DNA of 64,000 bases from contig NZ_CP100128.1 in the NCBI RefSeq assembly GCF_024207115.1, positions 4,650,001 through 4,714,000 of the forward strand, read 5' to 3'. Position 1 is the first letter of the stretch, and each line of letters starts with the position of its first letter. The position numbers and the translations under genes were made by a program. Shown here piece after piece: positions 1 through 64,000 of this stretch. Origin of the DNA: Chromobacterium sp. IIBBL 290-4 (GTDB taxonomy: Bacteria; Pseudomonadota; Gammaproteobacteria; Burkholderiales; Chromobacteriaceae). The notes beneath the pieces were generated by a model. That model saw only the letters and a list, made by a program, of their open reading frames with translations, searched no databases and was not told the origin of the DNA.

Positions 1-671
1 AAACCGGCCGACAGCGGCGTCACGCCATACAGCGCGATGCCGACCCGCCCCCAATTGCGCTGCGCGCGGGGGTGGCACAGAATGCCCGCCGAATTGGCGA
101 CCGACTCGTCTCCCGCCGGCAAGCCGCGCGTGGCGGCGTCAAACATCTCCAGCTGCGAGAAAGTCATCGGCACATCCGGCTCGTCGGCGCGGGCGAAGTG
201 GGTCATCTTGGTGATCTTGCCCGCCTTGCCGCTGGCTTCCAACCGGCGCCAGGCCGCCTGATAGTCCTGCGGCAGGAAGCCCTCGCGGTGCATGCCGGAG
301 TCCATCATCAGCCAGATATTGAAGGGTTTGGACGGCTGCGCCGTCTCCACCATGGCCAATTGCCGCTCGCTGGCCACCGCCATCCACAAGTCCAGCTCAT
401 CCACAAGCTGCAGCTCTTCGGCTTCGAACACCCCTTCCAGCAGCAAAATGGGCTTGGCGATGCCGGCGGCGCGCAACTGTTGCGCCTCTTCCAGGCACGC
501 TACCGCGAAGCCGTCGGCGATGTCGGCCAAGGCCTGGGCGCAGCGAACCGCGCCATGGCCATAGGCGTTGGCCTTCAGCACCGCCAGCGTTTTATCGCCG
601 TGGGCGGCGCGGGCCAGCTCGTAGTTATGCCGCAGATTGTCCAGCTTGATTGTCGCGATCAGAGGGCGCAT
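1..671 (-). CDS. dadX: Alanine racemase, partial (C-terminus beyond window)
   Basis: Pyridoxal-phosphate enzyme that interconverts L- and D-alanine in the cytoplasm. The visible 223 codons begin MRPLIATIKLDNLRHNYELA, the usual N-terminus of the family, and include the PLP-lysine motif VLKANAYGHG near residue 33. The rest lies past base 1, so length and the catalytic tyrosine cannot be checked. The ATG lies 4 bases after the dadA stop, so the two genes form a dadAX operon. That context favours the catabolic DadX over the biosynthetic Alr. The in-frame ATG at 671 is the only good start. Family is certain; the dadX name rests on context. Confidence 0.93.
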   Translation of the reverse strand, partial: MRPLIATIKLDNLRHNYELARAAHGDKTLAVLKANAYGHGAVRCAQALADIADGFAVACLEEAQQLRAAGIAKPILLLEGVFEAEELQLVDELDLWMAVASERQLAMVETAQPSKPFNIWLMMDSGMHREGFLPQDYQAAWRRLEASGKAGKITKMTHFARADEPDVPMTFSQLEMFDAATRGLPAGDESVANSAGILCHPRAQRNWGRVGIALYGVTPLSAG

Positions 672-675
672 CGCA

Positions 676-1983
676 TCAGATTCCTTGCACCGCCGGACGG
701 TAAACCGGCACCACCAGCGTTTCGCCCTGCTTGGCGTAGCGCTGCATGGACAAGCCATCCACGCTGATTTCCGGCTTCACGCCGGTGATCAGGTCGGCCA
801 GCACCTTGCCGGAGCCGGCGCACATGGTCCAGCCCAGCGTGCCGTGGCCGGTGTTCAGCGACAGATTGGCGAAGCGCGTGCCGCCGATAATCGGCGTGCC
901 GTCCGGGGTCATCGGGCGCAGGCCGGTCCAGAACGAAGCCGCCGGAATGTCGCCGCCGTTCGGGTACAGATCGCCGACCACCATTTCCAGCGTTTCGCGG
1001 CGGCGCGGGTTCAGCTCCAGGTTGTAGCCGGACAGCTCGGCCATGCCGCCGACGCGGATGCGGTTGTCGAAGCGGGTGATCGCCACCTTGTAGGTTTCGT
1101 CCAGGATGGTGGAAGTCGGCGCGCCGGCCGAGTTGGTGATGGGCACGGTCAGCGAGTAGCCCTTGACCGGATACACCGGAATGTCGATGCCCAGCTCCTT
1201 CACCAGATCGCGCGAGTAGCTGCCCATCGCCACCACGTAATGGTCGGCCGTCAGCAATTCGCCGCCGACGCGCACGCCGGTGATGCGCTTGCCGTCGTGG
1301 CGAATGCCTTCCACCGTCACGCCGAAACGGAACTCCACGCCCTTGGCGCGGGCCAGATCCGCCAGGCGGCTGGTGAACAGATTGCAATCGCCGGTTTCAT
1401 CGTTGGGCAGCTGCAGGCCGCCGGCCAGCTTGTGCTTGACCGCCGCCAGCGCCGGCTCGACGCGGGCGCAGCCGTCCGGGTCCAGCACATTGAAGTCCAC
1501 GCCGCACTCGCGCAGCACGGCGATGTCCTTGGCCATGCCTTCCACCTGGGCCTGGCTGCGGAACAGCTGCAGCGTGCCGCCCTGGCGGCCTTCGTAGTTC
1601 AGGCCGGTTTCGGCGCGCAGCTCCTTGATCTTGTCGCGGCTGTACTCGGCCAGCCGCATCATGCGGCCCTTATTCACCGCATAGGCTTTTTCATTGCAGT
1701 TGGCCAGCATTTGGGCGATCCAACGCAGCTGGTACCAGCTGCCGTCCGGGCTGATGGCCAGCGGCGCGTGGCGCTGGAACATCCACTTGATCGCCTTTTG
1801 CGGAATGCCGGGCGCGGCCCAGGGCGCGGAGTAACCGGGGGATATCTGGCCGGCGTTGCCGAAGCTGGTTTCCAGCGCCACGCCGTCCTGGCGCTCCAGC
1901 ACCGTCACCTGGCAGCCCGCCTTGGCCAAATACCACGCGGTGGACACGCCCAGAACGCCGCCACCCAGCACGATTACCTTCAT
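676..1983 (-). CDS. dadA: D-amino acid dehydrogenase, small subunit
   Basis: FAD-dependent dehydrogenase that oxidises D-alanine and other D-amino acids to 2-oxo acids, passing electrons to the respiratory chain at the inner membrane. The N-terminus [20 protein letters not shown] is a Rossmann FAD-binding site (GxGxxG). The tail holds the family signature [17 protein letters not shown] and [10 protein letters not shown] chose the ATG at 1983 (435 residues, close to the usual 432) because GGAGAG lies just upstream and the FAD motif starts at once; an ATG eight codons upstream is less likely. It is first in the operon with dadX and divergent from an Lrp-type regulator. Confidence 0.95.
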
Positions 1984-2032
1984 TGTCTTCTCTCCGATTG
2001 TAGCCATACCGCTACGGCTAGTGATTTTCGCT

Positions 2033-2097
2033 AGTATATGAATTAGCTACTGGTTTTTTTCACTGAAATTGACCACAATCAACGGGTACTTTATAAA
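2033..2097. promoter_or_regulatory. Divergent dadA / Lrp promoter region
   Basis: For the rightward regulator gene, TTGACC at 2069-2074 and TATAAA at 2092-2097 are separated by 17 bases, a near-consensus sigma-70 promoter. For leftward dadA, a TATACT -10 reads at 2038-2033 without a clear -35, which suits an activated promoter. Several CTAG-containing short repeats lie between 2017 and 2050 and could be regulator sites; that last point is inference. Confidence 0.55.
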
Positions 2098-2122
2098 ATT
2101 TTGACGTGCTAGCAGTGAAAAT

Positions 2123-2611
2123 ATGAAGACCATCACTACCACCGGCAAGACGCTGGACAAGATGGACCGCAAAATCCTGCGCATCCTGCAAAAGAACGGC
2201 CGCATCGCCATGACCGAGCTGGCCGAGAAGGTAGGCCTGTCCACCACGCCCTGCACCGAGCGGGTGCGGCGCATGGAGCGCGACGGCATCATCGAGGGCT
2301 ATTACGCCCGCCTCAATCCGCACGCCGTCGGCGGCGCGCTGCTGGTTTTCGTCGAAATCAAGCTGGAGGCCAAATCCGGCAATATTTTCGACGCCTTCCG
2401 CCGCGAGATCATGAGCATTCCGGAAATCCTGGAATGCCACCTGGTGTCGGGCGATTTCGACTACCTGATCAAGGCGCGCATCGCCGACATGTCGATGTAT
2501 CGCAAGCTGCTGGGCGACATCCTGCTGCAACTGCCGTCGGCCAAAGAGTCCAAAAGCTATGTCGTGATGGAGGAAGTGAAGGAAACGCTGTCCCTGCCCT
2601 TAAGCGACTGA
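2123..2611 (+). CDS. Lrp/AsnC-family transcriptional regulator (DadR-like)
   Basis: DNA-binding regulator of 162 residues with an N-terminal winged helix-turn-helix (LDKMDRKILRILQKNGRIAM, then TELAEKVGLSTTPCTERVRR) and a C-terminal RAM/AsnC ligand domain (GDFDYLIKARIADMSMY). The high similarity to Lrp and the divergent position beside dadAX suggest it activates D-alanine catabolism in response to an amino acid, as DadR does in pseudomonads. A strong promoter precedes it. It could instead be the global Lrp of this organism; the sequence alone does not separate the two. Confidence 0.92.
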   Translation: MKTITTTGKTLDKMDRKILRILQKNGRIAMTELAEKVGLSTTPCTERVRRMERDGIIEGYYARLNPHAVGGALLVFVEIKLEAKSGNIFDAFRREIMSIPEILECHLVSGDFDYLIKARIADMSMYRKLLGDILLQLPSAKESKSYVVMEEVKETLSLPLSD

Positions 2612-2787
2612 TCAGAATTCTTCTGGTGAAATTATTCTGATCAAAATCAAACCCGGCATCCTCCGTAAAACTTCGTATGATGGATTGAGCATGTCCCTGA
2701 ACTGAGCACGGCGTCAGAAGAGACTGCCGCCGCGGCCCGATTCGACCATCAGCCCGGCAAAGACAAAATCTATCGCGGGAGGCAAAG

Positions 2788-3915
2788 ATGGCGGGATGGT
2801 TCAACAAAGCGGACAAGACGGACGAACTGGAACAGACGCTGCACCAATTCCAATGCGTGCTGGACAATAGCGACAACCTGATCATGTTGTGCGACACCAG
2901 TCCGGACAATGCGATCTTCTACATGAACAAGACGGCGCGCGATGTCTTGAGCCAGCACCAGGCCGAGCTGAACCAGCGCTTCCGCTCCGGCGTCGACGTC
3001 AAGCAGGCGCAGGGAAAAACCATCCATCAGTTTCACCGCGACCCCTCGCATAACCGCAAGATCCTGGCCGACCTCGCCGCGCGGAAAATGCCCTTCCACA
3101 GCGCCATGATTCCCGTGGGCGGCATTGTGTTCATGACCAAGGTCTTCCCGATCTGGAGCAAGCAGGACAGCGGCAAACTGCTCTGCTTCATGGCCAGCTT
3201 CAAGGATGTAACGGCCGAAGAAACCGCGCGCCAGCTGAAAGAAGAACATGACAGCCGGCGCACCTTCCTGGAGAACCGCGTCAACGAGGTTTCTGAAAAC
3301 ATGCAGGCGATGAGCGCCACCATCGAGAACGTCGCGGTGCAGACCTCATCCGCCTCGCAATCCGCGGAACTGATGCTGAGCGAAAGCCGCAAAAGCGCGA
3401 AGATCGTCAATGAAACCAGTTCCGGGATGAAGTCGGTCGGCGAAATGGTGCGCGCCACCGCCGACAGCCTGGTCTCGCTGGGGCAGCGCTCGGAGACGAT
3501 AGGCCGCATCATCAATGTGATCAAGGACATCGCCGATCAAACCAATCTGCTGGCGCTGAACGCCGCCATCGAGGCCGCGCGCGCCGGCGAAATGGGACGC
3601 GGTTTCGCCGTGGTGGCCGACGAAGTGCGCAAACTGGCCGAACGCACCACCAAGGCCACCCAAGAGATCAGCGACATGATCCACACCATACAGAGCGAGG
3701 TTCAGCAGAATGTCCAGGCCATTGAGAATGGCCGCGACAAGGTGGATTCCACCGAAAACGACTTCCTGCGGGCGGAAGAAGCGCTGACCGCCATCGTCCG
3801 GGAAGTCAACAATATGCGCGACTTCGTGGTGCAGATCGCCAATGCCGCCGAGGAGCAGGCCGCCACCTCGCAGGACATTGCCGACAAACTGACCGAGATC
3901 GCCCGCGGCCAGTAG
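2788..3915 (+). CDS. Soluble methyl-accepting chemotaxis protein with PAS domain
   Basis: Chemoreceptor of 375 residues with no signal peptide or membrane segment, so it should signal from the cytoplasm to CheA/CheW. Residues about 15-140 form a PAS-like sensor ([20 protein letters not shown]). Residues about 170-375 form the coiled-coil signalling domain with the conserved hairpin tip [20 protein letters not shown]. The very good ribosome site GGGAGGCAAAG fixes the start. There is no obvious adaptation pentapeptide at the C-terminus, and the methylation helices are short. It stands alone, with no che genes nearby; the ligand is unknown. Confidence 0.93.
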
Positions 3916-3983
3916 CCGCGAAGGCTGGCGCGAGCCGGCGGCTTCCGTTATCTTGGCGTTTTCAGTCAAGATCAGGACCGTCC

Positions 3984-4451
3984 ATGAGCCTGGAATCCGT
4001 CCGCGAATTCTTCGCCCTGCGCCAACTCGACATCGCCATCATCGAGCTGGGCGTCAGCACCGCCACGGTGGCGGAAGCCGCCGCGGCGCATGGCGTGGAG
4101 CCTGGCCGCATCGCCAAGACGCTGGCCTTCCGCCTGTCCGACAGCCGCGAGGTGATCCTGGTGGCCCGCGGCGACGCCCGCATCGACAACCGCAAATTCA
4201 AAGACACTTTCGGCAAAGGCAGGATGCTGCCGCCGGATGAGGTGGAGGCCATCACCGGCCACCCTGTCGGCGGCGTCTGCCCTTTCGGCCTGGCCAATGA
4301 ACTGCCCATCTACCTGGATGTTTCCCTGCAAGGCTTCGATGAGATCCTGCCCGCCGCCGGCGCCACCCACAGCGCGGTGAGAATCAAGCCGCTGCAACTG
4401 CGCGAAGTCACCGGCGGCGTCTGGGTGGATGTCTGCCAGGACTTCGCCTAG
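3984..4451 (+). CDS. YbaK/EbsC-family aminoacyl-tRNA editing protein
   Basis: Small (155 residues) protein of the YbaK/ProRS INS-domain fold, which hydrolyses mischarged aminoacyl-tRNAs such as Cys- or Ala-tRNA(Pro). Family marks are RIAKTLAFRLSD near residue 45, the following VARGDARID stretch, and the GxxxGGVCPFGL loop near residue 92 (HPVGGVCPFGLAN). Length agrees with free-standing members. It is flanked by unrelated genes and seems to be a single transcription unit. Which misacylated tRNA it edits cannot be read from the sequence. Confidence 0.9.
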   Translation: MSLESVREFFALRQLDIAIIELGVSTATVAEAAAAHGVEPGRIAKTLAFRLSDSREVILVARGDARIDNRKFKDTFGKGRMLPPDEVEAITGHPVGGVCPFGLANELPIYLDVSLQGFDEILPAAGATHSAVRIKPLQLREVTGGVWVDVCQDFA

Positions 4452-4457
4452 GCCGCC

Positions 4458-5501
4458 TCAGGCCGAAAAGGCCAATAGCCGCTTAGGCTGCAGCTTGATG
4501 CCCACCCGCTCGCCCACGGCCAGCGGGTGCTCGTAGCTCAACTCGGCCAGCAGCCGCCTGCCCGAGGGCAAGGCCAAGACGTAGTGGCAGACGCTGCCGC
4601 GCAGCATGCGCTCAAGCACCCGCGCCTGCAAGGCGCTGCGCGGCTCCAGCTTCACCTCGTCAGGCCGCAGCAACACCTCCACCTCTGCGCCGGGCCGGAA
4701 TGGCAACCCGCTCTCGCTGCGCAACGCTCCGGTCTCCAGCATCACGCTGCCGTCGTCGCCCGCCCTGCCAGGCAAGAAAGCGCCCTGGCCGATGAACCCG
4801 GCCACATAGCGGCTGGCCGGCGAACGGTACAATGCCTCCGGCGCGTCCCATTGCTGCAAGCGGCCGCCATGCATCACGCCCACCGTGTCGGCAAAGGCGA
4901 AGGCTTCGTGCTGATCATGCGTCACCATCAGCGCGGCGATGCCCAGCCGCTTCAGCACATCCCTCACCTCGCGCGCCAAGCGTTCCCGCAGTTCGGCATC
5001 CAGATTGGAAAACGGTTCGTCCAGCGCCAGCAGGCGCGGCCTTGGCGCCAGGGCGCGCGCCAAGGCCACCCGCTGCTGCTGCCCGCCGGACAGCTGATGC
5101 GGATAACGCCCGGCCTCCTCGCCCAAGCCCACCAGCGCCAAGGCTTCCGACACGCGCTCGCGACGGCCGGCCCGGCTCAAGGCGGACAGCCCGAAAGCCA
5201 CATTCTCCGCCGCCGTCAGATGAGGAAACAGCGCGTGATCCTGAAACACCATGCCTACCCTGCGGCGATGCGCCGGCACTTTGACGCCCTCGCCCGCCAT
5301 CGTTTCCCCGCCCAAGCGGATGGCGCCCGCGGACGGGGTTTCGAAACCGGCGATGCAACGCAGCGCGCTGGTTTTGCCGCAGCCGGACGCGCCCAGCAAG
5401 CAGGCGATCTCGCCCGGCGCCAGCGAGAAGCTCATGCCGGCAAGCACTGGGCGACCGGCGTAGTCCAGACTCACGCTGTCGAATTCAAGCAGTTTTTCCA
5501 T
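4458..5501 (-). CDS. fbpC: Iron(III) ABC transporter, ATP-binding protein
   Basis: Nucleotide-binding subunit (347 residues) that powers ferric iron import with FbpA and FbpB. Walker A is GASGCGKTSALRCIAG near residue 36; the ABC signature LSGGQQQRVALARAL precedes Walker B LLALDEPFSNLD; the switch histidine lies in MVTHDQHEAF. The last 110 residues form the TOBE/OB-type regulatory domain usual for FbpC. Its ATG follows the fbpB stop with one base between, so translation is coupled. Gene order A-B-C and the Fur-like box upstream of fbpA support the iron assignment over related putrescine or sulfate systems. Confidence 0.92.
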   Translation of the reverse strand: MEKLLEFDSVSLDYAGRPVLAGMSFSLAPGEIACLLGASGCGKTSALRCIAGFETPSAGAIRLGGETMAGEGVKVPAHRRRVGMVFQDHALFPHLTAAENVAFGLSALSRAGRRERVSEALALVGLGEEAGRYPHQLSGGQQQRVALARALAPRPRLLALDEPFSNLDAELRERLAREVRDVLKRLGIAALMVTHDQHEAFAFADTVGVMHGGRLQQWDAPEALYRSPASRYVAGFIGQGAFLPGRAGDDGSVMLETGALRSESGLPFRPGAEVEVLLRPDEVKLEPRSALQARVLERMLRGSVCHYVLALPSGRRLLAELSYEHPLAVGERVGIKLQPKRLLAFSA

Positions 5502-5502
5502 A

Positions 5503-7104
5503 TCAGGCTCCGGTTTTCCGCCGCGACAACAGCAGCACAGGCAACAGGCCGGCCAGCACGATGGCCGCCGACGGCAAGGCCGCGCGCTGCCACTCGCCCT
5601 CGGTTGTCAGATTGAAAATGCGCACCGCCAGCGTGTCCCAGCCGAACGGCCGCGTCATCAGCGTGATCGGCATCTCCTTCATCACATCGATGAACACCAT
5701 CAGCATCGCCGTGGCCATGCCGCCACGCAGCAAGGGCAGGTGCAGCCGCCACGCCAGCCGCCAGCCGCTGACGCCCAGGCTCTGCGCCGCCTCTTCCTGG
5801 CTGCGGCCGATGCGCTGCATCGCCGCGTCCACCGCGGAATGGCCCACAGCGAGAAAGCGCGAGCAATACGCCAGCAGCATCACCAGCAAACTTCCTTTGA
5901 ACACGGCCGTCGCGCCTGCCGGCAACCATCCCGCCGCATGCGCCAGCAGCCAGTTGTCCAAGGCCGCCACCGGCACGAACACGCCTACCGCCAACACGGT
6001 GCCTGGCACCGCGTAACCCAGCGTCGCCAACCTCGTCCACAGCCGACTGCCGGGGTCCCGCCGTCCGGCGAAGGCGAGCGCCATGGCCAGACTGGGCACC
6101 AGCGCGGCGGCAAGCGCGGCCAACAGCAGGGAGCTGCGCAAGGGCTCCAGCAAATCAGCCAGATCGCTTGCCGCTTGCTCGGCCGCCCAAACCAACACCA
6201 GCCCGAACGGCAGGATAAAAGCCAGCGACAAAACCAGCGCGCAGAAGGCGCAGGCCAGCCAGGCGCCCGCGCCGGACAATTTGACGCGCGGCAGCGGCGC
6301 CGCCCTGCCCGCCTCGCCATAGCCGCGGGCGCCGCGCGCTCTTTGCTCCAGCCACAGCAAGGCCAGCACCAGCAATACCAGCAAGGAGGCCAGCTGCTTG
6401 GCCGCCGGCAAGGAGAACAAACTGAACCAGGCCTTGTAGATGGCCGATGTGAAGGCGTCGTAATTGAAGATGGCCACCGCGCCGAAATCCGCCAGCGTCT
6501 CCATCAGCGCCAGGCTCAAACCGGCGATGATCCACGGCCTGGCCATAGGCAGCGCCACTCGGAAAAAACCGGCCAGCGGCGACAAGCCCAACGATTGCCC
6601 CACCTCCAGCGCGCGCCTGCCCATGGAGGAAAAAGCGTCGCGCGCCAATAAATAGACATAGGGATAAAACGCCAGCGACAGCACCGTCACCACGCCCGCA
6701 GCGGAGCGGATGTCCGGCACCCAGGAAGAATCGCCAAAAGCCTCTCGCAAAGCGGTTTGCAAGGGTCCGGTGAATTCGAACAGGCCCAGTTGGGCGAAGG
6801 CCATCACATAGGCCGGCATCGCCAGCGGCAACATCAGCGCCCAGGCGAACAAGCGCCGCCCCGGGAAGTCATGGACAGCGGTCAGCCAGGCCAGCGGCAC
6901 GCCCAGCAACAGCACGCCGCCGCCGACGCCCAGCAACAGAATGGCGGTATTGCGCCACAGCTCGGGCAGCGCGTGCTCGGCCAGATGGCGCCAGACATCG
7001 ACATCCGGCTGCAGCGCGCCCTGCGCGATGACGGCCAGCGGAATCAAGGTCAGCAGGCTGATCAAGGCCGCCGCCGCGCGCCAGCGGAAAAGGGAAGCGA
7101 ACAT
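5503..7104 (-). CDS. fbpB: Iron(III) ABC transporter, permease
   Basis: Fused double-permease (533 residues from this start) with about twelve hydrophobic helices, two halves each carrying an EAA-type cytoplasmic loop (for example AMQRIGRSQEEAAQSLG in the second half and ALEVGQSLGLSPLAGF in the first). This architecture is typical of FbpB/SfuB. I place the start at 7104, where the hydrophobic N-terminus begins; upstream in-frame codons would reach into the gap after fbpA. It lies between fbpA and fbpC in one operon. It forms the inner-membrane channel for iron delivered by FbpA. Confidence 0.9.
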   Translation of the reverse strand: MFASLFRWRAAAALISLLTLIPLAVIAQGALQPDVDVWRHLAEHALPELWRNTAILLLGVGGGVLLLGVPLAWLTAVHDFPGRRLFAWALMLPLAMPAYVMAFAQLGLFEFTGPLQTALREAFGDSSWVPDIRSAAGVVTVLSLAFYPYVYLLARDAFSSMGRRALEVGQSLGLSPLAGFFRVALPMARPWIIAGLSLALMETLADFGAVAIFNYDAFTSAIYKAWFSLFSLPAAKQLASLLVLLVLALLWLEQRARGARGYGEAGRAAPLPRVKLSGAGAWLACAFCALVLSLAFILPFGLVLVWAAEQAASDLADLLEPLRSSLLLAALAAALVPSLAMALAFAGRRDPGSRLWTRLATLGYAVPGTVLAVGVFVPVAALDNWLLAHAAGWLPAGATAVFKGSLLVMLLAYCSRFLAVGHSAVDAAMQRIGRSQEEAAQSLGVSGWRLAWRLHLPLLRGGMATAMLMVFIDVMKEMPITLMTRPFGWDTLAVRIFNLTTEGEWQRAALPSAAIVLAGLLPVLLLSRRKTGA

Positions 7105-7179
7105 AAGAAACATCCAACGACAACGGCCCGCCGCGATGAAGCCCGGCGAGCCGTTGAGAGGCAAGAAAGGCGGCCGGAC

Positions 7180-8172
7180 TTACTTGTAGCCCATGCGGTC
7201 CATCAGTTTCACCGCCTCGGCCTGGCGCGCGCCGGCGTTGGAGACATTGATGTAGTTGTGCTTGAAATCGCCCCAGGCGGCGACCTTGGCATCCGGCTTC
7301 ACCTTGGGATTGACCGGGAACTCCATATTGACGTCGGCGAACAGGTTTTGCGCCTTTTCCGAGCTCAGCCACTCCAGGAACTTCACCGCGCCCTTTTCGT
7401 TCTTGGCGTAGCGCGCCACGCCGGCGCCGGAGATATTGACGTGGGTTCCCTTGCCCGCCTGATCAGCCCAGAAAATGCCGAGCGGCAGCTTGGGCGACTT
7501 CTCCATCAGCCTTCCGTAGTAATAGGTATTGGCGATGCCCACCTCGCACTGTCCGGCGGCGATCGCCTCCAGCATCTTGGTGTCGTCCGGGAATACCGCC
7601 GTTGCCAGATTGCCGACCCAGCCCTTGACCACCTGCTCGGTCTTGGCCGGGCCCATGTCCGCCAGCATCATCGCCACCAGCGACTGGTTGTACACTTTCT
7701 TGGAGGTGCGCAGGCAGAGCTTGCCCTTCCACTTCGGATCCGCCAGGTCGGCATAGCTGGATAATTGGCCCGGCTTCACTTTCTGCGTGTTGTAGAAGAG
7801 CGTGCGGGCGCGGATGGACAGGCCATACCATTGATGATTGGGGTCGCGCAGATGCGCCGGGATGTTGGCATCCAGCGTCGGGGACTTGACGGCCCGCAGC
7901 AAACCCAGCTTTTCCGCCTGCCACAAATTGCCCGCATCCACGGTCAGCAGCAGATCGGCCGGGCTATTCGCGCCCTCGGCGCGCATGCGCTCCATCAAGG
8001 GGCCTTCCTTGTCCGACACCAGTTTCACCGTGACGCCGGTCTCTTTCTTGTAGGTGTCGATCAGCGGCTTCACCAATTGCTCGGCGCGCGCGCTGTAAAC
8101 CACGACTTCTTCGGCCTGCGCCATGCCGGCCAGCGCCGACAGCGCGGCGGCGAACATCAGTTGCTGTTTCAA
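7180..8172 (-). CDS. fbpA: Iron(III) ABC transporter, periplasmic binding protein
   Basis: Periplasmic ferric-ion binding protein of 330 residues. The first 20 residues are a signal peptide ending AGMAQA before EEVVVYSAR. The conserved [11 protein letters not shown] segment contains the paired tyrosines that bind iron in this family. The start is apparently TTG at 8172, with AGGGG upstream; the first ATG, five codons in, has no ribosome site. First gene of fbpABC and preceded by a Fur-like box at 8233-8251, so repression in iron-replete cells is expected. Confidence 0.93.
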
Positions 8173-8232
8173 GGCGTATCCCCTCTGTCTATTTGAATAG
8201 CGGCTTCGGGGTGCACCCTAGCATTCCATGCT

Positions 8233-8251
8233 AATGCGAATCAATTCTATT
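8233..8251. promoter_or_regulatory. Putative Fur box upstream of fbpABC
   Basis: The 19-base stretch AATGCGAATCAATTCTATT closely resembles the Fur operator with its AATC-centred inverted halves (GAAT-CA-ATTC core). It lies about 60 bases before the fbpA start, within the expected promoter region of an iron-uptake operon. Not tested against a matrix. Confidence 0.6.
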
Positions 8252-8327
8252 TTGTGAACAGCTTCCTTACAAATTGCCGCCCCAAAATAGAAAATGGCGG
8301 CCCGGCGGCCGCCATTCATCGATAGGC

Positions 8328-9596
8328 TCAACGCGCTTGCGAGAAGCGGACGAAGTCGCCGTCCGACACCGGCGCGGTCGCGCCCTGCGCCACGCCTATG
8401 GAGAAGTTCGGCTGCACCTGTATCAGCGTCACATCGCCATTCAGGCTTTCCGGCATGCCCAGCGCGCGGCCGGAAATCAGGTCGCGCACCGGCTGGCCCG
8501 TCGAGCGTTTGTACAGCAGCAGCTTGTCGCCCACCGCCATGCCGTCCAGCAAGCCGGCATTGATATAGATGCGCTTGCCCTCTTGCTTGACGATGCGCGC
8601 GGAGAAGGGAATGCAGGAAATGACGTCATCCACTCGCGTGGCGGCCTTGTTCAGCAATTGATTGATCAACTTGCCGTAGTCCGTCATCCAGAAGGCCTCA
8701 GAGGCGAATGGCTTGGGCAGTTTGGGCACCACTTCGCCCTTGGCCTCGCCGCCGAAGCGTTCATTGGCCAACAGCGAACCGGTCAGGCCGTCGTAAATCC
8801 ACACCTCGAAATCGAATTGGCGGCGAGTGGGCGCGTATTTGACGCCCATGCCGAACATGCCGGCGAAGGGGCCGTTATAGAACGCGCCCTGCTGGCTGGT
8901 ATTGTTGGACTCGAAGAAAGATGGGCGCGGCTCCTTGTCGGTAATCGAACTGGACAATACCCGCCCCGCCACCACAAATTGCACATCCTCGCGCAAACCC
9001 AGCTGGCTGGCGATATCCCAGCCAGCGGCGGGCTCGGCCACCCTGCTATCGGCCAGCACGGAAATGGTATTGGCGTCGCGTACCATCAATTGGGCATTGC
9101 GCGACAAGCGCCGCGACAGCTCGGTCGGCAGCGCCGTCGCCAGATCGGACATGTCGGATGCCTCGGCCGGACGCGCCACATCGAAATACGTGGTGACCAG
9201 CCGGCGCCGCAGCGAGCGGCCAGGCGGAATCGCGCAAGCCGGGTCGCGGCGCTCCGCGCCTGCCTCGCTGCCGGTATCGACCTCGACCTTGACGTGGTAG
9301 AGCTTCCCTTGCTGAAACTCCTTGACCACCTTCATCGTCCCCTGGACCGGCGCGACCGGCCGCAGATTGCCGGACTCGCTCTGGCGGCCGTTTTGCAAAA
9401 CCTGCACCGACTCCAGCGTCGCGCCCTGGCGGATGGAGATCAGTTGCAAAGCGTCGCGGATGGCCATCTCACGCGCCGTCACCGCGCCGTTGTCCAAGGG
9501 CGCCACGCCTTCGGCGGAGTAGATTTCCGCCATGGCCGGCGCCGATAAAACAAATGCCGCCACAAGGGCGGCAGCTGCCTGATGAATGCGCTTCAT
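8328..9596 (-). CDS. flgT: Flagellar assembly protein FlgT-like
   Basis: Secreted protein of 422 residues with signal peptide ending SAPAMA before EIYSAEG. The start EGVAPLDNGAVTAREMAIRD fits the FlgT N-terminal domain, a middle domain follows (about 90-300), and the last 80 residues (YINAGLLDGMAVGDKLLLYK) form the small barrel of FlgT-C. In vibrios FlgT forms the H-ring around the basal body in the periplasm. Its ATG directly follows the stop of the FlgP-like gene (TAAATG). The family call is by pattern and by the FlgP neighbour; a role outside flagella cannot be excluded. Confidence 0.75.
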   Translation of the reverse strand: MKRIHQAAAALVAAFVLSAPAMAEIYSAEGVAPLDNGAVTAREMAIRDALQLISIRQGATLESVQVLQNGRQSESGNLRPVAPVQGTMKVVKEFQQGKLYHVKVEVDTGSEAGAERRDPACAIPPGRSLRRRLVTTYFDVARPAEASDMSDLATALPTELSRRLSRNAQLMVRDANTISVLADSRVAEPAAGWDIASQLGLREDVQFVVAGRVLSSSITDKEPRPSFFESNNTSQQGAFYNGPFAGMFGMGVKYAPTRRQFDFEVWIYDGLTGSLLANERFGGEAKGEVVPKLPKPFASEAFWMTDYGKLINQLLNKAATRVDDVISCIPFSARIVKQEGKRIYINAGLLDGMAVGDKLLLYKRSTGQPVRDLISGRALGMPESLNGDVTLIQVQPNFSIGVAQGATAPVSDGDFVRFSQAR

Positions 9597-10310
9597 TTAT
9601 TGGGTCACGTAGAAATTGTTGCTGTAGCGGTTAGGCGCCTGCATGGCGGCCGGCGCGGCCGTGGCCGGCACCACCTTGGTGGCGCCGCAATTGCCTTCCG
9701 GACACTGCGCGCCGACGGCGCCGGTTTCCTGCGCCGCGCGCATCACGCTGCCGGACTTGTCGAATACATTGCGGAACTGCTTGTAGAATTCCTGATCCAG
9801 CGTGATTTCAGCTATCGCCTCGCTGGTCCCGTCCGGCTTCATCGTAGTGGATACGATCACCACGCCGCGCAGATAGGCATCGACATAAGCGCGGAAGCTA
9901 TCGCTGGTGGCGATCATGTTCGACACCGTGCTGTTGCCCACCAGGCGCATGCCCTGCACCTGTTCCGCTATCGAACGGAAAGCGTCCAGCCGCGCCGCCC
10001 GCATCGCCAGCAGCTTGCGCTGAGACGGCGTCAGGCTATTGGTATAAGGCGCCGCGCCGGTGCCGCTGACCCGCACGATGATGGGCTGGAAGGGATTGAC
10101 CTCCTTGATCACCACCTTCACCTCTTCGCCGCTCGCGCCTTCGCTGCCGGAGCCAACATAGCCCACGCCGCTAGGCGTCATGCCCGACTCTCTCGCCGGC
10201 GAAGAACCCATGGACGGCGAAGAGTGCGGTTGCTGGGGCATCGAACAGGCGGACAAGGCCGCCGCCAGCAACACGGGCGCAAAACGGGACAGACAACGGG
10301 CAGTTTTCAT
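9597..10310 (-). CDS. flgP: LPP20-family outer-membrane lipoprotein, FlgP-like
   Basis: Lipoprotein of 237 residues. The signal ends in the lipobox LSAC at residues 19-22, then a low-complexity Ser/Pro linker of about 40 residues, then an LPP20 domain (LLAMRAARLDAFRSIAEQVQ; SFRAYVDAYLRGVVIVSTTM). FlgP lipoproteins belong to the outer-membrane basal-body ring with FlgO and FlgT. I chose the ATG at 10310 because the lipoprotein signal begins there; longer in-frame starts would bury it. FlgO is not next to it in this window. Forms a two-gene operon with flgT. Confidence 0.78.
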   Translation of the reverse strand: MKTARCLSRFAPVLLAAALSACSMPQQPHSSPSMGSSPARESGMTPSGVGYVGSGSEGASGEEVKVVIKEVNPFQPIIVRVSGTGAAPYTNSLTPSQRKLLAMRAARLDAFRSIAEQVQGMRLVGNSTVSNMIATSDSFRAYVDAYLRGVVIVSTTMKPDGTSEAIAEITLDQEFYKQFRNVFDKSGSVMRAAQETGAVGAQCPEGNCGATKVVPATAAPAAMQAPNRYSNNFYVTQ

Positions 10311-10423
10311 GGCAGTTACCGATAGATATTGATGGAATGGTATGAACCATTCTCGCGACTCGTCAACCCGAACATCGGCCGCGCGCCATGAAACTTGAGA
10401 TTTTTCCGGCATCGCCCTGCCCG

Positions 10424-11338
10424 TCACGCATGCGTCTGCTCGGCGCGGCTCATTTGCCGGGCGGAAGAAAAGCCCGCCGCCAAAGCCGCCTTTTCCTTGC
10501 CCCAGCCCGCGGTTTGCCATTGTCTGGCCAGCGCCAGCCGCAAGGCGCGATGGTAATCCAGCGCGGACACGCCAGCCTGCTCGCGGAACAAGCGGGTCAA
10601 ATGGCGGGCGCTGACATGCACTCTATCGGCCAATTCCGCCAGGGGCCAATCGCGCACCGGATCGGAGCAGATCAAATCCTGCGCCCGATGCAAGGCCGGG
10701 TGCAGATGGTTGCGCCAGGCCAGCCATGGCGACAACTCCGGGTCTTGCGGCGAGCGGCGGAAATACACCACCATCTCGCGCGCTACCGAGCGGGCGATGG
10801 CCGGATCGAAACGCTCGCCTATCAAATGCAGGGCCAGATCGATGCCGGCGGTGATGCCGGCGCTGCTGTAACGGCCGCCATCCTGCACGAACACGCGGTT
10901 TTCCAGCACTCTGGCGGCAGGCGCCAAGTCCCGCAAGCGGGAAATCAAGGTATGGTGGCTGGTGCAAGCGCGGTCATCGAACAAACCGGCCTCGGCCAAC
11001 AGCAAGCTGCCGGAGCATACGCCAGCCCAGCTCAAATCAGACCGCGCCTTGAAGCCCGCCAGCCAGGAGACCACGCGGCGGGCGTCCGGCTTGGCGTAGG
11101 CGATGGCGGACGGCGTAGATCCCGGCGCCACCACCAGACAGCCGACGGGCAGATCGTCCGGCAAGGGCTCGACTCGCGCCAGCGCCAGTCCCAAAGAAGT
11201 GCCGGCCTCCGCTGCCGGCCCTATAAATCGCAGCTTAAGCGGCGCGCCGAACTCCGCGGCCAAACGGAACGCCTCCGCCGGTCCGGCCAGATCCAGCAAC
11301 AACACGTCCGGCGGCAGGACAAAACACACCTCAAGCAC
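10424..11338 (-). CDS. GlxA-family AraC-type regulator with DJ-1/PfpI domain
   Basis: Transcriptional regulator of about 304 residues. The N-terminal half is a DJ-1/PfpI-like ligand domain (FVLPPDVLLLDLAGPAEAFR, then WAGVCSGSLLLAEAGLF with the nucleophile-elbow cysteine). The C-terminal 100 residues hold the double helix-turn-helix of AraC (LAELADRVHVSARHLTRLFR; the family-typical second helix is GFSSARQMSRA). The best start is a GTG at 11338 that overlaps the stop of the EamA gene by a few bases, implying translational coupling; an ATG 15 codons upstream also exists. Likely controls this small operon; ligand unknown. Confidence 0.87.
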   Translation of the reverse strand: MLEVCFVLPPDVLLLDLAGPAEAFRLAAEFGAPLKLRFIGPAAEAGTSLGLALARVEPLPDDLPVGCLVVAPGSTPSAIAYAKPDARRVVSWLAGFKARSDLSWAGVCSGSLLLAEAGLFDDRACTSHHTLISRLRDLAPAARVLENRVFVQDGGRYSSAGITAGIDLALHLIGERFDPAIARSVAREMVVYFRRSPQDPELSPWLAWRNHLHPALHRAQDLICSDPVRDWPLAELADRVHVSARHLTRLFREQAGVSALDYHRALRLALARQWQTAGWGKEKAALAAGFSSARQMSRAEQTHA

Positions 11339-12236
11339 GGCTGGCCACCAAGGCGCGCCAGCCTGAAACCAGCCGCCCGCCAAACACCGACGCCGCCAAA
11401 CCGGCCATCAGCATGCCGCTGCCGGCCATCTGCGCCAGGCTCAGGCTTTCGCCCAGCAATAAATGGGAGGCGATCAAGCCCACCACCGGCACCAGCAAGG
11501 AAAACGGCGCCACCTTGCCGGCCGCGTGGCGGGTCAGCAAGCGGCTCCACAAGCCATAGCCGAACATCGACGCCACCACCGCCAGATAGACCACCGCGAA
11601 CAGCGATTGCGGATTGAAGCCGCGCAAGGCGGCCAGAATCTGCTCGCCGCCTTCCAATTGCCAGGACAGCAGCAGAAATGGGATAGGCGGAATCAAGCTC
11701 GACCAGATCACCAAGCCCAGCGGCGCGACACGGTATCCGGCCCGCCCCATGGCGCGCACCACCACATTGGACGCCGCCCAGCTGGACGCGCCGGCGATGG
11801 TCAGGCCAAAGCCCAGCGCTGTCATGCCGCCGCCCTTGCCGGCGCCGATCAGCGCCAGTCCCAGCAAGGCCAAGGCCGCGCCTATCAGCTGGCTGCGCTG
11901 CCAGCGCTCATCCAGAAACACGCGGGCGAACAACAGGGTGAAGAACGCTTGCGACTGCAGCACCACCGAGGCCAAACCCGCCGGCATGCCCAGCTTGATG
12001 GCGGTGAACAGGCAGCCGAACTGGCCCACGCCCACCGTCAAGCCATACAAGGCCAGATAGCGCCAGGGCAAGGCCGGCCGCTTGATGAAAAACACCGCCG
12101 GGAAAGCCACCAGGCTGAAACGCAGCGCGCCCAGCAGCAAAGGCGGCACCCCGGCCACGCCCCACTTGATCACCACGAAATTGACGCCCCAGGCCACCAC
12201 GATGGCCAGCGCCTGGATCACGTCAATCAGCGGCAT
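11331..12236 (-). CDS. EamA/DMT-family transporter
   Basis: Inner-membrane protein of 301 residues with about ten hydrophobic helices arranged as two EamA repeats (VIQALAIVVAWGVNFVVIKW in the first; MTALGFGLTIAGASSWAASN at the start of the second). Members export amino acids or other small metabolites. It overlaps the following GlxA-type regulator gene by 8 bases and the preceding DUF1737-like gene by 14, so the three are one tight operon. The substrate is not identifiable. Confidence 0.9.
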   Translation of the reverse strand: MPLIDVIQALAIVVAWGVNFVVIKWGVAGVPPLLLGALRFSLVAFPAVFFIKRPALPWRYLALYGLTVGVGQFGCLFTAIKLGMPAGLASVVLQSQAFFTLLFARVFLDERWQRSQLIGAALALLGLALIGAGKGGGMTALGFGLTIAGASSWAASNVVVRAMGRAGYRVAPLGLVIWSSLIPPIPFLLLSWQLEGGEQILAALRGFNPQSLFAVVYLAVVASMFGYGLWSRLLTRHAAGKVAPFSLLVPVVGLIASHLLLGESLSLAQMAGSGMLMAGLAASVFGGRLVSGWRALVASRA

Positions 12237-12435
12237 GGCTCGCCCCCGGCCACAATACCGGCTGCGCCACGATCACCCTTTCTCCGTTGAAGGTGGCGGC
12301 CGGCGAACCATGCAGCCGATAGCCCAGCGCCAGCGCTTCGCTGACGCGGCGGCAAAATGCCGCGTCGTCGGGTCCGGTCAGCAGGCGATAGACGGGCAAG
12401 CCCTCCGGCGGCGAAAGACTGAATGGCTGGGACAT
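12223..12435 (-). CDS. Small DUF1737-like protein
   Basis: Protein of 70 residues matching the DUF1737 pattern YRLLTGPDDAAFCRRVSEAL, then LGYRLHGSPAATFNGERVIV and a VAQPVLW ending. The fold is expected to be a small alpha/beta domain; function is unknown in the family. A good AAGGA ribosome site precedes the ATG. It overlaps the start of the EamA transporter by 14 bases, so it is expressed with it. No signal peptide or membrane segment. Confidence 0.75.
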   Translation of the reverse strand: MSQPFSLSPPEGLPVYRLLTGPDDAAFCRRVSEALALGYRLHGSPAATFNGERVIVAQPVLWPGASHAAD

Positions 12436-12491
12436 GGCAATTCCTTATTGAAATAAACAGGGGTCGAAGCACACCTTATGCCATGACGGCG

Positions 12492-13061
12492 TCAAACCGC
12501 AAGCGCGCCGGCCGCTTCCATTCTTTGCAAGGCCTGCTCCACCGTCACGATGGTCGCGAAGCGCCCCGCCAACACCAGCTCGGTCCGCTCCCGCAGCTCG
12601 GCTGCGCTATATACGCGGCCGCTGAGCGGATGGGTCATGGCAAAAGTCAGGGTCGCCTCGGTGACGTAATCCACCTCGTAACCCAGATCGGACGCCACCC
12701 GCGCGGTGGTTTCGCAGCACTGTTCGGTGCGGATGCCGGAAATCATCAATCTTCGGATGCCGCGCGCCTGCAGCCAGGGCTGCAAGCCGGACTCCGTCAA
12801 GGCGTTATGCACATGCTTGATGAAGGTGGTCGCCGGCTGATGCCTCAGCCAGGCTTGCGGCTTCACCAGGCCCGACTCCAGCCGGAACGGCTCGTCGCCG
12901 TCGGTATGCAGGATATTGATCACCGGCGCGCCGCGCGCCTCGGCCCCGGCGATCAGCGCCAGTTGCGCCTCGCGGTAAGGCGGCAGCTCGCCCTCGTCCC
13001 AATAGGGCCGATGCAAAAACGAATCCTGCACATCGATGACCAACAAAGCTGTCTGTCCCAT
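12492..13061 (-). CDS. Isochorismatase-family cysteine hydrolase
   Basis: Cytoplasmic hydrolase of 189 residues. The expected catalytic triad is visible: Asp in ALLVIDVQDSF (residue 10), Lys in TTFIKHVHNAL (about 114), and Cys in ISGIRTEQCCETTAR (about 150). Members hydrolyse amides such as nicotinamide, N-carbamoyl compounds or isochorismate; the actual substrate is not evident. A clear GGAGAGG ribosome site fixes the start. It lies upstream of, and in the same direction as, the DUF1737-EamA-GlxA genes, and may be the first gene of that operon. Confidence 0.87.
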   Translation of the reverse strand: MGQTALLVIDVQDSFLHRPYWDEGELPPYREAQLALIAGAEARGAPVINILHTDGDEPFRLESGLVKPQAWLRHQPATTFIKHVHNALTESGLQPWLQARGIRRLMISGIRTEQCCETTARVASDLGYEVDYVTEATLTFAMTHPLSGRVYSAAELRERTELVLAGRFATIVTVEQALQRMEAAGALAV

Positions 13062-13161
13062 ATCGCCTCTCCTTGGCTGCGCTAAACATGGACCTCATGC
13101 TAAACGGCGGGCGATCAGGAAATAAGGCCATTCCCGGACAAGACAGCGTCAAAAAAGGACA

Positions 13162-13779
13162 TCACACTCCACCATGCCAGGCTGCGCCCAGCTCATCGAC
13201 AAGCAGCCACAATGCCGTCGCCGCCATCAAGCCGCCCATGGTCAGGTTGTAAGCCAGCAAGGCGCGCGGCGAGCCCAGCCAGCGGCGCAAGCGCTCGCCG
13301 GCATACGCCCAGACGCTGATGCAAGGCAGATTCACCAGGGCGAACACCAGCGCCAACAGCAAAGCGGCGGCCAGCTTGCCATTGCCGCCCGGCATGAACA
13401 GGATGGACGCGTTCAACACCATTACCCACGCCTTGGGATTGAGCCACTGGAACAAGGCCGCGCCGACAAAACCCAGCGGCCTGGCTTGCTCACGCCCCTC
13501 CGGCTGGCCGGCGCGGGCGATCTTCCAGGACAGCCACAGCAAATATCCGCAGCCCACCGCCGCCAGCCCCAGCCGCCAGGAAGCCAGCCAGCCCATCGCC
13601 TGCGCCAGCAGCAAGGCGACGATGAACACCTGCAAGGCGCAGCCCAGGCTGATGCCCAACAAATGCGGCACGGTGCGGCGGAAGCCGAAATTGACGCCGG
13701 ACGACGCCAGCATCAGGTTGTTGGGCCCCGGCGTGATCGACATCAGGGCGACATAAGACAGCAAGGCAAACTCAGGCAT
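13162..13779 (-). CDS. LysE-family amino-acid exporter
   Basis: Inner-membrane exporter of 205 residues with about six hydrophobic helices. The N-terminal family signature SITPGPNNLMLASSGVNFG is intact. I place the start at 13779 (MPEFALLSYVALMS), directly at the first membrane helix, instead of an upstream in-frame ATG. It is divergent from the MocR regulator, a common arrangement in which the regulator switches the exporter on. The exported amino acid is unknown. Confidence 0.92.
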   Translation of the reverse strand: MPEFALLSYVALMSITPGPNNLMLASSGVNFGFRRTVPHLLGISLGCALQVFIVALLLAQAMGWLASWRLGLAAVGCGYLLWLSWKIARAGQPEGREQARPLGFVGAALFQWLNPKAWVMVLNASILFMPGGNGKLAAALLLALVFALVNLPCISVWAYAGERLRRWLGSPRALLAYNLTMGGLMAATALWLLVDELGAAWHGGV

Positions 13780-13910
13780 AGCGCGCTCCACATAGCAAAC
13801 CGCGGAGAGCGACAAGCCTCCGCGCAAACACCATGCTAAGCGCAGCGCCGCAATGGATACAGAATCAAAAATAGAGAATTGATCTGGTTACAGATAGGAC
13901 TTTTCAAGCA

Positions 13911-13945
13911 CTGTCACCCTACTCTATGATGACAGCTGTCACCCT
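13911..13945. promoter_or_regulatory. Direct repeat in the LysE/MocR intergenic region
   Basis: CTGTCACCCT occurs at 13911-13920 and again at 13936-13945, 25 bases apart. The second copy overlaps a perfect palindrome TGACAGCTGTCA at 13930-13941. MocR regulators often bind direct repeats near their own promoter, so this is a reasonable operator for control of both divergent genes. Binding is inferred. Confidence 0.45.
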
Positions 13946-13959
13946 TCTCCCGAGCCGCC

Positions 13960-15402
13960 ATGACCAGCAGCGCCTCTACCTTGTATCAGCAGCTCGCCGA
14001 CGATCTGTCGCTGGCGATCAGTCGCGGCACCCTGCAGCCGGGCGCCCGCCTGCCCTCGGTGCGCCGCACCGCCCACAGCCGCCAGCTCAGCCTCAACACC
14101 GTGGTCAGCGCCTACCGGGTGCTGGAAGACCGGGGGCTGATCGAGGCCAGGCCGCAATCGGGCTATTTCGTCCGCGCCCGCCTGCCCTCGCCGGCGCGCC
14201 AGACCGGCACCGAAAGCAGCCCGGCCTCGCCCACCAAGAACGCGGTGCTGGATCTGATCGGCACCGTGCTGCAGGCGCAGCAGACCGATGGCTTCATCGA
14301 CCTGGCCCTGGCCTGTCCGCGCGGCGGCGACTTCTATCCCGGCAACAAGCTGGCGCGGCTGATGGGGCAGATCCTGCGCCGCCAGCCCGGCATGGTCAGC
14401 ACCTACGCCTTGCCGCCGGGCTCGGAGCGGCTGCGCACCCAGATCGCCCGCCGCGGCATGGACCTGGGGATGGCGCTGCAGCCGGACAACATCATCCTCA
14501 CCCACGGCTGCATGGAAGCGCTGCAACTGGCGCTGCGCGCCGTCACCCGCCATGGCGACGCGGTGGGGCTGGAATCGCCCACCTATTTCAACCTGCTGCC
14601 CTTGCTGGCCAGTTTGGGACTGAAGGCGGTGGAGATTCCCACCGACCCGCAAACCGGCCTGTCGATAGACGCGGTGGAAGTGCTGCTGGAGGAAAAACGC
14701 ATCCAGGCGCTGGTGGCCATGCCCAATGTCCACAATCCGCTGGGCTGCTGCATGCCGCTGGAAAACAAGAAGCGGCTGGCGCGGCTGGTCAACCGCCACC
14801 AAGTGCCCTTGATCGAGGACGCGCTGTACGCCGAGCTGCAATTCGCCGATACGCTGGCGCCGGCGGTGAAGGCATTCGATGAAGACGGCTGGATCATCGT
14901 CTGCGCCAGCTACACCAAGACGCTGGCGCCGGATTTCCGCATCGGCTGGATGGAGGGCGGCCGTTTCGACGCCGCGCTGCGCAAGCTGAAGTTCGCCTCC
15001 ACCGTGGCCCAGCCGGCGGTATTGGCGGAAACGCTGGGCGCGTTTCTGGAATCCGGCGGCTACGATCACCATCTGCGCTCATTGAAGCGCCGTTACGCCT
15101 CGCACGTGGAAAAAGTGCGCGGCCTGATCGCCCGCCACTTCCCGCCCGGCACCCATGCCACCCAGCCGCAAGGCGGCTTTCTGATCTGGCTGGAATTGCC
15201 GGAAGGCTGCGACAGCGTGGCGCTGTTCCACGCCGCCATGGCCGAGAAGATCAGCCTGATCCCCGGTCCGCTGAGCTCGCCCGGCGGGCGCTACCGCAAC
15301 GCGCTGCGGCTGTCCTGCTGCTATCCATTGGATGAGCGCTACCTGGCGGCCCTGACCCGCGTCGGCCAACTCGCCTGCCAACAGGCGGCCGCGCCGGCAT
15401 GA
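13960..15402 (+). CDS. MocR-type regulator (GntR helix-turn-helix fused to aminotransferase fold)
   Basis: Protein of 480 residues. Residues 1-75 are a GntR winged helix (LYQQLADDLSLAISRGTLQP, RLPSVRRTAHSRQLSLNTVV). From about residue 110 there is a class I aminotransferase fold; the PLP-lysine lies in CASYTKTLAPDFRIGW, with the preceding MPNVHNPLGCCMP and EDALYAEL motifs. Such proteins sense PLP or amino acids instead of catalysing. The gene is divergent from the LysE exporter and separated from it by a repeat-bearing intergenic region, so exporter control is likely. Confidence 0.92.
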   Translation: MTSSASTLYQQLADDLSLAISRGTLQPGARLPSVRRTAHSRQLSLNTVVSAYRVLEDRGLIEARPQSGYFVRARLPSPARQTGTESSPASPTKNAVLDLIGTVLQAQQTDGFIDLALACPRGGDFYPGNKLARLMGQILRRQPGMVSTYALPPGSERLRTQIARRGMDLGMALQPDNIILTHGCMEALQLALRAVTRHGDAVGLESPTYFNLLPLLASLGLKAVEIPTDPQTGLSIDAVEVLLEEKRIQALVAMPNVHNPLGCCMPLENKKRLARLVNRHQVPLIEDALYAELQFADTLAPAVKAFDEDGWIIVCASYTKTLAPDFRIGWMEGGRFDAALRKLKFASTVAQPAVLAETLGAFLESGGYDHHLRSLKRRYASHVEKVRGLIARHFPPGTHATQPQGGFLIWLELPEGCDSVALFHAAMAEKISLIPGPLSSPGGRYRNALRLSCCYPLDERYLAALTRVGQLACQQAAAPA

Positions 15403-15488
15403 CAATCTCTTGGTTTTTGCGGCATCGCGCCTAACAATGAAAGATATGCCGTTCTGGCGAACGCTGTTCATGGCCAACCGGGAGGAGC

Positions 15489-18400
15489 ATGTCGATCTTC
15501 AGCTGGCGCGAGGCCTACCGCACCGGTCACGCCGAAACGGACCAGACGCATCGCCAGTTTCTGGAAAAACTGGACCGCCTCAAAGAGGCCTATGTCGCCG
15601 GCGCGCCGCCCTTCGAGCTGGATGCGCTGCTGAGCGAGGCCATAGGCTACGCCAGCAGCCATTTCGACAGCTCGCCCCCCGGCGACCCGCCAGACTGGCG
15701 CGCCCTCCCCGGCTGGCTGGATGCGCAGGCCAAACGCATCCCCGGCGCGGAAGGCGCCGCGGGCTTGCTGGAAGACGCCAGCCGGGAAATCGAATCCCGG
15801 CTGCGCAGTTTGGCCGAAAGCCTGCCCGGCCTGCTGTGGATCACCTTCACCACCGACGAGCGCATCGTCTGCTCCCGCCATTGGCATCAGCTGTTCGCCC
15901 ACTCTCCCGCTCCGCCTTTGCCCCTCTGGGATGAGGCCATTCACCCCGACGATCGGGAACGGCGCCGCCAAACGATAGCGCATGCGCTGAAAACAGGCTT
16001 GGGGTTTCAGCTCGCCTATCGCTTGCGCGCCGAGGCGCAGCCGCTTTTCTGGGTCAAGGAAATCGCCACGCCCCGGCTGAAACAGGATGGCTGCTATCTG
16101 CGCTTTTGCCTGGACATCAGCGCGGAGCATCAGCGCGAAGAGTCGCTGGAAGGCATGCTGACGCAGCAGGACGGCAAGCTCAAGCAAACCGCCACCCAAT
16201 TGCAGCTGATGAAATTGCTGCTCGAAGAAACCGACTTGCTCAAGGCGATGCAAACCGCCTGCCAATTGCTGCCGGCATGCTTGCGCCACCCCCAGTACGC
16301 GGCGGCCCGGATCCGTTATGGCGCGCTACAATCCGCCAGCAGCGGATTCCGCGAACAAGACGCCATGCTGAGCCTGCCGCTCTTCGAAGGCGGCGCCGAA
16401 TCCGGCGAGATCGCCTTATGCTATCCCCGCCATCCCGATGGCAGCGCCGGCGCGCCGGCATTCGACGAAGAAGAGCGCCTGCGGTTCCGCCAACTGACGG
16501 ACCTGCTCAGTCTGATCCTGCCCAGGCTGAAAGACGCGCGCCAAGCCGGGCGATGGCGAGACGAGCTAGGCCAGGCGCTGGAACATGCCGCCGACGCCAT
16601 CATCCTGACCACGCCGCAGGGCCTGTGCCGCTACGCCAACGCGGCCGCCCGCTCGCTCACCGGCTACGACAACGACGCCTTGGCCCAATTGCCCTTGGCC
16701 AAACTATGCCCGGCCCAGGCTGCCTTCGCGCAGTGGCGCGAAATCAGCGAACTGCCGCCGCAGGGCAAACTGCTGAGCGAATGGACGCTGCAAAGCCAGG
16801 ATCGCCAGCTATTCGATGTCGAGATTCATGCCGTTCGCCTGCCCGACGGCGGCTGCCTGGCCAGTTTTCGCGACATTGCCGGGCGCAAGCGGCGCGAAGC
16901 CGCCCTGCAAGAATCCGAAACGCGGCTGCGCGCCATGGTCGAAGCCATTCACGACGCCATCATCGTCATGGAGGGGCCCGCGCTGACGCCCGTTTACGCC
17001 AATCCGGCGATTTTCGACCTGCTGGGGATGCCGGAGCCGCGGCTGGAACAGCTCGACATGACGCGCCTGCTGCCGCCTGAGCTGCTGCAGAAGATCCGCC
17101 AATGCCAAGACCGGCAAACCCTGCCGCTGGACAGCGCCGCCATTTTGCGCAAGCCGGATGGCAAATCCTTGCATGCCGACCTGCGCATTTCGCCGCTATT
17201 CGACTCCGGGCGTCAGCTGCTGATGCTGGTGGCGCATGACGTCACCGACCGGCGGGAGGCCGAGCAACTGCTCAAGCGCCATCTGGACATCCTGTCCCTG
17301 CTCTCCTCGATGACCGACGAGCTGTCCCGGCTGGAGATCGACAGCCTGTGGGAGCGGATGGGCGACATGCTGGAGCGGGTGGGGCGTTTTCTCGGCGCCG
17401 ACAGCTGCTTTTTGCTGCAGCCCGCGCAAGCCGGCAATATTTTGGCCTACACCCATGAGTGGAGCGCGTCCCCGGCGACGCCCCAGCGCCGCCAGCTGAC
17501 GCTGGAGCGCCACAAGCTTTATTGGCTGGAATCCCAGCTCCGCCACAACGGCATTCTGGCCATCAACGATGCCCGCTCCCTGCCGCCAGAAGCCGAGGCG
17601 GCCACGGAGGCCTTGCGGCGGCTGGACAGCGCCGCCATCATGCTGGCGCCCATCCGCCAGCATGGCGAACTGCGGGGCATCCTGGCGGCCGACTGCAAAA
17701 ACGCCCCGCGGCAATGGCTGTGGCTGGAAGGCAGAATGCTGCAATCCGTGGCCGACATCCTGGCCAACTGGATAGAAAAATACCTGCGCAACCGGGAGCT
17801 GGACGACAACCGCCGCCGCCTGATCGAAGCCCAGCGCATCGCCCAAGTCGGCAATTGGGAATGGGAGCCCCGCCAAGACAAACTGTTCTGGTCGGAGCAA
17901 ACCTACGCTATCCTCGGCCTTGCCGCCGGGCAGCAACACATCAGCTACGAGTTGCTGCGCCAGATGGTGCATGCCGAAGACCTCCCCGCCGCGCGCCATG
18001 CCTTCCGCCGCGCGCTGCGGCGGCTGGCGCCTTTCTCGCTGGAATTGCGGATTCTGCGCAGCGGCGGCGAAGAACGCATCGTGCGCGTGCAGGCCATCAT
18101 CGAATCCCGCGACAAGCGCCACGCCAGCCGCATCGCCGGCACCGTGCAGGACATCACTGAAAGCAAGCGGCTGGAGATGCGTTTGCGCCAGTCGGCCACC
18201 GTCTATGAAAACACGGTGGAAGGCGTGATCATCACCGATCGCCAAACCCGCATCCTAGATGTCAACCGCGCCTTCAGCGACATCACCGGCTACAGCCGCG
18301 ACGAAATCATCGGCCTGACGCCGGCCACGCTCAACTCGGGCCAACACGACCAGCGTTTTTACCAGGACATGTGGCAAAGCATACGGGCCACCGGCACCTG

Positions 18401-19865
18401 GCAAGGCGAAATCTGGGACCGCCGCAAAAATGGCGAGGTCTACCCGGAATGGCTGAGCATCACCGCCGTGCACAACGATACCGGCGACGTCACCAACTAT
18501 GTCGGCGTGTTTTCCGACATCAGCCAGATCAAACGCTCGGAGAGCGAGCTGGAGCAACTGGCCCACTACGACTCCCTTACCCGTCTGCCCAACCGGCTGC
18601 TGTTCCTGTCGCGGCTGGATCACGCCCTGCTCAACGCCAAGCGCGAGCATCGCCGCGTGGCGGTGATGTTCATCGACCTGGATAATTTCAAGCAGATCAA
18701 CGACACCCGCGGCCACAGCGCCGGCGATACCTTGCTGATCGAAGTGGCGGAGCGGCTGACCGCTTGCCTGCGCACCAACGACACCGTGGCGCGGATAGGC
18801 GGCGACGAGTTCGTGGTGGTGCTGGAAAACCAGAAGGCCGATTACCCGGTGATCGACGTCGCCAACAAGATCGTCCAATCCTGCAACCAGCCGTTCTGGC
18901 TGGGCGGCCAGGAGATGATGGTGACGTGCAGCCTGGGCATCAGCATGTACCCGCGCGACGGACTGGACGCCGAAACGCTGATGCGCAACGCCGACACCGC
19001 GATGTATCAGGCCAAGGCCGAGGGCAAAGGCTGCTTCCGCTTTTATACCGAGGAGCTGACCCGGCGGGCGATCCAGCGCGTCCACATGGAGCAGGAGCTG
19101 CGGATGGCGCTGGAGCGCAAGGAGCTTTACCTGGTGTTCCAGCCCAAATTCCTGCTGGAGAGCGGCCAGTTGATCGGCGCCGAAGCGCTGCTGCGCTGGC
19201 AGCACCCCACGCTGGGCCAGGTTGGCCCGGAAACCTTCATCCCGCTGGCCGAAGAGACGGGACAGATCATTCCCATCGGCGGCTGGATCATAGAACGCGC
19301 CTGCCAGATCATCCGCGGCTGGCTCAACGCCGGCCTGTCGCCCGGCGTCATCAGCATCAATATCGCCGGGCCGCAGATCCATCGCGCGCCGATACGGGAA
19401 ACCCTGCGCCAAGCGCTGGCCGACTATCAGATCCCACCGGCGATGATAGACCTGGAGGTGACTGAGAATTTCATCATGCACAATCCGGACGAGAGCCTGA
19501 AAGTGCTGGCCGGCCTGCGCGAACTGGGCGTCAGCCTGTCCATAGACGATTTCGGCACCGGCTACTCCTCGCTGTCCTACCTCAAGCAATTGCCCATCCA
19601 GACGCTGAAAATCGATCAATCCTTCGTCCGCGGCCTGCCCTACAACGAGAACGACACCGCCATCTGCCAGGCCATCATTTCGCTGGCGCGCAGCCTGCGG
19701 CTGGAACTGGTGGCGGAAGGCGTGGAAAACGAGGAGCAACGGCGCTTCCTGATCGACGCCGGCTGCCAATACGGCCAAGGCTATCTCTACGCCAAGCCCA
19801 TGCAAGCCAATGAGTTCGCCAGCCTGCTGAAAATCGGCGGCGTGCCGATGCCCTACTCTCTTTGA
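15489..19865 (+). CDS. Multi-PAS/GAF diguanylate cyclase-phosphodiesterase (GGDEF-EAL)
   Basis: Very large (1458 residues) soluble c-di-GMP enzyme. Residues 1-100 resemble a hemerythrin-type helical bundle that has lost most metal ligands. Then follow a PAS-like domain (105-230), a GAF-like region (235-350), two PAS domains (about 360-590), a GAF domain (600-770), and two further PAS domains (785-1020). The GGDEF domain has an intact RIGGDEF active site near residue 1105, and the EAL domain starts with GAEALLRWQHP near 1232 with the DDFGTGYSSLSYLKQLPI motif later. Both activities look competent. No membrane helices. Signal unknown; probably controls motility or biofilm. Confidence 0.93.
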   Translation: MSIFSWREAYRTGHAETDQTHRQFLEKLDRLKEAYVAGAPPFELDALLSEAIGYASSHFDSSPPGDPPDWRALPGWLDAQAKRIPGAEGAAGLLEDASREIESRLRSLAESLPGLLWITFTTDERIVCSRHWHQLFAHSPAPPLPLWDEAIHPDDRERRRQTIAHALKTGLGFQLAYRLRAEAQPLFWVKEIATPRLKQDGCYLRFCLDISAEHQREESLEGMLTQQDGKLKQTATQLQLMKLLLEETDLLKAMQTACQLLPACLRHPQYAAARIRYGALQSASSGFREQDAMLSLPLFEGGAESGEIALCYPRHPDGSAGAPAFDEEERLRFRQLTDLLSLILPRLKDARQAGRWRDELGQALEHAADAIILTTPQGLCRYANAAARSLTGYDNDALAQLPLAKLCPAQAAFAQWREISELPPQGKLLSEWTLQSQDRQLFDVEIHAVRLPDGGCLASFRDIAGRKRREAALQESETRLRAMVEAIHDAIIVMEGPALTPVYANPAIFDLLGMPEPRLEQLDMTRLLPPELLQKIRQCQDRQTLPLDSAAILRKPDGKSLHADLRISPLFDSGRQLLMLVAHDVTDRREAEQLLKRHLDILSLLSSMTDELSRLEIDSLWERMGDMLERVGRFLGADSCFLLQPAQAGNILAYTHEWSASPATPQRRQLTLERHKLYWLESQLRHNGILAINDARSLPPEAEAATEALRRLDSAAIMLAPIRQHGELRGILAADCKNAPRQWLWLEGRMLQSVADILANWIEKYLRNRELDDNRRRLIEAQRIAQVGNWEWEPRQDKLFWSEQTYAILGLAAGQQHISYELLRQMVHAEDLPAARHAFRRALRRLAPFSLELRILRSGGEERIVRVQAIIESRDKRHASRIAGTVQDITESKRLEMRLRQSATVYENTVEGVIITDRQTRILDVNRAFSDITGYSRDEIIGLTPATLNSGQHDQRFYQDMWQSIRATGTWQGEIWDRRKNGEVYPEWLSITAVHNDTGDVTNYVGVFSDISQIKRSESELEQLAHYDSLTRLPNRLLFLSRLDHALLNAKREHRRVAVMFIDLDNFKQINDTRGHSAGDTLLIEVAERLTACLRTNDTVARIGGDEFVVVLENQKADYPVIDVANKIVQSCNQPFWLGGQEMMVTCSLGISMYPRDGLDAETLMRNADTAMYQAKAEGKGCFRFYTEELTRRAIQRVHMEQELRMALERKELYLVFQPKFLLESGQLIGAEALLRWQHPTLGQVGPETFIPLAEETGQIIPIGGWIIERACQIIRGWLNAGLSPGVISINIAGPQIHRAPIRETLRQALADYQIPPAMIDLEVTENFIMHNPDESLKVLAGLRELGVSLSIDDFGTGYSSLSYLKQLPIQTLKIDQSFVRGLPYNENDTAICQAIISLARSLRLELVAEGVENEEQRRFLIDAGCQYGQGYLYAKPMQANEFASLLKIGGVPMPYSL

Positions 19866-19980
19866 ATCCGCCGCACAGCCTCCGCCACCACGCCAGAACG
19901 GCGTCGCGGGAATGCGCAAGCCTTGCCTGAACCCAAATGACCTCAGTCAAAGCAATAAGATAGCCATTTTGAATTTGCAT

Positions 19981-20009
19981 TTGACATATCAAAAAATGGT
20001 TCCATAGTG
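19981..20009 (+). promoter_or_regulatory. Putative promoter of the chitinase gene
   Basis: A perfect TTGACA at 19981-19986 is followed after 16-17 bases by CATAGT/ATAGTG, in an AT-rich stretch about 45 bases before the start. The -10 is poor, so this is only a candidate. Confidence 0.4.
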
Positions 20010-20052
20010 GTATTAAGCGCGCCAGACGCGCCCCACTCAAAGAGGAGCCGAC

Positions 20053-21372
20053 ATGAAGCCGTTTTTCCCGCTTGCCCTGTTGCTGCTGTCCCTGCCTGCG
20101 CTCGCCGCGCCATGGAATGCCCAAGCCCCCTATCAAAAAGGCCAAGTCGTGCAATGGCAAGGCAAGAGCTGGCAAGCCAAGTGGCCCACCCGCGGCGAAA
20201 CACCGGGCGCCAATCCCAAGGGCTCCTGGATCGCCCATGTCGGCGGCACGCTGCGCAAGCTGGATGACGCCGCGCCGACCATCCCCACCTTGCAGCAAGC
20301 CTTGCAGCATGAGGCGGACCTGACCAACAACGACTTTTTCCGCAAGGTGAAAGCCTCCATCCGCACCCTGCCCAGCGACCAGGTGGAACTGGTGTCGCCC
20401 GGCCGCGCCGCCAATCCGCTCAACGTGCGCCGCGTGGAGCGGCTGTTGCCGTCGGCCAAATGGGACTACTACTTCACCCGCCGCGACCCCAGCTACACTT
20501 ACACCCGCTTCCTGCAGGCGGTGGCCAAATTCCCGGCCGTCTGCGACGACTACAGCGACGGCCGCGACGCCGACGCCATCTGCCGCCACAGCCTGGCCAC
20601 CATGTTCGCCCACTTTGCCCAGGAAACCGGCAACCACGACGCCAGCGACACCATTCCGCAATGGCGCCAGGGCCTGGCCTATCTGCGCGAAATGGGCTGC
20701 ACCGACACCGGCCCCGGCTGCGGCTACAACACCGAATGCGACGACCCGGTGTTCAACAAGGTATGGACTTGCGGCAAGAATGCCGACGGCAGCTGGAAGA
20801 AGTATTTCGGCCGCGGCGCCAAGCAGCTGTCTTACAACTACAACTACGGCCCGTTCTCGCAGGCGATGAACAACGGCGACCAGTCCGTGCTGCTGCAAAA
20901 CCCGGACCTGGTGGCTAGCACTTGGCTCAACCTGGCCTCCGCCACCTTCTTCTTCGTCTACCCGCAGCCGCCCAAGCCGTCGATGCTGCATGTGATAGAC
21001 GGCACCTGGGTGCCGAACGCCGCCGACATCGCCGCCGGCGCCGGCAACAACTTCGCCACCACCATCCAGATCATCAACGGCGAATGCGGCGGCGGCACCG
21101 AGCGCCAGGCCGCTCAAAACCGCATCGACTACTACAAGCAGTTCGCCCACGACCTGGGCTGGGACTACGGCGCCGAGCAGCTGTCCTGCGCCAATATGCA
21201 GCGCTTCACCGCCGCCAGCTCCGCCGCCTACAACATCTACTGGGAAAAAGACTGGAAATGGGGCGACGACTACCAGTGCCAGCTGGTCAGCTACCAGACG
21301 CCGTACAGCGCGCTACAGGCCGGCAACTACCAGCACTGCGTGGAGGACAACTGGGGCATCAAGCTGCAATAA
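20053..21372 (+). CDS. Secreted GH19 chitinase with N-terminal chitin-binding module
   Basis: Endochitinase of 439 residues, probably exported and then secreted. Signal peptide MKPFFPLALLLLSLPALAA, then a CBM5/12-type chitin-binding module of about 45 residues (APYQKGQVVQWQGKSWQAKW), a linker, and a GH19 catalytic domain. The general-acid glutamate is in FAHFAQETGNH; KYFGRGAKQLSYNYNYG is the GH19 substrate-cleft motif. Many cysteines fit a secreted protein. A strong GAGGAG ribosome site precedes the ATG, and a hairpin terminator follows. Stands alone. Family certain; substrate range (chitin versus cell-wall glycan) not fixed. Confidence 0.93.
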   Translation: MKPFFPLALLLLSLPALAAPWNAQAPYQKGQVVQWQGKSWQAKWPTRGETPGANPKGSWIAHVGGTLRKLDDAAPTIPTLQQALQHEADLTNNDFFRKVKASIRTLPSDQVELVSPGRAANPLNVRRVERLLPSAKWDYYFTRRDPSYTYTRFLQAVAKFPAVCDDYSDGRDADAICRHSLATMFAHFAQETGNHDASDTIPQWRQGLAYLREMGCTDTGPGCGYNTECDDPVFNKVWTCGKNADGSWKKYFGRGAKQLSYNYNYGPFSQAMNNGDQSVLLQNPDLVASTWLNLASATFFFVYPQPPKPSMLHVIDGTWVPNAADIAAGAGNNFATTIQIINGECGGGTERQAAQNRIDYYKQFAHDLGWDYGAEQLSCANMQRFTAASSAAYNIYWEKDWKWGDDYQCQLVSYQTPYSALQAGNYQHCVEDNWGIKLQ

Positions 21373-21381
21373 GCCCGCTGC

Positions 21382-21419
21382 CGCGCCGGACGGTCCGCCC
21401 GCGTCGTCCGGCGCGTTTT
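21382..21419 (+). terminator. Rho-independent terminator after chitinase gene
   Basis: CGCGCCGGACG and CGTCCGGCGCG pair as an 11-base-pair stem around a 12-base loop, followed by TTTT. Confidence 0.75.
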
Positions 21420-21566
21420 CCAGGTGACGGCCGCGCGCATTGCGTTTACCATTCAGCCCTTCCCCGCAGTCCCGCACACCCAAGCCCGCCGCCTCGCGGC
21501 GAGCCGCCCCTTATGGCCCTGCGCTGACGCGAACCCGCCTTTGGCCAACTTTTTCGACCGCAAGAC

Positions 21567-22712
21567 ATGACCCAGACACCGCAGCCCGGCGCCGCCGACC
21601 ACCCCACCGCGCATTGGCAGGAAGCCGGCGCCGAACGCAGCGCCCGCTGGCGCTCCGAAGCCGGACTGCCGCCGCCCAAACGCATCGTAATCGCCGACGA
21701 CAACCTGTCCGCCGACGCCGCCTACAAGCTGGCCTGCGAAGGCGGCACCCTGCTGTGGCGCGGCGACTACCAGAACGCCCGCCAGTTGCTGCAGGCATTG
21801 GCGCGGCGCGTGGACCGCAAGGGCGCCAAACCCGGCGCCACGCCGCTGGAGTCCTTCCACCTGCACCGCCAGGCGCAGGGCCGCCGCGCGCAGATCTTGT
21901 CGCGGCTGGTGCTGCCGCTGGACGCCGACTACGCCATCCCGCTGCGGCGCGCGCCCGACTTGCGCCAGGCCTGCCAGGAGGCGTACGGCGAAGGCGACGA
22001 AGCCTCGCTGGTGTCGCTGCGCGAGCTCTTGGGCCTGATAGGCGCGCACGAATGGCGCAAGAAAGGCGTGGAAGTGAAGGCGCTAGCCGCCCGCATCCAT
22101 CCGCATTACGGCGTGTTCGCGCCGATACGCGGCGAATACGTCGACCTAGCGGCCGACGCCCCGCTGCCTGGGACGGAGCTGGCCTTCGACATCGGCACCG
22201 GCAGCGGCGTGCTGGCGGCGCTGCTGGCCAAGCGCGGCGTGGCCCGCGTAGTGGCCACCGACCAGGACCCGCGCGCGCTGGCCTGCGCCGCCGACAATCT
22301 GCAGCGCCTGCAGCTGGACGGCCAGGTGGCGCTGCAACGCGCCAACCTATTCCCGGAAGGCCGGGCGCAGCTGGCGGTGTGCAACCCGCCCTGGCTGCCG
22401 GCCAAACCCAGCTCGGCGATCGAATACGCGGTCTACGACCCCGACAGCGCCATGCTGCGCGGCTTCCTGGATGGCCTGGCGGCGCACCTGCTGCCAGGCG
22501 GCGAAGGCTGGCTGATCCTGTCCGACCTGGCCGAGCACCTGGGCCTGCGTTCGCGCGAGCAACTGCTGCAATGGATAGACCAGGCCGGCCTCACGGTGCT
22601 GGGCCGGCTGGACGTCAAACCCAGCCACAAGAAAGCGGTGGAGCAAACCGACGGACTGAGCGCGGCGCGCCGGGCCGAAATCACCAGCTTGTGGCGGCTG
22701 GGCGTCAAATAA
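21567..22712 (+). CDS. Class I SAM-dependent methyltransferase
   Basis: Cytoplasmic methyltransferase of 381 residues. The C-terminal half has the SAM-binding glycine motif FDIGTGSGVLAALLAKRG (about residue 207), the acidic loop ATDQDPRALACAADNL, and NPPWLP, which resembles the NPPY motif of enzymes that methylate amide nitrogen or bases. The N-terminal 190 residues may form a substrate-recognition domain. Similar in layout to HemK/PrmC- or RlmF-like proteins but not assignable to one. Followed at once by a strong terminator, so transcription ends here. Confidence 0.85.
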   Translation: MTQTPQPGAADHPTAHWQEAGAERSARWRSEAGLPPPKRIVIADDNLSADAAYKLACEGGTLLWRGDYQNARQLLQALARRVDRKGAKPGATPLESFHLHRQAQGRRAQILSRLVLPLDADYAIPLRRAPDLRQACQEAYGEGDEASLVSLRELLGLIGAHEWRKKGVEVKALAARIHPHYGVFAPIRGEYVDLAADAPLPGTELAFDIGTGSGVLAALLAKRGVARVVATDQDPRALACAADNLQRLQLDGQVALQRANLFPEGRAQLAVCNPPWLPAKPSSAIEYAVYDPDSAMLRGFLDGLAAHLLPGGEGWLILSDLAEHLGLRSREQLLQWIDQAGLTVLGRLDVKPSHKKAVEQTDGLSAARRAEITSLWRLGVK

Positions 22713-22717
22713 GCGAC

Positions 22718-22744
22718 AAAGGGCCGGCTTGCCGGCCCTTTTAT
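22718..22744 (+). terminator. Rho-independent terminator
   Basis: AAAGGGCCGGC and GCCGGCCCTTTT form a near-perfect stem with a two-base loop and a T-run, 6 bases after the methyltransferase stop. Confidence 0.85.
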
Positions 22745-22811
22745 GCAAAAGGAATTTACCGGGCGCGCCAGCGCGGCTAGAATCAGCGCCCCTCCCACCC
22801 CGAGCCCCGCC

Positions 22812-23348
22812 ATGACCGACGCCAAACGCATTCTGATCGTAGGCTGCAGCTGCTCCGGCAAAACCACCTTCGCCGGCAAGCTGTCCCGGGCCACCGGCAT
22901 CCCCGCCGCCGACCTCGACCCGCTGTACTGGGGCCCCGACTGGACGCCCCGTCCCGCCGAAAACTTCCTGCAGTCAGTCCGGCACGCCGCCGATCAGCCC
23001 AGCTGGATCATCAGCGGCAATTACAGCGCGGCGCGCCGCCTGCTTTGGACGCGCGCCACCGACATCATCTGGCTGGACTACGACTTCCCGCTGGTCTTTT
23101 TCCGCGCGGTCCGGCGCACGCTGGGGCGCTGCATCAGCCGCAGGGAGCTGTGGCACGGCAACCGCGAATCGTTTCGCCAGAGCTTCCTGTCGCGCGACTC
23201 CATTCTGCGCTGGGTAGCCACCAGCCATGGCCGCCTGCGCGCCGATTTCGGCCGCGCCAAAGCGCAAGCCGACTACCCGCAACTGCGCTGGCGGCATTTC
23301 CGCTCGCCGGCCGAAGCCGAACGCTTTCTGCGCCAGGCGGCCGCCTAG
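22812..23348 (+). CDS. P-loop kinase, adenylate-kinase-like (topology-modulation type)
   Basis: Cytoplasmic P-loop protein of 178 residues with Walker A GCSCSGKTTFAGKLS near residue 10 and a basic lid segment (RAVRRTLGRCISRRELWHGN). This pattern belongs to small adenylate-kinase-like ATPases, often annotated as DNA topology modulation or FlaR-type proteins; a true function is unknown. I used the ATG at 22812 since Walker A follows directly; an upstream in-frame ATG lies inside the terminator and is not credible. No strong ribosome site. Confidence 0.8.
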   Translation: MTDAKRILIVGCSCSGKTTFAGKLSRATGIPAADLDPLYWGPDWTPRPAENFLQSVRHAADQPSWIISGNYSAARRLLWTRATDIIWLDYDFPLVFFRAVRRTLGRCISRRELWHGNRESFRQSFLSRDSILRWVATSHGRLRADFGRAKAQADYPQLRWRHFRSPAEAERFLRQAAA

Positions 23349-23416
23349 CCCCGCCTCAACGCGAACAGGCCGGACGCCGCTCAACCACGGCACCCGGCCC
23401 GCTCTTTCGCTTCATT

Positions 23417-23797
23417 TCAGAATTGCACCTGCTTCTCCAGCGTCAGCACCTGCTTGATCTGCCCTGCAGTCCAGGCGCTGCGGGCCGCGTGCGGCGCGCA
23501 AATATCCGGATGGGTCTCGCTGCTGACCACGCGGAACATGCCTTGATACTTCCAACTGCTGGCGGTTTCCTTCAGAAACACCGGAATCACGCCGCCCTGG
23601 CGAGCCAGTTGCTCCCCGGCCGCGCGCTCCGGCGGGCAGGAATTACACAGAATCACGTTCGGCGCGTCCGGGTTCAGGTCCGGGCGCAGGCAGGCGGCCA
23701 CCACCTTGCCCTTCTTGCGCGGCAAGTAGGAGTGCTTGTTGCCGCCGACCACGGCGTGGATCTCTTCGCGGTTATAGCTTTTGCCGATTTCAAACAT
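23417..23797 (-). CDS. Small conserved protein of unknown function (possibly DUF6697-like)
   Basis: Protein of 126 residues starting MFEIGKSYNREEIHAVVGGN, with a good AGGAG ribosome site that fixes this start over an upstream one. The segment KGKVVAACLRPDLNPDAP and WKYQGMFRVV suggest a compact beta-rich fold like SRA/YDG or EVE readers, in which small proteins of this type begin G-x-x-Y-N-R. I recall the pattern as a DUF6697-like family but cannot confirm it. No catalytic motif recognised. Possible role in recognising modified DNA is speculative. Confidence 0.6.
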   Translation of the reverse strand: MFEIGKSYNREEIHAVVGGNKHSYLPRKKGKVVAACLRPDLNPDAPNVILCNSCPPERAAGEQLARQGGVIPVFLKETASSWKYQGMFRVVSSETHPDICAPHAARSAWTAGQIKQVLTLEKQVQF

Positions 23798-23926
23798 GGA
23801 TATCTCCTGACAATGTTCCAGCCAGCCATCGCCCCTTGCGACGACCTTTGGCGGGACGGGCATGCAAGATATCCAAATCGCCTTAAAAAACGGATAAAAC
23901 CGGAGGGGTTTCCTGCAAAGCCGGCA

Positions 23927-25354
23927 TTAAATCGAACCCCGCACCCCAAAGTAAGCCCCTACGCCCAATAGCAAGGAAACCAACATGCTGGTGAAGATGC
24001 AGGCCATGCCCATATTGCCCAGATAGCCCTTGCGCCGGCTTTCCGTCGGTTTGCCCAAGACCAGGCAAATCCCATTGCCGCAGCCCACGGCGGCCAAGCC
24101 GCACGCCGCTAGCGCCAGAGCGGGCAAGACGCCTTGCCTGGCCGCCCATCCCCGCCAGGGGAGCAAGAGCGCCAGCAGCGGCAGCGAAACCGCCAGCGCG
24201 CGCGCCTGCCCCAGCCGGGCACGCGGCGCAGGCGACACGCCGGCCAGATCGGCGGCCTGATCCAGCAAGCGCAATTTGCCATGCAGATCGCAGGCCAGAA
24301 GGCCGATCAGGAAAATCGCCAGTCCCGCGCTCTTTTCAACCCAATTTGCCCCGCCAAGCAAGCCTATCGACACCGGCAGCAAGTACACCATCTCCACCAG
24401 GGCCTGCATCAGGGCCGGCGGATTGCGCCTCAGAATCCGCCAATCCTTGATCGCGATGGCCCAAAACGGGGCGGCGAAAGCCAGCGCCGTACGCGCGCGT
24501 TTCCGCGGCTGCGCCGCGCCTGCCGACTGCATGGCGGCGATGCCATCGACGAATGCCCGATACAGGCGCTGACGGCACAGCGCCAATCCGCCGGCCGCCA
24601 GCGCCAGCCACAAGACCAGCGCGAGCGGATCGCCCAGCGCCGCGCGGCCGGGCCACCACCACCAGCTGGTTTCATCAACCTGCCACCCCTGATGCCAGCG
24701 ATAAAGCACAACGCCGCCATCCGAAGCAGTCATGCCCCGAAACAACAAAAACACCAATAGCCCCAGCGCCATGCCCAATATCTGCCCATAGCGCGACATG
24801 CGCCGGATGCCCAGCCGCCGCATCAACCACAGCGCCGCCGCCATGGAGAAGCAGGCGACCATCACCGACATCAAGGGCAAGACGCCATACAGGGCGAGCC
24901 ACCCCCAGTGGCCGCGCGCCGCCTGCACATTGGCGATGGGAGGCAAGACAAACGACCAGGAAAAACACAGCACCAGCGCCAAGCCCGCCAGCTTGGAGAC
25001 GAAGATCTCCCGCTCATCCACCGGCGACATGCGCAGCAAAGTCAGGTCGCCTTGTCCGCCCAGCATGTCGCAAGCCGACTTGAAGCCTTGCAAACCCATC
25101 AAAATCGCAATGCCCAGCAACTGCACGGTCAACGTGGAAGGCTGCCACACCTGATCTGGGATATTGCGGTAGATCGCCCAAATCATTCCATGGCTAAACA
25201 GCAACAAAAAAATTATCCAGGGGGAACGCAGCCAGGATATCCGCCGCTGCCCGCCCTCTTTGCGCGGCTTGACGCTGGAGGAGTCCAGCCACCACAAACG
25301 ACACTCCTGCCACACCAGCCACGGCAAGCTGGCGGGCTTGAACGCTATCCTCAT
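23927..25354 (-). CDS. ABC-2 type exporter, permease subunit
   Basis: Inner-membrane protein of 475 residues with around ten to twelve hydrophobic segments and no other domain; hydrophilic loops include KDWRILRRNPPALMQALVEM, typical of large ABC-2 permeases. Its ATG overlaps the stop of the ATP-binding gene by 4 bases, so the two subunits are co-translated. Substrate unknown. Members of this group export antibiotics, lipids or polymers. Confidence 0.85.
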   Translation of the reverse strand: MRIAFKPASLPWLVWQECRLWWLDSSSVKPRKEGGQRRISWLRSPWIIFLLLFSHGMIWAIYRNIPDQVWQPSTLTVQLLGIAILMGLQGFKSACDMLGGQGDLTLLRMSPVDEREIFVSKLAGLALVLCFSWSFVLPPIANVQAARGHWGWLALYGVLPLMSVMVACFSMAAALWLMRRLGIRRMSRYGQILGMALGLLVFLLFRGMTASDGGVVLYRWHQGWQVDETSWWWWPGRAALGDPLALVLWLALAAGGLALCRQRLYRAFVDGIAAMQSAGAAQPRKRARTALAFAAPFWAIAIKDWRILRRNPPALMQALVEMVYLLPVSIGLLGGANWVEKSAGLAIFLIGLLACDLHGKLRLLDQAADLAGVSPAPRARLGQARALAVSLPLLALLLPWRGWAARQGVLPALALAACGLAAVGCGNGICLVLGKPTESRRKGYLGNMGMACIFTSMLVSLLLGVGAYFGVRGSI

Positions 25355-26112
25355 GCCGCCTGCCCCGTCATTTCCAGAAACACATCTTCAAGCGACCCCT
25401 GCGCCCAGCCCAGCTGGCTGCGCAAGGCATCCAAGGTTCCCTCGGCCAGCAGCCTGCCATCGCGGATAATGCCTATGCGCTGCGCCAGCCTCTCAGCCAC
25501 TTCCATGATGTGGGTGCTGAAAATCACGGTGCCGCCTGTTTCGACATGGCTTTGCAGCAAGTCCTTGACCTGTTTCGCCGCCGCCGCGTCCAGCCCGGTC
25601 AAGGGCTCATCGAGAATGATCAATTCCGGCTCATGGATCAAAGCGCCCGCCAAGGCCAGCTTTTGCCGCATGCCGCGCGAAAATCCGTCCGCCACCTCGT
25701 CCACCACCGCGGACAGGCCTAACCAATTGATCAGCTCGACCGCCTTTTCCTGCGCCCGCGCCGGCTGCATGCCCCACAAACCGGCGACGTACTCCAGATA
25801 CTCCAGCGGCTTGAGTTTGTCGTACAGCAAGGGCTCGTCCGGCAGAAACGCCAAGCGTTGCTTGATTTCCCGCGCCTCGGTCTTGAGATCGCGCCCAAGC
25901 AGCTGGATTTCTCCGCTGTCCGCTTGGGTCAGCCCCACGGCCATTCTCAAGGTCGTGGTTTTGCCGGCCCCATTGGCCCCTAGCAGGGTATAGAACTCCC
26001 CACGCCTGACGTTGAGATTCATGCCCTGGATCACCGGACGGCCAAAGCTTTTGTTGACCTCCCGCATCCGCAAGGCCCATTCCGCGCGGTCCGTCTGGAT
26101 TGCCTGATTCAA
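25351..26112 (-). CDS. ABC-2 type exporter, ATP-binding subunit
   Basis: ATPase of 253 residues. Walker A LGANGAGKTTTLRMAVGL (about residue 39), signature FSRGMRQKLALAGALIHEP, Walker B LIILDEPLTGLD, and switch histidine in STHIMEVAERLAQRIG. The FSRGM variant of the signature is usual in the CcmA/drug-export group. It forms a complete exporter with the overlapping permease gene downstream. No regulator lies beside the pair. Confidence 0.93.
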   Translation of the reverse strand: MNQAIQTDRAEWALRMREVNKSFGRPVIQGMNLNVRRGEFYTLLGANGAGKTTTLRMAVGLTQADSGEIQLLGRDLKTEAREIKQRLAFLPDEPLLYDKLKPLEYLEYVAGLWGMQPARAQEKAVELINWLGLSAVVDEVADGFSRGMRQKLALAGALIHEPELIILDEPLTGLDAAAAKQVKDLLQSHVETGGTVIFSTHIMEVAERLAQRIGIIRDGRLLAEGTLDALRSQLGWAQGSLEDVFLEMTGQAA

Positions 26113-26215
26113 TTGCCACCTCGGGCCGGATGCCGGCCATATGTCGTTTGGGAATCCATATTTTAATCAAACGTCATCAAAAGGCAATGTGACTGACAGG
26201 CTCCTCCGCTCCGCG

Positions 26216-26521
26216 CTAGCCGTCGAGAAGGTTCAAGGCCTGCGCGTCCGCAGGCCGGACCGCCCTGCCGGCTTCCTTTCCCTCCCGCAGCAGAATGAAA
26301 GTCGGCCACAGCTTGACGCCGAACTGCCGCCCCAGACGCCGGCCGCGCCCGTCCTCCAGCGCCAGATGCCGCACCTCCAGATGCGTAGCCAGAAACGCGT
26401 CGAGCAAAGGCCGGGAACGCTGGCAATGCGGGCAGCTGTCGATGCCGAACTCCAGCAGCGTCAAGCCCGGCAGCGCCGCCACCTCGTCGGCGCCGGGGTG
26501 GTCTGATCGATAATGGTTCAT
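26216..26521 (-). CDS. Thioredoxin-family protein with CPHC active site
   Basis: Cytoplasmic protein of 101 residues with the thioredoxin fold. The redox site is CPHC (GIDSCPHCQRSRP, residue about 31) instead of CGPC; the cis-proline motif is present as VKLWPTFILLREG. CPHC is the DsbA-type dipeptide and usually raises the redox potential. There is no signal peptide, so the place of action should be the cytosol. GGAG five bases before the ATG at 26521 decides the start. A terminator separates it from the VOC gene upstream. Confidence 0.85.
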   Translation of the reverse strand: MNHYRSDHPGADEVAALPGLTLLEFGIDSCPHCQRSRPLLDAFLATHLEVRHLALEDGRGRRLGRQFGVKLWPTFILLREGKEAGRAVRPADAQALNLLDG

Positions 26522-26535
26522 TGCGCGCTCCATGC

Positions 26536-26562
26536 AAAACACCCGCAATACGCGGGTGTTTT
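26536..26562 (-). terminator. Terminator after the VOC-protein gene
   Basis: AAAACACCCGC and GCGGGTGTTTT pair around a five-base loop; read leftwards the stem is followed by TTTTGC. It lies about 60 bases beyond the VOC stop and just before the thioredoxin start. Confidence 0.75.
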
Positions 26563-26619
26563 CAGTGTGGTCCGGATGGACTGCGCCGGCAAGCCGGCAG
26601 CCAAGGCCCCAGTCAGCGC

Positions 26620-27066
26620 TCAAACCGCCAACGGGCTGCCCAGCTTCAGCTTGCCCACCAGCCAGGTGTGGTCGTAGCTGACGATCTCGAACGGATTGCC
26701 GAAGGGGTCGACGAAGGACAGCGCGCAGAAGAAACGGTGATCGCGCACCGAATCGCGGGCGATGCTCTGGCCTTCGCGGTTGACCACGCGCTCGCCGGCC
26801 AGTTGGTCTATCCATTCGACGAACTCCTGGCCGCTGACCACGAAGGCCACCGCGCCCTGCGCGCCGGACGGCGCCGCGTCGGCGTCTTCGCTGAGCGCCA
26901 GCCGCACATTGCCGCTGGCATTGGCCAGCATGGCGTTGTTATGCTCGCCGTCGGTCTTATAGCGGGCGTCCTGAGTCAGCCCCAGCACGCGCTGATACCA
27001 TTTCAGGGCGACAGCCACGTCCTTGACGCGGATATGGATGTGATCGATTTTGCCTAAGCTCAGCAT
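26620..27066 (-). CDS. VOC-superfamily protein (glyoxalase/dioxygenase fold)
   Basis: Small metalloprotein of 148 residues. It begins LGKIDHIHIRVKDVAVALKW, where the first metal-binding His is expected, and ends with FVDPFGNPFEIVSYDH, where the conserved glutamate and last strand lie. The VOC fold supports glyoxalase, dioxygenase or antibiotic-binding roles; the substrate is unclear. AGAGG precedes the ATG. It is downstream of uvrA in the same direction but about 60 bases apart, so may be separately transcribed. Confidence 0.85.
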   Translation of the reverse strand: MLSLGKIDHIHIRVKDVAVALKWYQRVLGLTQDARYKTDGEHNNAMLANASGNVRLALSEDADAAPSGAQGAVAFVVSGQEFVEWIDQLAGERVVNREGQSIARDSVRDHRFFCALSFVDPFGNPFEIVSYDHTWLVGKLKLGSPLAV

Positions 27067-27128
27067 GCCTACCTCTTGATGTGCCGTGTGTCTGGCGCCG
27101 GCCGCGGCCGGCGCATCGTTTTAGTCTA

Positions 27129-29960
<2,832 letters not shown>

Positions 29961-30134
29961 AAGAAGCTGTTACTCACCGTCGGTCAGGGAACCTGTTAAT
30001 ATACCCGACTTGACCGGGCAGGCTCCACCCATCTGTGCGGGAATGGCGTCAAACTCGTGGTTTCCGCGTCATCCTTTTGCCCTCCAGGTCGTTAAAACCA
30101 GAACCCAACACCGCCAACGAATCTCGATTACCGC

Positions 30135-31496
30135 ATGAACGCCACCGAATTGCGGGCCAGCCTGGGGCTGGCCGGTATCTACGCCTTGCGCATGCTGGGC
30201 ATGTTTCTGATTCTGCCCGTCTTCGCGCTTTACGCCAAAACGCTGCAAGGCGCCGACAACCATACCCTGATCGGCCTGGCACTGGGCAGCTACGGCCTGA
30301 CCCAGGCCATTCTGCAGCTGCCGCTGGGCATGCTGTCCGACCGCATCGGCCGCAAAAAGGTGATCTACGGCGGCCTGATCCTGTTTGCGCTGGGCAGCTT
30401 CGTCGCCGCCGGCGCGCACGATATCGCCACGCTGACCATAGGCCGGGTCATCCAGGGCGCCGGCGCCATCTCCGCCGCCATCACCGCCCTGCTGGCCGAC
30501 CTGACCCGCGAAGAAAACCGCACCAAGGCGATGGCGATGATAGGCATGTCCATCGGCACCACCTTCGCCGCCAGCCTGGTGCTGGGCCCCATCCTGGCCA
30601 AATACATAGGCGTCAACGGCATCTTCGCCCTCACCGGCGCGCTATCGCTGGCCGCGCTGATAGGCGTGTGGCTAATCATCCCGGACCCGGTGCAGTCCCG
30701 TTTCCATTCGGACACCGAAGCCAACGCCAAGCGCCTGCCGGCCGTGTTGAAAAACAGCCAGCTGCTGCGCCTCAATTACGGCATCTTCGCGCTGCACGCG
30801 GCGCAGATGGCCATGTTCGTCACCGTGCCCTTCGCGCTGATCAAAACCGCCCATCTGGACAAATCCCAGCACTGGCAGGTTTACCTGCCGGTAACGGTGA
30901 TCGGCTTCATCCTGATGGTGCCGGCCATCATTTACGGCGAAAAGAAGGCCAAGCTCAAGCAGGTTTTCGTCGGCGCCATCGCGCTGATGACCGCCGCCCA
31001 GCTGGGCATGGCGCTGGCGCTGGACAGTTTCTGGATGATCGCCATCTGGCTGTCGCTGTATTTCATCGCCTTCAACATCCTGGAAGCCACCCTGCCCTCG
31101 CTGATCTCCAAGATCGCCCCGGCCGACGCCAAGGGCACCGCCATCGGCGTGTACAACACCTCGCAATCCTTCGGCCTGTTCCTGGGCGCGGCGGCCGGCG
31201 GCTGGCTGTACAGCCACTACGGCCCGGCCGGCGTGTTCGGCTTCACCACGCTGCTGATGCTGTCCTGGCTGGTATGGTCGTTAGGCATGCAGCCGCCCAA
31301 AGCGGTGCGCTCGGTGATGTTCCATATCGGCGAAGCCTGGCATGGCGACGCGGACACCCTATCGCACGAGTTGGCCAGCGTGGCCGGCGTGCACGAGGCC
31401 GTGGTGGTTCTGGCCGACCGCGTGGCTTATCTCAAGGTATCGCAACAGCAATGGGATGAAACGGAAGTGAAGCGCCTGATCGCCGCCACCTTCTAA
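30135..31496 (+). CDS. MFS transporter, YajR-like
   Basis: Twelve-helix inner-membrane major-facilitator protein of 453 residues. Motif A is visible as GMLSDRIGRKKVIYGGL (about residue 69). After helix 12 there is a cytoplasmic C-terminal domain of about 65 residues (HELASVAGVHEAVVVLADRV) like the YAM domain of E. coli YajR. That extra domain and the length (YajR is 454) support the call. Likely a proton-coupled drug or metabolite exporter; the substrate is unknown. Confidence 0.88.
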   Translation: MNATELRASLGLAGIYALRMLGMFLILPVFALYAKTLQGADNHTLIGLALGSYGLTQAILQLPLGMLSDRIGRKKVIYGGLILFALGSFVAAGAHDIATLTIGRVIQGAGAISAAITALLADLTREENRTKAMAMIGMSIGTTFAASLVLGPILAKYIGVNGIFALTGALSLAALIGVWLIIPDPVQSRFHSDTEANAKRLPAVLKNSQLLRLNYGIFALHAAQMAMFVTVPFALIKTAHLDKSQHWQVYLPVTVIGFILMVPAIIYGEKKAKLKQVFVGAIALMTAAQLGMALALDSFWMIAIWLSLYFIAFNILEATLPSLISKIAPADAKGTAIGVYNTSQSFGLFLGAAAGGWLYSHYGPAGVFGFTTLLMLSWLVWSLGMQPPKAVRSVMFHIGEAWHGDADTLSHELASVAGVHEAVVVLADRVAYLKVSQQQWDETEVKRLIAATF

Positions 31497-31513
31497 ACCC
31501 GGATGGCTGCAAA

Positions 31514-31553
31514 CAACAAGGGCGGCCCGCTGCACAGCGGGACCGCCCTTGTT
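31514..31553. terminator. Bidirectional terminator between MFS and OmpA-like genes
   Basis: AACAAGGGCGG..CCCGC pairs with GCGGG.CCGCCCTTGTT, a 15-17 base-pair stem between two convergent genes. T-runs are modest on both sides. Confidence 0.7.
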
Positions 31554-31571
31554 ACATCCGCAGCCGGATGA

Positions 31572-32246
31572 TTACTTCTGCGGCTGCGCCGGCTCGGCCA
31601 CGTAGATTTCCACGCGGCGGTTCATCGCCCGGCCGGACACGGTGCCATTGTCGGCCACCGGCTCGCGCGAGCCTTTGCCGTCTATGCCGATGCGGCCGAT
31701 GTCCACCCCGCGGGACGCGATATAGCTCTGCGTCGCCTTGGCGCGGTTGATCGACAGCGGCTCGTTGATGGCGTCGGTGCCGGTGTTGTCGGTATGGCCG
31801 ATGATGTTGACCGAGGTCACCGGGTTTTGCTGCAGCGTCGTCGCCAGCTTGTCCAGCACCGGCTTCAGGCTGGGCTTGAGCGCGTAGCTGCCGGTGTCAA
31901 AGGAGGCGTCGCTAGGGATATTGATCTTCAAGCGGTTGTCGGCAGTCTGGCTCACGCCTATGCCGGTGCCCTTGGTGGCCTGCTCCATCGCCTCTTTCTG
32001 CTTCTGCATGTGCTGCGACCACATATAGCCGCCGCCCGCGCCCAGCAGGCCGCCGATGGCCGCGCCGGTAGCCGCGCTGCGGCCGCTATGGCCGCCCGCC
32101 GTCAAGGCGCCGATGGCCGCGCCCACAGTGGCGCCGATGGCCGCGCCGCCGCCCACGCCCTTCTGCGTGTCGCTCATATTGGCGCAGCCGCCCAAACCCG
32201 CCACGCTTGCGGCAACCAAAAGCGATACCAGCGTATTCTTCATCAT
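31572..32246 (-). CDS. OmpA-family outer-membrane lipoprotein
   Basis: Lipoprotein of 224 residues. Signal peptide ends in lipobox LGGC (Cys 21). Residues about 30-75 are a glycine-zipper stretch (GAAIGATVGAAIGALTAGG, GAAIGGLLGAGGGY) that may insert into the membrane. The C-terminal OmpA domain binds peptidoglycan (IIGHTDNTGTDAINEPLSIN; RAMNRRVEIYV). Such YiaD-type proteins tether the outer membrane to the wall. A good AAGGATGAG ribosome site lies upstream; the ATG is doubled, so either is usable. Confidence 0.92.
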   Translation of the reverse strand: MMKNTLVSLLVAASVAGLGGCANMSDTQKGVGGGAAIGATVGAAIGALTAGGHSGRSAATGAAIGGLLGAGGGYMWSQHMQKQKEAMEQATKGTGIGVSQTADNRLKINIPSDASFDTGSYALKPSLKPVLDKLATTLQQNPVTSVNIIGHTDNTGTDAINEPLSINRAKATQSYIASRGVDIGRIGIDGKGSREPVADNGTVSGRAMNRRVEIYVAEPAQPQK

Positions 32247-32698
32247 GCTCTCATCCTTTCAAACAGATTCGAAAACAGACCGCGCGGAGGCCCACAGGTT
32301 CCCCTGCCGCTCGCCAAACTTGCACATTGTTTTACAGATTACGCCCAATCCCGCCGCAACCCAAGAAATGCCGCCGCGGCGGACATCCGCCCTGGCTGCC
32401 GCCCCGGCCCGGCGCAATCCATCGCCATAAAGCCTGGATCAAGGCGGCAAATTTCCCTCCAAAGCCATCCGAGCCGGAACCATAGCCGTGTATAATGCTC
32501 CCCAATCGCCAGGCTTGGTCCATGCGGCGAATGCGCGACAAGCGACCCCGCGCTCAGCTGGCCTTTTGGTAGAGGCGCTGCCGCTGCCGCGGAAAAGTTT
32601 GGGGTAAGATCAGCGGATGCCAGACCGCGCCCCCGCCCCAACAAGCGCATGCCGACCATGGCGCAGGCCGAACAGTTTGAATTTATCCGGAGAATTGA
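32247..32698. other. Intergenic region between OmpA-like gene and ssb
   Basis: This 452-base gap lies between two divergent genes. A consensus -10 hexamer TATAAT is at 32491-32496, without a clear -35, and probably serves ssb, giving a leader of about 190 bases. I see no other conserved element or ORF with coding character here. Confidence 0.45.
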
Positions 32699-33166
32699 AT
32701 GAACAGCATCACCTTTGACGGCCGCCTGGCCGCCGACGCCGAACTGCGCTACACCCCGAGCGGCGAACCCGTTCTGTCGTTCCGCGTGGCCAGCGACATC
32801 GGCTTCGGCGAACGCAAGTCCACCAACTGGTTCAGCTGCCAGGTATGGGGCAAGCGCGGTGAATCGCTGAAGAACTACCTGGCCAAAGGCCAACAAGTGA
32901 CCGTATACGGCCAACTGACCCTGCGCGAATGGCAGGACAAAGACGGCAACAAACGCCTGTCCCCGGACGTGCGCGTCAACGAACTGAGCCTGCAAGGCGG
33001 CCGCAATGAAATGGGCGCCTCCTCCGGCGGCATGGGCGGCGGCATGGATGATGGCTACGGCTACAACGCCCCGGCCCCGCGCCAGGAAGCCCCGGCCGCC
33101 CCGCGCCGCCAGGAGCCGAAAGCCGCTCCGCGCATGGACGACATGGACGACGACATTCCGTTCTGA
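32699..33166 (+). CDS. ssb: Single-stranded DNA-binding protein
   Basis: Homotetrameric ssDNA-binding protein of 155 residues needed for replication, repair and recombination. Residues 1-105 are the OB fold (MNSITFDGRLAADAELRYTP; TNWFSCQVWGKRGESLKNYL). Then a Gly/Pro/Gln-rich linker (GGMGGGMDDGYGYNAP) and the acidic tip DDMDDDIPF, which recruits partner proteins. A GGAGAATTG ribosome site is close to the ATG. It ends at a terminator that marks the left border of the island. Confidence 0.96.
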   Translation: MNSITFDGRLAADAELRYTPSGEPVLSFRVASDIGFGERKSTNWFSCQVWGKRGESLKNYLAKGQQVTVYGQLTLREWQDKDGNKRLSPDVRVNELSLQGGRNEMGASSGGMGGGMDDGYGYNAPAPRQEAPAAPRRQEPKAAPRMDDMDDDIPF

Positions 33167-33193
33167 GAGGAACCAGATCGTTAGTTGTTAAAT

Positions 33194-33249
33194 AAGACCG
33201 AAAAACTCTGTGCAATCAGTAGATTGCACTTGGTTTTCCCGGTCTTTTT
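33194..33249 (+). terminator. Terminator after ssb
   Basis: A long imperfect hairpin: AAGACCG...GTGCAATC pairs with GATTGCAC...CCGGTCTT around AGTA, and is followed by TTTTCTTT. This is the last feature with core-genome character before island A. Confidence 0.75.
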
Positions 33250-33328
33250 CTTTACGTTCAAAATTTACATCACCGGAACCGTGCCGCTATCGTAAAGTCC
33301 TGTCATCTGACGAGCCAGGAGAAGTGCG

Positions 33329-33716
33329 GTGATCACGTTTTCCATTCGTGTAGTACGGATGCAGTCCGGTGAGCACATCCCCCTGCTCGTGTCCGGCGGC
33401 CCCCTCGGACTACCAGTTCCCCTCGCAACCCGTTATGTCCTGGCCCAGTTCCGGCCCAAGGGCCTGTAAAGTCAGCAGCACCCGCCAACGGCTCTCCGCC
33501 TTAGCCCTTGCCTACAACACTTTCTTTGCTAAGCATGGTATCCAACTTGACGAACGGGCAGCCAAGCATCAGTTCCCAAGTCAGAAGGAGTTGGTAGCCC
33601 TCTCCGATTACTGTCAGCAGTCGCAAAAGAATGGGCAACAACGCGCAGTCGGCTCCGACTATGCAGTGCTGACCCACTCAGATGAGCACGATTGCAAATC
33701 AGGACTTCACAAATGA
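33329..33716 (+). pseudogene. Frameshifted N-terminal fragment of a tyrosine recombinase
   Basis: A GTG start with a good AGGAG site opens a reading frame of 46 codons (FSIRVVRMQSGEHIPLLVSG, then LPVPLATRYVLAQFRPKGL) that stops at 33469. The next frame continues the same kind of sequence (RLSALALAYNTFFAKHGIQL, then DERAAKHQFPSQKELVALSD) to about 33640 before turning into unrelated residues. Joined, these match the SAM-like N-terminal domain of transposon-type phage integrases. The catalytic domain is missing. So this is a frameshifted and truncated remnant, which probably marks the left end of island A. The frame from 33369 is not an independent gene. Confidence 0.72.
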
Positions 33717-33870
33717 TTACTGTTTAATTACAACACAAGGACAAGCAGGAAAAATTTTTGTGTAACACCGTTTACAAAAATATGCCATTTAGTTATTATT
33801 GATTCGCTACACCATTTGACTCAATAACCAGTGCCATAGTTTTGCATCATTTATGGCTTTTGGTGAAAAC

Positions 33871-33899
33871 TTGACATGTATTAATTAGCCTCATAAAAA
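33871..33899 (+). promoter_or_regulatory. Putative promoter of the double-glycine peptide gene
   Basis: TTGACA at 33871-33876 and TAAAAA at 33894-33899 are spaced by 17 bases within AT-rich DNA, about 95 bases before the peptide gene. The 5' flank from 33717 shows no ORF and nothing else recognisable. Confidence 0.45.
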
Positions 33900-33992
33900 G
33901 TACATTCAATTCAAGATTGAAAGTCAGAGCATAGCAACCGTGAGTCAATATTGCAGCACGTGTTAATTTTGGGAATTCTTAGGAGGAATAAA

Positions 33993-34250
33993 ATGCAAGA
34001 ACTGGACATCAATACAATTGACTACATTTCCGGCGGCGGATACGGAGATAATTTCAATCAATGCATGGCTACTAACCTAACCGGCAGTGGCTTGGCAAGG
34101 TCATTTGCATTTGGAGCTATCGGCGGTGCCGTCGGAGGCTTTGCTCTTGGCGGCCCAATTGGGGCTGCCATCGTTGGCTTTTCCGCCGGCGGAATAAGCG
34201 TAGGAAGATCTGCCCTGCGTACAATGGAAAGATGTGCCATCATGCAGTAA
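33993..34250 (+). CDS. Double-glycine-leader peptide, putative class II bacteriocin/microcin precursor
   Basis: 85 residues. The first 15, MQELDINTIDYISGG, have the form of a double-glycine leader (EL near the start, hydrophobic spacing, GG at the end) cleaved by C39-type peptidase exporters. The predicted mature part, GYGDNFNQCMAT onward, is rich in Gly and Ala with GxxxG-like runs (GAIGGAVGGFALGGPIGAAI), as in pore-forming two-peptide bacteriocins, and has two cysteines that could form a disulfide. A near-perfect AGGAGG site precedes this ATG and decides against an upstream one. No peptidase exporter is nearby. The bacteriocin role is inferred. Confidence 0.72.
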   Translation: MQELDINTIDYISGGGYGDNFNQCMATNLTGSGLARSFAFGAIGGAVGGFALGGPIGAAIVGFSAGGISVGRSALRTMERCAIMQ

Positions 34251-34260
34251 TTTTTTCCAG

Positions 34261-34286
34261 AAAGGTCCGAAATTTTCGGATCTTTT
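34261..34286 (+). terminator. Hairpin after the double-glycine peptide gene
   Basis: GGTCCGAAA and TTTTCGGATC form a short stem followed by TTTTCG. It could end or attenuate transcription before the next small gene, as is common after peptide-precursor genes. Confidence 0.5.
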
Positions 34287-34305
34287 CGCATCTAAATTAA
34301 ATATT

Positions 34306-34617
34306 ATGAAAAAAATATACCAATGCCCCAATTGCAAAAATGCCTCTTTTTCATTTTATGAAAAACTGAGCATCGGACCAGCATCCTATCGCATTTGCCC
34401 CTACTGCAAAGAAAACATTTCCGTACCTATCCTTGCTAGCACTATATCAATCGCACCATTTATACTATCAATAGCATCTCCTCTATACTTGGGCTGGCAT
34501 TGGAAATGCCTTGTTATATTCGGACTTTCATTTTTACTGACCACCATTCTATGGAGTCGATTTACACCCCTTGTTATCAAAAAAAACCATGGCCTGAATA
34601 TTTCAAAATGGTGGTAG
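34306..34617 (+). CDS. Zinc-ribbon membrane protein, possible immunity protein
   Basis: 103 residues. Residues 6-40 are a zinc ribbon with paired CPNC and CPYC (MKKIYQCPNC, RICPYCKENISVP). Two hydrophobic segments follow (ISIAPFILSIASPLYLGW and LVIFGLSFLLTTILW), so the ribbon should face the cytoplasm with a membrane hairpin behind it. It lies 55 bases after the double-glycine peptide gene, in the same direction. Small membrane proteins in that position are often immunity proteins; here the function is a guess. Low GC, in contrast with the core genome. An upstream in-frame ATG overlaps the terminator and was not used. Confidence 0.65.
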   Translation: MKKIYQCPNCKNASFSFYEKLSIGPASYRICPYCKENISVPILASTISIAPFILSIASPLYLGWHWKCLVIFGLSFLLTTILWSRFTPLVIKKNHGLNISKWW

Positions 34618-34830
34618 ATACATGACTATTGGTTAGTGAGATGGGCACCTCACTCCGCAACCAACTAGGCGTTGAACAATCACAAGATGATGCCGTAAGA
34701 AAGAGGCCAGCTGCTTGGCCGTGCGCGACGAATCGCCAGCCTCGACAGCCGCTCGCATCACCGTGAACTAGGCGCATAGCGGCAATGGCATTGCAAGGTC
34801 GTATGAAGAATACTGTGTAAACCAACCATT
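34618..34830. other. Gap before the IS element
   Basis: Just over 200 bases without a convincing ORF, RNA or repeat. It may hold sequence displaced by the insertion. Confidence 0.3.
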
Positions 34831-34871
34831 ACTGAACCGCCCCGGGTTTCGCGGAGGCTGTTTTGTGTGAG

Positions 34872-35774
34872 TCAGACCAGCACGGCCTGCTCACTCAGAC
34901 TGCGATAGTAGTTTGCTTCTGCCTCCGCCGGTGGAATGTAACCGATCGGCGCCAGCAAGCGGTGGTGATTAAACCACGCCACCCATTCCAACGTCGCCAG
35001 CTCCACCGCCTCCAGGCTCTTCCACGGCCCGAGCCCGTGAATGACCTCCGCCTTGTACAAGCCATTGATCGTCTCGGCCAGCGCGTTGTCGTAGCTATCG
35101 CCCGTGCTGCCGACTGAGGGCTCGATGCCCGCCTCGGCCAGCCGTTCGCTCTAGCGGATCGAGACATATTGCGAGCCGCGATCACTGTGGTGGATCAAAG
35201 CGTCGCGACTCGGCTGCCGCGCCCACAGCGCCTGCTCCAGCGCGTCGAGCACAAACTCGGTGTGCATGCTGCGACTGACGCGCCAGCCAACGATAAAGCG
35301 GGCGAAGACGTCAACGACGAAAGCGACGTAGACGAAACCCTGCCAGGTCGACACATAGGTGAAGTCCGAGACCCATAGCTGGTTTGGCCGCTCCGCGACA
35401 AACTGCCGGTTGACCCGGTCGAGCGGGCACGCTGCCGCCGGATCGGGGCGAGTAGTGCGAACCGCCTTGCCGCGGATCACGCCACGCAAGCCAAGCTGCC
35501 GCATCCGTCGCTCGACGGTGCAGCGCGCCACCGCGATCTGTTCGCGCCGGAGCTGACGCCAAACCTTGTCGGCGCCATACACCTGTTGGTTGATCTGCCA
35601 GACACGCTCAATCTCGACGCTTAATCTGTCGTCACGCTGGGCTCGAGGGCTGCGCAAGGCAGGGTCTCGCTGCCGGGCGATATAGCGGCGATAGGCGGAC
35701 GGGGCGACCTGCAAGACCCGGCAGATCGGCTCGACCCCAAGCGTGTCGCGGTGCGTGTCAATGAAGGCCCTCAC
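34872..35774 (-). pseudogene. IS3-family transposase OrfB, nonsense-disrupted
   Basis: The frame is 300 codons from GTG at 35774 (overlapping the orfA stop) to 34872. It encodes the DDE integrase core: first Asp in LWVSDFTYVSTW, second in IHHSDRGSQY, and the catalytic Glu in NALAETINGLYKAEVI. An in-frame TAG at 35153-35151, where the family has Tyr (SIR-stop-SERLAEAG), separates the Glu from the two Asp residues. The protein is therefore truncated to 207 residues and should be inactive unless read through. Confidence 0.88.
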
Positions 35775-36094
35775 GACTTGAAGCGGCGGTCGAGCTCCGC
35801 CTGCGCGAAAAATGCGCTGGCCAGCCGAAGGATTTCGTTGGCCTTCTTCAGTTCGCGCACTTCGCGCTCGAGTTCTTTGACGCGGGCGGCTTCGGTGCCT
35901 GCCGGGCCATCGTTCTGACCGGTATTGCGCTCTTGCTGGCGAATCCAGCGGCGCAGTGTTTCAGCGGTGCAGCCGATCTTGGAGGTGATCGAAACGATCG
36001 CGGCTCACTGCGACTCGTACTGATCCTTAGCGTCAAAGACCATGCGCACAGCGCGCTCGCGAACTTCCGGGGAAAACTTGGTGGATTTGCTCAT
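35771..36094 (-). pseudogene. IS3-family OrfA, nonsense-disrupted
   Basis: A 107-codon frame starting [20 protein letters not shown], the helix-turn-helix transposase OrfA. Codon 30 (36007-36005) is TGA where Trp is expected in the family (YESQ-stop-AAIVSI). The rest (CTAETLRRWIRQQE, then the leucine-zipper VKELEREVRELKKANEILRL) is intact. The stop removes both the end of the DNA-binding helix and the region needed for frameshifting into OrfB. Confidence 0.85.
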
Positions 36095-36155
36095 AGCTCC
36101 ATTCTCTCAAGTGAGGGAGCCTCCGCGAAACCCGGGGCGGTTCAGTCCCACATCC

Positions 36156-37841
36156 TCAAAATGGCAGCACAAAAGGCAAATGATCTCCAATCAGGGTACG
36201 CCCTACGGGGGAACTGCCTGATTGGGATCGCGCGAAATCGGGCACGATAACCCTGCAGGCCCACCACGACGAAAATATCTTGGGAAAATCGTACACGTAG
36301 GCACTATAGCCGTGATCACGTAACGAACCCAGAGATGTTTCCAAATCGGTGGCATCGACCAGACGCTCAAATTTCTGCAGAGACAGAGTCGGCTGGCTCA
36401 TCAAGTATCCATGCAGCAGGTGAAACGCAACGGGATCCACGCACCCTTGGTATTCCAGAGAGAGCTGGTCTCCACCATGAAGCTCAGCGGACAAGCGCAA
36501 TAGCAGTTGCGCCGCCTCGATGTACGCAGCTTCGGCGGCAGCTTCCATCGAAATACCGCTACCAGTACCTCGTGTCCAGAGACCTCGAAGGTGGTCAAAG
36601 ACAAAGCAGTGGGCCACGGGCGCATGAAGTCGCTCTGGATAGGTGAAAACCAAAGCCTGGTACTCAGCACCTCTGGATGTATGAGTCCTCCGCGAAGAAA
36701 AGGCCTGCTCCAATTCAGCGCATCGAACCGCCGACGCGAGATGGGTGATGCCTGGATAGAAGTTGTGTCGTTCGATACACTCATACAGCGCTGTACGATG
36801 CGCTTCGCGGAGCGAGGTGTGGGCAGCCAAGCCCGTAGTGTCCGAGCGGAAGCGCCGCCCAGCATCAAATGGCCCCAGAACGACCAATTCATGCGGGACG
36901 AGTCGGCGGTCGCTAGAGTCAAGCAGGTTCACAACCTCTACTTCTGGGCCTGCTTGGTCAGTTACGCCGACGATCCGCTCCACATGCCAGTGTTCGTCCG
37001 ACAGTGCCTGCTTTGCTGTCTTTTCAGAGGTTCGCACACACGGTGCCGAACCCCACGCTGACAGGCGTTCGACACACTCCCCAATCAAACGAATAGCAGC
37101 TGCGGCAGGCTTTGAGCCTTTGCCTGAACAAACCGCCAATTCGTCCGGTTGAATATGAGGCACAAGGGCAGACCGGTGACAAATACCGAGCTCATCACAC
37201 TGCTGATCGTCGGCACCGTATAGAACCCCCTTGCTCCATGCGTGCAAGTCAGCAGTATCAGTTGGCCGCAATGGTTCTAGATCCGTCGGCCAGCCCAGCG
37301 CCACCGTACGCCCGGACTCAAGCAACACTGCAGTGCGACACGGATCAGCACTATCAAGAAGTTGGACGACGGCGGCCTCCAGTCGTTGCGGGTGTCGGAC
37401 CCAGAAGCCCGCACTGGTGGGTACTTCACGCCATCCGACAAGCGACTCGATTTCGGCGAGTGGACGACAGCGAGCAAGAACCTCAAGGTACGCCTGTACA
37501 TCAGATTCTCCTGCAAACACCGGCCCAATGTGGAAGCCCTCTTCGCTCTCACCGCTCCAGACTATGGGGAACTCTAACGCGCCCTCCAAGGCCTGCTCTA
37601 TCGCTTTCCGCCCGTCCGTCTGCATCAATACAACTTCACGCCCTGCAAAGCTCAAAAAGCTGGGACGAAACGGATCTTGTGGCAAAGGCTGGCTAGGTGG
37701 ATCGCCGGCTCCATGCACTAGCACCAAATCTTCGTAGGCAACGTGATTGGGGTCATGGAACACACTGTTGGGAACACCATTTTCCTCCCCGACTTTAACC
37801 ATCAGGTAGCGTGGGCACAGTTGCAGGTGTCCTTCGCTCAT
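36156..37841 (-). CDS. YcaO-family cyclodehydratase-like protein
   Basis: 561 residues. The YcaO domain covers about residues 225-560, with the three ATP/Mg regions visible: [20 protein letters not shown] followed by ER (about 236), [20 protein letters not shown] (332), and [20 protein letters not shown] (428). YcaO enzymes activate a peptide amide with ATP to form azoline, thioamide or amidine. Residues 1-200 may be a degenerate E1/ocin-ThiF-like partner region ([14 protein letters not shown] resembles its end, but the zinc cysteines are missing). The C-terminus LPFVLPF lacks the PxPxP seen in azoline formers. ATG overlaps the cupin stop (ATGA). Last gene of a peptide-MFS-cupin-ycaO cassette. 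Confidence 0.88.
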
Positions 37842-39013
37842 GGATGGCCACCCGCAGGTGACATCAACTCTTCAATGGCTGTCACAATTCCGTACGATTC
37901 TAGCGTGCGTAACAAAGGGGCAGATCGAATCAACGGTTCAGGGCCTGCTCCGAAATCAATCTCCTGCAGTTGCAGCCTGCCAGCTGCGGCAAGCATTCTT
38001 TGCTCCGCATCCACCAGCGATATTTTCAGAGCACGCGACAAAACTTCGATGACCATCATACGAGAACAAAGCATGGTCAAAAGCCAAGCAAACAAAACTT
38101 CGGACTCATCGAAATACTCGTCAACCATTCCAATGCGGGTCTTGTCCCCGAACCAATGCAAGCTGTCGACAACCGGTCCTGCCAAACCAGGGTGTCGATG
38201 CCCCAAAGCATCGCAGATAGTCTCCGTAAGGTACGAATTGGTTGCGAACGATTCGCTAGATGCTGCAGCCAGCAATTGGGCTGCGGGACGGTGATCGGCA
38301 AGATCGCTGATTAACGCAGGTAGGCGCTCAACCGCATTATCGCCCGAAAGCGAAGATTCAATAAACGTTGCCAGCTTCCGCGAATCGGCCCCCATGCCGG
38401 AACTCAAGCGCAGCGCCGCTAGGTAATGCCCCTCGTGAGGTTTGTAGACGATGCCTTTCGACCCTAACGCAGAGGTGTTGATGTCGCAAATTTGCCTAAT
38501 CGACAGCGTGACAGCAATGTCGTCAAGGTAGAAGAGCGAGTGAATCAGACCATCATGAGGAGGAATCTCGCAGATGTAACCCGGATCGCAGACATGAGCA
38601 TCATCAGCAACAAGCTCACCGGAGCATACACCGGGCGTGGTTTCTGGCCCATGCGGATGAAATTTGAACCGCACATGCACCCGTCGACCTACAACGACAC
38701 CGAAGGCGCCACCAGCCATATGATCATGCACATACGCTTCAGATCCACGCCGCCAAAACAGCAGTTCAATGCGGAAGTCTCTCTCGCGGTGGATCGTGAT
38801 TGTCGGATAGGCGAAGTCATTTTCAAGTGCAATGGCCGACGGCAGCTGCGTGCTCGCTACCTCACAAAAGAGGTCAAGTTTTGACAAGCGCTCGCATGCT
38901 TGGGTGTCGGAAATGGCGGTCTTGGCAATTTCATGAAACTGACGGTCGCCGCCCAATCCCTTCAAAACGGAGGCGGAAACATCAAGAGCAATGGCATGCA
39001 AGATGGATTTCAT
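37838..39013 (-). CDS. Cupin-domain protein of unknown function
   Basis: 391 residues. Residues about 65-175 form a cupin barrel like cysteine-dioxygenase relatives: metal ligands HDH at 96-98 (SEAYVHDHMAGGAFGVVVG) and His 158 in PPHDGLIHSLFYLDD. The remaining 210 residues are mostly helical and unrecognised. A metal-dependent oxygenase acting on the peptide or on an amino acid is the natural guess, given its place between an exporter and a YcaO enzyme; this is inference. It starts 22 bases after the MFS stop and overlaps ycaO by 4 bases. Ribosome site weak. Confidence 0.7.
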   Translation of the reverse strand: MKSILHAIALDVSASVLKGLGGDRQFHEIAKTAISDTQACERLSKLDLFCEVASTQLPSAIALENDFAYPTITIHRERDFRIELLFWRRGSEAYVHDHMAGGAFGVVVGRRVHVRFKFHPHGPETTPGVCSGELVADDAHVCDPGYICEIPPHDGLIHSLFYLDDIAVTLSIRQICDINTSALGSKGIVYKPHEGHYLAALRLSSGMGADSRKLATFIESSLSGDNAVERLPALISDLADHRPAAQLLAAASSESFATNSYLTETICDALGHRHPGLAGPVVDSLHWFGDKTRIGMVDEYFDESEVLFAWLLTMLCSRMMVIEVLSRALKISLVDAEQRMLAAAGRLQLQEIDFGAGPEPLIRSAPLLRTLESYGIVTAIEELMSPAGGHP

Positions 39014-39035
39014 ATGATTGAGTGAAGCAAACGAA

Positions 39036-40244
39036 TCAGGATTGATTAGACGTAGGGATCGCGCCTACGGTGGCTGTTCGACTTCGCATGCACAACGGTA
39101 CGACGGCCAAGGAAAGGGCCAGAAAAGCGTAGAGCCACCAGATGTCTTTTGGACGGACATGTAAAAGGAAGATCCACGACAAAGCGAACGTCATCGCCCC
39201 GAGTGCGTTCTCAACAAGGCCTTGTATAGAAATGGCACTACCGGAAATCGAGGCATCAATTGCCTCGTAAAATCGGTGGCGATAGTGCATCTCCGCGCAC
39301 AACGCCGACACCATCATGATGGTGAAGAACAACCAGGCAGGCCAGCCGCTGGCAAGCGGAAGAATGATCAGCACGGGCAAAAACAACCACAGCATCAGAT
39401 CACGCCAAGCCGGTCGTGCCTCGATATGTACGGAAACCTTGGGCGCGAACAGTGTCACAATCCCCGAAAGCAACTGTAGCGCTAATAGCAGAACCGGTGT
39501 TTTCTGCAAGGCGGGCACCAGTACCATGGCAGCGTTCGACATCGCTGCCGCAGATACTGTCCGCACCATTGAGATATTCAACACATCACCCCAGAGTTTG
39601 CGTCGGCGCAACTCGCGCGCGCAATCCCGGTAATGTTGGCTGATCGTTGCCTTCGCCAGAGGCTGCAGCTGTGGCCACAGGGCGTAAACATAACCGGCAG
39701 TCAACAGTGCCATGGCTATGCACAGCAACCAAACCGAATCCAGCCCCAGAATTAGGGTGGTGCCATATCCCAAGAGACTGCCGATCACCAGTGAGCCTGC
39801 GCGTACAAGCATCACCCAGCGAACCATCCTGGAGGCCTCGACCTCCGTACCAAGCTGTGCGGACCACACCATAATTTGAGTGGAAAACAGTCCGCTCATG
39901 AATGTTACGGCCAACCCCGCGAGCACGCTTGCGACACAAAGAGAAATAGTCGAGCCTTGCCCCCAGTAATACAAACCAAAGGCAACTGACCGGAGCAGCA
40001 ACGAGCAAATCAGCGACCCCCTGGCTCCCCACCGATCCACAACATAACCAGTCGGCAGTTCAAAAATAAAAAGACTCATCCAAAACCAGAACAGGAGCAG
40101 GTTCGCGTCTGCTGCACTGCCCATCGACTGCGCAGCAAAGGCAGTAAACGCGAATCCCATGGCTGCCTCGAAAGCACCAATGGCGAATGCGGGAACATTA
40201 ACGCGCAATAGAATGCGCTTGGTGATATCGGGGGAATGAACCAT
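39036..40244 (-). CDS. MFS exporter of the YcaO cassette
   Basis: Twelve-helix major-facilitator protein of 402 residues from the ATG at 40244 (a TTG eight codons upstream is possible). Motif A-like loop: GYVVDRWGARGSLICSLLLR after helix 2. The mixed tryptophan-rich helices and short length are typical of drug or peptide exporters. First long gene after the 24-codon peptide ORF, and followed by cupin and ycaO genes with short gaps, so a role in exporting the matured product or in self-protection is likely. Confidence 0.85.
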   Translation of the reverse strand: MVHSPDITKRILLRVNVPAFAIGAFEAAMGFAFTAFAAQSMGSAADANLLLFWFWMSLFIFELPTGYVVDRWGARGSLICSLLLRSVAFGLYYWGQGSTISLCVASVLAGLAVTFMSGLFSTQIMVWSAQLGTEVEASRMVRWVMLVRAGSLVIGSLLGYGTTLILGLDSVWLLCIAMALLTAGYVYALWPQLQPLAKATISQHYRDCARELRRRKLWGDVLNISMVRTVSAAAMSNAAMVLVPALQKTPVLLLALQLLSGIVTLFAPKVSVHIEARPAWRDLMLWLFLPVLIILPLASGWPAWLFFTIMMVSALCAEMHYRHRFYEAIDASISGSAISIQGLVENALGAMTFALSWIFLLHVRPKDIWWLYAFLALSLAVVPLCMRSRTATVGAIPTSNQS

Positions 40245-40339
40245 GAAATCTGCGCACCAGTGGGTCAAGAAAGTCGCGGTAAGTTAGGTCAATGACGCTG
40301 AAAAGAGGCCCACCGATGAGGGCAGGCCTCTGGGAGCCC

Positions 40340-40369
40340 AAAAAACCCTGCTAAAGATCAGTAGGGTTT
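40340..40369 (-). terminator. Leaky terminator after the 24-codon peptide gene
   Basis: Read leftwards, AAACCCT (40369-40363) pairs with AGGGTTT (40349-40343), plus two inner pairs, then TTT. The hairpin overlaps the last codons of the peptide ORF and lies before the MFS gene. Such a weak terminator would let the precursor be made in excess over the enzymes. Confidence 0.6.
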
Positions 40370-40432
40370 GGCTTGAGCAACATTCTTCAGGGCCTTCTTG
40401 GTACTGACGCGAATAACATTAGGCTTTTGCAT
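40358..40432 (-). CDS. 24-residue peptide, putative RiPP precursor
   Basis: A short ORF upstream of the MFS-cupin-ycaO genes on the same strand. It starts MQKPNVIRVSTKK and ends KNVAQAKPY before TGA. A strong AAGGAGA site sits 5 bases before the ATG, and a hairpin terminator overlaps the end, both typical of precursor genes. It is basic (five Lys, one Arg), has one Ser and one Thr (SerThr at 10-11) and no Cys, so thiazole formation is excluded. No double-glycine leader. The precursor role rests on position, ribosome site and terminator, not on homology. Confidence 0.62.
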   Translation of the reverse strand: MQKPNVIRVSTKKALKNVAQAKPY

Positions 40433-40495
40433 GGATTTCTCCTTGAGTGGGATTAGGATGAGCCGCCACTGCACATTGCGAGTAACGGCTTGAAG

Positions 40496-40525
40496 AATAT
40501 AATCCTAAAAACCGCAGTCGCGCAA
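40496..40525 (-). promoter_or_regulatory. Possible promoter of the YcaO cassette
   Basis: Read leftwards, TTGCGC (40525-40520) and TATATT (40501-40496) are 18 bases apart, about 65 bases before the 24-codon ORF. A weak match, but the only candidate near the expected place. Confidence 0.35.
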
Positions 40526-40802
40526 TACCATTGGCATAAAATGTGAGCAGACCCGCCGATTTTGGAGGGCCCATTCCTGCCAGCATCTGTTTGAGATAGT
40601 TGCATGCCTGCTGTCAGACGGTGAGGACAGACAACTGCTCCGCAGCGCGGCTGGCCCAGCCCTGAAGCCAAACAGAGACTCGCATAAAGGCTGCCCGGGC
40701 GCTGGCGAGATGCGCGTGCATGCCCGTCAATGCGATGGTCGCTTTTCCGGCATGCTCCGTTTTCTGCCCTACCTGTAAGGGCTTGCAATCCAGAGCACGG
40801 CT

Positions 40803-40916
40803 GGCTCAAATTAATTGCACCCACCTGAAAGCTCCGGCTCAGATTACGTGCAACTGGAGTTGCAATCGACCCGCCTAGCTCACAATCCGTGTCGGCGGAC
40901 TCAGATTATCTGCAAC
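40803..40916 (+). repeat. Three imperfect direct repeats (GGCTCAGATTA-nn-TGCAAC type)
   Basis: Copies lie at 40803-40820, 40836-40854 and 40897-40915: GGCTCAAATTAATTGCAC, GGCTCAGATTACGTGCAAC, GGACTCAGATTATCTGCAAC. A weaker related stretch starts at 40876. Repeats of this shape occur at the ends of elements moved by tyrosine recombinases, such as the family of the broken integrase at 33.3 kb. They may be binding sites left from a lost element; this is inference. Confidence 0.6.
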
Positions 40917-41048
40917 TACCAACTTGTCAGGTTGAAGCCTTGGACGATGCCATGTCTGGAAATGCCCGACGTCCCCCCACTTTCAGTAGCAGAGAGCTTT
41001 AGAGGTGTTAACAACCTTTTTGATCAACGGCACAGCTTGCTACAGACA

Positions 41049-41080
41049 AAAACCCGCGCTCATTGAGACGCGGGCTTTTT
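41049..41080 (+). terminator. Orphan terminator-like hairpin
   Basis: AACCCGCG and CGCGGGCTTTTT pair around CTCATTGAGA, followed by a good T-run. No gene ends just upstream, so it seems to be a relic of deleted DNA. Confidence 0.6.
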
Positions 41081-41528
41081 CATTTTCATTGACGTGGCAG
41101 GCGCTCTGCACTTATGTCGCGGCACGCCTAAGAATGGTCTGGTTGTGGCTTGCTCCTGCTTCTGCTCTTCGGCCGAAGCAGTCAGTCATGCCTTTGTGCT
41201 AGCATGGCTGTTCTTGATCCATTGCGGACATCTGCTTAAAGGGGCGAGGAGCTGATCCGCAGCGATAGCCACCCCATGGCCATCATGTGCCAACGCACCG
41301 TAATTTGTTGCCTCCCGGTCGGTCTACTGGGTGCTCGTGACCAACCACTACAACCGCGCGACTGCTACGCTGAGTCGCACTAGTTGACGCATTGATTAGA
41401 AATAGATCAGCCGCCTGATCATAGACAGCGTGTGCGACAACATTTTTATAGTAGATTCGTCAAGCAATCGGCCACGGAGGTACTTCGGTCGACGTGAGAT
41501 GCAATCGAGGGGAGAAGGAGAGGCCTGC

Positions 41529-42725
41529 ATGGAGGAGTTGGATCGCTTGGTCGATTCGTTGACATCCGAAGCGTCGGAGGCAGACCCTGAGGTCCTGCGG
41601 CAAAGAGCCAAGCTTGCAATGGTAGATGCATGGCGCGAGATCGTTCCCCAGCTTCGGTACAAGGCTGAGGCAGGCAGCATGGCCTGGCTGAGGCGTTATG
41701 AAGGCAGCGCGTTCGACCAATGCGCTCGGCGTATCACCCCGCTTACCAAATCGGACTATGGGCGGGGGCGCCCGACAGCCTCATTCCAGCGTTTCATCGA
41801 CGAGGCAAACGCAATAGCCCGTGAGTCCAAGCTACTGGAAAAGCACTCGCTGGAGACTGTTGGGGTGCTACCGATAGGAACCGTCAATTCGTTTGCACTG
41901 TGGATCGCGCCAGACAGCGCCAATTCGAAGATGGCTGTCTTTCAACTCGGCCTTCATGAGTGCATCGACGGTCTGTTGCGCGCCGTAGTGGCCATCGAAG
42001 GTTGGCTGCCATTCGAGTTGTTCGACGACATCGACTTCAAATCAGACGGATGGCATGATAGCTACCGAGCGGCCATCGACGACTGCATCGACGCTCACGA
42101 CGAAGTGATTTCCTTCGTAGAACACCTGCTGCTACGGACATTGTTCGTTGGCCACCCCCAGGGTATGCATCATTTTCCGCTGGCCACGTCTTCGAGGGAG
42201 CTGCACCGCATCCTCCTCCGCCACGTCGAGCTGTTTCGGATCGGCCACGAGATCGGACATGTCGTGGCTGCCGCCCAAGGCCCGCACGGGGCCGGTAGTT
42301 TACCGCTGCACATCGGACCTACAGTTGTGGCCGTTGCGCCATCGACACCGGAGGAAGAGTTCATCGCCGACATGATTGGGGGTGGAATATCCGATGCAGG
42401 CAGGCCGCAGCGTGGGCGGAGGATGTCTGCCGAGGTCTTCAGGTACGCAGGGGTAGCTCCGGATCTTTGCTTGTCTATGTTCGCGCTGCTAGAAGACGCC
42501 GTGACCGCATTAGGCGGTTGCCGAGTCGCCCTAGATTGGCACACGTCAGCACGTGCGCGCCGACAGGTCCGGCGAGACCTCCTCTCCGAGTGGGGAGACA
42601 AGCCAGGGATCGTACTCGGCCAGAGGCTGCAATTCGTGCTTGAGGCGGTGCAAAGGCTTATCCTGCCAAAGCTCAAAGAATGTATACAGCGCGGGGCCGC
42701 ACTGAGTGCCGTGTGGCACGGCTAG
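41529..42725 (+). CDS. Putative zinc metallopeptidase (HExxH), first gene of a three-gene operon
   Basis: 398 residues from this start, which has AAGGAGAGG nine bases upstream; a longer in-frame start at 41430 is less likely. The zinc motif is HEIGHV at 240-245 (FRIGHEIGHVVAAAQ); EEEFIADMIGG at 275-285 supplies a likely third ligand in the gluzincin manner (helix with E/D and A-D). No signal peptide or membrane helix, so the target should be cytoplasmic. I do not recognise the family beyond the HExxH fold. It is followed by a small protein and a second HExxH protein, suggesting one system. Codon use and GC differ from the core genome. Confidence 0.7.
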   Translation: MEELDRLVDSLTSEASEADPEVLRQRAKLAMVDAWREIVPQLRYKAEAGSMAWLRRYEGSAFDQCARRITPLTKSDYGRGRPTASFQRFIDEANAIARESKLLEKHSLETVGVLPIGTVNSFALWIAPDSANSKMAVFQLGLHECIDGLLRAVVAIEGWLPFELFDDIDFKSDGWHDSYRAAIDDCIDAHDEVISFVEHLLLRTLFVGHPQGMHHFPLATSSRELHRILLRHVELFRIGHEIGHVVAAAQGPHGAGSLPLHIGPTVVAVAPSTPEEEFIADMIGGGISDAGRPQRGRRMSAEVFRYAGVAPDLCLSMFALLEDAVTALGGCRVALDWHTSARARRQVRRDLLSEWGDKPGIVLGQRLQFVLEAVQRLILPKLKECIQRGAALSAVWHG

Positions 42726-42755
42726 AGGATTTAATCACGACAAAAGGGGAGCTTT

Positions 42756-43061
42756 ATGAGCAAAACTCAATCCATTTCAATACAGGTACAGAAAAATGAC
42801 GAGGACTTCCTTCAGGCGATGCGAGCGGAAACAGAGATCGGCTTCGTCGAGTTAGAAACCTCGAGCTTTGATGGGCAGTCCGAGATCACCACCGTCGTGG
42901 TAACGCTCACGCCCCTGGTAATCGGTCTTATCGGCAGGATCGTGTCTCAGCAACTGAAGGCGCGCCGGTACATAAAGGTGGTGTACAAGGGACTTCAGAT
43001 CCAGGGCCTCAGCGACGAGAACGCTACGCGCCTGATCGAGAAGTTGATCGACAAGCAGTGA
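42756..43061 (+). CDS. Small EACC1-like adaptor protein
   Basis: 101 residues. The layout resembles effector-associated constant component 1 (EACC1) of bacterial conflict systems: an N-terminal strand-rich part (SISIQVQKNDEDFLQAMRAE), a central hydrophobic helix (VVVTLTPLVIGLIGRIVSQQ), then KVVYKGLQIQGLSDENATRL. The assignment is from pattern memory only. EACC1 proteins accompany peptidase or nuclease effectors, matching the two flanking HExxH genes. AAGGGGAGC lies before the ATG. The stop overlaps the next gene's GTG (GTGA), so stoichiometric coupling to the second peptidase is likely. The central helix might alternatively be a membrane anchor. Confidence 0.55.
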   Translation: MSKTQSISIQVQKNDEDFLQAMRAETEIGFVELETSSFDGQSEITTVVVTLTPLVIGLIGRIVSQQLKARRYIKVVYKGLQIQGLSDENATRLIEKLIDKQ

Positions 43062-44419
43062 AAACAGCCGAAGAAGTGTTTCCCGCCCCCGTGTTGGCTT
43101 ACATCGAGTCGACGCGGTTCTCGCTGCCAGAGGTAGTCTCGAGCAAGCAGACCATTGAGATCCGAGATGCGTTCTACGATCCATTTGTCCAGTACTTGAA
43201 GCGCATTGGCGACGCGTTTGGCATTCAAGCCACAGTCGGCCTAGTCTACACGGACATGATGCGTTCCGAGGCTATAACCATTGGAGGGCAGAGCTACATC
43301 GCGCACGACCAGTACTTCGGGCAAGTCATCAATATGATGAACCGCATGTTCCTATACGGCGCATCAAAGAAGACTAAGGTCATCTACTTCCACAAGGTGG
43401 CGTCGCAAGTGCTGAGCCGCTATGGCTTCTATCCGGAGTCCACCTTCGCCGCGAATCTCTATCGCGAGTCGCGCAAGGACATGGACCACATCATGAAGCA
43501 AAGGCGCGATGGCTCCTCGCGTCATGGTCTATACACCACGGTGCAGGAACTGTTTGTGCTGCTGCACGAGCAGTCCCATGTCATCTTCAAGCACCATCCC
43601 GACCTATTAAATGAGATGTCTGCTGATGTGAGAGCATGGTTGGTCGACTACGCGAAGCCGAGTCGTGCAAGCGCCACCGAGTTGCAGGCTGCGATGCAGG
43701 CGCAAGGTTGGTCCGAGGTAGAGCAGACCGAGTTCCGCGAGCAAGAAGCAGCGTACATGGCATCGATGCAGTTGCGTACCGCCTTCTGCGAAGAGATAGT
43801 GTCTAGGAAAGACTTGGTCGAGGAGTTCTGCTGCGATCAGCTCGCGCTAATTAACGTGCTCGGGTACTTTGCCGGTAGTACCTATCGGGTGCATGGAGAG
43901 AAAATGAGACGGGACTACAGCGGGACAGATAAGATCACTGCCGTCCTACTGTGCTTCCTAAATATGCGAACTTTGCAGATGATGGAGGCAATGTGTGCGC
44001 TGGAGAAGAACGCTGATTTTCTGAGCCGCTCACAAGGCTCCATTTCCGCCACCGAGGGTGTGTATGAAACGTTCTACAGCGCGCGCCTGCACCGTGCGAA
44101 AGATCTTTGCTACGACCTCGCGCTGAACGATGACGAAGATGCCACCTCCATTCACATGCAGGTGAGTAGGCTGATGGACCACCACACCGACGAGATCTTC
44201 GCGATGGCCGAGGGGACTTTGCGCCGCCTGCTGTACGAGAAAGAACTCCGTCCCGAAATAGAGCGTGTCTTTGAGCCGCTCACATCTGAGATTACTGACA
44301 ACCAGCACCTTAAGCGCACCGTCACTGCGATGTTGCATCTGATACCGGATCGGCCGGAAGATGGCCGTACTACTTCCAAGAAAGCGAAGAAGCGTTCGCG
44401 AAATGGCAAGAAGCGCTGA
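43058..44419 (+). CDS. Putative zinc metallopeptidase (HExxH), third gene of the operon
   Basis: 453 residues starting at a GTG that overlaps the preceding stop. Zinc motif HEQSHV at 170-175 (FVLLHEQSHVIFKHHPDLL), and DLVEEFCCDQLAL at 252-264 as the likely third-ligand helix. The C-terminus is very basic (KKAKKRSRNGKKR), which suggests binding to nucleic acid or to an acidic partner. It is not closely similar to the first peptidase of the operon outside the motif. No signal peptide. Family not recognised; conflict or defence role inferred from the EACC1-like neighbour and island location. Confidence 0.7.
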   Translation: MKTAEEVFPAPVLAYIESTRFSLPEVVSSKQTIEIRDAFYDPFVQYLKRIGDAFGIQATVGLVYTDMMRSEAITIGGQSYIAHDQYFGQVINMMNRMFLYGASKKTKVIYFHKVASQVLSRYGFYPESTFAANLYRESRKDMDHIMKQRRDGSSRHGLYTTVQELFVLLHEQSHVIFKHHPDLLNEMSADVRAWLVDYAKPSRASATELQAAMQAQGWSEVEQTEFREQEAAYMASMQLRTAFCEEIVSRKDLVEEFCCDQLALINVLGYFAGSTYRVHGEKMRRDYSGTDKITAVLLCFLNMRTLQMMEAMCALEKNADFLSRSQGSISATEGVYETFYSARLHRAKDLCYDLALNDDEDATSIHMQVSRLMDHHTDEIFAMAEGTLRRLLYEKELRPEIERVFEPLTSEITDNQHLKRTVTAMLHLIPDRPEDGRTTSKKAKKRSRNGKKR

Positions 44420-44664
44420 GGCAGCCACAACACTTGAGTTGAAGCGAGTCAGCGACCAAGATTCAGTCCCAGATGCGGGTATGTCTGTAATTCTGTGTAA
44501 AACAGCCGCACAAGAGTCATACAACGACTGGCAGCTTTGGCCGATTAGCCGCCCAAGTTACCAATTTCCCACATCACCAGCTACTTGTTGCTTTCTCGTC
44601 AATCACTGCTAACGTATCAGAAACAGTGATCTGCCCCTCCCCACGCAACCAGCAAAATCCAGCC
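44420..44664. other. Right border region of island A
   Basis: Roughly 245 bases between the second metallopeptidase and the slyD terminator. No ORF with coding character, no direct repeat pairing convincingly with the left border was found. Confidence 0.4.
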
Positions 44665-44697
44665 AAAACAAAACCCTCCCAAATCGGGAGGGTTTTG
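44665..44697 (-). terminator. Terminator after slyD
   Basis: CAAAACCCTCCC and GGGAGGGTTTTG pair around a short loop; read leftwards TTTTGTTTT follows. It marks the return to core sequence after island A. Confidence 0.85.
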
Positions 44698-44718
44698 CTT
44701 GTGCGGGGGACGCCGGGA

Positions 44719-45195
44719 TCAGTGCTGATGCCCGTGTTCGCCATGCACATGCTGGTGGGCGATTTCTTCGGCAGTGGCCTCGCGCACATCCACCACTTTA
44801 AGGGAGAAGCGCAGGTCTTTGCCGCACAGCGGGTGGTTGCCGTCCAGCAAGACGGTCGGGCCTTTGATCTTGGTGACGAAATAGTAGCGCGGCTGGCCGT
44901 CCGGGCCCAGGCGCTGGATCTGGCCGCCCACCTTGATTCCGGGCGGAAAGTCAGCCTTGGGCATGGTGGTGGACAGGGCTTCGTCGCGCGCGCCAAAGGC
45001 GTCTTCGGTAGCTAGCTCCACCGTGGTCTGGAAGCCGGGTTCCTGGCCTTCCAGCGCGGCTTCCAGCTTGGGAAACAGGTTGTCGTAACCGCCGTGCAGA
45101 TAGGCGACCGGGTGCTTGCCGTCGTCGTAGACCAGACCTTGGCTGTCGGTGACTTTCATGCGCACGGTAACGGCGGTGTTTGCAGTGATTTTCAT
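44719..45195 (-). CDS. slyD: FKBP-type peptidyl-prolyl isomerase SlyD
   Basis: Prolyl isomerase and metallochaperone of 158 residues. The FKBP domain is interrupted by the insert-in-flap typical of SlyD (residues about 75-120; KVVDVREATAEEIAHQHVHG begins the tail). Start motif VTVRMKVTDSQG and the YLHGGYDNLFPKLEAALEGQ stretch are diagnostic. The tail HQHVHGEHGHQH is a short metal-binding histidine segment, which fits nickel supply to hydrogenase or urease in other species. Start at 45195 chosen over one eight codons upstream because the SlyD motif begins there. Confidence 0.92.
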   Translation of the reverse strand: MKITANTAVTVRMKVTDSQGLVYDDGKHPVAYLHGGYDNLFPKLEAALEGQEPGFQTTVELATEDAFGARDEALSTTMPKADFPPGIKVGGQIQRLGPDGQPRYYFVTKIKGPTVLLDGNHPLCGKDLRFSLKVVDVREATAEEIAHQHVHGEHGHQH

Positions 45196-45287
45196 GGCGG
45201 GCAATGGCAAATAAAACAAAGCCGGAAGGGTGGCAGTTCAGCGCGGGAGTGTCAACTCATCCGCCCCAATCGAAACCAGCGAAGCAT

Positions 45288-45324
45288 CAAAAAGAAGCCG
45301 GCCTCTTCTGAAGAGAGCCGGCCC
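45288..45324 (-). terminator. Terminator after the LivJ-like gene
   Basis: GCCGGC-CTCTTC and GAAGAG-GCCGGC (one mismatch) form a long stem; read leftwards TTCTTTTTG follows. Confidence 0.75.
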
Positions 45325-45370
45325 AAGGCGGAGGAGTACGCCGGGGTAATATCGTCTTACCTGCCCGCGC

Positions 45371-46519
45371 TTAGTGGACCACAGTCTCCACGGTCCAGGC
45401 CTTGTTTTTCACCACGGACAAGGTGACCGGCGCCTTCAAGAGATTGCCGTTAGGCGCGAAAGCGAAATCCGCCGTCACGCCGCTGTAGCGGATGGCGGCC
45501 AGCTTGGGGAGATATTTGGCCGGCTCCACCGAGCCCGCCTGCTTCATCGCCGCGGCCACCAGCATCACGCCGTCGTAGAACTGCGGCCCCAGCAGCACCA
45601 CGTCCTGATGGAAGCGCTCCTTGTAACGGCGCTCAAACGCCTTGCCCGCCGGACGGGCGCTCAGCACGCCGCCGGCCACCGCCGAGTAATGGCCGGCCGC
45701 GTCCTCTCCCGCCAGTTGGATGAAGGTGGGCGTATTGAGCATGTCCCCGCCCATCAGCTTGGCCTTGAGCCCCAGCCGCTTCATCTGCTTGACCATGGGC
45801 GCGGCCTGGGCGTCGGCGCCGCCGTAAAACACCACGTCTGGATTGACGGCCTTCAGCGAGGTGAGGATGGCGGTGAAGTCGGTGGCTTTGTCGGTGGTGA
45901 ATTCGCGGCGCGTCACCTTGCCGCCGTTAGCGGCCACCGCCTTGACGAATTCATCTGCAATGCCTTGGCCGTAGGCAGTGCGGTCGTCGATGGCGACGAT
46001 GGTTTTGGCCTTCATCGTTTTGACGGCGAACTGACCCAGCGCGCCGCCTATCTGGCTGTCGCTGCCCACCAGGCGGAAAGTGGTTTTGTAGCCTTGCTGG
46101 GTATAGGCCGGGTTGGTGGCCACCGATAATTGCGGAATGCCGGCGTCGGAATAGATGCGCGAGGCCGGGATGGACACGCCGGAGTTGAAGTGGCCGATAA
46201 CGGCCTTCACGCCGGCGTCCACCAGCCGCTGCGCCGCCTGGGTGCCGATGCGCGGATCGGCCTGGTCGTCCTCGGACACCAGTTCGAACTGGATCTTCTG
46301 CCCGCCCACCACCAGGCCCTTGGCGTTGATGTCGTCCACCGCCATCTTGGCGGCGTTTTCGTTGTCCTTGCCATAGTGTGCCTGCGGGCCGGACAACGGC
46401 GAGGCGAAGCCTATCTTGACCACGGTATCGGCATGGGCCGCCGCCATGGCAAACGGCGCCATCATGCCGCCCAGCGCCAGCACCCAGTTCATTTCCGCAA
46501 ACAGTTTGTTCCAAGCCAT
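45371..46519 (-). CDS. Branched-chain amino-acid-type ABC binding protein (LivJ-like)
   Basis: Periplasmic binding protein of 382 residues. Signal peptide about 30 residues long, ending AAAHA before DTVVKIGFASPLSGPQAHYG, the usual start of LivJ/LivK mature proteins. Type I fold features include GHFNSGVSIPASRIYSDAGI and TAYGQGIADEFVKAV. The start at 46519 has AGGAG seven bases upstream. No permease or ATPase lies beside it. Because it is next to, and codirectional with, the hydroxyproline genes, it may bind hydroxyproline or proline; the ligand is inferred. Confidence 0.88.
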   Translation of the reverse strand: MAWNKLFAEMNWVLALGGMMAPFAMAAAHADTVVKIGFASPLSGPQAHYGKDNENAAKMAVDDINAKGLVVGGQKIQFELVSEDDQADPRIGTQAAQRLVDAGVKAVIGHFNSGVSIPASRIYSDAGIPQLSVATNPAYTQQGYKTTFRLVGSDSQIGGALGQFAVKTMKAKTIVAIDDRTAYGQGIADEFVKAVAANGGKVTRREFTTDKATDFTAILTSLKAVNPDVVFYGGADAQAAPMVKQMKRLGLKAKLMGGDMLNTPTFIQLAGEDAAGHYSAVAGGVLSARPAGKAFERRYKERFHQDVVLLGPQFYDGVMLVAAAMKQAGSVEPAKYLPKLAAIRYSGVTADFAFAPNGNLLKAPVTLSVVKNKAWTVETVVH

Positions 46520-46618
46520 GAGATGTCTCCTGTATTGCTGCATTGATCAGGACAAGCCACCCGGCCGCCCTGCTACCGCTCCCCCGCCGCGGCCGGTCTG
46601 CGCCAGCCTGAGGCGGAG

Positions 46619-47878
46619 TCAAAAACGAGATAGCCGATACGGCTGCATGTCCAGCGCCGGCGGCCGCCCTTGCAGCATGTCGCGCAGCAAGGCGCCGGTG
46701 GTGGCCGCCAGGGTCAGGCCCAGATGGCCGTGCCCGGTGGCGAACCACAGCCCCGGCAGCGGCGCCGGGCCGATGATGGGCAGGGTGTCCGGCAGCGACG
46801 GGCGATTGCCCATCCACACCGTCATGTCTTCGGTGGAGAAATCGCCGACGATGCGCCTGGCCTTGTCCAGCAGGATGTGGGCGCGGCGCCAGTCCGGCGG
46901 CGCGTCGCGGTGCGCCAGCTCCACCGTGCCGGCCAGCCGCAGCCCGCCGTTGGCCATGGGCAAAATGACGAAGCTCTCACTGGCGCACTGGATGAAGTGG
47001 CGCAGCGCCACCCCGGCCTTGGGCAGGTTGACGTGATAGCCGCGCTCGCTTTCCAGCGGCACGCGGTATTGGCGCTGCTTGGCGAAACGGTCGCTCCACA
47101 CGCCGCAGGCGATCACCGCCGCATCGGCGCGCAGGCGGCCGCCGCCGGCCGTTTCCACGCCGGCGACATGCCCGCCTTCCGTGGCGATGCCCAGCGCCTC
47201 GTCCCGGACAAAGCGGCCGCCCTCGCGGAGGAAGGCATCGAACAAGCCGCGGCTGAACACATAAGGGTCGTCCACATGCGACCAATCCGGCGCCAGGACC
47301 GCGTATTGCCACTCTTCGCGCAGCGTCGGCTCCCCTGCGCTGAGCGCATCTCGGTCCAGCGCCTGCCAGCGCACGCCGTGGCGGCGCTTGGCCTCCCAGG
47401 CTGGTGCGGCGGCGTCGAACTCCTCCCGGTTGCGATACAGCGTCAGGTTGCCATGCCGCCGCCACAGATGGCTGAGGCCGGCCTTCTCGATCAGCGCGGC
47501 GTAGTCGTCATTGACCCGGCCCAGCAGCGCCGCCAGCGCCTGCGTCAGCTCCTTCACTCGGCTCGCCCGGCTGGCGGCGAGAAAACGCAGCAGCCAGGGC
47601 GCCAACGTGGGCAGGTAGCGCCAGCGCAAGGCCAGCGGCCCCAGCGGGTCCAGCATCCAGCCTGGCACCTTGCGCAGCACGCCAGGCTCGGCCAGCGGGA
47701 TGACGTCGCTGATGGCGAAAGCGCCGGCATTGCCGTAGCTGGTTTCCATCGCCGGCTCGCCGCGGTCCAACAGGGTCACCTCAAAGCCGGCCAGCCGCAG
47801 CTGCAAGGCGGAGGCGATGCCGACCACGCCGGCGCCCACCACGATGACCGCGGCTCCGGGTGCAAGCGGGGGGGCCAT
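46619..47878 (-). CDS. FAD-dependent D-amino-acid (D-hydroxyproline) dehydrogenase
   Basis: 419 residues with the N-terminal Rossmann motif VIVVGAGVVGIASALQLRLA and DadA/SoxA-type C-terminus (WMGNRPSLPDTLPIIGPAPL, ATGHGHLGLTLAATTG). In this operon the likely reaction is oxidation of cis-4-hydroxy-D-proline to the pyrroline-carboxylate, after epimerisation by the last listed enzyme. It is the fourth gene of the operon, three bases after the dehydrogenase stop. The family also includes D-alanine dehydrogenases; substrate is from context. Confidence 0.85.
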   Translation of the reverse strand: MAPPLAPGAAVIVVGAGVVGIASALQLRLAGFEVTLLDRGEPAMETSYGNAGAFAISDVIPLAEPGVLRKVPGWMLDPLGPLALRWRYLPTLAPWLLRFLAASRASRVKELTQALAALLGRVNDDYAALIEKAGLSHLWRRHGNLTLYRNREEFDAAAPAWEAKRRHGVRWQALDRDALSAGEPTLREEWQYAVLAPDWSHVDDPYVFSRGLFDAFLREGGRFVRDEALGIATEGGHVAGVETAGGGRLRADAAVIACGVWSDRFAKQRQYRVPLESERGYHVNLPKAGVALRHFIQCASESFVILPMANGGLRLAGTVELAHRDAPPDWRRAHILLDKARRIVGDFSTEDMTVWMGNRPSLPDTLPIIGPAPLPGLWFATGHGHLGLTLAATTGALLRDMLQGRPPALDMQPYRLSRF

Positions 47879-47881
47879 GAT

Positions 47882-49456
47882 TCAACCCTCCCGGCTGCCG
47901 TCCAGCAGGCGGCGCAGCGCCAGCGGATTGGCGTGCCGCAATGCCGGCGGCAACAGCGCGTCCGGAAAATCCTGGTAGCAGACCGGTCGCAGGAAGCGCT
48001 GGATGGCCGCCGTGCCTACCGAGGTGGCGCGCGCGTCCGAGGTAGCCGGGAATGGCCCGCCGTGCACCATGGCGTCGCACACTTCCACGCCGGTGGGCCA
48101 GCCATTGGCCAGAATGCGGCCGGCCTTGCGCTCCAGCGTGGGCAGCAGCGCATGGGCCAAGTCCAGATCGCCATCATCCAATTGCAGCGTGGCGGTGAGC
48201 TGGCCTTCCAGTTGCTCGGCAAACTGGCGCAGTTCCGCCGCGTCCCGGCACTGCACGATCAAGGCCGCGGCGCCGAACACCTCGGTGCGCAGCGCCGGAT
48301 TGGCCAGATAATCGCGCGCGTCGGCCAGCCACAACTGGGCCTGGCACTGGTTGAGCCCGGTTGCCGGCAGGCCGGCGGCCAACTGCCGCGCATGGCCGGA
48401 CCAAGCCGCCACGCCGGCCTGGTAAGCCTGGAAGATGCCGGGCGTCAGCATGGTCTGCGCCGGGCTCTGCTGCAGGATGCCGGCCGCGGCGGCGATAAAG
48501 CCATCCAGCGCCGGCCCTTGCAGCGCGACGATCAGCCCGGGATTGGTGCAGAACTGCCCTGCCCCCAGCGTCAGCGAAGCGGCAAAACCCTGCGCCAGGG
48601 CCTCGCCGCGCGCCTGCAGCGCCATCGGCAGCAAAAACACCGGATTGGTGGAGCTCATTTCCGCATAAACCGGAATCGGCTCCGGCCGGCTTTGCGCCAG
48701 CCGGCACAAGGCCAGCCCGCCGCTGCGCGAACCGGTGAAGCCCACCGCCTTGACGCGCGGGTCCGCCACCAGCGCCTGGCCCGCTTCGCGGCCGTCGCCG
48801 AACAGCAGCGCGAACACGCCGGCCGGCAGCCCGCATTTCTCCGCCGCCCGCGCAATGGCCAGCCCGGCAAGTTCGCTGGTGCCGGGATGGGCGCTGTGCG
48901 CCTTGACGATGACCGGGCAGCCGGCCGCCAGAGCGGACGCGGTGTCGCCGCCGGCCACCGAGAAGGCCAAGGGGAAATTGCTGGCGCCGAACACCGCCAC
49001 CGGCCCCACCGCCACTTGGCGCTGGCGCAAATCCGCACGTGGCAAAGGCTGGCGCTGCAGCAGAGCGGAATCCACCCGCGCGTCCTGCCACTCGCCGGCC
49101 CGCAGCGTGCGGGCGAACAAGCGCAGCTGACCGCAGGTTCGACCGCGCTCGCCCTGCAGCCGGGCGCGCGGCAGGCCGGTCTCGGCCATGGCGCGTGTTA
49201 TCAATTCATCGCCCAGCACTTCTATCTCGTCGGCTATGGTTTCGAGCAAACGCGCCCGCGCTTCCGGCGCAGTTTCGCGGTAGGGGTCGAACGCGGCCCA
49301 AGCCAGCGCGCAAGCCTGTTCCACCTGCTCGCGGTCCGCACCGGGATAGCCTGGCTCCAGCACCTGGTTGGTGGCCGGGTCTATGGCCCGGATCATGGCG
49401 CGGCGGCCGGAGACGGCTTGGCCGCCGATCAACATCTTGCCTGTCAGATTCATCAT
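47882..49456 (-). CDS. 2,5-dioxovalerate (alpha-ketoglutarate semialdehyde) dehydrogenase
   Basis: NADP-type aldehyde dehydrogenase of 524 residues. The catalytic Cys is in [11 protein letters not shown] and the Glu in [11 protein letters not shown]; cofactor-loop [20 protein letters not shown] is present. The Ser/Thr pattern and length match KGSADH of the hydroxyproline and sugar-acid pathways, giving alpha-ketoglutarate at the end of the route. I chose the ATG at 49456 with AGGAAAC before it. It begins inside the 5' tail of nothing else and follows the deaminase gene by 20 bases. Confidence 0.88.
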
Positions 49457-49476
49457 GTTTCCTGCGGAATTGGGCT

Positions 49477-50424
49477 TCAGGCGACGTTTTGCTCGGCCGA
49501 CCAATGGCGATACCACTCGCGGAACAGCGCGTACTGGGTTTCGGCATAGCGGCGCTGGGCGGCGCTCAGCGCGTCGGTTTCATTGAAATGCAGCGCGTAT
49601 TCTTGGTCGCCGTTCAGCACCATCAGGTGCTTGTAATACAGCACCAGGTCGCAGCCTTCGTCGAAAGAGGACAGCACGGCCAGCGCCGACTCCAGCTCAT
49701 GGGCGCGGCGGCGGGCGATGGCGTCTCCCCTGGCTGCAGCCTGGCTCAGCGCCACCAGGTGCAGCACTTCGCGCGGCAGCGCGTTGCCGATGCCGGTGAT
49801 GGCGCCGGCGGCGTTGCAATTGACGAAGCCATGCACCACCTGGGTGTCCACCCCCACCATCAGGAGGACTTCGTCGTCTTGCGAGGTGATGTGCTCGGCG
49901 GCGTAGCGCATGTCGGCGGCGCCGCCGAACTCCTTGAAGCCAACCAGATTGGGATACGCGCGGCGCAGCTCGAAAAACAGGTCGGCGCGGGTGGCGAAGC
50001 CGTAGTAAGGGCTGTTGTAGATCACCGCCGGCAGTTGCGGCGCGGCGGCCAGGATGGCGGAGAAATGCGCCTTTTGCGCAGCCGGCGACGCGCCGCGCGA
50101 CAGCACCCGCGGAATCACCATCAAGCCCTGCGCTCCCGCGCTGGCGGCATGGGCCGCATGGGAAACCGCCTCGCGGGTGTTGACTGCGCCGGTGCCCACT
50201 ATCGTCGGCACGCCAGCGGCCGCTAGCCGCGCCACGCCCTCTTGGCGCTGGGCCTCAGTCAGCAGCGGCCAGTCGCCCATCGAGCCGCAATACACCACCG
50301 CGCTCATGCCCAGGGACACCAATTCCTTGCCCTTGGCCACCAGCGCGTCGAAATCCGGCTGGCGATCGACAGTGCACGGGGTCATCAGCGCCGGCATGCA
50401 GCCGGTGAAAATATTGTTATTCAT
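49477..50424 (-). CDS. DapA-family pyrroline-4-hydroxy-2-carboxylate deaminase
   Basis: Schiff-base aldolase-fold enzyme of 315 residues. The catalytic Lys lies in [16 protein letters not shown], the conserved Tyr in [15 protein letters not shown], and [15 protein letters not shown] is the usual N-terminal loop. In the trans-4-hydroxyproline route this enzyme deaminates and dehydrates the pyrroline to alpha-ketoglutarate semialdehyde. Placement between the epimerase and the semialdehyde dehydrogenase supports this over true dihydrodipicolinate synthase. Start at 50424 has AAGGAGC upstream. Confidence 0.87.
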
Positions 50425-50472
50425 GCTTTTTGCTCCTTGCGGCACTCATTGGAAAAACAGGGAAATACGGGT

Positions 50473-51399
50473 TCAGATGCCCCACGCGAATGGATCTTCT
50501 TCGTCGATCAGCAGCGCGCCGCGGGCGGTGATGTGGGCGCGGCCGGTGATATAGGGGCGGATGAAATCGCCTTCGCGCTGGTAATGGCCGGTGAAGCGGC
50601 TGCCGGTGATGCCGGCCTGCACCCAGCGCTCGCCTTCGGCCAGCTTGCCGTCAGCGGCCAGGCAGGCCAGCTTGGCGCTGGTGCCGGTGCCGCAGGGAGA
50701 ACGGTCATAGGCCTTGCCCGGGCACATGACAAAGTTGCGGCTGTCGGCGTGCTCGTCGTCGGCGAACAGTTCGACATGATCGATGCGCGCGCCGTCGGCG
50801 CCGGTGACGCCCTGCGCTTCCAGCGCCTGCAGCACGGCCCAGGAAAACGCGCTCAGCTCCTCGACATTGTCCAGCCGCACGCTCAGGCCATGCTCGGCCA
50901 CCAGGAAAAACCAGTTGCCGCCCCAGGCGATGTCCCCCACTACTCGGCCATGGCCGGGCACCTCCACTGCCGCCTGCCGGCGGTAGCGGTAGGCCGGCAC
51001 ATTGCGCAGCGTCACCGCGCCGTCCTCATGCAAGACGGCGCTGACCGGTCCCACCGGGGTATCGATCCGGTGCGTGCCGGGCGCGATGCGCCCCAGGTAA
51101 TGCAAGGAGGCGATCAGGCCTATGGTGCCGTGGCCGCACATGCCCAGGTAGCCGGTGTTGTTGAAGAAAATCACCCCGCACACGGCGTCGGCCGAAACCG
51201 GCTCGCAATACAGCGCGCCCACCAACACATCGCTGCCGCGCGGCTCCAGCAGGCAGGCGCGGCGCCATTTATCGTGCCGCTCGCGCAATTCATCGCGCTG
51301 GTCCGCCATGGCGGCGCCCGCCAAGGGGGGGAATCCGCTCAGCACCAGCCGGGTGGGCTCGCCACCGGTGTGGGAATCGATGATCTCTAGCTGTTTCAT
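50473..51399 (-). CDS. 4-hydroxyproline 2-epimerase (proline-racemase family)
   Basis: 308 residues. Both catalytic cysteines are present: Cys in [14 protein letters not shown] and Cys in [14 protein letters not shown], matching epimerases instead of the dehydratases that carry Thr or Ser. The start [20 protein letters not shown] is the family N-terminus. It converts trans-4-hydroxy-L-proline to cis-4-hydroxy-D-proline, first step of the pathway. First gene of the operon (epimerase, deaminase, semialdehyde dehydrogenase, FAD enzyme). An alternative start four codons upstream exists. Confidence 0.9.
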
Positions 51400-51868
51400 T
51401 CGCCTGTCCATTCAGAAAACCGTCATCTCGGCCGGCCGCTGCGCAGGGCATGGATGCCATTGCATCCGCGCGCCGCAGCCGCATTCGCCGCCACCTCGCT
51501 AGCATGGCCGCGTTGCCGCCGACAATCTTGATGGCTATCATCAGTGGCGATGACGAAATCGGCACAATTCACGTTTTCAGGCGCTGGCTAGGGCACGGCG
51601 GCCGCGATGGCGCGCGCAGGGACATTCGGGATGGCGGCGTTTGCGTCGCGAGAAAGGCAGGAGCGATGACGGGTGCGACTCTGGGCACCAGCGATCACTC
51701 CGAGAGAGTCCAAGAAGTACCAGGAAACCCGCTCAGCACAAGGCTTTGCGGGTTTTTTGTTGTCCATTTCCGTCCAGCGCAATCCAGCCAAAGCCGGCGC
51801 AAAATGTTGGTATATATATTGGTACGAAGATACCATCACTGCTGATACCAACAGCAGGAAATGCCAAC
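51400..51868. other. Junction between core genome and island B
   Basis: About 470 bases upstream of the hydroxyproline operon and of the integrase. A terminator-like hairpin (51728-51760) lies just before the likely integration point. No tRNA could be folded from the sequence before it. The AT-rich bit 51812-51840 contains TATATATA and probably the integrase promoter. The attachment core itself cannot be fixed, since the other end lies outside the window. Confidence 0.45.
51728..51760 (+). terminator. Terminator-like hairpin at the island B junction
   Basis: AAACCCGC and GCGGGTTTTTT pair around TCAGCACAAGGCTTT. It lies before the integrase gene and may have ended a transcript of the target gene. 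Confidence 0.55.
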
Positions 51869-53062
51869 ATGCCGCTTACAGACACCGCCATCCGCAATGC
51901 CAAGCCAAGAGAAGACGGCAAGCCTGCCAAGCTGGCAGATGGCGGCAGCCTCTTTCTTTGGGTCATGCCCAACGGGGCGAAGTACTGGCGCATGGCCTAC
52001 CGCTTCGACGGCAAGCAAAAAACCCTCTCCTTCGGCGTCTACCCCGCCACTTCGTTGAAAGACGCGCGCGATAAGCGCGAAGCCGCGCGCAAACTGCTGG
52101 CCGCCGGGACCGACCCCAACGCAGCCAAGAAAGAGCAGAAGCGCGAGAGACAGCTCACCGTTGAAAACTCCTTCGAGATTGTCGCCCGCGAGTGGTACGA
52201 CAAACAGCTGCCACGCTGGACCGATGACCACGCTGTCAGAATCCTCGACTCCCTTAAGGCTGACGCCTTCCCCGACCTCGGAAAACAGCCGGTTTCCCAA
52301 CTCACCGCGCCGATGATCTTGGATACCATCCGCAAAATAGAAAAACGCGGCGCTGTGGAAACCGCCCAACGAGTGCTGCAACGGATCAGCGCCGTCATCC
52401 GCTATGCCATCCAGACCGGCCGAGCCGTCCACAACCCGGCAACGGACCTTACAGGCGCGATACGCGCAAAGAAGGTGGAACACCGCCCAGCGCTGCCACG
52501 CGGCGAGCTGCGCGAGTTCTACCGCCGCCTGGCGGCCGAACCACTCTACATCCCGACACGCATTGCCATGCATCTGCTGATGCTGACCTTTGTCCGCCCT
52601 GGCGAACTGCGCGCCGCACGCTGGGAAGAATTTGATGAAGAACGCGCCGAATGGCGTATCCCAGCCGAGCGCATGAAGATGCGCGAGCCTCACCTTGTAC
52701 CGCTATCGCGCCAGGCGCTGGAACTGCTGAAAGAACTACGCCCGCTCACCGGCAAAAGCGCGCTGCTCTTCCCTGCGGTGACAGACCTTAAGAAGCCGAT
52801 GTCCGAGAACACGCTGGGCTATGCCATGGGCCGCATGGGCTACAAAGGTACAGCAACCCCACACGGCTTCCGCGCCCTGGCCTCGACAGTTCTTAACGAA
52901 GAAGGCTTCGATCCAGATATCATAGAGAAGCAGCTCGCGCATGCAGAGCGCAACAAGGTTCGTGCGGCTTACCACCGGGCGGAGTATCTGGAAGAGCGTA
53001 GAAAGATGATGCAGTGGTGGGCTGAATTCTTAGGTAGGCATCAAGAGAATGGCCTCGCTTAG
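51869..53062 (+). CDS. P4-type tyrosine site-specific integrase
   Basis: 397 residues. N-terminal DUF4102-type domain (MPLTDTAIRNAKPREDGKPA; LWVMPNGAKYWRMAYRFDGK), then a SAM-like core-binding domain, and the catalytic domain with Arg in FVRPGELRAARWEEF, HGFR near residue 332, and the nucleophile Tyr in VRAAYHRAEYLEERRKMM. Integrates the element at its host site. First gene of island B and points into it, the usual layout of P4-like elements. The ATG at 51869 is chosen for the family start and AGGAA site; a longer frame reaches the att region. Confidence 0.93.
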   Translation: MPLTDTAIRNAKPREDGKPAKLADGGSLFLWVMPNGAKYWRMAYRFDGKQKTLSFGVYPATSLKDARDKREAARKLLAAGTDPNAAKKEQKRERQLTVENSFEIVAREWYDKQLPRWTDDHAVRILDSLKADAFPDLGKQPVSQLTAPMILDTIRKIEKRGAVETAQRVLQRISAVIRYAIQTGRAVHNPATDLTGAIRAKKVEHRPALPRGELREFYRRLAAEPLYIPTRIAMHLLMLTFVRPGELRAARWEEFDEERAEWRIPAERMKMREPHLVPLSRQALELLKELRPLTGKSALLFPAVTDLKKPMSENTLGYAMGRMGYKGTATPHGFRALASTVLNEEGFDPDIIEKQLAHAERNKVRAAYHRAEYLEERRKMMQWWAEFLGRHQENGLA

Positions 53063-53147
53063 CAAGGCAGAAAAATACGGCTGCTTCCGGCCATTTGCGG
53101 TCATTGCAATTGACTTTAACCCATTTTCTAATTGTGAAATTTATAGC

Positions 53148-53645
53148 ATGCGAAAACTACTCGCTATCCTTCTTTCAGTCATCGGCATCAGGGCGAATGC
53201 AACTGAGGTATTGATCCAAATGCAGGAACAGTTCGGTCCCTCACGTGTTTTCTCTGTAATGGTGCCAACTGATTGGGTGATTGGGACGGGAGAAAATTTC
53301 ACCGCAAGCGCACCGAATGATGGCCCACATCTTAGTGGTATGGCTTATCGGATTGAGCGACGCCCAGAGTTGTCTGAGTTCTCAGGAGCCCGTTACCAGG
53401 GCGTCGGAGATATGGGGATCTACAAGCAGGTCGGACAGGAACGTTCTCTTGGAAATGATGGCGGTGTTATTCGTGAGTACGAGGGGCGGTGGCCAGGGGA
53501 CAAGTTCATTACTTACTACATTGTTGCTTGCAAGAGTGCCGGGGATATATATGCGAGTATTTCGTTGGTTACAACCAAGGAGGACTATGACTCGCATCGA
53601 GTCTTTTATGCGCAGATGTTTTCGTCGTTTGCTATCCACCCCTGA
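53148..53645 (+). CDS. Small secreted protein of unknown function
   Basis: 165 residues from ATG 53148, where MRKLLAILLSVIGIRANA is a plausible signal peptide cleaved before TEV. The body (VFSVMVPTDWVIGTGENFTA; PGDKFITYYIVACKSAGDIY) resembles lipoprotein-like or PsbP/DUF1795-type small beta proteins with a WPGDKF-like core, but I do not recognise the family. It sits directly behind the integrase with lower GC than that gene, as a moron-like cargo. No promoter evident. Confidence 0.6.
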   Translation: MRKLLAILLSVIGIRANATEVLIQMQEQFGPSRVFSVMVPTDWVIGTGENFTASAPNDGPHLSGMAYRIERRPELSEFSGARYQGVGDMGIYKQVGQERSLGNDGGVIREYEGRWPGDKFITYYIVACKSAGDIYASISLVTTKEDYDSHRVFYAQMFSSFAIHP

Positions 53646-53979
53646 AACTCCGGTCAATCACGCAATGGGTTCTCTGCCTGAATGGAACGCTCTGCAAGCC
53701 AACTTGCCTACGCCAGCAATTCGGTCAAAGTGGTCTATCACACCATCTGCTGTGAGCGTCCACTTTGGGTCGACTCCTGCCATTTCAGGCTAACGCTCAA
53801 GTTTCACCACCTGCCTGCCTCATAAACACCCGCCACTGAACGCCACCCTACAATGAACTGTCCCGCAGGTTTGCCGCACTAGGCAGCGCTACAGGGCATT
53901 AACGGCCTCTTTTTACCGCCAGCCCCCAGCGCGCGCCATCGAAGCCCCGCCTCGCCCCCACGCTTCATGTGCCGCTAAT

Positions 53980-54081
53980 CATGCACCTGCATGAACCCGC
54001 GCCAGCCCCTTGCTGTATAGGCTGGCGCGTAGACTTTCCCCTGCCCTGATTCATGCGCTTTCATGCAGTCTATGCATGCAG
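53980..54081. repeat. Cluster of CATGCA/TGCATG motifs with a GC hairpin
   Basis: CATGCACCTGCATG (53980-53993) is an inverted pair; further copies TCATGCGCTTTCATGCA (54051-54067) and TATGCATGCAG (54071-54081) follow. Between them CGCGCCAGCC (53998-54007) pairs with GGCTGGCGCG (54020-54029). Likely protein-binding sites; no known factor can be named. Confidence 0.5.
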
Positions 54082-54271
54082 TTGCCGTTTTGGCTGACTG
54101 AGGTTTCTACCCTTCTCTATATCTTCCCGCTTAAATCTGCCGCCAAGTATGTCCGGTGGCGTCCGTATGCTTCCGATGCTGTTTAGTGATTCACATTTTC
54201 CGCTGTCTATTTTGCTTTTCCCTCCTCTCGTCAATAGCCAAAACTGAGTTTTTCTGACTTTTCAAGTTTCG

Positions 54272-54298
54272 TTGTTGTGTGGCGATTCCACACAACAA
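54272..54298. promoter_or_regulatory. Perfect 11-base inverted repeat upstream of alpA
   Basis: TTGTTGTGTGG (54272-54282) and CCACACAACAA (54288-54298) are exact complements with a 5-base spacer CGATT. It lies about 100 bases before alpA and could be an operator or attenuator. Confidence 0.5.
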
Positions 54299-54400
54299 GC
54301 CCGCCAAACTCGATTTGAAATTTCTGAAATACTGCATTCGCTGATCGGCGTATCCGATTGCATCCACAGATATTCAGATCAAACGATAAGGACAAATCCA

Positions 54401-54619
54401 ATGACCGCCATTGCCCCTTCGCTCACCGCCCAGCCGCTGCGCTTTATGCGCTTGCCGGAAGTCATTTCCACCTGCGGCTTATCCCGCTCGTCGGTATACG
54501 ACGCCATCAAGCGCGGCAGCTTTCCGGCTCCGGTGCCGCTGGGCGGCAAAAGCGTGGCCTGGCTGTCGTCCGAAATCGACGCCTGGATGGTGGATCGCAT
54601 CGCGGCGCGCCACGCCTAA
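54401..54619 (+). CDS. AlpA-family excisionase/regulator
   Basis: 72 residues. Small winged helix protein of the AlpA/MerR-like group: RFMRLPEVISTCGLSRSSVY and the GSFPAPVPLGGKSVAWLSSE wing, then IDAWMVDR. AlpA proteins activate integrase or act as directionality factors in P4-like islands, so it probably controls excision. AAGGA ten bases before the ATG decides the start over a much longer frame that begins in the inverted repeat. First gene of the replication/control block. Confidence 0.9.
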   Translation: MTAIAPSLTAQPLRFMRLPEVISTCGLSRSSVYDAIKRGSFPAPVPLGGKSVAWLSSEIDAWMVDRIAARHA

Positions 54620-54649
54620 AACCCATAACCCCGCACCCGGACTCAGAAC

Positions 54650-55375
54650 ATGCATATTCAAAATCCCAACACCCAAGAAACCGTCGCTTTCGCCGTCGCC
54701 GCCCTGACTGAACGCCTGGCCGCCTTCGAGCAAGACCTCAATGCCTGGCAGGCGCTGGCCGACAACGCCGCCCGCCGTGTCCAAACCGCCGAAGCGCTGC
54801 GCAGCGAAGCCGAGCAAGCGCGCAAGGACTGCCGCCAGGCGATGCGCTCGACCTTGGGCATCCCCACCAAGGCAGTGCGCGAGCTGAAGAGCAAGGAAAT
54901 GGCCAACCTGGAATTGGCCGAAGAAACGCTGAAGATCGCCGAGGAAGAAAAGATTCAAGCGGAAGTGCAGCAGGAGGCGCTGTTCGAGCAGCGCCAAGCC
55001 CTGGTGCAGGAGCGCGACGCGCTGCGCCGCCAGTATTGGGACGCGGTGCTGGACGACCAGATCGCGCAATGGGGGCAACAGCTGCCGGTGCTGGCGCTGC
55101 TGTTGGCTGAAGCGCCGAAGGCGTGCATCGAGCGGCTGTTCGGCCGCGCCGAGCTGCGCAGAAATCACGATGAACTCTATGCCGCGCTGCAGCCCGGCGA
55201 GCTGCAACAGGCGCTGAAATCCGCCGCGCAGGCGGAACCGGACGACTTGCTGACCCTGCTCAATAAGCCGCTGCCGGCGCTGGCGACGCCCTCCACCCAG
55301 CACCAGAGCCCCATCACCCGCATGCGCTATCAAGCCGAGCGCGACGCGCAATACCAAGCCCTGATCAACCGTTAA
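54650..55375 (+). CDS. Coiled-coil protein of island B
   Basis: 241 residues. Residues about 10-125 are strongly heptad-like (AAFEQDLNAWQALADNAARR, then ELKSKEMANLELAEETLKIA) and rich in Ala, Gln and Glu; the last 100 residues are mixed helical. No membrane segment or enzyme motif. It is followed by a second hypothetical gene after 14 bases, so the two are likely one operon with alpA. A structural or DNA-associated role in the element is possible. Not recognised. Confidence 0.6.
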   Translation: MHIQNPNTQETVAFAVAALTERLAAFEQDLNAWQALADNAARRVQTAEALRSEAEQARKDCRQAMRSTLGIPTKAVRELKSKEMANLELAEETLKIAEEEKIQAEVQQEALFEQRQALVQERDALRRQYWDAVLDDQIAQWGQQLPVLALLLAEAPKACIERLFGRAELRRNHDELYAALQPGELQQALKSAAQAEPDDLLTLLNKPLPALATPSTQHQSPITRMRYQAERDAQYQALINR

Positions 55376-55389
55376 GCGAGCACCGCATC

Positions 55390-56379
55390 ATGCAAAACAC
55401 GACCCGCCAAGCTCTGGACCACTTCATCGGCCGCTACTTCAGCCATATGGACGCGCATCAATCCCCAGGCATTTGCCATGCCGCCCCGGAGCCGCAAGCC
55501 GCGCAGGCCCGCATTCAGGCGCTGAAAGCCAAGAGCCGGCTGCTGTCCGCCATCAATGTGCTGGGCGTGCCCGAGATCAAAGGCCGCTCTCAGAACTTCG
55601 ACATCGCCGGCACCTTGGCCGCCACGGTGGATACCAACCGCCATCCGCGCCAGCCGGCGCAACAGACCTGGCGGCCGGCGCAGTATGTCTGCCAACAGAC
55701 CAACTTTGACGCCGCGTTTGATTACGCCACCTTGGACGCCTGGATGAACGAGGCGCAGGACCAAGCCTTGTTCGAAGCGCGGGCGCGGCAGACGCTAGAG
55801 CGCCGCATCTTGTTGGATCGGGTGATGATCGGCTTCCGTGGCCTGATGCGCGCCCAGGACTCTGACCGCGAGCAGCATCCGCAGCTGCAGGACGTCAATA
55901 TCGGCTGGCTGCAGCAAATCCGCGAGCAAGCGCCCAAAGCCTGCCTGGAGCGCGTGCGCGTCGGCGAAGGCCAGCGCTTCCGCAGCCTGCACCGCCTGGT
56001 GCGCCATGCCGTCAACAATCTGCTGGCGCCGGCCTGGCGCGATGATCCGCTGTTGGTGGCGCTGGTCGGCGCGGACCTGCTGCCGGACGCGGTATGCGAG
56101 CCAAGCGGCCAGGCCGAGCCGTGGAATGATCTGGTATTTCACAAGCAGCGCCTGGGCGGCCTGCAAGCGGCCACGGCCGCCTTCTTCCCTGGCGACAGCA
56201 TCCTGATTACCCGACTCGACAACCTGTCGCTGTACTTCTATCAGCACGCCATGCGCTACCGCTATCAGGAAGAACCGTCCATCAACAGCGTGCTGTTCTA
56301 CCACTCCAGCGCCGACGCCTACGTCATCGAGAACCTGGCCGCCTGCGCGCTGATTGAAGAAGTGGAAATCGTGGATTGA
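55390..56379 (+). CDS. Hypothetical protein of island B
   Basis: 329 residues, GC-rich like neighbours. Mostly helical with a possible catalytic or structural region (PSINSVLFYHSSADAYVIEN) near the C-terminus and no signal peptide. It follows the coiled-coil gene by 14 bases and precedes the Ogr-like zinc-finger gene by 10, so it belongs to the same operon. I do not recognise the family. Confidence 0.6.
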   Translation: MQNTTRQALDHFIGRYFSHMDAHQSPGICHAAPEPQAAQARIQALKAKSRLLSAINVLGVPEIKGRSQNFDIAGTLAATVDTNRHPRQPAQQTWRPAQYVCQQTNFDAAFDYATLDAWMNEAQDQALFEARARQTLERRILLDRVMIGFRGLMRAQDSDREQHPQLQDVNIGWLQQIREQAPKACLERVRVGEGQRFRSLHRLVRHAVNNLLAPAWRDDPLLVALVGADLLPDAVCEPSGQAEPWNDLVFHKQRLGGLQAATAAFFPGDSILITRLDNLSLYFYQHAMRYRYQEEPSINSVLFYHSSADAYVIENLAACALIEEVEIVD

Positions 56380-56389
56380 GGAGACAGAG

Positions 56390-56671
56390 ATGGCCTTTCC
56401 CTGCCCGCTGTGCGGCGCGATGTCACGGGTCCGCACCAGTCGCATGCTGTCCGCCACCGCCAAGGAGATTTACTACAACTGCAGCAATGACGACTGCTGC
56501 CACCAGTACAAGACGATGGAGGGCGAACCGCGCACCGTGGCCCAGCCGATCAAGGGCGGTGCGCAGATACCGCCGGAGCGGCTGCGCAAGTTGCCGAGCG
56601 CGGCCCAACCGCCAGCCCCGCAGGCGCTGACCATAACGCCTGGCCGGATTCAACACCGCGTCTTGGAGTAA
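56390..56671 (+). CDS. Ogr/Delta-type zinc-finger regulator
   Basis: 93 residues. The N-terminal zinc finger MAFPCPLCGAMSRVRTSRML, then YYNCSNDDCCHQYKT, matches Ogr/Delta activators of P2-like late genes. The C-terminal 45 residues are Pro-rich and divergent. Ogr-type proteins bind RNA polymerase alpha and activate late promoters; P4 Delta lets a satellite use its helper's genes. Here it suggests dependence on a P2-like helper phage. An ATG twelve codons upstream exists but GAGGAG points to this one. Confidence 0.85.
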   Translation: MAFPCPLCGAMSRVRTSRMLSATAKEIYYNCSNDDCCHQYKTMEGEPRTVAQPIKGGAQIPPERLRKLPSAAQPPAPQALTITPGRIQHRVLE

Positions 56672-56709
56672 TGAAAATGGCCCGCTGGAGGGCGGGCCAT
56701 TTCTACGGG

Positions 56710-57111
56710 TTAGGTTTCACTGAAATTATATTCAAGACCGATGCTCAGCAACAAATCAAAAGTTTGGTCAACTTTCTCGGCTTCGAGCTTGGCCGCTTTC
56801 AGCTCAGCCTTAAGCCTAGCGATATTAGCCTTAGCCTCGCTAGCCCGCTCAATATAAACCTTATGAATTTCATCAATATGCTCAGCCACCTGCCAGGGTT
56901 TAAATTCACTGCGTATCTTTTGCTCATCCCAAAGTTTGCTTGGCCAAATACTCCCTTCAAACGACCAGACCGCTTTCATCTTTTCTTGGCAATGTTTGCA
57001 ACGCAAATAATATTCGATAAATTTTTCAGTTACCGGGCGGCTCGTCCTGACTTTAACGCCTCCCGCTTTGCCACATTTAGGACATGCCACATCGCCAAAT
57101 AATTCGTGCAT
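56710..57111 (-). CDS. Second zinc-finger protein with coiled-coil tail, Ogr-like
   Basis: 133 residues, opposite in direction to its neighbours. N-terminus MHELFGDVACPKCGKAGGVK is followed by the expected second pair of cysteines (YYLRCKHCQEKMK). The C-terminal half is a coiled coil (YIERASEAKANIARLKAELK). The finger resembles Ogr/Delta, but the coiled coil is not usual. The start at 57111 has GGAG six bases upstream; a longer frame has no ribosome site. A strong hairpin precedes the start. Not assignable with certainty. Confidence 0.65.
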   Translation of the reverse strand: MHELFGDVACPKCGKAGGVKVRTSRPVTEKFIEYYLRCKHCQEKMKAVWSFEGSIWPSKLWDEQKIRSEFKPWQVAEHIDEIHKVYIERASEAKANIARLKAELKAAKLEAEKVDQTFDLLLSIGLEYNFSET

Positions 57112-57508
57112 CACCACTCCAAAAATAAAAAGGCCCCTGCCAGGGCCTTGGGTACAACAAAACCAACTCCAATCATCCAGCGCCATTATATCCCGATGAA
57201 ATGCACCGCTCAAACGCAATATGTGAATCACATGCTTGACAGCCCTGCCCGATTCCCGCACCATTACCGCGTCGTGTTCAATAGCGCGACCGGGATTGGC
57301 GTCCTGATTACGAAGGCGGATAGCCGCCTATTGCGGCATTTTTTACGTCCGTTAAACACCATTGGTACGTCTTCTTCTATGGCGGGCCTTGGTGGGAGCG
57401 TGCATGCACGCGCCGGTTCCTTCGTACCGGTACGCCAATCCCGCCTTGTGCCTGCCACCCCCGATTGGCGTCGGGATGGCAAGCGTAACGCTTACGAAGG
57501 AGGTTCCC
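57112..57508. other. Leader region resembling the P4/P1 c4-icd (Ash) region
   Basis: Roughly 400 bases upstream of two short genes. On the plus strand the stretch 57286-57400 is very like the conserved leader of P4-like elements: AAGGCGGATAGCCGCC, then GCGGCATTTTTTACG, then ACGTCTTCTTCTATGGCGGG. One frame translates to GIGVLITKADSRLLRHFLRP and LNTIGTSSSMAG, the start of Icd-like/Ash-type ORFs. In P1 and P4 this area gives a small antisense RNA that controls immunity. Comparison is from memory. Also a GC hairpin at 57121-57147, read leftwards with T-run. Confidence 0.4.
57121..57147 (-). terminator. Hairpin upstream of the second zinc-finger gene
   Basis: AAGGCCC and GGGGCCTT, read leftwards, pair around TGGCA and are followed by TTTATTTTT. 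It lies just before the start of the leftward zinc-finger gene and may insulate it from transcripts from the right, or attenuate its own. Confidence 0.55.
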
Positions 57509-57685
57509 ATGCCTGGCATCATCCTGCGCGCTTTCCGCGCCCTATTTCCGCAAGTCACCCGTCCCGTTTCCACGCTGCCCAACGAGGCCCAAGCCCGCGC
57601 GCTCGCCGCTTTGCTGGTTGCCCAGGGTCAACGCGCCTTGATTCACCGCACTGCCGCCGGTTTCGCCGTGGAGGTGATCGCATGA
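57509..57685 (+). CDS. Short ORF after the satellite leader
   Basis: 58 residues (MPGIILRAFRALFPQVTRPV) with an excellent GAAGGAGG site, so it is translated. The end (GQRALIHRTAAGFAVEVIA) overlaps the next gene start by 4 bases (ATGA). Its position after the Icd/Ash-like leader is where short ORFs lie in P4-like satellites. Hydrophobic-basic N-terminus. Function unknown; could be an inhibitor of a host process. Confidence 0.65.
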   Translation: MPGIILRAFRALFPQVTRPVSTLPNEAQARALAALLVAQGQRALIHRTAAGFAVEVIA

Positions 57686-58005
57686 GCGCCCTTATTCTCG
57701 CCCCGCTGGCGTTGTCTGCCGTCCATCACCAATTGGCCCAGCTGCAATTGCTGGCCGACACCCCCGAACACGCCGCCTTGCGCGAGCCGCTGCACCAGCT
57801 GGCCGCGCTGTGCCAGGGCATCGAACACACCGTCAGCGCCGGCGTGTCGCGTCTATCTCGCACCGGCGACGGCCTGCAAGGGCTGGTCGAGCTGCTGGAC
57901 TGCGCCGAGGACCAACCGCTGCCGGCGCAGCGCTTGGCCGGGCTGCTGGCTCCGCTGCAGCAGCAAGTCATCGACGCCAGCGCCGACATCGGCCAACTGC
58001 TCTAA
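57682..58005 (+). CDS. Hypothetical helical protein (reminiscent of DUF1484)
   Basis: 107 residues, start overlapping the previous stop. Helical, Leu/Ala/Gln-rich with regular spacing (LLAPLQQQVIDASADIGQLL). The layout recalls DUF1484 proteins of betaproteobacteria, a low-confidence resemblance. It lies 10 bases before the primase gene and is probably co-transcribed with it. No motif indicating a function. Confidence 0.6.
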   Translation: MSALILAPLALSAVHHQLAQLQLLADTPEHAALREPLHQLAALCQGIEHTVSAGVSRLSRTGDGLQGLVELLDCAEDQPLPAQRLAGLLAPLQQQVIDASADIGQLL

Positions 58006-58015
58006 GGACAAGACC

Positions 58016-60817
58016 ATGAACGCAAGAAACCCTCTCCCGCGCACCGGGCGAGACGCCCCCGGCTTGTCTGGCGGTTCGCAAACGGCGCTTGGCCAGTGGT
58101 TCGACCAGTTGAAAGACAACATCGACTTGCACGACCTGGCGGCCCGGCTGGGCCTGAAACGCCAGGGCAAGGGCAACTATCACAGCCCGCATCACCCGGA
58201 CAGCAGCGCCTCGCTGTCGATCTTCGCCGACGGCCGCGGCTGGAAGGACTGGAGCGGCGACGCCGGCGGCAGCTGCATCGACTTGCTGCGCTACTGCCGG
58301 CCGGAGCTGGACACCCCACTGGCGGCCGCGCGGCTGCTGGGTGACTGGTACGGCATGCCGCAACCGAAACCGGCGATGAAGGAAAGGGCCGCGCCAGCGC
58401 GCAAATCCACCCTCGACTACATCGCCGAGCGCTGCCTGGCTCAAGCCGATTCGGCCCTGACTTACCTGGCCGGCCGAGGCATAGACGAAGCAGTGATCCG
58501 CCGCGCCATCCAGGGCAAGACGCTGGGCTGGAACGATTGGCACAGCGCCAAGATCGCCGCCGGCGAAGTGGGCCATGGCGGCGCGGCCGTCGCCTTTCTG
58601 GTGCGCAGCGGCGGCCGGCTGGCGGCGGTGGACCTGCGCTATGTCGATCCGGCCTTGAATGGCGGCGTGAAGACGCAATGCCAGGGCGCGCGCGAGGGCC
58701 ATGGCTGGTGCAGCGATCCGGCACGGCTGAAGCGGGCGCGGATGGTGGTGATCGTGGAAAGTCCGATCAATGCCTTGTCGGTGGAGTGCTGCGCGTCATC
58801 CGATGTGGCGGCGCTGGCGCTGCGCGGCGTCGGCAACGTGGACAGCATCGACTGGACCGCCTTGCGCGGCAAGCGGGTGCTGGTGGCGCTGGACCACAGC
58901 GACCCGGTCAACCCGGCCACCGGCTTGCGGCCGGGCTTGGCCGCCGCCTGGCGCTTGTCGGAGAAGCTGATTGCCGCCGACATCGGCCACTTGCTGGTGG
59001 ACATGCAGGAATGGGACGAAGGCGAGGACATCAACGATGTGCTGCAGCGCCATGGCAAGGACGAGCTGACCGCGCGCTTGCGCAAGCTGGAGCCGTGGCT
59101 GGTGCCGGGCATGCCGGGCGGCGGCGAGCGTTTGGAAGGCACGCGGCGGGTGCAGCTGCCAGGTCATGATTTCGCGGTGTACTGGCGCTTCCGGGTGAAG
59201 GAGGATTTCACCCAATACGTGGACGAGTTCAAGACCGACGATGACGGCAAGCGCTCGGAAACCCTGGGCGATCTGTGTTCCTTCCGCGTGGCCAGCCTGT
59301 CGCGGCTGCGCATTCAGAGCCACTTGGCCACCATCAGCGGCGCGGCCGACCATCAGCCGGAAACGGTGTTCGGCATCAGCGCCCAGCTGGCGCGTCATGG
59401 CACGGTATTGCATCGGGAAGTGGCCACCGACGACAAGCTATACAACCTGGAATGGTGGAAAGGGCGTTTCGGCGCGATCTGGAAGCCGGCGCAGTTCCAA
59501 CGCCTGGTCAATCTGATGGAGCGGGCGGCCGACCTGGGCGCGCGCGATGTGGTCAACTTCGTCGGCCTGTCGTGGAAGGCCGGCGCGCTGGCGGCGCAGG
59601 AGGGGCAAGACTGCTATTTCGTCGAGCCGCAGAAACAATGCCTCTACTACAACCTGACCTTCCCGCGCGGCACGCAGCAGCAGGCGCGGACGGTGATTCA
59701 AGCGTATCAGGACACCTTCCGCGACAATGCGGCCGCCATCGTGCTGGTCTGGGGCCTGGGCACGCATCTGAAGAACCTGCTGGGCTTCTATCCGCACTTC
59801 CAGATGCAGGCCGAGAAGGGATCGGGCAAATCCAAGCTGCTGGAGAGTCTGCAAACCACCCTGGCGTTTCAGGTGCTGTCCGGCCAGATGCTGAAAACCG
59901 ACCACCGCCGGCGGGCGTCGGTGTCGTTCACTTCGCAGCCGGTGGGCTGGGATGAATTCTCCAAGCTGCCGAAGACGGTGCTGTCGGACATCGACGCGCT
60001 GCTGCAATCGACCTACCGCTTTGAGTTCACCCGCGTGGGCGCCAGCCTGACGCCTTATCTGATGTGCGCCCCCGTGCTGCTGGCCGGCGAGGAAGTGGAC
60101 GCACAAAGCCTGCAATCCAAGCTGTGCCGCAGCAGCCTGTCGAAAGAGCGGCAAGGGGCGATCATTCCGCATGATCTGCCGGTCTTTCCGCTGTGGCCGT
60201 GGCTGCAATTCCTGGCCGATCTTGAGCCGGCCCGGCTGCGCGATCTGCATCGCCATTACCTGGGCGTGTGCGAACGGCACAGCCGCGCGCCGACCGGCGA
60301 CGCCACCGCGCGGCGGATGATGGAGAACTACGCCGCCCTGCTGTGCAGCTGGGCCTTGCTGTGCGAGTTCGCCGACCTCGACCCGCAGCAAGGCGGCTTC
60401 ATTGAAGACCTGCTGGCCGAGATGAACAGCCACATCGTGGACACCGACGGCAGCCGCCTGCCCTGGGTGTGGATCATGGAAATCCTGCTGTCCGAGCTGG
60501 AGGCCAGGCGCTACGACTACCCGCACTGCTGGGACCGGGTGAAGCAGGCCGACGGCCACACCGAAATGGCGCTGTTCATCCGGCCCAACCATGTGATGGA
60601 CCATCTCTCCACCGCGCCGCATCTGCGCGCCAAGTTCGACGCGCTGCCGGTGAAGACCGGCCGCATCTTCAAGAACCAGCTGCTGCAAAGCCCGGTGGTG
60701 CTGGCCGACGGCGTAGAAAAGACCATCCACGGCCGCCGCCAGGGCCATCTGACCGCCATCAGCCTGGCGCAGCTGGAAAAGCTGGGCCTCTACGCCGCGC
60801 CGGACGTCCAGTCTTAA
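58016..60817 (+). CDS. Island primase-helicase (TOPRIM and DUF927-type ATPase)
   Basis: 933 residues. N-terminal primase part: a CHC2-like segment YHSPHHPDSSASLSIFADGR in which the zinc cysteines are replaced by His and others, then a TOPRIM domain with VVIVESPINALSVE (about 245) and LVALDHSDP (about 290). The second half is a DUF927-type ATPase: Walker A in AEKGSGKSKLLES near residue 600 and a WDEFSKLPKTVLSDIDALL motif. This is the alpha-type replication protein of P4-like elements and probably acts at the iterons that follow. Confidence 0.88.
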   Translation: MNARNPLPRTGRDAPGLSGGSQTALGQWFDQLKDNIDLHDLAARLGLKRQGKGNYHSPHHPDSSASLSIFADGRGWKDWSGDAGGSCIDLLRYCRPELDTPLAAARLLGDWYGMPQPKPAMKERAAPARKSTLDYIAERCLAQADSALTYLAGRGIDEAVIRRAIQGKTLGWNDWHSAKIAAGEVGHGGAAVAFLVRSGGRLAAVDLRYVDPALNGGVKTQCQGAREGHGWCSDPARLKRARMVVIVESPINALSVECCASSDVAALALRGVGNVDSIDWTALRGKRVLVALDHSDPVNPATGLRPGLAAAWRLSEKLIAADIGHLLVDMQEWDEGEDINDVLQRHGKDELTARLRKLEPWLVPGMPGGGERLEGTRRVQLPGHDFAVYWRFRVKEDFTQYVDEFKTDDDGKRSETLGDLCSFRVASLSRLRIQSHLATISGAADHQPETVFGISAQLARHGTVLHREVATDDKLYNLEWWKGRFGAIWKPAQFQRLVNLMERAADLGARDVVNFVGLSWKAGALAAQEGQDCYFVEPQKQCLYYNLTFPRGTQQQARTVIQAYQDTFRDNAAAIVLVWGLGTHLKNLLGFYPHFQMQAEKGSGKSKLLESLQTTLAFQVLSGQMLKTDHRRRASVSFTSQPVGWDEFSKLPKTVLSDIDALLQSTYRFEFTRVGASLTPYLMCAPVLLAGEEVDAQSLQSKLCRSSLSKERQGAIIPHDLPVFPLWPWLQFLADLEPARLRDLHRHYLGVCERHSRAPTGDATARRMMENYAALLCSWALLCEFADLDPQQGGFIEDLLAEMNSHIVDTDGSRLPWVWIMEILLSELEARRYDYPHCWDRVKQADGHTEMALFIRPNHVMDHLSTAPHLRAKFDALPVKTGRIFKNQLLQSPVVLADGVEKTIHGRRQGHLTAISLAQLEKLGLYAAPDVQS

Positions 60818-61601
60818 ACCCAAACCTGTCCGCCCTCCCCCTCGACAGCCCGCCTTGTGTGGGCTGTCACGCTTTGCCCCGTTCAAACTGCGCAACAGCA
60901 AACCCTTCCCTACATGGAATATGACAATGGCACGCAAAAACCAGCAAGAACGGCCGGAATCTGCCGGTTTCCGCGCCATTGGGTGTGGGAGGATGTGAAA
61001 AAATTCCGTGGATTGCCCCCTCTTCACAGCCTAAGTCATTGATTGTTGAGAACAACCCATCCACGGTTTGCCCTCTGAAATCCACGGTTTCACCTCCCAC
61101 TTCCACGGTTTGCCCCAATTCTTCCACATCGCCGTTTTACGGCTTCGCCCCTCTTCTTCTCTTCTTCTTTTATAAAAAACAAAGAGATAGGGAAGAAAAG
61201 CAGTGAAAAAGGAAGCAAGGGGCCATCCACGGTTTCGGAGCGCTGCTTAAAAATTAATCCACGGGTTTACCGGCCGATGTGGTGGAAATGGTGGATTCGC
61301 CCTTCCCTTCATGGCATTGATTTTATTGAGGTTTCTGGCGTACCCACGGAATCGGGGGGAGAGGTGGTGGACAAACCGTGGACGAAAAGCCATTGCAGGA
61401 CAATGACTTAGGGGTCAATCCACGGTTTCGGAGGGATTTTAGGTGTGGGTGCCTGGCTGGGCGAGGGGGAAAGTGCGGTTTACAATCAACAGCTAACGGC
61501 CAAGAGCAGCCATTCAAAGTATAGATTGATTGGTTTAATCTTCGATTCAAAATCGGTGGCAGTGAATCAAATACTACGCCTCATGAAAGGAGTTGTAGTG
61601 C
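60818..61601. other. Non-coding region with putative origin, between primase and TIR genes
   Basis: About 780 bases with no gene I trust. It holds the repeat array described separately (61060-61428) and related half copies at about 61004 and 61293. GC falls towards the right where the AT-rich cargo begins. Probably oriV/crr of the element. Confidence 0.55.
61060..61428. repeat. TCCACGGTTT iteron array (putative replication origin)
   Basis: Direct copies of TCCACGGTTT lie at 61060-61069, 61081-61090, 61102-61111, 61226-61235 and 61419-61428; a variant with one extra G (TCCACGGGTTT) is at 61258-61268, and an inverted copy AAACCGTGGA at 61373-61382. The first three are 21 bases apart, two helical turns. 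Copies 4 and 7 share a longer core TCCACGGTTTCGGAG. Iterons beside a primase-helicase are the origin in P4-like elements. Confidence 0.8.
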
Positions 61602-62198
61602 ATGGCACTATTTACAGAAGCAAGTGTTCGCCAGCGAGCGCAGGCAGAGGTTCGTAAGTCTGGCACAGTCAAGAAGGCAAGTCAGATTGTTCTTGAGGCC
61701 TGCGCCTCGTACACACCATCTAAAACCTACGACATTTTCCTTTCACACAGTATCCGTGATGCTGAACTAATTTTAGGAATGAAAGGAATTCTAGAGGACC
61801 TAGGATACACAGTGTACGTAGATTGGATAGAAGATCCTCAAATGGATCGATCTACAGTCACTGCGAAAACAGCAGACAAGCTTCGGCAAAGAATGAACTC
61901 ATCAAAGTCACTATTCTTTGTTACAACTTCTAATGCTGAATCATCACGATGGATGCCGTGGGAATGTGGATTCTTCGATGGAAAGAAGGAAAAAGTTGCG
62001 ATCGTGCCAATTCAAGCGACATCTACGAGCAATAGTTATTCCGGACAAGAGTATCTCGGCCTATACCCATACGTAGTAAAACAACCGGATGAAAATAGAA
62101 AAGAGACGCTTTGGGTTAGGAAGAGCAGCTCAAGATATATTTCATACGATGAATGGGTCTCAACCCCAAATTCTCATATTTCATGGAGGGAAGGATAA
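61602..62198 (+). CDS. TIR-domain protein, ThsB/Thoeris-like
   Basis: 198 residues. After a 42-residue N-terminal part lies a TIR domain: YDIFLSHSIRDAELILGMKG (start about residue 43), YTVYVDWIEDPQ, and the predicted catalytic Glu 121 in RWMPWECGFFDGKK. This layout (SHS with D, WECGFF) is that of bacterial TIR proteins such as ThsB and related NAD-processing or signal-making defence proteins. AAGGAG nine bases before the ATG. Its stop adjoins the ATG of the membrane protein. Low GC points to recent acquisition. Confidence 0.88.
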   Translation: MALFTEASVRQRAQAEVRKSGTVKKASQIVLEACASYTPSKTYDIFLSHSIRDAELILGMKGILEDLGYTVYVDWIEDPQMDRSTVTAKTADKLRQRMNSSKSLFFVTTSNAESSRWMPWECGFFDGKKEKVAIVPIQATSTSNSYSGQEYLGLYPYVVKQPDENRKETLWVRKSSSRYISYDEWVSTPNSHISWREG

Positions 62199-62603
62199 AT
62201 GGAAAAGACTATTGCACATCTTGGTTTTATCCAAGGAGTAATTTCTAGAATGGGAGCAAACTCTTTCCTCCTCAAGGGATGGAGTGTGACACTTGTTGCT
62301 GCAATATTTGCCTTGTCTGCTAAGGATGCAAATTTCAAATTTGTATTAATTGCATATTTTCCTGTGATAGTTTTTTGGGTTCTTGATTCCTACTTTCTTC
62401 ATCAAGAACGGTTGTTTAGGAAGCTATACGAAGGCGTTGCTTCAGGTAGGATTTCAAGCGAAAAATTTACAATGGACACAACGATTGTTCGTAATGACGT
62501 TGCCTCCATCTGCTGTGCGGCTTTTTCAAAAACATTGCTTATATTTCACGGAGCCGTCATCGCAATAGTTTTGTTTGCGATGTTCTTCATCATGAAGCCA
62601 TGA
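62199..62603 (+). CDS. Membrane protein of the TIR operon
   Basis: 134 residues. Two N-terminal hydrophobic helices (LLKGWSVTLVAAIFALSA and FVLIAYFPVIVFWVLDSYFL), a basic segment with HQERLFRKLYEGVASG, and a C-terminal hydrophobic helix (LLIFHGAVIAIVLFAMFFIM). So three helices probably, with a cytosolic loop. The start MEKTIAHLGFIQGVISRMGA, then NSFLLKGW, belongs to a small membrane protein type that I associate with TIR genes but cannot name. ATG follows the TIR stop directly, suggesting a joint product or effector pair. Confidence 0.72.
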   Translation: MEKTIAHLGFIQGVISRMGANSFLLKGWSVTLVAAIFALSAKDANFKFVLIAYFPVIVFWVLDSYFLHQERLFRKLYEGVASGRISSEKFTMDTTIVRNDVASICCAAFSKTLLIFHGAVIAIVLFAMFFIMKP

Positions 62604-62901
62604 TTTACATAGTGCATGAGGCTTAACCCTATTACGCATAGATAGCACTATTCCAAACAATGATTTTCTCTCTTAGATTCATGTTATCTTTCATTAGAAA
62701 ATGCTTTAGAAAGGCATACAATGAGTTCGCGCAGAATTTATATGGCAATTATTTAAAAACAACCAATCCTTGCTCGGTCAATCCAAGAGAAAAAATGCCA
62801 AGTCATCAAGCCATGGCCATAAATTCACTTTCTGCTCGGGGGTCTATATTCCTCTTGCAGTGTTAATTTTTATCTCAAAATCAATCGTAATCGGTTAACT
62901 T
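62604..62901. other. Gap between the TIR operon and the second TIR gene
   Basis: Almost 300 AT-rich bases. A 68-codon frame (62660-62866) has no ribosome site and no coding character, so I do not call it. No clear promoter motif for the second TIR gene. Confidence 0.35.
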
Positions 62902-64000
62902 ATGGCAGGCATGCTTAAACGTAAATATTTTTCAGAAACACAAGCATTCAAAAGGGAATTCACAAGACCATTGAGTCAAATTTCAGCGGCGTTACCATCG
63001 GAGTACACTGAGCAAACCATTATTGACCTATATAAATATTATTTTCCTCTAGGCTGGATCAGATTAAACAAGAGATACGAAAGCTATAAAAAAAAAGACA
63101 GCTTTCTTCAAAACGTTGGCAAGAAGGCAAGATATTTCCATGAAGAACCCATTGCCTTCCTGCTAAATCTTCCAAAAGCAAAACACCTTTTATCAGCAGG
63201 TGTAAGAAAAACCCATAAATCAGAATTCTCTCATGAAAGAAGAATGCTGGCCATTAATGCGCTAGAAGAGCAAAGAAATAAAAATACAAACTCTCACAAT
63301 GAAAAATCACGCAATGCACGAACTTTAGTGCAAGCAATTGAGCCGCTGCATATTGATATTTTTATTTATGCCTATCACAAAAAAGGCTCAACAACGCAAG
63401 ACAAAGTGGAAATATTCAATGAACTCAAAAAATATGAATGCGAAAAATCAATCCAATTCTTTCATAAGTTAAACGACAGCGAGAGAAATGATCAAATAAG
63501 ACGCATGGCATTCTCACACTTGCAAAAAATGGGAGAATTTGTAAAACTCAGGAAGCGCTTTAAAGGGAAGTCAAAGTCTTATATGACTGAACGAGAAGCC
63601 TTTGACGTAACGCCAAAGGACTTGGCAGATAGAATTGAAAGGAACTCCATCCAAAGCCAGAAGGCTTATGATGTATTTATATCTCATAGCTACCTAGATT
63701 CAAAGTTGGTGATCAGTATAAAAAATGAGCTCAACTCAAAAAACATAAGCGTTTACTGTGACTGGACAAATGATAATGACTTCCTGAAACGAGATCTGGC
63801 AAGTGAATATACAGAGGTTGTACTAAAGAAAAGAATTGAACAATCAAAGTACTTATTGCTCGTAATAACAGATAACTCCATAGGCCAAGATGGAGAAATA
63901 AAGTCAAAATGGGTTGAAATGGAAATTTCTCATGCTGAAAATATATCAAAACAAATATATTGCATAAACCTTAGCGGCGGAAAAACAAGATTTAGCGCCC
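62902..64000 (+). CDS. Second TIR-domain protein, partial (runs off window)
   Basis: At least 366 codons, open to the last base. The N-terminal 250 residues are helical, very basic and unrecognised (MAGMLKRKYFSETQAFKREF; RNARTLVQAIEPLHIDIFIY). From residue 256 there is a TIR domain: KAYDVFISHSYLDSKLVISI, ISVYCDWTNDNDFLKRDLAS, and the candidate catalytic Glu in KSKWVEMEISHAE (339 or 341). The start is ATG 62902 or 62911; ribosome site weak. Same TIR type as the upstream gene, with DW after the second strand. Its end and full length are outside the window. Confidence 0.85.
   Translation, partial: MAGMLKRKYFSETQAFKREFTRPLSQISAALPSEYTEQTIIDLYKYYFPLGWIRLNKRYESYKKKDSFLQNVGKKARYFHEEPIAFLLNLPKAKHLLSAGVRKTHKSEFSHERRMLAINALEEQRNKNTNSHNEKSRNARTLVQAIEPLHIDIFIYAYHKKGSTTQDKVEIFNELKKYECEKSIQFFHKLNDSERNDQIRRMAFSHLQKMGEFVKLRKRFKGKSKSYMTEREAFDVTPKDLADRIERNSIQSQKAYDVFISHSYLDSKLVISIKNELNSKNISVYCDWTNDNDFLKRDLASEYTEVVLKKRIEQSKYLLLVITDNSIGQDGEIKSKWVEMEISHAENISKQIYCINLSGGKTRFSA

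Follow-up and report, generated by a model that had tools for sequence, protein, structure and literature searches.

A four-gene cassette on the minus strand of the 64,000-nucleotide stretch of Chromobacterium sp. IIBBL 290-4 DNA analyzed here (the window) may well be a compact new RiPP-type operon with a microcin-C-like layout, a reading that we hold with moderate confidence. Our inference on termination at the hairpins, the substrate and its chemistry, and the cupin's part in it runs as follows. Most transcripts would end after a short ORF of 24 codons, so that the peptide would be produced in larger amounts than the enzymes. The YcaO protein would hold this peptide by its own N-terminal region and use ATP to activate one of its backbone amides, with the modification most likely placed next to Ser10-Thr11 or taking the form of a thioamide or amidine. 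An iron-type cupin would perform the second step, oxidative or sulfur-linked, and an MFS protein would export the product and protect the cell. The first-pass annotation had proposed an unusual RiPP pathway; the enzymes, the cassette and its recurrence agree with this proposal, but the 24-codon ORF is only a candidate for the substrate and may instead be the leader of an attenuator.

The ORF check bore out the arrangement annotated earlier, namely, four tightly packed minus-strand ORFs for a short peptide, an MFS protein, a cupin and a YcaO protein. The 24-codon ORF (40358..40432) encodes MQKPNVIRVSTKKALKNVAQAKPY, a candidate precursor (or leader) peptide, and AAGGAG is located six bases 5' of its ATG. 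The other three ORFs encode an MFS transporter of 402 aa that is a putative exporter (39036..40244; Pfam MFS_1, E 1.2e-9), a cysteine-dioxygenase-like cupin of 391 aa (37838..39013), and the YcaO protein of 561 aa (36156..37841). For the MFS ORF, the mechanical TTG start is at 40268, as compared to the start at 40244 used here. The ribosome site 5' of the exporter gene appeared weak by eye, the cupin and YcaO reading frames overlap by 4 bases (ATGA), and the reading frames of all cassette ORFs are open. In Pfam and NCBIfam searches the cassette lacked any protease or dehydrogenase, and its proteins showed no known recognition domain.

The cassette is bounded by an IS3-family element (34831..36146, no strand assigned), which has perfect 29-bp inverted repeats, contains an ALIL element (RF01497), and has its near end 9 bp past the stop codon of ycaO. 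At the ends of this element no target duplication was evident by eye, as after rearrangement. The surrounding low-G+C stretch (33200-46500) has a G+C content of 0.558, with 0.547 for the cassette and 0.643 and 0.677 for the flanks, and it begins directly after ssb. We compared 8 of 11 related loci: in seven, similarity to the window stops within ~30 bases after ssb, a result that covers only ~100 further bases for one of the seven (L068), and in the eighth it stops ~500 bases further on. The cassette region looks like horizontally gained DNA.

Besides the window's own proteins, searches of ~5.8 billion clustered proteins, each limited to scoring the ~8000 candidates with the most shared words, retrieved two relatives of the YcaO protein (75% and 66%), one of the cupin (69%) and four of the exporter (63-85%). 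For the closest relatives of all three proteins (P0002, P0005 and P0007), the longest contig in each case measured 5097 bp and came from one source; the metagenome contigs behind P0008 and P0009 measured 52.5 kb and 4.7 kb. The trio of YcaO, cupin and exporter genes therefore recurs, in all likelihood, on a single 5.1-kb metagenome contig. In genome sets, the source genome itself accounted for the only YcaO among 61 genomes, the only cupin among 19 genomes of the genus and 274 of the class, and the only exporter among 250 genomes of the order at E <= 1e-30. The YcaO profile matched in 4 of 369 genomes of the class, corresponding to the cassette's own protein and three distant YcaO domains (E 1e-9 to 2e-4). 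No relative was detected on plasmids (YcaO, cupin and MFS), genome contigs (YcaO and cupin) or viral contigs (all three proteins) in scans that require near-exact short peptide stretches, which distant relatives could escape. Beyond the single contig, relatives are extremely scarce.

By the rule of the shuffle tests, the minus strand from 40245 to 41429 has just one ATG ORF of 15-80 codons led by a ribosome site, namely, the short ORF. Its 24-residue product lacks Cys, has a single Ser and a single Thr, is rich in Lys and ends in Tyr; Ser10-Thr11 are its only heterocyclisable residues. Two terminator-like hairpins were found on the minus strand. Hairpin 1 (40338..40369; AAACCCTACTGA tct TTAGCAGGGTTTTTT) folds with -9.6 kcal/mol and is followed by a U run, and hairpin 2 (40300..40331; -19.5 kcal/mol) is followed by a short T run. 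Codons 22-24 of the short ORF, together with its stop codon, make up the 5' arm of hairpin 1, so that the need for this stem, and not the peptide, may be what maintains these last three codons. The 211-base leader was more stable than shuffled sequences (z -2.79, with 1 of 200 shuffles equally stable); the 133-base part with both hairpins showed only moderate excess stability (z -1.91, 10 of 200). We also shuffled the 1185 bases upstream of the exporter gene 2000 times with dinucleotides preserved, and scored the results by criteria chosen after the site was seen. A ribosome-site-led ORF of 15-80 codons arose in 450 of these shuffles and is therefore not rare alone, whereas its combination with a stable hairpin and T run arose in none. 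A simple promoter and terminator scan called neither hairpin a terminator and listed no promoter on the minus strand; termination is thus our reading and not a result.

The YcaO domain comprises residues 239-536 (Pfam PF02624, E 2.6e-27), and it is open and conserved in all three available sequences. The NCBIfam model TIGR03604 matched with 60.7 bits, far below its cut-off of 219.25, and the McrA thioamidation family gave a weak match, so that no subfamily model claims this protein. No PDB chain matched it at E <= 1, and with the YcaO profile the PDB yielded nothing but unrelated chains, none better than E 0.25. The ATP motifs, annotated earlier as complete, are broadly so by eye (GECVER, YECIERH and EAAQ), but two usual contact positions differ. 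The usual nucleotide contacts, as in LynD, include a Ser four residues before the first Glu and a Gln four before the second; the cassette protein has Arg and Thr/Ala at these positions. The C-terminal end lies at the same residues as in both relatives, and the tail LPFxLPF is present in all three sequences. The accessible text of PMC8442711 names a proline-rich C terminus as a hallmark of AmiD and of the YcaOs that form azolines. A tree of 37 sequences placed the cassette clade beside E. coli-type YcaOs with a support of 66 and very long branches, and we draw no conclusion from this placement. The tree contained the three cassette proteins and 34 of 50 profile hits; the 16 hits excluded were five duplicates (L007, L009, L010, L011 and one of L013), the window's own copies (L001, L002, L006 and L064), L061, and six E1-like or short proteins (one each of L012, L013, L014, L019, L022 and L041). 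In this tree, the label "TfuA" was based on a flank tblastn match to the TfuA of L005 (PF07812), the E. coli-type pair was defined by NF040716, and "other" was assigned by hand.

The absence of an E1-like, TfuA or dehydrogenase partner, as annotated at first pass, held insofar as none is encoded separately in the cassette or recognised by profiles in the genome, but a partner may be hidden in residues 1-235 of the YcaO protein, which could be a degenerate E1-like region. Whole-genome profile searches gave no match to TfuA (PF07812) or the SagB dehydrogenase (TIGR03605), and PF02624 matched this YcaO only. The E1-like model TIGR03882 gave one sub-threshold match in the genome, far from the cassette (24.6 versus 36.9 bits). 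None of the three cassette proteins has a ThiF-type domain by Pfam or NCBIfam, and neither database detected an E1, ThiF or RRE domain in the YcaO N-terminal region. Residues 1-235 had no match in Pfam; in NCBIfam the window's copy matched two unrelated families (0.0016 and 0.26), which the two relatives did not. AlphaFold models based on shallow alignments of three and two sequences had pLDDT values of 31 and 34 and were unusable.

Viewed by eye, the stretch from residue 60 to residue 190 of the YcaO protein follows the order of elements in the second half of a LynD/TruD-type E1-like domain, namely, a strand (VLMQTD), a helix, a segment led by FPxx, two helices and a strand. For comparison we used a profile of eight E1-like regions; one of the comparison proteins, L040, is a clear LynD/TruD relative. 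The best match fell on the GPxF motif of the E1-like domain with hhalign (E 0.15) and with hmmsearch for two of three relatives, and in a different register with hmmsearch for P0002 and another hhalign run (E 0.37). None of these matches was significant: the hmmsearch scores of the three relatives against the E1-like profile were -0.9, -1.6 and -2.3 bits, and in the shuffle control, 53 of 900 copies reached -0.9 bits or more, with a best shuffle of 7.3. Judged by eye only, the N-terminal region may be a worn-down E1-like domain. A precedent for a cryptic partner is AmiB of streptamidine, in the accessible text of PMC8442711 a predicted E1-like partner in which ordinary sequence analysis finds no conserved domains.

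The cupin-like part of the third protein spans approximately residues 56-173, and its second half lies outside any family match; neither Pfam nor NCBIfam recognised a cupin family in it. A phmmer search of 177,635 PDB sequences returned only two matches at E <= 5, both of the cysteine-dioxygenase type (E 0.11 and 1.3), and a profile of the two cupins matched no cysteine-dioxygenase-type chain in the PDB at E <= 10. When each of the two cupins was aligned with each of these two chains, which had been preselected as best hits, the alignment outscored 1000 of 1000 shuffles in all four comparisons, with a narrowest margin of 68 versus 61. Residues H96, H98 and H158, conserved in both cupins, align with the three metal ligands of thiol dioxygenases. 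On these sequence grounds the protein resembles thiol (cysteine) dioxygenases, with the three-His metal site present. Of the earlier view that an oxygenase-like cupin takes the place of the partner, the likeness to oxygenases stood (the CDO-type alignment, HDH at 96-98 and His158), but the replacement is no more than a possible role.

The strongest counter-argument to the RiPP reading is that an ORF end built into a terminator-like hairpin also fits a leader-peptide attenuator. In this main rival, which we regard as possible and on balance doubtful, the 24-codon ORF would encode a regulatory leader peptide whose translation or stalling sets hairpin formation and thereby controls the exporter, and the YcaO protein would have its substrate, a protein or a small molecule, encoded at another locus. 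The location of the stop and last three codons inside the hairpin stem, the transporter encoded by the next gene and the Lys-rich, Cys-free peptide are all in line with this rival, as is the action of E. coli YcaO on uL16 and not on a small peptide (accessible text of PMC13063428). However, no antiterminator helix that would exclude the hairpin stands out clearly in the minimum-energy fold of the leader, microcin C operons use a terminator behind the tiny precursor gene to set the dosage of the precursor (accessible text of PMC6495379), and it would be unusual for exporter, oxygenase and YcaO genes to form an operon that lacks a substrate gene. The main rival and our preferred reading both depend on the same hairpin.

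Three other explanations concern the partner and the completeness of the cassette. In an unlikely one, the cassette would represent a RiPP class of its own, with a thiol-dioxygenase-like iron cupin standing in for the E1/TfuA partners: the YcaO protein would add a backbone sulfur or nitrogen modification to the Cys-free 24-mer, and the cupin would supply or oxidise the sulfur or bind the peptide via its second half. A backbone thioamide would then be the only sulfur of the peptide besides Met. We consider it quite unlikely that the pathway is of the known azol(in)e type, with a fused, reduced and very diverged E1-like partner in residues 1-235 and the cupin as accessory tailoring enzyme only, an explanation that is compatible with the preferred one. 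The order of elements seen by eye, the matches to the GPxF motif by hhalign and by hmmsearch for two of three relatives, and the cryptic AmiB (accessible text of PMC8442711) point to such a fusion, but the scores are not significant, the registers differ, Pfam and NCBIfam detect no E1, ThiF or RRE domain, the peptide is poor in Cys, Ser and Thr, and the genome lacks SagB. It is very unlikely that the IS3 element removed further genes (for a protease, a dehydrogenase or a partner) and left a decaying remainder that may not work. In favour of such a loss, the element directly abuts the cassette and no target duplication can be seen by eye at its ends; against it, all cassette ORFs are open, the YcaO protein ends as both relatives do, and the 5097-bp contig with the same trio has room for little more. 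The microcin-C-like RiPP operon remains the preferred reading. It agrees with the strong ribosome site of the short ORF and the overlap of this ORF with the hairpin, the weak ribosome site of the exporter gene, the recurring trio, the three-His cupin and the LPFxLPF tail, and it is opposed by a Cys-free peptide with one Ser and one Thr, which is unlike azole precursors, by the place of the last three codons in the hairpin stem, by the negative promoter and terminator scan, by the modest excess stability of the part with both hairpins, and by the lack of protease, dehydrogenase and recognition domains.

If the peptide is the substrate, the cassette would constitute a minimal YcaO pathway of one peptide, two enzymes and one exporter, with a type of accessory enzyme that has no YcaO precedent in the literature searched, and it would offer a clean system for studying YcaO action without a recognisable partner. 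We found no published example of a YcaO-cupin or YcaO-cysteine dioxygenase pathway in this literature, of which subscription papers were mostly out of reach; the cupins described in the accessible texts lay outside YcaO clusters. The cupin shares the HDH...H ligands and surrounding motifs with the thiol dioxygenases 4qma and 6xb9, but it differs in its length of 391 aa with an unassigned second half and in that no family model matches it. With LAP/TOMM pathways, which combine a YcaO with an E1-like or ThiF-like partner and a SagB dehydrogenase, the cassette shares the YcaO domain (TIGR03604, 60.7 bits), a short ORF, an exporter and a proline-containing YcaO tail, whereas the TIGR03604 score is below the cut-off of 219.25, no partner is recognised, and the genome contains no SagB. 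SagB dehydrogenases are dispensable in azoline-only pathways. LAP/TOMM precursor cores are rich in Cys, Ser and Thr, so that the 24-mer is a poor fit for azoles. A link to YcaO-TfuA thioamidated RiPPs is seen in the three distant YcaOs found by the profile, each of which adjoins a TfuA-like gene; the cassette differs in the lack of TfuA in its genome, the N-terminal extension and the presence of the cupin. Partner-free YcaOs are on record: the bottromycin YcaOs work without a partner protein (accessible texts of PMC8442711 and PMC7136475), and E. coli YcaO modifies the ribosomal protein uL16 without one (accessible text of PMC13063428). The accessory genes of these standalone YcaOs differ from those of the cassette.

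Membership in the microcin C, lasso peptide and lanthipeptide families was rejected, as the three cassette proteins contain no such enzyme domain. The hallmarks of the microcin C family are an MccB-like adenylating enzyme and a C-terminal Asn, and the microcin C pump is of the MFS type. The cassette lacks an MccB-like enzyme, its short ORF has 24 and not 7 codons, and the peptide ends in Tyr and not Asn. It does share a tiny first gene, a terminator-like element before the next gene and a pump, a likeness in order and dosage to the microcin C operons, in which a terminator lies between the precursor gene mccA and mccB and a pump gene is present (accessible text of PMC6495379). With such a hairpin placed behind a gene of 24 codons, the cassette would be a case of one dosage device serving a second, unrelated chemistry.

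The MFS exporter of the YcaO cassette may also be present by itself, for instance for self-protection. One of its relatives (P0008; 74%), retrieved in the protein search, was located on a 52.5-kb metagenome contig, which differs from those reported for the YcaO and cupin relatives that the searches returned.

A possible bacteriocin-type gene pair is encoded on the plus strand at window positions 33993-34250 and 34306-34617. The first product, a peptide of 85 aa, resembles class II bacteriocins in that a double-glycine-type leader (MQELDINTIDYISGG) is followed by a Gly-rich remainder, although its matches to bacteriocin families were not significant (PF10439, E = 0.45; MccV, E = 1.8). The small protein encoded 3' of it contains CxxC pairs, is probably membrane-bound, and could be the corresponding immunity protein. 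The IS3-family element at 34831-36146 is flanked by inverted repeats of 29 bp that match perfectly, contains an ALIL element (RF01497), and has a second reading frame that appears by eye to be broken. At the end of the window (62001-64000), the G+C content drops to 0.369, far below that of the remainder.

Divergent from the cassette is a plus-strand group of three genes (41430-44419), for which no significant Pfam match and no PADLOC match were obtained. Two of the products, neither assigned to a family, carry HExxH-like motifs (HEIGH and HEQSH) and flank a 101-aa protein that likely has a single membrane helix. These putative peptidases might act for the neighbouring peptide, and the group is reminiscent of the EACC1-type conflict systems described in PMC7159879.
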